A stretch of DNA of 37,815 nt, taken from Candidatus Zhuqueibacterota bacterium (GTDB lineage Bacteria > Zhuqueibacterota > Zhuqueibacteria > Zhuqueibacterales > Geothermadaptataceae). The position numbers and the translations under genes were made by a program. Below are positions 1 to 37,815 of this stretch, in pieces; within the stretch, counting starts at the first letter, position 1; each line of letters opens with the position of its first letter. The stretch lies in contig JAUZRQ010000130.1 in NCBI GenBank assembly GCA_030950365.1, positions 1 through 37,815 of the forward strand. The letters run 5' to 3'. A model generated the notes under the pieces. The model was not told the origin of the DNA and searched no databases. It saw nothing but the letters and a program-made list of their open reading frames with translations.

Positions 1-309
1 TAAAAACGCATGAAGACACATGCTCTTATCTTCGCGCCACCCCGGAGCCGACCGATTTTCAGCGATTCCTCTGCCGGGTATTGAACATCCATTCCAGGCC
101 ATTGTCCTTGAAAATAACCTGTATTTCGTTTAAAAACAAAATACTGTGGTGGTAATAAAATTTTTTAGAAACATTTTTTTATGCAAGCTACCATTTGATG
201 GCATTCCAGATGGGGGTAATGGAATCCCCGGTTTCACAATCCCCATTTCGTTCTGGATGGCGAGGGACAAAACGTCGCATTTGGGAATGGCCCACCCTGC
301 ACGCAGGGC
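1..309. other. Left-edge intergenic DNA
   Basis: This stretch lies downstream of the tonB-like gene and holds no convincing coding sequence. The only structure I see is a short inverted repeat at 295-308 (CCCTG, loop CACG, CAGGG) directly after the tonB stop codon. It lacks a following T-run on the minus strand, so it is at best a weak terminator. Confidence 0.5.
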
Positions 310-1128
310 TCACTTCAGCACAAACCGAAACGTGATCACCCCCTGTTGCGGACGTTGCTCGGCATCGCGAGGGAGCGGATTGAAGCGCCACTGGCGAAAG
401 GCCTCCAGGGCGATTTTTTCCAGCTCGGCGTCGCCTTTCAAAACCGGCACGGCGCGGGCGATCACGCCGCTGGGCAGCACAGTGAAGCTGATCTTCACCG
501 TGGCTTCGCGCGCCAGCCCCGGCGGATACTGCGGCAATACGCGGTGTATTACAGTCCGGTCGGCCGCTTCGCCTTCGATCAGGAACGGCACGGCCACGCC
601 CTTGCCCAGGTCGGGCGCCGGCACCTGAACCTGCTTGCCGCCGAGGTCCAGCTTATCCAGCTCGGCCGTGCTCTTGCCGCGTTCGCCGACTTCGGGCCGT
701 ACCACATCGATGTCGCGTTTCTGCACCGGGTAGTCCCGGCGCACCACATCCTGCGGCTCGGGTTCCGCCTCGGCCTCATACTGCCGTTCCACCGGAATGC
801 GCGGGGTTTCCTCTTCCAGCATGCGTCGCTTTGGCAAATTGATGACCCGCTCGGGTTTTGGGGCTTTCATCGGCTTCGGCTTTGGCGGCACAGCCACGCT
901 CGGCGCGGTGCGGGCCGGCTGCGGATTCAAACTCATAATCTCCATCTCCACCCACTCGGGGATGTCGTAGCGCCAGCCCACGTTCAGCAGCGCAAAGACC
1001 AGCAGCAGCATGGCATGCACGGTGATCGCCGCGCCCCAGCCCCAGAGCCGTGCCCACCGTTCGGGATCGGGCGTCGGGGCGGGCGTTATCGGACGAGCCA
1101 TGGATTTGGGGCGGACGCGTCTGGTCAT
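310..1128 (-). CDS. TonB-like energy transducer
   Basis: A 272-residue TonB-family protein that would carry energy from an inner-membrane ExbB/ExbD proton channel across the periplasm to an outer-membrane barrel. After a short cytoplasmic tail there is one membrane anchor at about residues 30-50. A long Pro/Lys/Glu-rich periplasmic arm follows at about 55-185 (runs such as PPKPKPMKAPKPERV). The C-terminal domain, about 190-272, has the classic TonB_C pattern: VLPQYPPGLAREATVKISF, then a GVI turn and RQWRFNPL. The start codon overlaps the stop of the upstream exbD gene by four bases (ATGA), implying translational coupling. It is the last gene of a TPR / barrel / ExbB / ExbD / TonB cluster. The family call is secure; the partner barrel is inferred from the neighbourhood. 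Confidence 0.93.
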   Translation of the reverse strand: MTRRVRPKSMARPITPAPTPDPERWARLWGWGAAITVHAMLLLVFALLNVGWRYDIPEWVEMEIMSLNPQPARTAPSVAVPPKPKPMKAPKPERVINLPKRRMLEEETPRIPVERQYEAEAEPEPQDVVRRDYPVQKRDIDVVRPEVGERGKSTAELDKLDLGGKQVQVPAPDLGKGVAVPFLIEGEAADRTVIHRVLPQYPPGLAREATVKISFTVLPSGVIARAVPVLKGDAELEKIALEAFRQWRFNPLPRDAEQRPQQGVITFRFVLK

Positions 1129-1526
1129 AGTCCCGGCTCCGTGGCAATCATGAACCGTTCAGCGCCGGCCATTTTGGCCAGATCGATGACCTCCACCGCC
1201 TTTTGCAGCGGCAGATTTTTATCGGCGCGAATCACCACTACCTGTTCGCGGTTGTCCGCGAGCAGCAGTCGCAGTTTACTGCCCAGGTCGGCCTTCAAAA
1301 TCCGCTCCTGATTCAGGTAAATTTCCTCTCTGGCGGTCAACGTGATGGTGATCTGCTTAGATTTATCCGGAATACCGGTCGCTGCTTTGGGCAATTTGAC
1401 TTTGATTCCCGGCTGGATGATGAACGACGACGACAGCAGGAAAAAGATCAACAACAACAGCACGATATCGGTCAGCGAAATGGCCGAAAACATCACCAGC
1501 CGTTTTCTATTTGTTTGCAAACTCAT
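1125..1526 (-). CDS. exbD: ExbD/TolR-type biopolymer transport protein
   Basis: A 133-residue ExbD/TolR protein, the single-pass subunit that works with ExbB in a proton-driven motor of the inner membrane. The N-terminal membrane helix reads LTDIVLLLLIFFLLSSSFII and contains the conserved proton-path aspartate. The periplasmic part (IKVKLPKAATG, VVVIRADKNLPLQKAVEVIDLAKMAG) has the usual ExbD fold pattern. I chose the ATG at 1526 because AGGAG lies nine bases upstream. An in-frame start seven codons earlier, at 1547, is possible but has no better support. The chosen start overlaps the end of exbB by 20 bases, and the stop overlaps the tonB start by four, so the three genes are tightly coupled. 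Confidence 0.94.
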   Translation of the reverse strand: MSLQTNRKRLVMFSAISLTDIVLLLLIFFLLSSSFIIQPGIKVKLPKAATGIPDKSKQITITLTAREEIYLNQERILKADLGSKLRLLLADNREQVVVIRADKNLPLQKAVEVIDLAKMAGAERFMIATEPGL

Positions 1527-2151
1527 GCTGCTCCACTCCTTTTTCACTGATCAGCGCATCCAGCAGTTCGGCGCTGGTTTCTTCCATCTCGAACACAAAA
1601 TGCTCGACCTTGCCCTGGATGTAGTTGTAAAAAATCAGCGACAGGATGCCGACCACCAGGCCTGCCGCGGTGGTGACCAGCGCCTCCCAGATGCCGCCGG
1701 CGAGCACCGTGGCGTCCACGTTGCCGCCGCGCGCCTGAATGGCCATGAAGGCGCGGATCATGCCGGTAACGGTACCGAAAAAGCCCACCATCGGCGCGAT
1801 CGAGGCAATGGTGGCCAGGGTGCCGAGGTATTTTTCGAGATGATAAATTTCCGCCTTGCCCGCGGTTTCAATGACGTCTTTGATTTCCATCCGCGGCCGG
1901 TCGGCGTTTTGCAGCGCGGCCTGTGTCAGCCTGGCGATCGGGCCGCCGGTTTGCCTGCACAATAAGATGGCCTCCTGTACCTGATTGCGCAGCAACAGGT
2001 TGCGGATTTGCAGCACGAAACTACGTGTATTGATCCGCAATTTGCGAAGCGTGATCAGGCGTTCCACCAGAATGAACAGCGACACGATGCTGAGAATGTA
2101 AATCAAAATCATCACCACGCCGCCCTTCATCATGATTTGCAGCAGCGACAT
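1507..2151 (-). CDS. exbB: ExbB/TolQ/MotA-family proton channel
   Basis: A 214-residue ExbB/TolQ-type inner-membrane protein forming the pentameric proton channel that energises TonB. Three membrane segments are visible: about 10-30 (GGVVMILIYILSIVSLFILV), 109-135 (LATIASIAPMVGFFGTVTGM) and 150-178 (GGIWEALVTTAAGLVVGIL). A cytoplasmic loop lies between the first two. The segment-2 pattern IAPMVGFFGTVTGM and segment-3 pattern ALVTTAAGLVVGI are family hallmarks. A 318-base gap containing low-complexity repeat sequence separates it from the upstream barrel gene, so it may have its own promoter. It overlaps exbD by 20 bases. Confidence 0.95.
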   Translation of the reverse strand: MSLLQIMMKGGVVMILIYILSIVSLFILVERLITLRKLRINTRSFVLQIRNLLLRNQVQEAILLCRQTGGPIARLTQAALQNADRPRMEIKDVIETAGKAEIYHLEKYLGTLATIASIAPMVGFFGTVTGMIRAFMAIQARGGNVDATVLAGGIWEALVTTAAGLVVGILSLIFYNYIQGKVEHFVFEMEETSAELLDALISEKGVEQHEFANK

Positions 2152-2469
2152 ACGGTCCTCCGGATAGGGTTCGCGGTTATGCGGGTTGACGTCCTTTTAA
2201 CAGCCATTGGATTTCACCGAATTTCAATTTAAAAAACCGCGCAGAGACGCAGAGTTCGCAGAGATTTTTTACAGGATGAACGTCTATCTATTTTTTCGGA
2301 ATGACGTCCCGAAATCCAGTGCTTATTAAGTATTTCAGGGGCATTAAGATAACAATCCGTGTTCCATCTGCGTCCATCCGTGGCATCTCAGAAAGCAGCA
2401 CCAATCAGTTCCATCCGTGGTTTTCAAATTTACACCGGACACGCCGGCCTGAAAACACGACTGCAACGC
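2152..2469. other. Intergenic gap with degenerate repeat phrases
   Basis: This is the 318-base gap between the barrel gene and exbB. It holds no gene that I can support. It contains the phrase CGCAGAGACGCAGAG near 2237 and two copies of a CCATCCGTGG phrase near 2377 and 2412. Related phrases recur in other gaps of this window (near 10240, 21990, 22230 and 37560). A promoter for exbB-exbD-tonB could lie here, but I see no clear hexamers. Confidence 0.5.
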
Positions 2470-4242
2470 TCACCACTTTGCCTGCAGGCCGGCCATCAGA
2501 TGCAGGCCGAGTTCGCGGTAGCCCTGCCACACGGCATAATTTTCATCCAGCAGGTTTTTGATTTGCACGAACAGGCTGGTGCTGCTGGTAAAGCGCCAGC
2601 GGATTTGCGCGCCCACGTCCACATACGCCGGCAAACGTTCATTCTGCAGCAGCCGCACCTTGCGCGCGCCGATCCACAGCGCCTGCACGTCGATCTGCCA
2701 GTGTTCGCCGGGCCGGTAGGTCAGCATCACCGGCACTTCCATCTCGGGCCGGTACGGAATATCCAGTACGGCAAGAAAACGATCGCCGCTGCGCACGCGG
2801 TCGTCCAGCGAATTCCAGGCGACCGACAACGAGAACTGCGACGACAATTGCACATCCAGGCCGATGGACAGCCGCCCGAGCTCGGCATCCACCACGGCGG
2901 CGACAAAGGTGCCCAGACTGTCGCGCTCGAAATACTGCAAATTGTCCACCCGCTTGCGCTGGATGGCTGCGCGCAACACGGTGTTCTTGCCAATCGCCCA
3001 GTTCAGTTCGCCGATAATCGCCCAGCGGACATCCTGCAACCGGTTGGTGGTGTTCAGCGACAGATAGCCATTTCCGGCCAGCCGTTCTTTCCACGCCGTG
3101 TAAGTCCAGCCCTTTTGAAACTGCGCCGTGGCCACAATCGATTTTTTCAGCGATAGCACGGCTTTGACCTGCGGGCTGAACCGGCTCTGGCGCATCGTAT
3201 CCTCGCGCGCCACGGTGATGCCCGGGGCGAGCTGCAGACTGAGCCAGCGGTACGGCATCACGCCCCAGACCACGCGGTAACGCTGCCAGGATCGCGACTG
3301 CTCGCCGGCCTGTGCTTTCCAGCGGTCGCTTAGCGAGGCGAATTCCAGGCTCAAATCGGAGCTTTCGAAGCTTTTTTGGATTTTCGCGCCGGCGCGGAAC
3401 TGGAACAAATCGGCCTCGAACCGGGTGGTGTCCGCGAGTTTGTCCGCAAACGACTGGAAATCGATATCCAGACTCAGGTCCGCGGTGAAATCCGATTCCG
3501 GCTGATAATTGGCGCGCACGCCAAGGCCGACGCCGGTGTTGTCACGATCGGTCTGCGGCTCGGCGGCGCCATACAGGCCCCACCGCCCCTTCGCCAGCCA
3601 GCCGCGGAACCGCCATTCGGTGTGCTCGGATGGCCGCAACCCGAGCTGCATTTGCAAATGGCCGGTTTCCTTGCTGCTGTTCACGAATTGCCCGTAAGTG
3701 CGGGCAAACTGCACATCCAGACCGAGGTCCCGGCTGGCAAACCGCTGCCAGTAGCGCGCCTGCGCACCGAACTGGTCAAACTGTCCGCCGAAGGCCATCA
3801 GCTCAACCTGCCGATCCTTTTGTTCGTCGGCCGGCGTGGGCTCCTCCCGCTGCCCCTTTTGCAGCTCTTCCACATTCAGCGGCTCGTAGATGGCTTCCGG
3901 CGTCACCAGCTCCGGCCGGTCCGGCGAAATGGTGATCTTTTTGCCGGCCATCCGCCGGCTGGCGTCCTTGCCGTAAATCAGCACTTCGGGCAGTTGCAGC
4001 CGTTCGTCGGGTTGCGGCGCGGCCGGCTCTTTCTTTTGCTTCGCTTTGCCGGCCGGCTGTTGCAGACTGTCCGCCGGGATCGTCATCTTTTTGGGCGGCG
4101 CTTTGGGCTTTTTCTTTTTGGCCGCCTGCGCGGAAAGGTCCTGCGGCAGCCACAGCAGCAGGCCCAGCCCAAGCACCAGAGTCCACTTATTTGCCAGCCA
4201 GCGCACGGAGTCGCTCGCGGGCCTTGTTTTGATAGGTCTCAT
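2470..4242 (-). CDS. Outer-membrane beta-barrel, TonB-dependent-receptor-like
   Basis: A roughly 590-residue outer-membrane protein. A basic N-terminus and hydrophobic run (TLVLGLGLLLWLP) ending near LSAQA form a signal peptide, followed by a Lys/Pro-rich linker. At about residues 84-93 LPEVLIYGKD resembles a TonB box. From about 140 to the end the alternating aromatic/polar pattern suits a barrel of many strands. The last strands (SLFVQIKNLLDENYAVWQGY, then HLMAGLQAKW) match the ends of TonB-dependent receptors. The ~120-residue plug domain seems to be missing: only about 60 residues separate the TonB-box-like segment from the first strand. The start is uncertain, with candidates TTG 4257, ATG 4242 and GTG 4206, none with a clear ribosome site. 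All overlap the upstream TPR gene, so coupling is likely. The substrate is unknown. Confidence 0.8.
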   Translation of the reverse strand: MRPIKTRPASDSVRWLANKWTLVLGLGLLLWLPQDLSAQAAKKKKPKAPPKKMTIPADSLQQPAGKAKQKKEPAAPQPDERLQLPEVLIYGKDASRRMAGKKITISPDRPELVTPEAIYEPLNVEELQKGQREEPTPADEQKDRQVELMAFGGQFDQFGAQARYWQRFASRDLGLDVQFARTYGQFVNSSKETGHLQMQLGLRPSEHTEWRFRGWLAKGRWGLYGAAEPQTDRDNTGVGLGVRANYQPESDFTADLSLDIDFQSFADKLADTTRFEADLFQFRAGAKIQKSFESSDLSLEFASLSDRWKAQAGEQSRSWQRYRVVWGVMPYRWLSLQLAPGITVAREDTMRQSRFSPQVKAVLSLKKSIVATAQFQKGWTYTAWKERLAGNGYLSLNTTNRLQDVRWAIIGELNWAIGKNTVLRAAIQRKRVDNLQYFERDSLGTFVAAVVDAELGRLSIGLDVQLSSQFSLSVAWNSLDDRVRSGDRFLAVLDIPYRPEMEVPVMLTYRPGEHWQIDVQALWIGARKVRLLQNERLPAYVDVGAQIRWRFTSSTSLFVQIKNLLDENYAVWQGYRELGLHLMAGLQAKW

Positions 4243-7237
4243 CACGATAATTTTCAAGGATGGCTTGATAAATTTTTCGCGCTTCGCCCCAATTTTTCAG
4301 CTTTTCATTGGCCAGACCGGCGCGGTACACCGCCGGCAGTACCCACGACAGATACGAACCGTACAAATATTTCACCTTCAAATATTCGACGGCCGCCTGC
4401 TTGAAATCGTTTTGCATTTCGAAGGTTTCGGCGTAGAGAAACTGTGCCTCGGCGGCCACCTCGCTGCCAACGATTTCCGTCGCCCGTTTGAAATGCTGCC
4501 GCGCCCGGTCAAACTGCTTGCGCGCCACGGCCACCCGGCCCAGTCCCACCTCGGCGTTCGCCCGCACATCCCGATCTTCGTAACGGTTCAACACCTCATT
4601 AAACGCCTTCTCGGCCTGTCTCAACTGCCGACGCTGCAGATAGATGGTGGCCATGGCGTTTTCGGCACGACCGGCGAACACCGTTTCCGGGAACTGGTTA
4701 ACCACACGGTTCAGGATGGCCAGCGCCCGCTGGCCCTTGCCCTGCGCCGCCAGCAGCGTGCCGGCCCGCAGCAGCGCTTCAGGGGTATCGGGCGCTTTTG
4801 GGAATTCATCGGCCTGGCGCAGGTATGCTTCGATGGCCGCGGTGGTGTCCGCTTTTTTCAACTGCGCGCTGCCGATCCAAAACCAGGCCGAACGCGCGGC
4901 TTCGGTGTTGCGATACCTGCGGTACAGCACCTCAAACTCACGAATCGCCTCGTCGTAATTTTGCAAATTAAACTGCAGCTCGCCCTTGCGGAACTGCAAA
5001 TCGGCGGCCACGCGGCTGCTGGGAAACCGCTCGATGTAACGATCGGCCAGCGCCAGCGCCTCGTCGTATTTCTGCATTTGCAACAGGGACCACTGCATGC
5101 CGCTCACCGCGTCATCCACATATTCGCTCTTTGGGAAGCGGTCCACCAGTTGCCGATACGCCGCCATCGCCTCTTCGTACTTGCCATCGTTGTAGTAACT
5201 GTCGCCGATGGCATACTGCGCATCATCGACGAATTCGCTCAGCGGGTACAGATTGAGCACTTGCTGAAACGCATGCCGAGCATCGGCAAATCGGTTGTCG
5301 CGGAAATAAGTGCGGCCCATCATGTACAGCGCCTGCACGGCGTACTCGCTGTCCGGATAGCGGATGCGCACGCGCTCAAACGCCGCCAGTGCATTCTGCG
5401 TATCGCCCTTGCGGTAATAGCATACGCCGATCTGATACTGCGCCTCGGCCTTTAATTCTGCATTGATCGGCAGATTCAGTACCTGCCTGTAAGTGCGGAT
5501 GGCGCGTGGATAAGCCTTGAGATTGAAAAACGCATCACCGGCGCGTAACAGGGCATCGGCTCGGATCTCCAGATTCGACTCGTCTGCCGCCGCGGCCATA
5601 AAATCTTTGGCCGCGCTTTGAAATTTATTGCGCTTCATGCGCGCCCAGCCACGGCCGTAATAAGCGCGACTCTTCCGGTCGCTGTCCGGCCAGTTTTGCA
5701 ACAGCCGGGTGTAGCCGTCTTCAGCGCTGCGGTAGTCATTCAGTTTGAAATAGCTCTCCGCCAGCCAGAACTGGGCATCGTCCGCCAGATCGTTTTCGGA
5801 GAACCGCGCCAGCAAATCTTTGAAGCTTTTAATGGCGCCACGGTAATTCTTCTGCTGAAAACGGGCGCGGCCCTGTTTGAACAGCGCCTTCGGGGTGAGA
5901 TCACTGGGCGTGTATTCGTGGATGACGCGCGTGTACTGCGATTCCGCCCGCGCGTACTGCTTCATGGCCAGGTAGCATTCGCCCGCCATATACTGCGCCT
6001 CGGCGGCCACCGCGCTTTCCGGGTACGCTTTTACAATTTTCTGGAAAAACAGCAGCGCCTGCTGGTATTTGCCCTGCTCGAAATCCAGCGCGCCGATCTC
6101 ATAAATCGCCGGCGCGGCTTCTTCAGATTTCGGATACTGCTGGCCAATTTTCAAAAACGTTTCCCGCGCCTCGGCAAGCTGACCCGTGCGCTCGAGAATC
6201 CGGCCGATCTGAAACAACGCCGAGGGCACCAGCTCGCTCTGCGGAAATTGCGACACCACATCCCGGAACCGCGCCAGGGCATCGTCATCCTGTCCCAGAT
6301 TCAGCGCGGCCCAGCCCGCGCCGTAAACGGCGTCATCGGCAAATTGGCTGTTGGGGAAATCGGCGGCGAGCTTCTCGTAAGCCTCACCCGCTTTGTCATA
6401 CGCCTCGAGCTTGAAATAAGCCTCGGCAATCAAAAACGCCGCCTGATCGTGAAGCTCGTGCCCGGGCGCCTGCTGTATCGCCTTTTGCAGCAATTCGATG
6501 GCCTTGTGGTAATCTGGCAGGCCGTAAGCCGAGAAGCCGGCGTGATACAGCGCATCGTTGCGCAAATCGCTTTCCGGGTAGGTCTGCACCAGCTTCTGAT
6601 AGGCTGCCAGCGCCCGGCGGAAGTCGTGCGTTTCCTCGTAAATCCAGGCGGCGGAATACAGCGCGTAATCGGCGACGCTGCTCTCGGGATACTCGCCGAA
6701 CACCGTTGCGTAATGGGCCAGCGCGCTGTCGCCTTCGCCGATCTGATAAAACGCCTCGCCAAGCCAATAATGCGCCTGATCGGCCAGATCGGAATCGGCG
6801 TGGTCCCGGAAGAAAGCCTGCAAGGTTTGCACCGCCTTTTGTGGCTGCTCGGCATAGTAATACGCCTGCCCGATGCGAAACTGCGCCCGGTCGCGCAGAT
6901 GAATAGCCGGATAGTGCCGCAGCAAATAGCGGTACGCAGAAATGGCATCCGAATAGCGCTGTTGCTGGAAATAGGTCTCCGCCAGCAGAAATTGCGCCTC
7001 GCCGGCGAGCCGGCTGTCCGGGTAATTTTTCAAAAATTCGCGGAACTGTTCGCCGGCAAGCTGATAGAGGCCGTCGTCGTACATGCCCTTGGCCGTCACG
7101 AAGACGCGCAGCTCTTCCGAACTTCGGGTGGTTTGCGCATTCAGTATCGGCGGGCGGGCCGCCCAGACGGTTAGCGTCATCAGGCAGGCTAGCAACCAAC
7201 CTCTGCCGAAACCGCAGCCGATCGTCGCGTGTTTCAT
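4187..7237 (-). CDS. Large periplasmic TPR protein (Tol-Pal YbgF/BamD-like repeats)
   Basis: A protein of about 1016 residues made almost entirely of tetratricopeptide repeats after a signal peptide (WLLACLMTLTVWAARPPILNAQ). Roughly two dozen repeats of about 35 residues follow. Most carry the YbgF/BamD-like phrases YPDS, AQFLLAETYF, A.Y.IG..YY and DDA.Y..G; for example FREFLKNYPDSRLAGEAQFL near the start and YPLSEFVDDAQYAIGDSYY further on. Such proteins act as periplasmic scaffolds. Its position directly before a TonB-linked barrel and ExbB/ExbD/TonB suggests it assists that complex, which is inference. I chose ATG 7237 because it leaves a compact signal peptide; ATG 7258 and 7273 are in-frame alternatives. 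It overlaps the barrel gene by about 55 bases. Confidence 0.88.
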   Translation of the reverse strand: MKHATIGCGFGRGWLLACLMTLTVWAARPPILNAQTTRSSEELRVFVTAKGMYDDGLYQLAGEQFREFLKNYPDSRLAGEAQFLLAETYFQQQRYSDAISAYRYLLRHYPAIHLRDRAQFRIGQAYYYAEQPQKAVQTLQAFFRDHADSDLADQAHYWLGEAFYQIGEGDSALAHYATVFGEYPESSVADYALYSAAWIYEETHDFRRALAAYQKLVQTYPESDLRNDALYHAGFSAYGLPDYHKAIELLQKAIQQAPGHELHDQAAFLIAEAYFKLEAYDKAGEAYEKLAADFPNSQFADDAVYGAGWAALNLGQDDDALARFRDVVSQFPQSELVPSALFQIGRILERTGQLAEARETFLKIGQQYPKSEEAAPAIYEIGALDFEQGKYQQALLFFQKIVKAYPESAVAAEAQYMAGECYLAMKQYARAESQYTRVIHEYTPSDLTPKALFKQGRARFQQKNYRGAIKSFKDLLARFSENDLADDAQFWLAESYFKLNDYRSAEDGYTRLLQNWPDSDRKSRAYYGRGWARMKRNKFQSAAKDFMAAAADESNLEIRADALLRAGDAFFNLKAYPRAIRTYRQVLNLPINAELKAEAQYQIGVCYYRKGDTQNALAAFERVRIRYPDSEYAVQALYMMGRTYFRDNRFADARHAFQQVLNLYPLSEFVDDAQYAIGDSYYNDGKYEEAMAAYRQLVDRFPKSEYVDDAVSGMQWSLLQMQKYDEALALADRYIERFPSSRVAADLQFRKGELQFNLQNYDEAIREFEVLYRRYRNTEAARSAWFWIGSAQLKKADTTAAIEAYLRQADEFPKAPDTPEALLRAGTLLAAQGKGQRALAILNRVVNQFPETVFAGRAENAMATIYLQRRQLRQAEKAFNEVLNRYEDRDVRANAEVGLGRVAVARKQFDRARQHFKRATEIVGSEVAAEAQFLYAETFEMQNDFKQAAVEYLKVKYLYGSYLSWVLPAVYRAGLANEKLKNWGEARKIYQAILENYRDETYQNKARERLRALAGK

Positions 7238-7293
7238 TCGATTTTCTATCCTCGACATTCCGTCCAATGTCATTTTCTCGGCATCACGCTATT

Positions 7294-8049
7294 TTACGAA
7301 CTACCGGACTGAATGGATTCCGACATTTTGTCTTTTTCAATAAGCTCGGACAGGGTGATGAACCGGAAGCCGCGTTTTTTCAGCTCGGGGATGATCCGAT
7401 CCACGGCGGTGAGAGTCTGCGAGCGATCCACCGAGCGGGTGTTGCCGCCGTCGTGCAGGATGATCAGGCTGCCGGGGCGGGTGCGCCGTAGCACCCGGCT
7501 GACAATCCGCTCGGTTCCCGGCAGGTTGGGATCGCGTGGGTACACATCGCCCACCACGGTTTTGTAGCCACACGCTTCGATCACGTCCACGGTACGACGG
7601 GTGAACAGCCCCATTGGCGGCCGCAGCAATTGCGCCTCCCGGCCGGTGGCCTCGCGGATGAGCTCATGGGTGGTGCAAATCTCGTGTTCCAGCATTTTGC
7701 CGGGCAACAGCGGCATGATGCGATGGTGATAGGTGTGGTTGCCGATTTCGTGCCGGCCTGCGGCAATCCGCTGGGCAATGTCCGGATGCCGCCTCACATA
7801 ACGGCCAATCAGAAAAAAGGTGGCCGGCACATCGTGCTTTTCGAGAATATCCAGCAACCGCGGCGTGAATGTGGGATGCGGGCCGTCGTCGAAGGAGAGG
7901 GCCACCACCGGTTCGTTGACGTCTGCGCGCCAGAAGATGCGCTCGGTCAAACTGGGACCGAGCCGTTCCGGCGCCAGAGTGTGACTCAGATGGCCCAGCA
8001 CGGCTTGCCAGCCGCGCGCTTCCCACAGGCTCAACAGTTTATTCCACAC
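7294..8049 (-). CDS. Polysaccharide deacetylase (NodB domain, CE4 family)
   Basis: A NodB-fold carbohydrate esterase that would remove N- or O-acetyl groups from a glycan such as peptidoglycan. Visible motifs are SFDDGPHP (motif 1, with catalytic and metal Asp), GNHTYHH (motif 2, two metal His), RPPMG (motif 3) and ILHDGG (motif 5). The usual motif-4 Asp/Trp is replaced by VGDVYPRDP. There is no obvious signal peptide, so the site of action is unclear. I chose GTG 8049, preceded by AGGACG. A TTG at 8133 would add 28 residues of Gly/Asn/Thr-rich sequence that does not look conserved. It lies between the acyltransferase and the TPR gene on the same strand, with a short gap to the latter, so one operon is likely. 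Confidence 0.88.
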   Translation of the reverse strand: MWNKLLSLWEARGWQAVLGHLSHTLAPERLGPSLTERIFWRADVNEPVVALSFDDGPHPTFTPRLLDILEKHDVPATFFLIGRYVRRHPDIAQRIAAGRHEIGNHTYHHRIMPLLPGKMLEHEICTTHELIREATGREAQLLRPPMGLFTRRTVDVIEACGYKTVVGDVYPRDPNLPGTERIVSRVLRRTRPGSLIILHDGGNTRSVDRSQTLTAVDRIIPELKKRGFRFITLSELIEKDKMSESIQSGSS

Positions 8050-8210
8050 GCGTCGTCCTGTCCGATTGAAGGTTGATTCTGATCCATTTGTATGCTTTGC
8101 TCCATTTGCACCCGTGCGGGGATGACGGCCCAACAGCGATTTTTCGTAGAGGCGCAGGGCCTGCCGAGAGAAGTAGTTCGATGGACAACACGGTATCCGC
8201 CATCAGGTCG

Positions 8211-9635
8211 TCACTGGCTGACCGGCTGGCGTTGATCGGCCTGCTGCTTCTGGATGGTGTTCACATATTCGTCGCGAATTTCGTTCATCTTTTGAATCAA
8301 CATGCGCCGCTGCCGCCGCATGCGTGCAATCATCGGCCGGTTGGTGAACAGGAAAAACGAGAATGAAATTTTCTTGTTCAGCTCGCGCAGCCGGTGAATG
8401 TAGGCCAGTGCAAAAAAACCGAACACCGGCAGGCTCGCCAGATACGCCAGTCCGATCAGCGGCGTGGTCAACTGCGTCACCACCGCCGTCTGCACGGTGT
8501 AGAAAAACAGAAACGCCGCTCCGCCGCCAATCAGCAGCGCCGACAGGATTTTGGTGCGTTCGTACAGAAAATGCCGGCCGCAGATTTCAGCGATGCGGTA
8601 CGGAATAAAATTATTGATGATGCCGTACAGCGCCGGCACGAAACCCAGAATAGCCAGCGCATACGCGCGACCGGCTTGTTTCCAGATTTCTCGCGGCGAC
8701 ATGGATTCGCGCAGCATGGCATCACGCAGATGCAGCTTTTTCAGCTTGCGTTTGTAGGCGGCCACTTTCTCGCGCATGTCATCCAGCCGCTGCGGATCGT
8801 GATCGTGGTAGTACTGCACGCATTCGGCGATGGCTTTGCTGATGACGAACTGCTCGCGATACGCCTTGTCCAGCAGGGTTTTGCCGCGGCCTTTGATGGT
8901 GCGCAACTCATCCTTGTAAATCTGCTCGATGTCGTACACGAACTGATCCAGCTCTTCATCTCGCACGTTGACCGTCAGCTCCATCAACCGTTTCTCGATC
9001 TCCTCGGTGAGCGCCCGCACGCCCTCGAAACCTTCGGCTTTGTGTTTCTCAAAATACGGCTCCAGCTCGATGGGCTCGCCGAAGTTGACCAGCACCCGGC
9101 TACGGAAATGCGAAATGGAGTAGAAATGCAGACCCACCGGGATCAGCTTGACGCCCAGTTTGTAATCGTGTTTGGCTTCGGTTTCCAGAATAATCCGCGC
9201 CGCTCCGGTTTTGACCTTCTTGACCTTTCGTACGACGTCGCTGGTGCCTTCCGGGAAAATGCCGATACTTTCGCCATTTTCCAGCGCGTTGGTGCATTCC
9301 TCAAACATGCGCACGTTCTGATCCATCTTGTCCGGATCATCCTGTCGTCGGTACACTGGAATCACGCCGCAGCCGCGCAAAAACCAGCGGATCACCGGAT
9401 TGCGAAACAGCCCGGCATGCGCGATGTAATTCACCTTGCGTTTGGTCACGGCCCCCAACACCAGCGGATCCATGATCGAATTGGGGTGGTTGGCGACAAA
9501 CACCACCGGCCCGCGGTCCGGAACGACGTCGCCGTGGCGCACGTCGATTTTGGAAAAGAACACCCGCAGGGCCGTACCGATCACGAATCGCGCCAGACGA
9601 TACAGAATCGGGCGAGACTCCCTCCGTGTCCACAT
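8211..9635 (-). CDS. Lysophospholipid acyltransferase (PlsC-like) with C-terminal membrane helices
   Basis: A 474-residue acyltransferase of the glycerophosphate family, which transfers acyl chains from acyl-ACP or acyl-CoA to a lysophospholipid or related acceptor. Motif I is NHPNSIMD (the catalytic His/Asp pair), motif III is FPEGTS and motif IV is IPVGL; VIPVYRRQDD fits motif II. The first ~230 residues are the enzyme. A helical, charged middle region follows, then two or three hydrophobic segments in the last 150 residues (ILSALLIGGGAAFLFFYTV, LIGLAYLASLPVFGFFALAY). This longer architecture differs from plain PlsC, so the exact acceptor is uncertain. I chose ATG 9635 because GGAGG lies eight bases upstream; an in-frame ATG at 9656 is weaker. 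It is the first gene of the minus-strand envelope block. Confidence 0.87.
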   Translation of the reverse strand: MWTRRESRPILYRLARFVIGTALRVFFSKIDVRHGDVVPDRGPVVFVANHPNSIMDPLVLGAVTKRKVNYIAHAGLFRNPVIRWFLRGCGVIPVYRRQDDPDKMDQNVRMFEECTNALENGESIGIFPEGTSDVVRKVKKVKTGAARIILETEAKHDYKLGVKLIPVGLHFYSISHFRSRVLVNFGEPIELEPYFEKHKAEGFEGVRALTEEIEKRLMELTVNVRDEELDQFVYDIEQIYKDELRTIKGRGKTLLDKAYREQFVISKAIAECVQYYHDHDPQRLDDMREKVAAYKRKLKKLHLRDAMLRESMSPREIWKQAGRAYALAILGFVPALYGIINNFIPYRIAEICGRHFLYERTKILSALLIGGGAAFLFFYTVQTAVVTQLTTPLIGLAYLASLPVFGFFALAYIHRLRELNKKISFSFFLFTNRPMIARMRRQRRMLIQKMNEIRDEYVNTIQKQQADQRQPVSQ

Positions 9636-9656
9636 ACGGAACACCTCCGCGTTCAT

Positions 9657-10354
9657 TCACCAGCGTTTTACGGCCATGGTGATGGCCCGGTTAACAGCAC
9701 GATTCGCGTTTTCCGATTGTCTCCGCATTCCCTGTATGAATGGCAACCATTGCATGGTTTGGCCATCAGGCGCATCAGGTGTGGATCGTGCTATCGGATA
9801 AAATTAACATAAAATGCCGCCTTCCGCAATACATTCCTTGCCGGAAGGCATGACACAGGGCCAAGGCTGTTCGAGTTGCGCCGCCAGAGGAAGCTATAAA
9901 TATGTCCCGTGCTTTGTGGTTTCGGGTGAAATATGGGGAACAATTTAGCCTGTTTGAGTTCGCGCCATTCCGGCTTTGTACAGCGATCACGCAGTCGCCG
10001 CTGAATTGCCGCAAGCTCATACACCGGAATTCATCCGTGGAAGGAGATTCCGTTTTTTTCGCCATTTCCCTTACGCGGAAAAGCAAAGTCAATGATGAAA
10101 AGGTGATCACAGCCACCGATCCAACCCCGCTTGCAACGGTATTTTGATCTCCCACGACAAATCGCTGCAAATCAAGACAGGGCCAGAGACCCCGTCGGAT
10201 CGGATATTGACACCTTATTTTAAAAATCCGTGCAAATCCGCGTTATCCGCGTCATCCGTGTTCCATTGGATTTCCCAATCCCCGGTTCAGAACTCTTCGC
10301 GTGCTCAGCGGACTCTGCGAGAATTTTCTTTTTGCAAAAATTGCAAAAAAACAA
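9657..10354. other. Intergenic region with palindromic repeat
   Basis: A 698-base gap between two minus-strand genes. Reading frames of 80-130 codons exist on both strands, but they have no recognisable domain, no ribosome site and composition unlike the neighbours, so I call no gene. The gap contains one copy of the GATCC...GGATC element (10118-10201) and a stretch of ATCCGCG/ATCCGTG phrases near 10235-10262. The promoter of the envelope block presumably lies in its left part, but I cannot point to it. Confidence 0.5.
10118..10201 (+). repeat. GATCC...GGATC palindromic repeat, copy 1
   Basis: An 84-base copy of a dispersed intergenic element bounded by GATCC and GGATC. The left hairpin is degenerate here (AACCCCGCT / AACGGTATT around TGC). 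The right part, GGGCCAGAGACCCCGTC, retains the consensus. Related copies lie at 30358-30440 (same orientation) and 37366-37447 (inverted). Confidence 0.75.
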
Positions 10355-12991
10355 TCAATCCGGCATTTCCAGAATACCAGCACGCTCCACCGGGTAACAT
10401 AAAAACAACTTGGGCTCTAGGTTGCGCGGCTTATAAAATTGCTGGTTCAGCATCCGGGCGCAGGGTTGAATCGCTTCCTTTTGCAGCAAAATCATGGCGC
10501 TGCCGCCCAGTCCCGCGCCGGCAATCTGCGCGCCCAGCACGCCCGGCACGCTCTGCGCAATATCCACAATATGATCCACCTCCGGAATGCTGCAGCGGTA
10601 CGCGCCGGATTGCAGGTACAGCGACGCTTCATCCGATTCGCTCTCCGCCAGCTCAATGAGCCGCTGCAGCTCGCGGTCACCGTACCGCCGCTCAAAGCGG
10701 CGATTCTCGCTGCCCTGCCAGGCACTCACGCGGTCACCATCATGCGAGATGCGCATCAGCCGCCCCAGGGTGGCAAAATCGCGATCCATCAGCGCATTGG
10801 CGAATCGCCGGCTGCGCTCCATTTCGCTGAGCCCAAACATCACCACATCGCGCACTGGAAATGCTTGCAGCTCTCCCTCGGGATGATGGCCAATGAAATG
10901 CGCCCAGATATCGTCAAACTGTTTTTTCACCTGCTCGGCCGACAGGCTTTCTGGCAGCATGGCCAACCGGCGGTAAAATTCGGCCAACGGCAGTTGCAAT
11001 TGCAGCGGATGCAAATCGCGCAGGCTATGGAACGGGCTGCTCAGCTCGGGAAAATTGCGTTCGAACCAGCGCAGCGCGATGTGATAGCACGCCACCCGCT
11101 GATTGAACAGCAATCGGGCGCTGGCGCTTTTCTCCGCCGGCTTGCCCGAATAAGCCACCAAAATGGCCAATTCCTCAGGCCAGTCCACATGCTGCATCAC
11201 ATGCAGCGGGTCGAACTCGATCAGCGACACTTTTTCCCGCTGCGCCAGCAACATGGCCGCGTGATCGGAGGTGCCGCCGCGGGTGCCCACGAACCACTCG
11301 GCCTCGCCGCAAAGCCGCGCCAGGTCTTGCACGTTGATGGGCAGTTGATTGACCCGCACCGTGGCCAGAGCTGCCGCGACTAAAAGCGCGCTCGATGAAC
11401 TCAAGCCAGCCGCCACCGGAATGTTGCCGCCCACCAGGATATCCATGCCTTTCAGCTTGCGCCCGGGGAACTGCTTTTGCAAGCGCAGAACCGCCCCGCG
11501 GATATAGTGCGACCAGTCGCCGCGCGTAGCTTCGATCGCCCGCCGCACGAACGGGATGTTCAAAAACGAGTCCCACGACTCCTGATGCAAAAACGCATCG
11601 AACTCGTCCAGGTTGAATTCATGGGAACCGTATTGCCGCTGGAACAGATTGTGCAGCCGAATGAGGCGGTCGTCGCGCTGCCGGGCCAGAAGAAAAATCT
11701 CCCGGTTGATGGCCAGGGTGTTGCAGGGCCCGCCCTGATGGTCGATGTGGCGGCCCATAAGATTGATGCGCGCCGGCGCGCGGCTGATCACCACTGGCAC
11801 GTTGCCGAAAACCTCGCGGAATCTGTCCAGGCAGGTGCGCAGCAGAAACAGATTTTTTTCGCTGAGGGTTTTCTCGATGCCAAACAGCCGATTGAGCCAG
11901 CGCTCGAGCCGGCCGTTCTTCGCCAGGAAATTCTGCCAGTCGGATACCCGCGGCCGGCTCTCCGGACCGGCTTTTGCGTCAGGCGCTTCCGCGCCACCGG
12001 CGCCGGGCTCCGTTTCGGCCAGCCGCTCCTCGATCCGCTGCAATTCCTCCTGCGTATTGAACGCCATCACTTCGTCTTCGGACTCGGTTTTCACCGGTAC
12101 CAGCTTCGCGCCCTGCTGCGCCAGAATATTGATGATGTCGGTCAAATATTCCTCATTCTGTGCATTTTCCGCGCGGATTTGCTTCAGCGCTTTTTGCAGC
12201 ACCGCGCTCTTGATGAGATACACCGACAGATTCACCCACTGGCTTTTTTCCACCTCGGCGCCGGTGATTTGCCGGCCATCGGACAGCGACAGCAGCCGAT
12301 CCTCCGGCGAGAAATAGCGCGTCAGCAGGTCATGACTCAGGGAGTGTCCCTTTTTCAGCATGTCGTACAACTCGCCCAGCGCCAGCGCGATTTTCTCTTC
12401 CGGCCCCACAAACTCCCGGGCAAGCGCCAGCGCCCGATCAGGCTCCATCACGCCGCCACGATCGGTTTGCGCAAAAAACGCCGCCAGCAGTCGGCTGCGC
12501 CCGGCGTCGAATTTTTCGATGCTGCCAACCGGTTGGCCTTCGAGCGAAAAAATGATGCGCCCGGCCGTGGGCATCCATTCCTTTTTGCCGATCATGAACG
12601 CCAGATCGGCTTTTTGTTTTTCAAATGCATGCACCAGCCGTTTGAGCGCGGCGGGCTGGATGATTTTATCGCCAGGGAGCACCAGCACCGGGCCGTCGTA
12701 ATCGAGCAGGCGCAGCGTCGAAAAGCCGACCTTCGCGGCATGACCGGTGCCGCGCTGTTCGCGCTGGAAGGCGTACACGCAGTTTTCATACGCACTTGCC
12801 ACGGTAGACATAACCTGCTCCGCCTGCACGCCCACAACGATCACGTGCCGCTGAATGCCTGCCGTTTCCAGCGCCTCTAAAAGACGAAGGATAGCGGGCT
12901 TTCCAAGAACCGGCACGCACACTTTGGCCTGCCCGGGCATGCGCATGCGGGTGCTTTTTCCGGCGGCAAGAATGATGGAAACAACCTTCAT
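10355..12991 (-). CDS. Bifunctional GlmU-like nucleotidyltransferase / GHMP sugar kinase
   Basis: An 878-residue fusion predicted to phosphorylate a free sugar at C1 and then convert the sugar-1-phosphate to an NDP-sugar. Residues 1-320 resemble the uridylyltransferase half of GlmU: LAAGKSTRM (8-16), AKVCVPVLGKP, REQRGTGHA, LPGDKI and EEYLTDIINIL (280-290). The GlmU left-handed-helix acetyltransferase domain is absent. After an Ala/Glu/Pro linker (325-350), residues 375-878 form a galactokinase-type GHMP kinase: APARINLMGRHIDHQGG (405-421), the ATP loop VAAGLSSSSA (526-535), GTRGGTSDH near 569-577 with the likely catalytic Asp, and GAQIAGAGLGGSAM near the end. The domain order matches bifunctional fucokinase/GDP-fucose pyrophosphorylases, but the first domain differs. 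The substrate is not determinable; a hexose or N-acetylhexosamine is the best guess. Confidence 0.88.
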   Translation of the reverse strand: MKVVSIILAAGKSTRMRMPGQAKVCVPVLGKPAILRLLEALETAGIQRHVIVVGVQAEQVMSTVASAYENCVYAFQREQRGTGHAAKVGFSTLRLLDYDGPVLVLPGDKIIQPAALKRLVHAFEKQKADLAFMIGKKEWMPTAGRIIFSLEGQPVGSIEKFDAGRSRLLAAFFAQTDRGGVMEPDRALALAREFVGPEEKIALALGELYDMLKKGHSLSHDLLTRYFSPEDRLLSLSDGRQITGAEVEKSQWVNLSVYLIKSAVLQKALKQIRAENAQNEEYLTDIINILAQQGAKLVPVKTESEDEVMAFNTQEELQRIEERLAETEPGAGGAEAPDAKAGPESRPRVSDWQNFLAKNGRLERWLNRLFGIEKTLSEKNLFLLRTCLDRFREVFGNVPVVISRAPARINLMGRHIDHQGGPCNTLAINREIFLLARQRDDRLIRLHNLFQRQYGSHEFNLDEFDAFLHQESWDSFLNIPFVRRAIEATRGDWSHYIRGAVLRLQKQFPGRKLKGMDILVGGNIPVAAGLSSSSALLVAAALATVRVNQLPINVQDLARLCGEAEWFVGTRGGTSDHAAMLLAQREKVSLIEFDPLHVMQHVDWPEELAILVAYSGKPAEKSASARLLFNQRVACYHIALRWFERNFPELSSPFHSLRDLHPLQLQLPLAEFYRRLAMLPESLSAEQVKKQFDDIWAHFIGHHPEGELQAFPVRDVVMFGLSEMERSRRFANALMDRDFATLGRLMRISHDGDRVSAWQGSENRRFERRYGDRELQRLIELAESESDEASLYLQSGAYRCSIPEVDHIVDIAQSVPGVLGAQIAGAGLGGSAMILLQKEAIQPCARMLNQQFYKPRNLEPKLFLCYPVERAGILEMPD

Positions 12992-14217
12992 ACGTCGTTA
13001 CACGTCTCGTTTTTATGGGTGATGATCCAGATTGCTCTGTGGATTCCGTCAGCCTGGATAGCAATGGCCCGGCCCCGCGGGTTGCAGCAGTCGCCAGAGA
13101 AGCTCTCTTTCTGTCCGAGCGGCGCGATCACGAAGAAGGCCGGGCCGCTCAAGGCGCATGCGAGGATTGGCCAACCGGCTGCCTCCGGCTCCGCTGCCGC
13201 TTCAGGCTGAATTAAAATAGTAAAAACTTCCGGCTCCATGTGCAAGCAGTTTTTGAGTAAGTTTTAAAAAAATAATTTTTTGCGACCGGCTGACCATAAC
13301 TATTCAGTCTGAAACATGAAATCATCTATTAAGTTCCAAAAGAAATAGCGCCCGACTTCCGTACATGGCTCTTTGAAGTCATTCCCTTGACCATACCAAT
13401 GAATAACAAGTGAGAGGCGAAGGTCAACAAAGATACCTGAACAAGTACGGCTGAACAGATCAAACCATTGCAGCGGGATGCCTTTTGTCGCCAGCGGATT
13501 AAATTCCACTGCAAATGAGTTACTGTTATAATGGCTCTATGTCATTTGGTATTGGTATGGGTCGTTCCTCGACAGGGTCAACAGGATCGACCGGATGGGA
13601 TTGAGACTTTGCTCTGCAACGGGTAGATGGTTCAATAGAGAAGCTTTTCACTTATATCCTGTAAATCATGAAATGGGTTCTAAGGTCTGACAACAAAAGA
13701 GATTCCCGTCCGGCATTGTCGCCTTCGAAAAGTTCATTGGGAACATCGTTGAACCTGAAACATTCACAAGCAGATTTGTAGAGCAGCACAGATCGTATCT
13801 TGATTTGAACAGAAACATGGCCGAAGTGTCTGGGAAACCTACTTTTCAGATATTGCAATTACGCTTACGCGCAGGGTTTATTTGGTCATCAACCGGGGTT
13901 ACAGGCCGAGAGGTCTTCACGCTGCTTTCGGCGGGGAATTGCAGTTTTCAAATTCTACGTGAAGAAGCATCTTGTTGCATCCTGCAAGAGACAGAGCTGC
14001 AGATGAACCACCCTGGATGATGTTCGAATCGGATCGACAGGATGATTCGCATTCATGGCGATTCACCCATTTTTGCCATGATTTTTTCCTGTTTATCCTG
14101 TAAATCCTGTCAACCCATGAGCAAGTACTTCATACAATTCACCATAGAGGCTCAAGTTCAATATTATTAGACCTGAATCGTTTGCAATCCGTCCCATCCA
14201 ATTATGGAGGCCAAATC
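12992..14217. other. Gene-poor, AT-richer intergenic region
   Basis: About 1.2 kb without a gene I can support. Several 60-70-codon frames occur (13300-13509 minus, 13652-13858 minus, 13805-14020 plus), but none has a recognisable domain, good ribosome site or typical codon use. The part from about 13260 onward is visibly AT-richer than the flanking genes. It carries an arm motif TAACTATTCAG at 13297-13307 and an inverted relative CTGAATCG at 14173-14180. Phrases built on AACAGGAT and TCCTGTAAAT occur at about 13570, 13655, 14035 and 14090. It may be a decayed element. Confidence 0.45.
14138..14167 (+). promoter_or_regulatory. Possible promoter of the DUF3179 gene
   Basis: TTCACC (14138-14143) and TATTAT (14162-14167) are separated by 18 bases. 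Each hexamer departs from consensus, so this is a weak sigma70-type match. It lies about 50 bases upstream of the chosen start codon, which itself has a strong GGAGG ribosome site at about 14206-14210. Confidence 0.25.
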
Positions 14218-15216
14218 ATGAGACGGCGATCTGTATCCGTGGTTCTTGTTTTAATACTCATGTCCATTTCTGGCATGGTTCGGCCAGGCCGGGCGCAGGA
14301 GTTGCCCGCGGCCTATCAGCAGCTTCTGCCGCGCGGCACCATTCCGGCCATCGTTGCACCGCGCTATGTGCCCGCCGACAGTGCCGACATCCGTGACGAC
14401 ACCTGGGTGCTTGGCGTGGTGATCAACGCCCAGGCTCGAGCCTATAGCCTGAATCTATTGAACCATCACGAAATTGTGAACGACCGGATCGGCGACACGG
14501 CCTTCGCCGCCGTATGGTGACCGCTGGCCAATACCGCCGTCGTGTACGGCCGAACTTATGAAGGCAAAGAGCTGACGTTCGAACCTTCTGGTGGACTGAT
14601 GCACGCTGCGCTGGTGATGCAGGACCGCGAAACCGACAGCTACTGGTCCATCATGACTGGCGATGTGATTGCTGGCCCGCTGAAAGGCACGTCGTTGCGG
14701 GAGCTGCCGATGGCGCAGAAATTGCAATGGAATGACTGGAAAAAACGCCATCCGAACACCCTGGTGCTCTCAGTGAACGGCCGCGAGGACATGCCGCGAA
14801 ATGCGTATGACAACTACTTCCGGTCGGAAGAAGGCTTTCGCGGCATGCAGGCGCGGGATCGTCGCCTGAAAACCAAAGAACCGGTGTTCGCGTTTCAGCT
14901 CGGCGAGGCCAAATACGCCGTACCGTTCAACGCGATCGAAAACGGCAAGACCTTCACTATTGGCGATACACACCTGTTTTTGTGGCGGCCGCCGCGCGCG
15001 CAGTTCTTTTTCTCTACCATCGCTTACCGCTCCAAAGGTTCTGGCTTCGAGCGCGAGGACGGTCGCTGGCGGCATCCGGCCTCAGGATGCGCGTTCAACT
15101 TGGAACACGGGGAGTTCATCGGCGGGCGATCCGGCTGTCCGGAGCGCTTGCAGGGTTTCGACACGTTCTGGTATATCTGGAGCTTGACGCATCCGGATAC
15201 AAAAATTTTAAAATAA
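14218..15216 (+). CDS. DUF3179 protein with in-frame TGA (candidate selenoprotein)
   Basis: A 332-codon gene whose only internal stop is TGA at codon 101 (14518-14520). The frame is continuous on both sides: HHEIVNDRIGDTAFAAVW, TGA, then PLANTAVVYGRTYEGK. From memory of the DUF3179 family, this segment is normally HEIVND...(T/W)(Y/W)CPL, so the TGA sits exactly on the conserved Cys. Downstream, MQDRETDSYWSIMTGDVIAG and GPLKGTSLRELP are also family-typical, and the protein runs to a normal end. A signal peptide (VVLVLILMSISG) suggests export. GGAGG seven bases before ATG 14218 fixes the start. Either TGA encodes selenocysteine or the gene is a fresh nonsense mutant or contains an assembly error. 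The rest of the gene shows no decay. The family's function is unknown. Confidence 0.75.
14536..14550 (+). promoter_or_regulatory. Candidate bacterial SECIS hairpin
   Basis: A perfect five-base-pair stem GCCGT / ACGGC (14536-14540 with 14546-14550) closes the five-base loop CGTGT. The loop begins 20 bases after the TGA at 14518-14520. Bacterial SECIS elements lie just 3' of the UGA, with an apical loop roughly 16-37 bases away and a G among the first two loop bases; here the second loop base is G, followed by T. The lower stem is poor, and an alternative GGCC/GGCC pairing competes. Five-pair stems are common by chance in GC-rich coding sequence, so this only supports the Sec reading. Confidence 0.4.
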
Positions 15217-15331
15217 ACTCAATATTCATATCCAACCATGCGACTTTGAAAACGTGAGGATTTCGTGTTCTCACAAACCGGCCATATTTTCATTGCTCCG
15301 ATGCATGGGATTGATTAAATTGCTTTGAATG

Positions 15332-15452
15332 TAACGATTCAGCCAGACCAGCAATTTCGATACTTGCCTTGCTATTCCGGCATTTCAGCGGCTCTCATGG
15401 AGTCGGCACTGAAAACCGAAATCACAAAAAGCTGCACAGGCTGAATCGTTGC
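15332..15452. repeat. Inverted repeat with TAACGATTCAGCC arms
   Basis: Arm TAACGATTCAGCC at 15332-15344 is matched by its near-perfect reverse complement GGCTGAATCGTTGC at 15439-15452, enclosing about 94 bases. A related pair lies at 26378-26520. Confidence 0.6.
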
Positions 15453-15487
15453 CGTTGAATTCAAGGCAACTATTCGGGCCGTTCCCT

Positions 15488-15583
15488 GTCATTGCCAATC
15501 CGCGGATAAGCGGGTGCAGCCATCCCGAGAGCCTGCCGGCAAAACAATCACGGCGCATCCGCTGAGCCGAACACCGCAATGAC
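15488..15583. repeat. GTCATTGC...GCAATGAC palindromic element
   Basis: The termini GTCATTGC and GCAATGAC are perfect reverse complements 96 bases apart end to end. Inside, AATCCGC and GCGCATCCGC echo the interior of the better-preserved element at 37648-37748. I read it as a diverged member of the same family. Confidence 0.5.
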
Positions 15584-15641
15584 GGGAGTCTCATGTGGCT
15601 CAGCCATGGCCGAATGGTTGCCCTTCATGACAGGTTGAACC

Positions 15642-17606
15642 ATGCACATTTTCGGCAGGAAAGCCGCTATTCCGCTTTTCGTCAGTGTGTTGCTGATGTA
15701 CCGCACCGCCGCGCCGCAATCGCTGAGCGATCCGTATTCGCAAGGCCTGCAACAAATCCGCGCGGGGCAGTGGCAGCAGGGCCTGCGCATCTGGGCCGCC
15801 GGATACGTAATGCTCGATTCTCTGCGCGTGGTCGATCCGCGCATCGGTTTCGGCTTCATCGAAGTGGCCACCGCCAACGAAGCCGAGTCCTTTTACCAGC
15901 TTGCCTGCGAAATCTACGACTGGGCGCTGACCAGCCCCAATCCGCTCGCCTATCGCACGTCGTATGCTCAGGAACTACGCCGTCTGCAGCCCATTCTGGA
16001 TGCATCCCAATACGCACGCTGGCAGAAAATGCTGGCCGCCGGCGACACCACGTTTCTGACCGAATTGCGTGCATTCTGGCGCGACAAAGATCCGACGCCC
16101 ACCACGCCCGTGACCAACGAACGGATGCTGGAGCACTGGGAGCGCATAGCCTATGCCCGCCGGCATTTCAACAAAGGCAAAAACACCGTTTACGGCACCG
16201 ATGACCGCGGCCTGATTTATGTCAAATATGGCGAGCCAGATATCCAGAACGAAGGGAGGCTGGGCACCAACCGGCTGGTGTTCAAACGCTGGACCGATGT
16301 GCTTTTGCAGTATCACCGCTTCACCCGCAGCGATGCCGAGCGCTTCATTCAGCTCATCGACCGGTACAACACCTTCCCGGAATACGAAATCTGGATTTAC
16401 CGTCATTTCGACACCGCCGAACCGATCTTCTACCTGTTCGGCCGGCGCAATGGCACTGGATCGTTCGGTCTGCGAACCGGAGTGGAGGATTTCATACCGG
16501 ATATTGCCTTTCGCCGTACGAGCGGCCGATACAATTTGCTTCCCGGCGCGATTCTGCAGACGGTTTATTACGGCGAGCTGTCTCATTACAGCAACTACTT
16601 TGCCGAGCGGCTGCGTGAACTGGAGCAAGCCTGGGAAAGTTTCGAACGCAGCGGCATGTTCAGAGCCAGCCGCAGCTATTTCCGCACCATCCGCTCGCGG
16701 TTCGTCAATCTGGAAAAATCGCATGCCAAACGCTACCCCCTGCCCGACGATCTTAGCCGGTTTGATGACGATCTCGCCACGGTGAACATGACCATTCAGC
16801 CGGTGCGGCGCCTGGACCGCCACAACCGGCCGGAGCTGGCCTGTGTGGTGGTGTCGTCAACGAGTTTTTCGGGCGAACACATGCAGCGCGCGCTGTCTGC
16901 GCCATCCGCGCCCTACCGGCTGGTGCATTCACTGCGTCTTTTTCGCGACGACCGCGAGACCTTCGAGCAATTGCAGGACAGCCTGGCGCGCGCCTCTGCC
17001 GGCATTTCCACCTTTCACGTGCCACACGATTCGGCGCTGGCCGAAATGCAGGCCATTGCCGAAGTGTTTCACCTCGAGCCGGAAACCACCGCTGTGGCGG
17101 AATTCCTGACCGGGCCGGTCGAGCCGCCGCTGGCCGGATACAACGAGATTCGGTTCCCCATCGATCCGCCGCTGAATCCCAATCCGGACTCCCTGGAGCT
17201 GAGCGATCTGGTGATCGGCTCGCTGCGCAGCGACAGCACGCCGGAACGGCAACTACCGTTTCCGGTCGTGCCAGCCATGGATTTCTGGCAGGCCGAAAAT
17301 ATGATGGTGTTTTTAGAAATCTATCACCTGTTTCTGGATGAAAACAGCAAGAGCCGGTTCACCATCGAGCTGGAGGTGGGACGCCTGCGCGGTTTTCGCA
17401 AAAAGAAAAAGGAGATGATTTCGCTGTCATATTCCTATGAGCGAACGGACCGTACGGCCAGCGAATATTTCGGCGTGGATATTTCCAATCTGCCGCCTGG
17501 CGAGTATGAGCTCAAGCTCGCCGTTAAAGACGAGGTTTCGGGTCAACGAAAGGAGCGCAGCACGCCATTCAAAATCCTGAAGCCGGGTGAGGTCTATCCG
17601 GACTGA
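15642..17606 (+). CDS. GWxTD domain-containing secreted protein
   Basis: A 654-residue exported protein with a signal peptide (KAAIPLFVSVLLMYRTAAPQ). Residues about 125-255 form the GWxTD-type domain: a preceding ELRAFWRDKDPTP segment, then YGTDDRGLIYVKYGEPD (184-200) and YEIWIYRHF (248-256). The eponymous motif is degenerate (YGTDD in place of GWxTD), but the flanking RG-IYVKYG-PD signature is clear. The last ~80 residues (YSYERTDRTASEYFGVD, LPPGEYELKLAVKDE) look like the beta-sandwich that ends such proteins. The domain is common in FCB and Acidobacteria genomes and its function is unknown. AGG lies seven bases before the ATG. It sits among other secreted proteins, 425 bases after the DUF3179 gene and 231 before the propeller gene. 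Confidence 0.82.
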   Translation: MHIFGRKAAIPLFVSVLLMYRTAAPQSLSDPYSQGLQQIRAGQWQQGLRIWAAGYVMLDSLRVVDPRIGFGFIEVATANEAESFYQLACEIYDWALTSPNPLAYRTSYAQELRRLQPILDASQYARWQKMLAAGDTTFLTELRAFWRDKDPTPTTPVTNERMLEHWERIAYARRHFNKGKNTVYGTDDRGLIYVKYGEPDIQNEGRLGTNRLVFKRWTDVLLQYHRFTRSDAERFIQLIDRYNTFPEYEIWIYRHFDTAEPIFYLFGRRNGTGSFGLRTGVEDFIPDIAFRRTSGRYNLLPGAILQTVYYGELSHYSNYFAERLRELEQAWESFERSGMFRASRSYFRTIRSRFVNLEKSHAKRYPLPDDLSRFDDDLATVNMTIQPVRRLDRHNRPELACVVVSSTSFSGEHMQRALSAPSAPYRLVHSLRLFRDDRETFEQLQDSLARASAGISTFHVPHDSALAEMQAIAEVFHLEPETTAVAEFLTGPVEPPLAGYNEIRFPIDPPLNPNPDSLELSDLVIGSLRSDSTPERQLPFPVVPAMDFWQAENMMVFLEIYHLFLDENSKSRFTIELEVGRLRGFRKKKKEMISLSYSYERTDRTASEYFGVDISNLPPGEYELKLAVKDEVSGQRKERSTPFKILKPGEVYPD

Positions 17607-17837
17607 TCGCAGGCCGTTTTCCTGGCGAGGGACATCATTCCCTGAACATTCTGCCGCCCCATTCGTCTTGATCTCAAGTCGGGTTCTCGCCAAACTCCAG
17701 ATTGAAACGGTGTGAATCACAACATGGAGTCTGAATATTAAAAAACAAAAAGCCGGATATTCAATTGGACATTTTGGCTGAACCGTTGAAAGCACCATTC
17801 ATAATGTTTCACTATCACACGGAGTTGGAGGAATCTC

Positions 17838-18914
17838 ATGAAATGGCGTCTCTGGGCTTTTGCGTTTTGCCTCATCGTCCCAGGCATGGTTTCCGGCCTG
17901 TCTGCCGGTAGCGACAGCACCAGCAAAGGCACGCTGGTTGTGTTGAACAAATCCGAGGCCACGGTGTCGTTGATTGATCTGAGCAGCGGGGTCCTCATTG
18001 CCACCCTGCCCACCGGCGACGGCCCGCACGAGGCCGCCACCTCGCCCGATGGTCGCACGGTGGTGGTCACCAATTACGGCCGCAAACGCCCCGGCGAAAG
18101 CCTGACTGTAATTGACCTCGCAGGGCAGCGTGTGGTCAAAACCATCAAGCTGTCGCCATTCCCCCGTCCGCATGGTATCCAGTTTCTGCCCGATGGCAAG
18201 CGCGTGCTGGTCACCGCCGAGGGCGCGCAAAGCCTGATTCTGGTCAACCTCGAACAGGGAAAGGTCGAAAAGGCCGTGACCACCGGCCAGAAGGTGAGCC
18301 ACATGGTGGCCTATTCGGGCAAACACCACCGGGCCTTCGTCGCCAATATCGGCTCGGGCACGGTCACGGTGGTGGATACCCGCAATTGGAAAAAGGTGAA
18401 AGACATCGCAACCGGCAAAGGCGCCGAGGGCATCGACATTCATCCGGATGGCACAGAGGTGTGGGTGACCAACCGCAGCGACAACACCATCAGCGTGATC
18501 GATGCCGAAACGCTGGCGGTCAAAGCCACGTTCGATAGCGGCGGCGAAATGCCGATCCGCGTGCGCTTCACTCCGGACGGCCGCCATGCATTGGTGTCCA
18601 ACGCGCGCACGGGCAATGTGGTGGTGTTCGACACCAACAAGCGCAAACCGGTGCACTCCATCAAAATGCAGGCCCGGCCGGTCAAAAGCAAAGAAGGCCG
18701 GCTGTTTGCCGGACGCATGGGCGATAGCCCGGTGCCCGTGGGCGTGCTCATACCTCCGGACGGCAAAACCGCTTTCGTGGCCAACACTAACGCCGACCAG
18801 ATCACGGTAATCGATTTGACTTCGTGGAAGATCACCGGCACCCTTCGCGCCGGCAAGGAACCCGACGGCATGACCTATTCGCCGCTGCAACTGAGTCAGA
18901 AATCCGACAAATAG
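17838..18914 (+). CDS. YVTN/YncE-type beta-propeller protein
   Basis: A 358-residue secreted beta-propeller. After a signal peptide (LWAFAFCLIVPGMVSGLSAG), about seven blades of ~42 residues follow, each with the YVTN-repeat pattern, for example VVVTNYGRKRPGESLTVIDL, VWVTNRSDNTISVIDAETL and AFVANTNADQITVIDLTSWK. Such propellers usually bind proteins or small ligands, or serve as electron-transfer accessories. No catalytic motif is visible and the partner is unknown. The ATG at 17838 has GGAGG six bases upstream, a strong site. Its stop lies 13 bases before the next gene, so the two are almost certainly co-transcribed. Confidence 0.88.
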   Translation: MKWRLWAFAFCLIVPGMVSGLSAGSDSTSKGTLVVLNKSEATVSLIDLSSGVLIATLPTGDGPHEAATSPDGRTVVVTNYGRKRPGESLTVIDLAGQRVVKTIKLSPFPRPHGIQFLPDGKRVLVTAEGAQSLILVNLEQGKVEKAVTTGQKVSHMVAYSGKHHRAFVANIGSGTVTVVDTRNWKKVKDIATGKGAEGIDIHPDGTEVWVTNRSDNTISVIDAETLAVKATFDSGGEMPIRVRFTPDGRHALVSNARTGNVVVFDTNKRKPVHSIKMQARPVKSKEGRLFAGRMGDSPVPVGVLIPPDGKTAFVANTNADQITVIDLTSWKITGTLRAGKEPDGMTYSPLQLSQKSDK

Positions 18915-18927
18915 ATGCATCCTGTTC

Positions 18928-21729
18928 ATGAAAGGTCGATTCGAAACCCGTACAGGCGCGACGCTGGCGGTTCTGCTATTATGGCTTCCGGTGGCTGTTT
19001 TCGCGCAGCAGCACGAGCCCGATTTGCGCTGGCGCACGCTGCATACGCCCCATTTCAAGATTCATTTTCCCGAAGGCTACGAGACACTGGCGCGCCAGGT
19101 GGCGCGGATCTGCGAAGAGGTGTATGAGCCGGTGAGCCGGGCGCTGAATTATCGCCCGCACACCACGGAAGTGGTGATTCACACCCGCACCGATTTTTCC
19201 AACGGTTTTGTCACCGCGCTGCCCTGGCGCATGGAACTGCACCTGACCGAGCCTCAGGACAACTGGATGGGCTCGAAAGATACCTGGTTGCGCGTGCTGA
19301 TTACTCATGAATTCACGCACGTGGTGCATTTACGCAAAACGCGCGGATTTTCCAAGCTCACCTACCCTTTCTTTGGCCAGTTTAACAGTTTCTGGCAAAT
19401 GCTGTCGCCCAACTGGTTCATCGAAGGCTACCCCACGCACGTGGAAACGCGCTACACCCGAGGCGGCCGCGGGCGCAATCCGTATCACTTCATGCAATTT
19501 GCCGCCACGATTGCCGGCGGCCGGCCATGGCGGCTGGAAAACACCAACTACCTCAGCCGTAAACGCCAGCCGTTGGGCATGCGTTACGTGGCCGGCTATT
19601 ATCTGTCCCAGTACATTCAAAACCGCTTTGGCGATAGCACCTGGGCCAACATTCTGGATCGCTATTCCGCATGGCCGTTTCTGGGCTTCGGCCACGCTGT
19701 GAAAAAAGTCACCCATCAGAAGCCGAAAGCGCTGTACCGCCAGATGCTGGACAGCCTGAAGAACATCGCTACCACGGTGCCCGGTTTCCGGCCGCCGGCC
19801 GCGCGCGTGCTGGCTCAACCGCAGCTCCCCGAAAACCAGACATCCCCGCGGTGGCTTGACGACTCCACGCTGGTCGTGTACCACACCAGTTTCGACGTGC
19901 TGCCGCAGGTCGAAAAGCTATATTTGAGCGGCCGCGCCGAACGCTTGCACCGCCGGCGGCTGGCCCAGCAGGAGAACGCGCTGACGGTGCGCCAGAACCG
20001 AATCGCGTGGGTGACCCTCGAGCCGAATCCGCGCTACGGCGCCACCGATTATGCCGACCTGGAACTTTTCGACCTGCGCACCGGCAACCTCCGCCGGCTT
20101 ACCCGCAATGCCCGCGTCACCAGTCCGGACTGGAGCCCGGATGGCCGGCAGATCGTGGCCGTGCAAAACGATCTGCCGCATACCCGGCTGGTGCGCATCG
20201 ATGCCGCCTCTGGCAGGGCGGCGCTTCTCCTGAACGTGCACGGCGCGTCGCTGCTCAATCCGCGTTGGTCGCCGGATGGACGTTTCATCGCCTTTGCGTT
20301 CAAGGACAGCACCGGCCGGCAGGACATCGCCATTCTGGACGTGCAGCGCCGTGAATGGCGCTTCGCCTATCCGCCGGATCGCTATCACGACAACCATCCG
20401 GCCTGGAGCCCGGACGGCCGCTGGCTGCTCTATGCCTCGGATCGTTCCGGCACCTTCAACATCTGGGCGGTGGAGGTCGCCACGGGCCAGCGCTGGCTGG
20501 TCACCAACGATTCCCTTGGCGCGTTTTCGCCCGCCGTTTCTCCGGATGGCCGCCAACTGGCGTTCACGCGCTACACGCCCGTGGGGTTTGCGGTCGCGGT
20601 GATGCCATTCGATCCGCAGCATTTTCTTGCTGAGGCCCGGGTCCCTGCCGCGGATTTCGAGCAAGCGGTGTCGGCGGCCGCCATCCCTCAAAATGAGGTG
20701 CATCCGCAGTCGTGGCGCGTCACTCCGTATCGCCTTTTTCCAGGCCATCTGCTGCCGCAGGCCTGGTTTCCGTTTGCCAGCCAGGATGAAAACGGCACGG
20801 CCGTGGGGCTGTACATGCTGCGCCAGGACGCCCTGTATCGGCATTTCTGGCGCGCCCTCATGCTGGTGTCGCCCGTAAATGGAAAGCCGACCTGGGATGT
20901 GTCGTACAGCTATTCACGCTTCTGGCCGGTCCTCGATGTTCGGTATGCCAATCTGCCCCAAAAGGTGAGCTATCAGGGCTTCGAAGGGTTCTGGCGCAAA
21001 AACATTCTGGAGCTGACCGTGCGGATGCCGCTGACGCTGGAACAGAACGTGTACCGCACGTTTGTGCAGCCGTATGTGCGTTACCGGCAGGAAGACCGGC
21101 GGCGCAGCGCCGGACGGATCGTGCCGCGCCTCAAGCGCTACCGCGGCGTGCAAATCGGTTTGCGCGCCTTCCGCGGCAGCCAGACCCTGCGCGATGTGGT
21201 GCCCTACAAGGCGGCCTTTCTGAATGTATTCTCGGAGTGGACCGTGCCGATGCCTGGCAATGAATTTTCGGCGCAGCAGTTCGGGATGAGCTTTGTCGGC
21301 TACTGGCCGACGTGGCTCCGGCACCATCAGTTGCAGGTATTGCTGGTGTACCATAACCGCCGCGGAAATTTCGCCTATTCGGGCATCGGGGCGGCGCCGC
21401 TGGGTGGACAGGATTTTGCCGGAAGGCAGCAGTTACGGGCAAAGTTGGCATACATTTTTCCCGTGGCTTATGCCGAATGGCCGGTGCCGCTGCTCCCGCT
21501 GTACATCGATTACCTCTTTGCGGGTGCGTTTTATGATTGGGGCACTCACTGGAATCACGGCCTCGGCCGCGATCGCTGGTTCAACAACGATCAGTTCGCC
21601 GCCGGTGTGCAGATGGGATTCCGCGGCAGCGCATTTCAAAACCTCTGGGCTCTGGCCGGCGTACGGTTCTATTATCAATCGCAAATCCGCCAGTGGACAT
21701 GGCAGCCGTTCGTGCAGATTGATTTTTGA
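18928..21729 (+). CDS. Surface metallopeptidase / TolB-like propeller / outer-membrane barrel fusion
   Basis: A 933-residue three-part protein. A signal peptide (LAVLLLWLPVAVFA) is followed by a peptidase-like domain with HEFTH at 127-131 and a likely third zinc ligand in WFIEGYPTHVE (Glu 166), the gluzincin arrangement. Residues about 310-590 hold a TolB/PD40 propeller with repeats SPDWSPDGRQIVAV, NPRWSPDGRFIAFAF, HPAWSPDGRWLLYASD and SPAVSPDGRQLAFTR. From about 620 to the end, amphipathic strands with aromatic girdles finish in a terminal Phe (QPFVQIDF), as in an outer-membrane barrel. The enzyme head would thus be tethered to the outer membrane, facing the periplasm or the outside. No ribosome site is evident at ATG 18928, 13 bases after the propeller gene, so translational coupling is likely. 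The substrate is unknown. Confidence 0.82.
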   Translation: MKGRFETRTGATLAVLLLWLPVAVFAQQHEPDLRWRTLHTPHFKIHFPEGYETLARQVARICEEVYEPVSRALNYRPHTTEVVIHTRTDFSNGFVTALPWRMELHLTEPQDNWMGSKDTWLRVLITHEFTHVVHLRKTRGFSKLTYPFFGQFNSFWQMLSPNWFIEGYPTHVETRYTRGGRGRNPYHFMQFAATIAGGRPWRLENTNYLSRKRQPLGMRYVAGYYLSQYIQNRFGDSTWANILDRYSAWPFLGFGHAVKKVTHQKPKALYRQMLDSLKNIATTVPGFRPPAARVLAQPQLPENQTSPRWLDDSTLVVYHTSFDVLPQVEKLYLSGRAERLHRRRLAQQENALTVRQNRIAWVTLEPNPRYGATDYADLELFDLRTGNLRRLTRNARVTSPDWSPDGRQIVAVQNDLPHTRLVRIDAASGRAALLLNVHGASLLNPRWSPDGRFIAFAFKDSTGRQDIAILDVQRREWRFAYPPDRYHDNHPAWSPDGRWLLYASDRSGTFNIWAVEVATGQRWLVTNDSLGAFSPAVSPDGRQLAFTRYTPVGFAVAVMPFDPQHFLAEARVPAADFEQAVSAAAIPQNEVHPQSWRVTPYRLFPGHLLPQAWFPFASQDENGTAVGLYMLRQDALYRHFWRALMLVSPVNGKPTWDVSYSYSRFWPVLDVRYANLPQKVSYQGFEGFWRKNILELTVRMPLTLEQNVYRTFVQPYVRYRQEDRRRSAGRIVPRLKRYRGVQIGLRAFRGSQTLRDVVPYKAAFLNVFSEWTVPMPGNEFSAQQFGMSFVGYWPTWLRHHQLQVLLVYHNRRGNFAYSGIGAAPLGGQDFAGRQQLRAKLAYIFPVAYAEWPVPLLPLYIDYLFAGAFYDWGTHWNHGLGRDRWFNNDQFAAGVQMGFRGSAFQNLWALAGVRFYYQSQIRQWTWQPFVQIDF

Positions 21730-21914
21730 TACGGTGAGCGTAGATGATTCGGGATTGCGCCACCGATTTACGCGGATTTTTAGCTCGTCGAATGGCTTCG
21801 TGGTGAAGCATAAAATTGCTGTGCCGTTATCTTTAACCACTGATGGCACTGATTATCACAGAGATTGTTGCGGAAGTTCAATTGTGCTACTTCTTCCTTC
21901 GCGGTCTTCGTACA

Positions 21915-22068
21915 CTTCGTGGTAAATCCCAAATCAGCTGGGCACCACAGTAGCACAAGCTTCAAGCTTGTGATGCTGTTCCGTGCCCATCCGCGTCATC
22001 CGTGTCATCCGCGTTCGCTTTTGTCTTGTTTTTGCGGGGTGTTTGCAAGACCACCCGGCCACAAGGAA
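21915..22068 (+). repeat. Diverged direct duplication, copy 1
   Basis: Shares in the same order with copy 2 (22186-22312) the phrases CTTCGTGGT, AAATCAGC, CACCACAG, GTTCGCTTTT and CACCCGGCCACAAGG. The offset is about 250-270 bases. Copy 1 is longer because of an insertion around 21955-21985 containing the palindrome CAAGCTTCAAGCTTG. Confidence 0.6.
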
Positions 22069-22185
22069 CGAAAGCTACGCTGGCAGGGTTCCCAATCCCT
22101 ACCAGCGTTTCCAAAGTTGGATTCTTTTGAGCAACCCCTAATGCAAATCCCATGCGCCCTCAAGGGGAGCGGGCTATTTCGTGCC

Positions 22186-22312
22186 CTTCGTGGTGAAACC
22201 AAAATCAGCAGGCCACCACAGACTTTTCGCATCCCCATCCGTGAAAATCCGCGATATCCATGTTCGCTTTTATTCCCTTTCGGGAGATAGTTGCAAGATC
22301 ACCCGGCCACAA
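22186..22312 (+). repeat. Diverged direct duplication, copy 2
   Basis: The shorter counterpart of 21915-22068, with the same ordered phrases. It ends in CACCCGGCCACAAGG, where the sequence continues into the hairpin CCCGGCC / GGCCGGG at 22302-22320. Confidence 0.6.
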
Positions 22313-22348
22313 GGGCCGGGGACGACAACCAAGAGCCCCGAAATCAAA

Positions 22349-22370
22349 AACACCGTCAGGAGACGGTGTT
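22349..22370 (-). terminator. Likely terminator of the 2-oxoglutarate dehydrogenase gene
   Basis: A nine-base-pair stem AACACCGTC / GACGGTGTT with a four-base loop. On the minus strand it runs into TTTTTGATTT. It lies about 130 bases past the stop of the minus-strand gene at 22503. Its stem resembles the first hairpin of the GATCC repeat family, so it may be a remnant of such an element now serving as a terminator. Confidence 0.45.
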
Positions 22371-22408
22371 CGATCATTTTCAAAATCCGTAGAGCTAATT
22401 CAGCCTTA

Positions 22409-22439
22409 ACACTGGCAGGGACAAACGCCCCGCCAGTGT
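22409..22439. other. Stable hairpin downstream of the 2-oxoglutarate dehydrogenase gene
   Basis: An eight-base-pair perfect stem ACACTGGC / GCCAGTGT encloses a 15-base loop that can itself pair GGG with CCC. It lies about 65 bases after the stop codon of the minus-strand gene. No T-run follows on either strand, so it may act as a 3' end stabiliser rather than as a terminator. Confidence 0.4.
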
Positions 22440-22502
22440 AGGCCATTGTAGTCTTTGCATTTTTATGGTGTCCTCAAACCTCATTCCCATCCCCCTTTTC
22501 CG

Positions 22503-26105
<3,603 letters not shown>

Positions 26106-26173
26106 GATTCAACTCACTCCTTAATAAATCAATCTATCGGCATATTGGGAAATTCAATTTTCAAATAAAAAAA

Positions 26174-26192
26174 CACCGCGTCAAACGCCGTG
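26174..26192 (-). promoter_or_regulatory. Terminator-like hairpin in the leader of the dehydrogenase gene
   Basis: On the minus strand CACGGCGT-TTG-ACGCGGTG forms a stem with one mismatch, followed by seven T residues (26167-26173). This is intrinsic-terminator geometry, yet it lies between a good promoter match (26202-26230) and the start codon at 26105. It could be an attenuator, a 5' stabilising hairpin, or a terminator for upstream minus-strand transcription. Confidence 0.4.
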
Positions 26193-26201
26193 CTTGTGAA
26201 T

Positions 26202-26230
26202 AATATAGGACACTCGCAGGCCGATAACAA
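26202..26230 (-). promoter_or_regulatory. Sigma70-type promoter of the 2-oxoglutarate dehydrogenase gene
   Basis: On the minus strand TTGTTA (26225-26230) and TATATT (26202-26207) are separated by exactly 17 bases; four and five of six positions match consensus. Transcription would start near 26195, leaving a leader of about 90 bases before the ATG at 26105. Confidence 0.55.
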
Positions 26231-26377
26231 TATTTTTTATTGAATTATCGTCGCCTGGAGAAGGGTTTTCAGCTTGTTGCGGAAAAATCGGAATTGGCGG
26301 TCGGGTCATTCCAGGAATGCTTCCCTATTTAAGCGCTTGACACGAGGCCCCCGGGCGTCTTTGTGGCACCTGGGTCG

Positions 26378-26520
26378 TAACTATTCAGCTAAAAAGATAA
26401 AGATCGGCATTCACCCGTCATTGCGAGGATCCGCCAGCCGGCGGAGACGACGCAATCTCACGGAGCAAAACATGGGAATCGCCATCCGCTTATAGCTTGT
26501 AGATAGGGCTGAATCGCTTC
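26378..26520. repeat. Inverted repeat with TAACTATTCAGCT arms enclosing a second repeat
   Basis: The arm at 26378-26390 and the imperfect inverted arm at 26506-26520 share the core ATTCAGC / GCTGAAT. They enclose the CGTCATTGCGAG repeat at 26416-26489. The same arm pair occurs at 15332-15452. Confidence 0.5.
26416..26489 (+). repeat. CGTCATTGCGAG element, copy A
   Basis: The 44 bases 26416-26459 are identical to 37648-37691, including the internal palindrome TCCGCCAGCCGGCGGA. After a variable spacer the two copies again share ATCGCCATCCGC (26478-26489 here). The right terminal CTCGCGATGACG seen in copy B is missing, so this copy is truncated. Confidence 0.85.
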
Positions 26521-26589
26521 CTGGGGTCTCTTTCATGCCATCGTTAAACGCCGTTTCTATGTGCTCTTTGTGACTTTGCGGTGGGCTAC

Positions 26590-28179
26590 CTATTTCGCCG
26601 CCAGCACGATCTCCACTTGCGCCTCCTGGCGGGCGTCGATAACGCAGTACCGGCTGGTTTCCACGGTGTCGATTGCCGGTTTGATCAGTTTGCCGTTCAG
26701 GCGAGCCTGCTTGACCTTCCGATTGTCGGGAAGCAGCACCCGCAATTGCATCCGGTCGGGGGCGGAGGCAGTGAGTGTGATGCGGCGGCGTTGCGGCTGG
26801 TATTCAAACGTATAGCGGATCCCCTGGCCACAGGCATAGCCAACGGCCACCTCGGCGCGGCGCACTCCCGCCGCCAGCCACCGTGGCGCGATTACAACTT
26901 CCTCAAACAATTTGCTGCGATCCATCACGCCGCACAGGCCTTCGACAAAGGCCCACAACATCGCGCTGCTGCCCCAGCCGTCTGTGGGCTGCGCTTCCGG
27001 GCTGGTACTGGTTTCCACGCTCGCCGGCCGGCCATCCGGAAAGTACCACAAATAGGTCTCACCTGTAGCGTTGATCATCTCCATGTACAGGCGAAGAATC
27101 TGCACGCCATAGGTTTCCATGCCGTGCTCAAACGCCGCGCGCGCCAGCTCGCCGCCCACCAGCGGCATGATGCCGCCGTTCACATACGCGCCAGCCACCA
27201 GTTTTTCATCGCCGAAAATACCGTCCGGAAACGGCGGATCGATGCTGAACCATTCGGCGAAGGCTTCGGTCGTTTCGCGGCGGCGCTGGTATTCGCGCAA
27301 AATCGACACCGCCTGGGCGTGATCGGCCAGACTGCGGTTGATGTCCATGGGATTGCTCAGACTGAGCTGTTCCTGCGGATCGACGCCGGGAATGCGCACC
27401 TCGCTGATGGGCACGAAATGCGTATAGAACCGGCCGTTCCAGCAAATACGATTGGCAGCCTCGCGCAAACGCCCGGCGCGATCCTCCCAGCTCTGCGCCT
27501 TGCCAGTCCAGCCGACGCTGCGGCACATCTGCGCGGTCAGCATCATGGCCTCATAATATCCGCTGTTGTCGCCGTGCATCACGCCCCAGTACGTGTCCGG
27601 CGTGATCTGGAAATTCAGCCAGGGCGCGCGGCCGGCGGTGTAATCGAAATCCCAGGTGTCAATAGTATAAGGCCGTTTGATTACTCCCCACGGCTCGTGC
27701 CAGCGCCACGGATGACTGAGCGCATAGGCGAGCGCCCGTTCGATGGCCGGCAGCATGTCCAGCATCCACTGGTCATCGCCGGTGGCCTGCCAGCCCAGGA
27801 ATACTGCCTTGACGAAGCGAAACTCCACATCGGATTCCACCGGAACGCGCACGTATTTCACCCAGTTTTCGCGTTCGCCGGCATGCTCCGGCCCGATGGT
27901 AAAATAATCGAAAATGCGGCCATTGGTAGCCTGGGTTTCGGCAAAATGATGCGTGGCACTCTGCAGATCGTCGTCAAAATAGCGTGCTGCGCGCAACATG
28001 TCGGAATGATCTCGGATCCAAATGGAACGCGCATCCGGGCTGCGGTAGCCACGATAGGTGTTACCATCGATGATCAGCGTTTCTTGATCTTGCAATAGAA
28101 AAGCTTTGATGCGTTCGAAAAATGTATCGAAATCGGCGTCGCCGGTGCTCACCCGGACGCCCTGAATCGGTTCGCGCAT
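26590..28179 (-). CDS. Six-hairpin glycosidase-like protein
   Basis: A protein of about 529 residues resembling (alpha/alpha)6-barrel glycoside hydrolases such as glycogen-debranching-like and rhamnosidase-like enzymes. The sequence alternates long helices carrying Trp/Asp/Glu-rich loops: SIWIRDHSDMLRAARYF near the N-terminus, DTWDFDYTAGRAPW, GVMHGDNSGYYEAMML, and a terminal TSTSPEAQPTDGWGSSAML before a small beta domain (RRITLTASAPDRMQL). Asp and Glu residues in the first and last of these are candidates for catalysis, but I cannot assign them. No signal peptide is clear. ATG 28179 is a guess; in-frame ATGs at 28206 and 28251 have equally weak ribosome sites. The substrate is unknown. Confidence 0.65.
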   Translation of the reverse strand: MREPIQGVRVSTGDADFDTFFERIKAFLLQDQETLIIDGNTYRGYRSPDARSIWIRDHSDMLRAARYFDDDLQSATHHFAETQATNGRIFDYFTIGPEHAGERENWVKYVRVPVESDVEFRFVKAVFLGWQATGDDQWMLDMLPAIERALAYALSHPWRWHEPWGVIKRPYTIDTWDFDYTAGRAPWLNFQITPDTYWGVMHGDNSGYYEAMMLTAQMCRSVGWTGKAQSWEDRAGRLREAANRICWNGRFYTHFVPISEVRIPGVDPQEQLSLSNPMDINRSLADHAQAVSILREYQRRRETTEAFAEWFSIDPPFPDGIFGDEKLVAGAYVNGGIMPLVGGELARAAFEHGMETYGVQILRLYMEMINATGETYLWYFPDGRPASVETSTSPEAQPTDGWGSSAMLWAFVEGLCGVMDRSKLFEEVVIAPRWLAAGVRRAEVAVGYACGQGIRYTFEYQPQRRRITLTASAPDRMQLRVLLPDNRKVKQARLNGKLIKPAIDTVETSRYCVIDARQEAQVEIVLAAK

Positions 28180-28336
28180 GGATTCCGTTGTCAATAATAT
28201 GAGCATGAAAAGGAATTGGCGATCCCACCGCGGATCGTACCGGCGATCCATGGATCACCAAACGGTACGGCGCGGCAGGGACCGCTTTTTTTCAAACATA
28301 CCGGCAACGGCCGGTGGTTGCGGCCACGGCTAGCGG

Positions 28337-30004
28337 TTACTTCACCTCCGACAGCGCCTTTTTGCGCGCGGCCTCAAACTCATCGCCAGGATACCACTTC
28401 GGCATTTCCGGAGCATTTGCGATCTTCACCCCCAGCCAGAACGCCAGCCGGGAATCTTCCACCCCGCCGGACAGATCCCAGTCTTCGCGATATTCATCGC
28501 TGGGCTGGTGGTAATGCACCGCCTCCCAATGCTCCATTTGCTTGCGGCCCCAATCTTTGTCATGACCAATGAACTCGACACCGGAGTCGAAATAAGCGGC
28601 CGGCACGCCAATTTTGGCGAAATTGAACTGATCGGAGCGGTAGAAAAAGCCGCGATCCGGGAACTGGTCGGGTTTGACCACCCGGCCCTGTTGCGCGGCG
28701 ATGGCCTTGGCATAGCGATCGAGCTCGCACTTACCATAACCGATGTACACGATGTCCCGCGTGCGGCCCCAGATGTTCATGCCGTCGATGTTGATGTTAG
28801 CGGCGATTTTGCCGGGCGGGAAGGTGGGATGCCTGGCGAAATATTCCGAGCCCAGCAGACCGGATTCCTCGGCGGCCACAGCGGCGAACAGGATCGACCG
28901 CTTCGGCGGTTTGGGCAGTTGCGTGTAGGCCTGCGCGATGGCCAGCAGACTGGCGATGCCGCTGGCGTTATCCAGCGCGCCGTTGTAAATGGAATCGCCT
29001 TCCACCGCCTTGCCAATGCCGAGATGATCGTGGTGCGAGCTATACACCACCACCTCGTTTTTAAGCTCGGGATCGGAACCAGGCAACAGGCCCAGCACGT
29101 TGGCGGTTTTTAGTTTGCGAATGCGGTTTTCGATGCGGATGGACAGTTTCACGCCCAGCGGCACGGGGCGAAACGCGCGCGTCTCGGCCATTTGCCGCAG
29201 CGCATCGAGGTCCTTACCGGCCAGGGACACCAGCTTGCGCGTAGCTTCCTCGGTGGTCCAGGCCTTTAGCGGCATCTTCGGCCCGCCTTCGTATGGCAGC
29301 TCAAACTGTTCGCCGGTCCAGGAGGTTTGCACCACCTGATACGGATAGCCGGCCGACGGCGTGGTGTGGATGATGATCGCGCCCACCGCGCCTTTTTTGG
29401 CGGCGATTTCATACTTGTAGCTCCAGCGGCCGTAATACAGCCGGGCATTTCCCCCGAAGAAATTGGGATCATCACCGGCCGGGTCATTATTCATCATGAG
29501 CAGAATTTTGCCGCGCACATCCACGTTTTTGTAATCATCCCAGTCGTACTCCGGCGCGACGATGCCGTAGCCCACGAACACGATCTCGGCGTCCTTCACT
29601 TCGGCCACCGCCTCCTGCACGCCGGAAAAAGCGATAAAATCATCCCAGAATTTCAGGGGCAGGCTCTTTGAGCCTTTGCGCAGGGTGAGGGTTTCCGGCA
29701 CGTTGCTGGTGATGCCGATGATATCGAACGGCTGGAACCAGGTGCCATCAGCGGCGCCGGGCTGCAAGCCGATTTCTTCGAACTGGCTGGCGATGTATTT
29801 CATGGCCAGGTCGCTGCCGCGCGTGGCCGGCGCCCGACCTTCGAGCAAATCATCGGCCAGAAATTGGATGTGCGCCCGCAGGCGCGCTTCGTTGATGGCC
29901 TCGGCGGCCTGTTTTTCCGCATCGGTGATAGTCAGCTCGTCCTGCGCCAGGACCGTGAATGGCATGGCGAGCAGCCACAGCCAGATTGCCATTTTGCGAA
30001 ACAT
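28337..30004 (-). CDS. M28-family zinc aminopeptidase with inserted PA-like domain
   Basis: A 555-residue secreted peptidase. The signal peptide is MAIWLWLLAMPFTVLAQ. The N-terminal part (HIQFLADDLLEGRAPATRGSD) is typical of M28 proteins from this group. A protease-associated-like insert spans about 130-260 (VFVGYGIVAPEYDWDDY, GAVGAIIIHTTPSAGYPY). The metal site is complete: His 324 and Asp 326 in SSHHDHLG, Asp 345 in LDNASG, Glu 379/380 in AEESG, Asp 407 in NIDGM and His 499 in HYHQPSDE. It would release N-terminal residues from peptides in the periplasm or outside. GGAGG five bases before the ATG supports the start. It precedes the glycosidase gene on the same strand with a gap of about 157 bases. 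Confidence 0.92.
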   Translation of the reverse strand: MFRKMAIWLWLLAMPFTVLAQDELTITDAEKQAAEAINEARLRAHIQFLADDLLEGRAPATRGSDLAMKYIASQFEEIGLQPGAADGTWFQPFDIIGITSNVPETLTLRKGSKSLPLKFWDDFIAFSGVQEAVAEVKDAEIVFVGYGIVAPEYDWDDYKNVDVRGKILLMMNNDPAGDDPNFFGGNARLYYGRWSYKYEIAAKKGAVGAIIIHTTPSAGYPYQVVQTSWTGEQFELPYEGGPKMPLKAWTTEEATRKLVSLAGKDLDALRQMAETRAFRPVPLGVKLSIRIENRIRKLKTANVLGLLPGSDPELKNEVVVYSSHHDHLGIGKAVEGDSIYNGALDNASGIASLLAIAQAYTQLPKPPKRSILFAAVAAEESGLLGSEYFARHPTFPPGKIAANINIDGMNIWGRTRDIVYIGYGKCELDRYAKAIAAQQGRVVKPDQFPDRGFFYRSDQFNFAKIGVPAAYFDSGVEFIGHDKDWGRKQMEHWEAVHYHQPSDEYREDWDLSGGVEDSRLAFWLGVKIANAPEMPKWYPGDEFEAARKKALSEVK

Positions 30005-30476
30005 ACATCCCTCCGGTGTTCAGAGTTGCGAGGTTGGTTTAGTTTTAAACGAAATACGATTGTTTCCCAATGGGACATGCCGGAAAAACCCGGATGAGCA
30101 TCGTCCCAAAATAATACAGCGCGTGCATGGAATCAAGCGATTTCGGGCTGATGTGGGACAAGTGGGTGGCAAAGGATGGAAGGCAGGATGGCAGACGGGA
30201 TTCGCGAAGTCATTTTCCTCTTCCCCAAGCTAAACTTTGGGAGGAAAAAATGTAGCCCGCGCCCCTTGTGGGCGCAGGGTGCGTGCCACAATTTTGAACT
30301 TTTGACGATGAACTCTTGCAGGGCTTCGGGCCCTGCCAGAGAGATTGTTTTGCCCCCGATCCAACACCGTTTGCAACGGTGTTTCGCTTCCCCTGGCCAA
30401 TCGCGGCGAATGAAGACCGGGGCGGATGCGCCGTCAGATCACATGCTTCGGAATCGGTAGCAATACGACACCCGCC
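30005..30476. other. Intergenic region with strong hairpins and a palindromic repeat
   Basis: A 472-base gap without a gene. Hairpins lie at 30259-30275 (GCGCCC / GGGCGC, loop CTTGT) and 30318-30336 (GCAGGGC / GCCCTGC, loop TTCGG). The GATCC repeat copy 2 lies at 30358-30440, just downstream of radC. One of these may end radC transcription, but none has a T-run. Confidence 0.55.
30358..30440 (+). repeat. GATCC...AGATC palindromic repeat, copy 2
   Basis: An 83-base copy with a perfect first hairpin: AACACCGTT (30363-30371), loop TGC, AACGGTGTT (30375-30383). The second half (CCGGGGCGGATGCGCCGTC) is diverged. The right end is AGATC rather than GGATC. Confidence 0.75.
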
Positions 30477-31160
30477 TCACAACTGCTCCTCGTCGGCAAA
30501 ACTGTAGTAGCGATTGTCACCGATGATGATGTGATCCAGCACGGCCACGTCGATGGTGTTGCAGGCGGCTTTGAGCGCCCGAGTCAGTTTGATGTCCTGC
30601 GGCGACGGCGTCACCTCGCCGCTGGGATGGTTGTGTAGCAATATCACTGCCGCAGCGCCGGTATTCAGGATTTCCCGGATGACCTCACGCGGACTGACCA
30701 GGCTTTCGGTCAGCGTACCTTCAAACAAAATCTTATCGTCGATGATTCGGTTGCGCGAGGTCAGAAAAATGACGCAAAACGCCTCGCGCTGCCGATCACG
30801 GAATTTGAGGTGGTACAGCCGGAACACATCCTCGCTGCTGCGGATGCGCTCGCCGCTCTCCCGCTGCTGTTCGGCAAACCGCTTGCCGATCTCCAGCGCC
30901 GCCTTGATCTGTGCCGCCTTCGCCGGCCCGATGCCCTGAACGCGAATCATCTCCTGTATCGTCAGCCGGTCCAGTCCGCGGAAGCCACCGCACTGTTGCA
31001 AAATCTGCCGCGCCAGGTCCACGGCGGTCATCTGCACGCCGCCGACGCGCAAAATGATCGCCAGCAGTTCGGCATCGGTGAGCGCGTCCGCGCCCAGCTT
31101 CAGCATCTTTTCCCGCGGCCGGTCTTCCTCCGGCCAGTCGGCAATTTTTCGGTGATACAT
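30477..31160 (-). CDS. radC: RadC family protein (JAB/MPN domain)
   Basis: A 227-residue RadC-family protein. The N-terminal half has a helix-hairpin-helix-like motif, VQGIGPAKAAQI. The C-terminal JAB1/MPN domain has the metal motif HNHPSGEVTPSPQD. Its cellular role is unresolved; the old DNA-repair name is not well supported, and the domain is that of a metalloprotease-like fold. The start at 31160 is fixed by AGGAGG four to five bases upstream. An upstream ATG at 31214 would overlap the promoter. It is transcribed divergently from the potassium-transport gene. Confidence 0.93.
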   Translation of the reverse strand: MYHRKIADWPEEDRPREKMLKLGADALTDAELLAIILRVGGVQMTAVDLARQILQQCGGFRGLDRLTIQEMIRVQGIGPAKAAQIKAALEIGKRFAEQQRESGERIRSSEDVFRLYHLKFRDRQREAFCVIFLTSRNRIIDDKILFEGTLTESLVSPREVIREILNTGAAAVILLHNHPSGEVTPSPQDIKLTRALKAACNTIDVAVLDHIIIGDNRYYSFADEEQL

Positions 31161-31185
31161 GGTTCCTCCTGTTGCCAACGGTTCC

Positions 31186-31214
31186 ATAGTATCCAATACC
31201 GCCGCCAGGCTCAA
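31186..31214 (-). promoter_or_regulatory. Sigma70-type promoter of radC
   Basis: On the minus strand TTGAGC (31209-31214) and TACTAT (31186-31191) are separated by 17 bases; each hexamer has four matches of six. Transcription would start near 31179, giving a leader of about 20 bases that contains the AGGAGG site. Confidence 0.5.
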
Positions 31215-31260
31215 CGCCTCTCAGTCCATGTGCCCGGTATCCGAAAGTTTTGTTTGCTCA

Positions 31261-31289
31261 TTGACAATTTGCGCAAACATTGTTATAAT
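31261..31289 (+). promoter_or_regulatory. Perfect-consensus sigma70 promoter of the potassium transporter
   Basis: TTGACA (31261-31266) and TATAAT (31284-31289) are both exact consensus hexamers with the ideal 17-base spacing. Transcription would begin near 31296, about 48 bases before the ATG at 31344. The spacer contains the inverted repeat TTTGCGCAAA, which could be an operator. Confidence 0.85.
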
Positions 31290-31343
31290 CAACCTGTTTG
31301 TGCCAGAAGCAAGCCACGACGCAGAACGAAACCGACAGGCAGA

Positions 31344-32732
31344 ATGATACCCACTGTTTTCGACCGACTGAGAGAATATACCGGGCGCAATCCGGCGCGA
31401 TCCATGGTCATATCCTTTTTGGCGGTAATCTTGCTGGGGGCGACCGCGCTCTCGTTGCCGGCGGCCTCGAAAGGCGAGCCCGTGCCGTTTCTCACCGCCC
31501 TGTTCACGGCCACCAGCGCCACCTGCGTCACCGGCCTGACCGTGGTGGACATTTCGCAAGTCTATTCCACATTCGGTCAATTGGTCATTCTGTTTCTCAT
31601 TCAAGTCGGCGGGCTGGGCATCATCACGTTTTCCACGTTTTTCATCAGCATCGTGGCCGGCAACATTGGCCTGCACAGCCGCGAAATCATCCAGGAGTCG
31701 TTCAGTCAGCGGCCTATTGGCAATGTGCTGCATTTGCTGTACATCATTTTCGGCGCCACGTTCCTGATCGAAGGCATTGGCGCAGCCATGCTCTTTGTGT
31801 ATTATCACCAGGACCTGCAGTGGCCGGCGCTCAAAAGCGTGTATCACGCTGTCTTTCACAGCATTTCCGCGTTCTGCAACGCCGGTTTTTCGCTCTATTC
31901 CGATAGCCTGGTATCGTTTCAAAACAACTGGTATTTCAATTTCACCATCGTTGGCCTGATCTTTTTCGGCAGCATTGGGTTCGTGGTGTTTTTTGATCTG
32001 TGGCGGTTTTTTCTGGCGCGTTACCGTAAAGAGCCGCAGCATCTGGCCTTCCACACCCGGCTGGTCATCAAGGTCACGCTGCTGCTGATCGGGCTGGGCG
32101 CGCTTTTCTTTTTCATCTTCGAGTCCGGCAATGTGCTCAAGGGCCATTCGATTTACGACAAATTTATCATCAGCCTGTTTCAGGCGGTGACACCGCGCAC
32201 CGCCGGTTTCAACACGGTGGACATCGCCGCGCTGACGCCGGTGACCCTGTGCATGTTGCTGCTGCTGATGTTCATCGGCGGCTCGCCGGGCTCCACCGCC
32301 GGCGGCATCAAAACCACCACCACCGCGGTGATCGCGGCGCTGTTCTGGGCGCGCCTCAAAGACGATCCGGCGGTTAACCTGCAGCGCCGCCGCGTGGATG
32401 AGGCGATCTTATCCAAGGCCATTTCCATTTTTCTGTTTTCCACGGTCACCATCGGAGTGTTTACCTTGCTGCTGTTAAATTCCGAACTCGGTGGGATGTC
32501 GCACTTGCAAACCCGCGGCTCGTTTTTGGATATTCTGTTCGAAGCCGTATCGGCGTTTTGCACGGTTGGCCTGTCCACTGGCATTACGCCGCATTTGAGC
32601 CAGAGCGGACAGACATTGATTATTCTGCTGATGTTTTTCGGTCGGCTCGGTCCGCTCACCGTGGCCCTGGCCGTGGCCCGCGGCCGCAAAAAGCACTATG
32701 CCTATGCCACGGAAAAGTTTCTGGTTGGGTGA
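31344..32732 (+). CDS. Trk/Ktr-type potassium uptake membrane subunit
   Basis: A 462-residue TrkH/KtrB-family channel-like transporter for potassium. The four pore loops, each with its filter glycine, are visible: SATCVTGLTVVD, SAFCNAGFSLYSDS, TPRTAGFNTVDI and SAFCTVGLSTGITP. Between them lie the paired membrane helices of the four-fold MPM repeat (for example LVILFLIQVGGLGIITFSTF). The third-repeat gate segment, GGSPGSTAGGIKTTT, is the usual glycine-rich intramembrane loop. The length fits KtrB (about 450) better than long TrkH proteins (about 480-500). The frame is open far upstream but overlaps radC on the other strand. ATG 31344, after the consensus promoter and an AGG-containing site, begins the typical N-terminus. 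It works with the RCK subunit encoded at 33055. Confidence 0.94.
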   Translation: MIPTVFDRLREYTGRNPARSMVISFLAVILLGATALSLPAASKGEPVPFLTALFTATSATCVTGLTVVDISQVYSTFGQLVILFLIQVGGLGIITFSTFFISIVAGNIGLHSREIIQESFSQRPIGNVLHLLYIIFGATFLIEGIGAAMLFVYYHQDLQWPALKSVYHAVFHSISAFCNAGFSLYSDSLVSFQNNWYFNFTIVGLIFFGSIGFVVFFDLWRFFLARYRKEPQHLAFHTRLVIKVTLLLIGLGALFFFIFESGNVLKGHSIYDKFIISLFQAVTPRTAGFNTVDIAALTPVTLCMLLLLMFIGGSPGSTAGGIKTTTTAVIAALFWARLKDDPAVNLQRRRVDEAILSKAISIFLFSTVTIGVFTLLLLNSELGGMSHLQTRGSFLDILFEAVSAFCTVGLSTGITPHLSQSGQTLIILLMFFGRLGPLTVALAVARGRKKHYAYATEKFLVG

Positions 32733-33054
32733 AACTCCGGATGACGTTGTACAAATATTATAGTGCATTTATGCACAAGTCATTCGTTACTATCGGGCCT
32801 GTATGTCTATTTATCGGATCCGCCTTTCTTAGCTCCCCTCTGTAGGAAGATACGGCGGGGCTCCCCCGGCGATGGCGGGCGAACACCGGAATCATTTCAA
32901 TGCACTAGGTGCAACCCATAGACAGATTTTGTTAATACAAATCACGCAAGCGACCTACTCTCTACATTGGATCGCTTCCAATAGCTGGTTTCCCGATTTG
33001 TAGCTAGAAAAGGTCAATTTTCCACAGATAGACGGATAAGCACAGGAAAGCGTC
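32733..33054. other. Gap between the two potassium-transport genes
   Basis: A 322-base AT-richer gap that separates the membrane subunit gene from the RCK subunit gene, normally adjacent in such operons. I find no gene and no riboswitch I recognise. GC-rich blocks near 32850-32895 may pair locally. No ribosome site close to consensus precedes ATG 33055, although AGGAAAG lies five to ten bases upstream. Confidence 0.45.
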
Positions 33055-33732
33055 ATGATCAATCGAGGAAAGCACGTTCGCAAATTTGCCGTAATCGGAC
33101 TGAGTAGTTTCGGCTTTTACCTTTGCAAATACTTGAAAAACCGGCGCTTTTACGTGATGGCCATCGACATCCACGAGCCGCGCGTGGATCAGGTCAAGGA
33201 GTTCGTCGACAAGGCCATCATTGCCGATGCCACCGACAAGCAGGTGCTGGAAGACCTCGGTATCAAAGAGCTGGATGCGGTGATCGTGTCCCTCGGTGAC
33301 CGCATCGATTCCAGCATTCTGGCCACGCTGCACCTGCACGAACTGGGCGTAGAAGAGATCATCGCCAAGGCCATTTCGGAAGATCACGGCAAGGTGCTGA
33401 ATGCAGTGGGCGCCTCCATGGTGATCTTTCCGGAAAAAGACATGGCCGAGCGGCTGGCCAATATTCTGGAACAGACGTCCATCCTGGATTACCTCGATCT
33501 GGGCTCGGGCTATGGCATTGTGGAACTGGCGCCGCCGCAGAGCTTTTGCGGCAAAACCCTGCGCGAGTTGCGGCTGCGCGAGCGATTCAACGTGCAGGTG
33601 ATCATGATCAAAGAAGTGGTGCCGGAAAATGTCATCGCCGTGCCCAATCCGGATCACATCATCAAGGACAGCGACATTCTGGTGATCATGGGCCGGGACG
33701 AGGATCTCGACCGGGTGCAATCGCTGGATTGA
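33055..33732 (+). CDS. TrkA/KtrA-type RCK regulatory subunit
   Basis: A 225-residue cytoplasmic gating subunit for the potassium transporter encoded just upstream. The N-terminal RCK_N Rossmann domain starts KFAVIGLSSFGFYLCKYL, with the glycine motif altered to GLSSFG. It continues with VMAIDIHEPRVDQV (acidic residue for the nucleotide ribose), IIADATDKQVLEDLGI and DAVIVSLGD. Residues about 140-225 form RCK_C (LGSGYGIVELAPPQSFCGKTL, IKDSDILVIMGRDEDL). The length matches KtrA (about 220) rather than the doubled TrkA (about 450). The ligand is probably NAD(H), ATP/ADP or cyclic di-AMP, which cannot be decided here. Its stop lies 83 bases before the DUF5916 gene. Confidence 0.93.
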   Translation: MINRGKHVRKFAVIGLSSFGFYLCKYLKNRRFYVMAIDIHEPRVDQVKEFVDKAIIADATDKQVLEDLGIKELDAVIVSLGDRIDSSILATLHLHELGVEEIIAKAISEDHGKVLNAVGASMVIFPEKDMAERLANILEQTSILDYLDLGSGYGIVELAPPQSFCGKTLRELRLRERFNVQVIMIKEVVPENVIAVPNPDHIIKDSDILVIMGRDEDLDRVQSLD

Positions 33733-33815
33733 AGCCACGCCCCCAACCATCCGTGCAACGAATCGCCTCCTCGGCCGTCCATCATGAAAAACTGGCGACA
33801 GTCGAGGATACTGGA

Positions 33816-36077
33816 ATGCGATTCCGTCCTTTCTCTACGGTACAGCCGATAGTGCCCACTCGCCTGGCGATGCTGATGCTTGCCATGCTCTTCTTTCTGA
33901 CCGCGCCCACGGCCGGCCAGAACCATGGCCGCGTGGTGGATCCGCTTTCCCTGCCGCGACCTTCCCTGCGCGCCACGCGCACCTCCAGCAAAATCAAAAT
34001 CGACGGCCTGCTGGATGAACCGGCCTGGCAGCAGGCCGACTCCACGGATGGCACATTCTGGCAGGTCATCCCCCGGCAGGGCGTTCCATCGTCGGAGCGC
34101 ACTGTGGTGAAAATCTTGTACGACGATAAAAACCTGTACATCGGCGCCATTCTGTACGATCCCGAGCCGGACAGGCTGGTCGCTGCCGGGCTGGAACAGG
34201 ATTTTCAAACGCACGATTCGGATATTTTCGGCATAGCGCTGGATACGTACCACGACCGGCAAAACGCCTTTCTGTTCGCCATCAATCCGGCCGGGGCGCT
34301 GTTCGACGCGCAATCGTTCAACGATCAGGCCTTCATCAACCGCGCCTGGGAAGGGGTGGTGCATGTCAAAACGGCGATTCTGCGCAACGCCTGGACCGTG
34401 GAAATGGCCATTCCCTTCACCACGCTGCGGTTTCACGAAACCCGCGATGAGCAAACCTGGGGCATCAATTTCTCGCGCCGTATCCGCCGCCGCAGCGAGG
34501 ACTCCAACTGGGCGCCCCTGCCCCGGCAGTTCCGGGTGTATAAAATGTCCCTGGCCGGCACGCTGACCGGCCTTTCCGGCCTCAAGCAGGGGCGCAACCT
34601 GTGGATCAAACCGTACGTCAGCGGCGCCATGAAGCGCGCTCCGGCGCTGGCTCCCGCTACGGACCAGCGAGAACTGCACTACGGCCTCGACCTCAAATGG
34701 GGCCTTACGCCGCAGCTCACCCTCGACCTCACTCTGTTCACCGATTTTTCGCAGGTGGAGGTGGACGAGCAGCAGATCAACCTGACCCGCTTTTCGCTGT
34801 TTTTTCCGGAACGCCGCGATTTTTTTCTCGAAAATGAAGGCATTTTCAATTTCTCCGATGTGCGCATCCGCAATTACCGCACCGGTTCCGGGCCGCAGAA
34901 CTTCAAACTGTTCCATTCGCGCAAAATCGGCCTGTCGGCGGATCGACGGGCCGTGCCCATTGTCGCCGGCGCGCGGCTTTCCGGCCGCATGGGCGATTAC
35001 GACATCGGGCTGCTGGCCATGCAAACCGAAGCGGCGCTGGGGCTGCCGGCTGAAAATTTCACTGTGGTGCGGCTGCGCAAAAACATTCTCACCAATTCGG
35101 ATATCGGGGTGATGTTCACCAACCGCATGGCCACCGGGGCGGACGCCGGCGGCCAGTACAACCGCGCCTTCGGCCTGGATGCCAATTTGCGGCTGTTCCA
35201 GAATTTGATCGTCAACTCGTATTTTGCTTTTTCGGATGAAGCCGGCCTCCGGAACGCGGATCGCAGCACGGCGGCCCTGCAGCTTGCCTGGCGCGATCCC
35301 CTTTGGGACACCTCAATCCTGCTAAAATCGGTGGGCGAGGCTTTCAACCCCGGGATCGGTTTCGTCAGCCGGCGGGGCGTGCGGCAGGTGTTTGCCACGA
35401 TAGGGGCGCATCCGCAGCCGCGGTTGCCCGGGGTGTTCGAAATCAATCCCTACATCGATGTCAATGTATTTACCAATATGGCGGGCGAACTTGAGAGCCG
35501 GGAGGTCAAATCGGGGCTTGGCGTGCGATTTCTCAACAGCAGCTTTTTGTCTTTCGAATATTCCGCCCGTCTGGAGCATCTGTTCCAGCCAACGCCTTTT
35601 GCCGGCGTGGAGGTGCCAGCAGGGAGTTACCGATTCGGTCTGGCCAAAATCAGCTACCGCTCGGACAGTGGACGCAAACTCACGGTCAACCTGTCCCTTG
35701 CTGCGGGCTCGTTTTACGATGGCCACCGCACCTCAGTGACCGGCAGTTTTACCTTGAGGCCATCGCCGCACTGGTATTTCAACGGCAGCGTGCAGCGCAA
35801 CCGGCTGCGCCTGGCCGGGCAGACCGTGGATGCCGACCTGTACGGCCTGCGTTTCCGCTACGGCCACGACACCCGGACGTTCCTGAGCGGCTTTTTTCAG
35901 TACAACCGGACCACGGGCGAATTCACTTCCAACGTGCGCTTCAATTTCATCCACGCACCGCTGAGCGACCTTTTTCTCGTCTATCAGGAGAGCCGCGAAC
36001 CGGGAAACGGCCTGTCGCGCTCCGCGCTTCGCGACCGCCTGCTCACGCTCAAAGTCACCAAACTGTTCGCTTTTTGA
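33816..36077 (+). CDS. DUF5916 outer-membrane protein with CBM9-like N-terminal domain
   Basis: A 753-residue protein common in FCB bacteria. The signal peptide (LAMLMLAMLFFLTAPTAGQ) is followed by a CBM9/DOMON-like sugar-binding-type domain at about 55-215. It has the usual opening KIKIDGLLDEPAWQQA, then TVVKILYDDKNLYIGAILYD, FGIALDTYHD and VEMAIPFTTLRF. The rest is DUF5916: FFPERRDFFLENEGIFNF is a strongly conserved family phrase, and the region to the end alternates as membrane beta-strands. It probably sits in the outer membrane; its function and ligand are unknown. The start at 33816 has GAGG eight bases upstream and gives a clean signal peptide, although the frame is open further upstream over the RCK gene. 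It converges with the next gene with a 22-base gap. Confidence 0.88.
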   Translation: MRFRPFSTVQPIVPTRLAMLMLAMLFFLTAPTAGQNHGRVVDPLSLPRPSLRATRTSSKIKIDGLLDEPAWQQADSTDGTFWQVIPRQGVPSSERTVVKILYDDKNLYIGAILYDPEPDRLVAAGLEQDFQTHDSDIFGIALDTYHDRQNAFLFAINPAGALFDAQSFNDQAFINRAWEGVVHVKTAILRNAWTVEMAIPFTTLRFHETRDEQTWGINFSRRIRRRSEDSNWAPLPRQFRVYKMSLAGTLTGLSGLKQGRNLWIKPYVSGAMKRAPALAPATDQRELHYGLDLKWGLTPQLTLDLTLFTDFSQVEVDEQQINLTRFSLFFPERRDFFLENEGIFNFSDVRIRNYRTGSGPQNFKLFHSRKIGLSADRRAVPIVAGARLSGRMGDYDIGLLAMQTEAALGLPAENFTVVRLRKNILTNSDIGVMFTNRMATGADAGGQYNRAFGLDANLRLFQNLIVNSYFAFSDEAGLRNADRSTAALQLAWRDPLWDTSILLKSVGEAFNPGIGFVSRRGVRQVFATIGAHPQPRLPGVFEINPYIDVNVFTNMAGELESREVKSGLGVRFLNSSFLSFEYSARLEHLFQPTPFAGVEVPAGSYRFGLAKISYRSDSGRKLTVNLSLAAGSFYDGHRTSVTGSFTLRPSPHWYFNGSVQRNRLRLAGQTVDADLYGLRFRYGHDTRTFLSGFFQYNRTTGEFTSNVRFNFIHAPLSDLFLVYQESREPGNGLSRSALRDRLLTLKVTKLFAF

Positions 36078-36099
36078 GAAATGTCTGCTGCAGCCGCTG

Positions 36100-37269
36100 T
36101 CACAACTTTTTCCGCACCACCAGGATGGCGTTGGCCACGGGACGCTCACCGGTGGCGTCCGACGGCCGGTTGACCACCCTGCCGCGAATCACCATGGTGG
36201 TGGAACCGCCGCCATCCAGATTGAGCGCCTGGTAGCAGCCCAGTTTTTGCATGTAATCCGCCAGCTCGTAAAGAGTCATGCCCACGCTGTAGCCCTGCTG
36301 CCGACCATCCACCGTGACCAGATACAGCGTGTCCCGCGCGACGGTGTAGCCCACGGCGGTGCGCGGATGCTTGTTTTCCGCGAATGGCCGTTTGGCACCT
36401 TCCTCACGCCAGTTGATGAACCAGTTGCCCTCGCGAATCAGCCACGGCAGTCCGCCCACCGCCTCGGTGATTTTGACGTTGCCGGGCTCCAGCCGGAAAA
36501 CCAGCGCCACGGTATCGCCGTGGGACAACCGCTGCTCCAGAAGTGCGGATTTTTTGCCGTGTCCGGACAGCACATACAGGCCCGGCCGCAGCGGAAAGCC
36601 GGGACCGTGCCGGCTAACCTGCCGGACCACCATGCGCACGGTATCTCCCACTCTGAACCGCGCCAACGGCTGCAACAGCACCTCCGTACCGTACACATTG
36701 GTATGCGTGGAATCGCTCCAGAAGGCGTTGTACAGCACCAGCTCGTCGGTGTTGCGCGCGGCGTTGACATGATCGATGCCGATGGATGGGCCGGTTTTCA
36801 ACAGCAGTTCGCCCTTTAGCTCGAAATAATCGATGATCGGCCGGCCGCGGTGATCCATGGCAAAAATGCCGCGGTGCCGGGGCGAGCGGATGATCTCGCC
36901 GCCGCGCACCTGCATGTTGATGGGCGGGCCTTCCCAGGAGAAAAAGTCGCCGTTGACCGCGGCGATAACTTCATGCCCGGGATGACAGGGCTGCGCCGCC
37001 ATCACGCTGGTTTTTTCGCGCCCGGCCAGCCGGTTTTTAGCCAGCGCCGTTTCAATGCCCACCTCTCGCCGCTGCAGATCGATTTCCAGAACATGCACCA
37101 CGATCGGCCCCTCAGGGAGCACATGGCGGATGTGCCGGATGCCCGGCGCGATGCGTTCGACATGCCATTCGCCCTGCGCCCACTGGGGCTGCGGCCACGA
37201 CGGTGCTGCGAGCACCAAAAGAGCAAGAAGGTTTGCACAAATCCGGCTGTATAAATTCAATCTTTTCAT
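36100..37269 (-). CDS. Phosphodiester glycosidase family protein (NAGPA-like)
   Basis: A 389-residue exported protein of the phosphodiester glycosidase (NAGPA) family. The signal peptide is LLALLVLAAPSWPQ. The conserved core includes AAVNGDFFSW near residue 105, a long beta-rich middle part, HPRTAVGYT near 305, VTVDGRQQGYSVGMTLYELA, and LNLDGGGSTTMVIRG near 350. These are the usual family signatures. Members remove sugar groups linked through phosphodiesters; the eukaryotic enzyme uncovers mannose-6-phosphate, while bacterial relatives are thought to act on cell-wall or exopolysaccharide material. No clear ribosome site precedes ATG 37269. It is convergent with the DUF5916 gene and has no obvious operon partner. 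Confidence 0.9.
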   Translation of the reverse strand: MKRLNLYSRICANLLALLVLAAPSWPQPQWAQGEWHVERIAPGIRHIRHVLPEGPIVVHVLEIDLQRREVGIETALAKNRLAGREKTSVMAAQPCHPGHEVIAAVNGDFFSWEGPPINMQVRGGEIIRSPRHRGIFAMDHRGRPIIDYFELKGELLLKTGPSIGIDHVNAARNTDELVLYNAFWSDSTHTNVYGTEVLLQPLARFRVGDTVRMVVRQVSRHGPGFPLRPGLYVLSGHGKKSALLEQRLSHGDTVALVFRLEPGNVKITEAVGGLPWLIREGNWFINWREEGAKRPFAENKHPRTAVGYTVARDTLYLVTVDGRQQGYSVGMTLYELADYMQKLGCYQALNLDGGGSTTMVIRGRVVNRPSDATGERPVANAILVVRKKL

Positions 37270-37365
37270 TCTGTTAAAAGCACCAGCTTGTCACCATGCA
37301 ACGATTTCTGAAATTTTGATTTTTGGTTAATTGAAAAACAGGATATTGCAATTAACTCTGCATCC

Positions 37366-37447
37366 GATCCGACGGGGTCTCTGCCCCGTCCACATTTGCG
37401 CCGATTTGCCAAGAGGAGCAAAACACCGTTGCAAACGGTGTTGGATC
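37366..37447 (-). repeat. GATCC...GGATC palindromic repeat, copy 3 (inverted)
   Basis: The best-preserved copy, 82 bases. It has two perfect hairpins: GACGGGG / CCCCGTC (37371-37377 with 37384-37390, loop TCTCTG) and AACACCGTT / AACGGTGTT (37422-37430 with 37434-37442, loop GCA). Both ends carry GATCC/GGATC. Confidence 0.8.
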
Positions 37448-37647
37448 GGGGACTTACTATCCTCTCGCAGAGGAGACAAGGCCGCTGGGTTGAAAGCAGC
37501 CTCACCAGTCCCAAACAGCCAGGAAAAACTCCAATTTCACATCATGCGTGTCAAATCTGCGTCCATCCGTATCTAAAAAATCAACATCATTTTTTAATTC
37601 GCTTATGCACTTAAATCAGCTTTTTCAAGGCTTACTATCTGGCAATT

Positions 37648-37748
37648 CGTCATTGCGAGGATCCGCCAGCCGGCGGAGACGACGCAATCTCCATCTTTCA
37701 AGCAAGGAGATCGCCATCCGCCAATTGGCGGATTCGCTCGCGATGACG
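37648..37748 (+). repeat. CGTCATTGCGAG element, copy B (complete)
   Basis: A 101-base imperfect palindrome. The left end CGTCATTGCGAG and right end CTCGCGATGACG (37737-37748) are inverted copies with one mismatch. Inside are two palindromes, TCCGCCAGCCGGCGGA and TCCGCCAATTGGCGGA (37717-37732). The first 44 bases are identical to copy A at 26416-26459. It encodes nothing and looks like a MITE or REP-type element. Confidence 0.85.
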
Positions 37749-37815
37749 GGTTGCCTTGCGTTTTAAAAGTGTTCTAGAACAAGGCTAACGATTTGATTAT
37801 AAAGCAATTGCAGTG

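Follow-up and report, generated by a model that had tools for sequence, protein, structure and literature searches.

A DUF3179 gene with an in-frame TGA codon in a Candidatus Zhuqueibacterota genome very probably encodes a selenoprotein

The stretch of DNA analysed here, referred to as the window, comprises 37,815 nucleotides of contig JAUZRQ010000130.1 (assembly GCA_030950365.1, Candidatus Zhuqueibacterota bacterium) and contains a DUF3179 gene whose reading frame is interrupted by a TGA codon (Table 1). The question that it raises is whether this codon is a lesion in an ordinary gene, is read as a standard amino acid, or specifies selenocysteine (Sec), as had been proposed in a preliminary description made from the sequence alone. 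The sequence bears out the description of the frame as otherwise intact: it has 332 codons, the TGA at codon 101 is the single internal stop, the terminal codon is TAA, and the sequence GGAGG lies a few bases 5' of the ATG. At the local base composition, a run of 331 random codons would have no more than one internal stop with a probability of approximately 1e-4. Ordinary bacterial translation cuts the gene into two ORFs of 112 and 224 residues; translated with TGA as U, the frame matches DUF3179 (PF11376) with 204.3 bits (E 3.6e-60) over positions 2–292 of the 292-position profile, against a curated cut-off of 27 bits, which makes the product a whole-domain member of the family.

Table 1. Coordinates of the DUF3179 gene and of its observed and predicted features in the window
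Feature	Position	Strand	Basis
Shine-Dalgarno-like TGGAGGC ahead of ATG	14205..14211	+	sequence
Probable DUF3179 selenoprotein gene	14218..15216	+	332 residues, Sec at 101, TAA stop
Predicted export signal peptide, MRRRSVSVVLVLILMSISGMVRPGRAQ	14218..14298	+	read by eye from sequence
First repeat, residues ~62-185, bearing H84-E85 and Sec101; weak Rieske-like fold match	14401..14772	+	hhalign of halves; VIA-align Z up to 6.8
Codon 101, TGA, taken as selenocysteine	14518..14520	+	shares column with family Cys
SECIS-like hairpin, stem 14534-14539/14547-14552, loop TCGTGTA 14540-14546	14534..14552	+	covariation, frozen synonymous codons
Second repeat, degenerate, residues ~217-332	14866..15213	+	hhalign of halves

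A search for DUF3179 in the source genome and 98 others yielded numerous genes that have a single internal TGA. When 67 rows from the source genome and related genomes were aligned with MAFFT, the column of codon 101 held TGA in 36 rows (drawn from the source genome itself and 16 related genomes), Cys in 24 and Ser in one; in a survey of named-species genomes (84 rows) the same column holds 51 TGA, 26 Cys and four Ser, the two TGA sets being overlapping. A carrier of the TGA form that is in culture is Acanthopleuribacter pedis (L136; site TTW-U-PLANT). The TGA thus does fall on a Cys conserved in the family, as the preliminary description had supposed, and homologues carry either Cys or TGA at exactly this position. 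One detail departs from the Cys-Pro-Leu motif that it had named: the window protein reads U-P-L-A, and most Cys forms add a Cys or Thr after CPL. All three DUF3179 genes of the source genome have TGA in this column. The other two copies (on contigs C75 and C9) encode short, single-repeat proteins with lipoprotein-like signals and the motif VAVAY-U-PL, and comparison of the three proteins with NCBIfam gave no match.

Genes of the TGA form also share a conserved element immediately downstream of the codon. Among the 36 TGA genes, the eight codon columns of the whole gene with the strongest freezing of synonymous sites are those at −1, +1 and +5 to +10 relative to the TGA, and no comparable freezing was seen at those columns in the 24 Cys genes. 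A hairpin can be drawn there with a stem formed by columns 17–22 and 30–35 (counting the T of TGA as 1) and a 7 nt loop that usually ends in CGUGUA. Across the 36 TGA rows 92.6% of stem cells are paired, four of the six pairs show double (compensatory) changes, and none of 500 shuffles reached as high a covariation score; the same columns of the 24 Cys genes are 44.4% paired, which is the shuffle level, and show no covariation. RNAalifold recovers the inner four pairs unaided, and in the window itself five of the six pairs are formed. A model of the hairpin (R1) run against the source genome found the three DUF3179 copies, which belong to its training set, and nothing else below E 0.5, and a search of the whole window against Rfam at gathering thresholds gave no match. 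Free energy of the hairpin was dropped as a test for a SECIS, as TGA genes scored no better than Cys genes. Taken over the aligned genes, there is strong support for the view that this putative element behaves like a bacterial in-frame SECIS.

These observations bear on the simplest alternative, that the gene is an ordinary Cys-type gene carrying a nonsense mutation or a sequencing error. The TGA is indeed only one base away from TGC or TGT, yet TGA recurs in the same column across many phyla in independent assemblies, and in the three paralogues of the source genome, and the covarying hairpin lies beside it. Moreover, the ratio of dN to dS in comparison with the closest row of the tree (L100) is approximately 0.19 on both sides of the codon (0.28/1.46 before, 0.37/1.93 after), indicating that the segment 3' of the TGA is translated and under purifying selection. 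Such a lesion, which the preliminary description had kept in reserve, is excluded in practice by the recurrence of the TGA and the covarying hairpin, and we regard it as extremely improbable.

It is also conceivable that UGA specifies a different amino acid, such as Trp or Cys, through an altered genetic code or a suppressor tRNA, and UGA is read as Trp or Gly in some bacteria. However, in nine genes around the DUF3179 gene (6640 codons) TGG occurs 123 times and TGA is never internal, and four of the nine terminate with it, so TGA acts here as a stop in the usual way and does not generally encode Trp; in addition, the residue that aligns with the TGA is Cys, not Trp, and the genome has a true tRNA-Sec and SelB. 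Together these points leave reassignment of the codon with a very slight probability. Two gene fusions were seen on the reverse strand of the window: at 22503–26105 a single chain of 1200 residues joins a 2-oxoglutarate dehydrogenase E1 to a 2-oxoacid dehydrogenase acyltransferase domain at the N-terminus, and the 878-residue chain at 10355–12991 combines a nucleotidyltransferase domain and a galactokinase-like GHMP kinase. A mechanical comparison of ORFs for a conserved gene neighbourhood recognized none besides DUF3179 itself, although some smaller clusters of ORFs did recur.

The tRNA-Sec, with a TCA (UCA) anticodon, is located on contig C6 of the source genome (C6:84828–84922, L001), and SelB lies on this contig too, at a distance of approximately 6 kb. 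SelD (L090, C136:893–1816) has a TGA of its own at the catalytic site (SCAGUASKIG) and is the selenoprotein form. The expectation that the genome should contain the Sec machinery therefore holds for tRNA-Sec, SelB and SelD; two models did not find SelA in the source assembly (95% complete). As 74 of the 99 genomes searched have a SelA match (70 above the cut-off), including a genome of the same genus (G001), the missing SelA is likely to be a gap in the assembly. Among the 17 genomes with TGA-type DUF3179, tRNA-Sec, SelA or SelB was found above the cut-off in 16. The exception (G064, 98% complete, same phylum) has four TGA-type genes (L040, L060, L062 and L071), and no tRNA-Sec, SelA or SelB was found in it; possibly the contig with the sel genes is missing or decoding has been lost. 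Two genomes (G024 and G086) that have neither SelA nor SelB above the cut-off, nor a clear tRNA-Sec, contain Cys forms only. In the KSB1 genomes G043 and G034 a TGA-type DUF3179 gene lies 1–2 kb from tRNA-Sec. A published survey of KSB1 reports selC as absent (PMC9012183); contrary to this, tRNA-Sec was found here in the source genome and in KSB1 genomes (also L103 and L112).

With TGA at 36 and 51 loci, a covarying hairpin and Sec machinery in the genome, the reading proposed in the preliminary description is well supported, and we consider it very probable, from comparison of sequences, that this is an intact selenoprotein gene of DUF3179 (PF11376) in which UGA 101 encodes Sec. SelB and the Sec-tRNA (anticodon UCA) would read the codon, guided by the small SECIS hairpin within the coding sequence, the loop of which would begin approximately 20 nt past the UGA. 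If this is correct, selenoprotein genes in the source genome number at least four, namely the three DUF3179 genes and SelD.

On a tree of the DUF3179 rows, the Sec, Cys and Ser states require five changes. The clade of the window protein, marked by the motif UPLANTAVVY, has 41 rows (40 Sec, one Ser and no Cys) and spans KSB1, Calditrichota, Acidobacteriota, Gammaproteobacteria, Planctomycetota, Krumholzibacteriota and Latescibacterota; the closest row to the window protein is L100, from a Calditrichaeota genome, with 62% identity. The sister clade is that of the anammox bacteria, in which Scalindua and Brocadiaceae have Cys, and Anammoxibacter has Sec. At position +3 from Sec the window protein has Ala, which departs from the published UxxC/T motif, and in this it resembles most of the Sec rows examined, which have Ala, Val or Ile there; in the named survey, with the window protein included, the Sec rows have 42 Ala, nine Cys and one Thr. 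Elsewhere in the family, five proteins (L042, G010:C743; L084, G013:C392; L085, G011:C73; L086, G024:C352; L087, G024:C33) have rearranged DUF3179 segments, the segment of profile positions ~80–111 (GFGVSGLLFENNLVMWDRE) being N-terminal, ahead of 1–76 and 122–292. This order resembles a natural partial circular permutation, and the Cys motif CPLTGTG is retained.

The protein is predicted to be exported by its N-terminal signal peptide, and many DUF3179 relatives have lipoprotein-type signals. Comparison of its first and second halves by hhalign aligned 121 columns with E 8e-23, showing an internal duplication, and the exported protein is predicted to fold as two tandem repeats with Sec in the first only, the second having no Sec or Cys at the site equivalent to 101. 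In 52 aligned proteins E85, residue 101 and G153 are invariant. An AlphaFold2 model built from 52 aligned sequences has a pLDDT of 94.6 (32 from the single sequence alone). Foldseek gave no match at E 0.001, nor did a search of the PDB by sequence profile give one. With VIA-align, however, residues ~70–174 had Rieske or Rieske-like proteins in all of the top seven rows (Z 5.4–6.8; next row 4.3), the best reaching Z 6.8 over 91 residues, although a Z below 8 may reflect a common arrangement. Comparison of profiles with Rieske families gave no significant match. The proposal that Sec101 corresponds to the cysteine of Rieske box II was rejected, since Sec lies well ahead of the box in the structural ranges and comparison of profiles yielded nothing.

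Our current working hypothesis, which draws on the position of Sec in the family and its conservation, is that Sec101, which shares its repeat with the invariant Glu85, acts outside the cytoplasm as a selenolate redox nucleophile that would reduce, for example, peroxide or another oxidized substrate and would then be reset by an outside thiol; we favour this role by a modest margin of confidence. An outside thiol is invoked because +3 is neither Cys nor Thr and because the one further pair of Cys in the protein looks structural: in relatives this pair is mostly kept or lost jointly, which suggests that it forms a structural disulfide and is not the partner of Sec. A different role for the selenoprotein would be that Sec101, set on a Rieske-like beta scaffold, binds a metal or other ligand (e.g. 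copper, mercury or arsenic) and is not a redox catalyst. The missing partner at +3 in this subfamily fits that role too, as do the invariant Glu85 of the Sec-bearing repeat, the weak fold match to Rieske proteins and the Ser that replaces Sec in a few rows. Metal-binding roles of Sec are, however, rarer than redox roles, the Rieske cluster motif is missing and sequence profiles fail to match Rieske proteins, and we judge ligand binding to be rather unlikely. Returning to the clade as a whole, we would suggest only tentatively that its members are exported Sec-dependent enzymes built on a cluster-free Rieske-like scaffold, in which a lone selenol would be catalytic or metal-binding with no partner thiol; were this so, the UPLANTAVVY clade would be a type of selenoprotein whose chemistry has yet to be described.

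That DUF3179 is a selenoprotein family is already known, and the discovery at family level is not new: two reviews list the family among prokaryotic selenoproteins with the motif UxxC/T (PMC9312934, PMC13188914), and one of them (PMC13188914) refers for it to Zhang and Gladyshev 2007, on the Olavius algarvensis symbiont. What is new is a clade that is nearly all Sec, the usual lack of Cys or Thr at +3, the two tandem repeats and the weak Rieske-like match. To judge from sequences, the internal UGA very probably specifies Sec in dozens of relatives from many bacterial phyla as well, in a family predicted to be exported. The near-strict retention of Sec in a widespread clade, the predicted export and the absent partner thiol make the role of DUF3179 directly testable.

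Among known systems, the Rieske-type ferredoxins and NirD (4nbc, 5bok, 1fqt, 3c0d) are the best fold matches to the window protein, for which membership of that group is not claimed; Rieske proteins have the CxH...CxxH motif that binds the [2Fe-2S] cluster, whereas the window protein has no such motif. Cys-form DUF3179 proteins, such as those of Candidatus Scalindua (L137–L140), have the same domain and the same position of the motif (CPLANLAVVY as against UPLANTAVVY in the window protein); they differ in having Cys for Sec, and the 24 Cys genes tested, a set drawn from genomes other than Scalindua, showed no SECIS-like hairpin. The listed DUF3179 selenoproteins differ from the window protein in their motif, UxxC/T as against UPLA, but belong to the same Pfam family and share with it a Sec that replaces the conserved Cys ahead of Pro-Leu.
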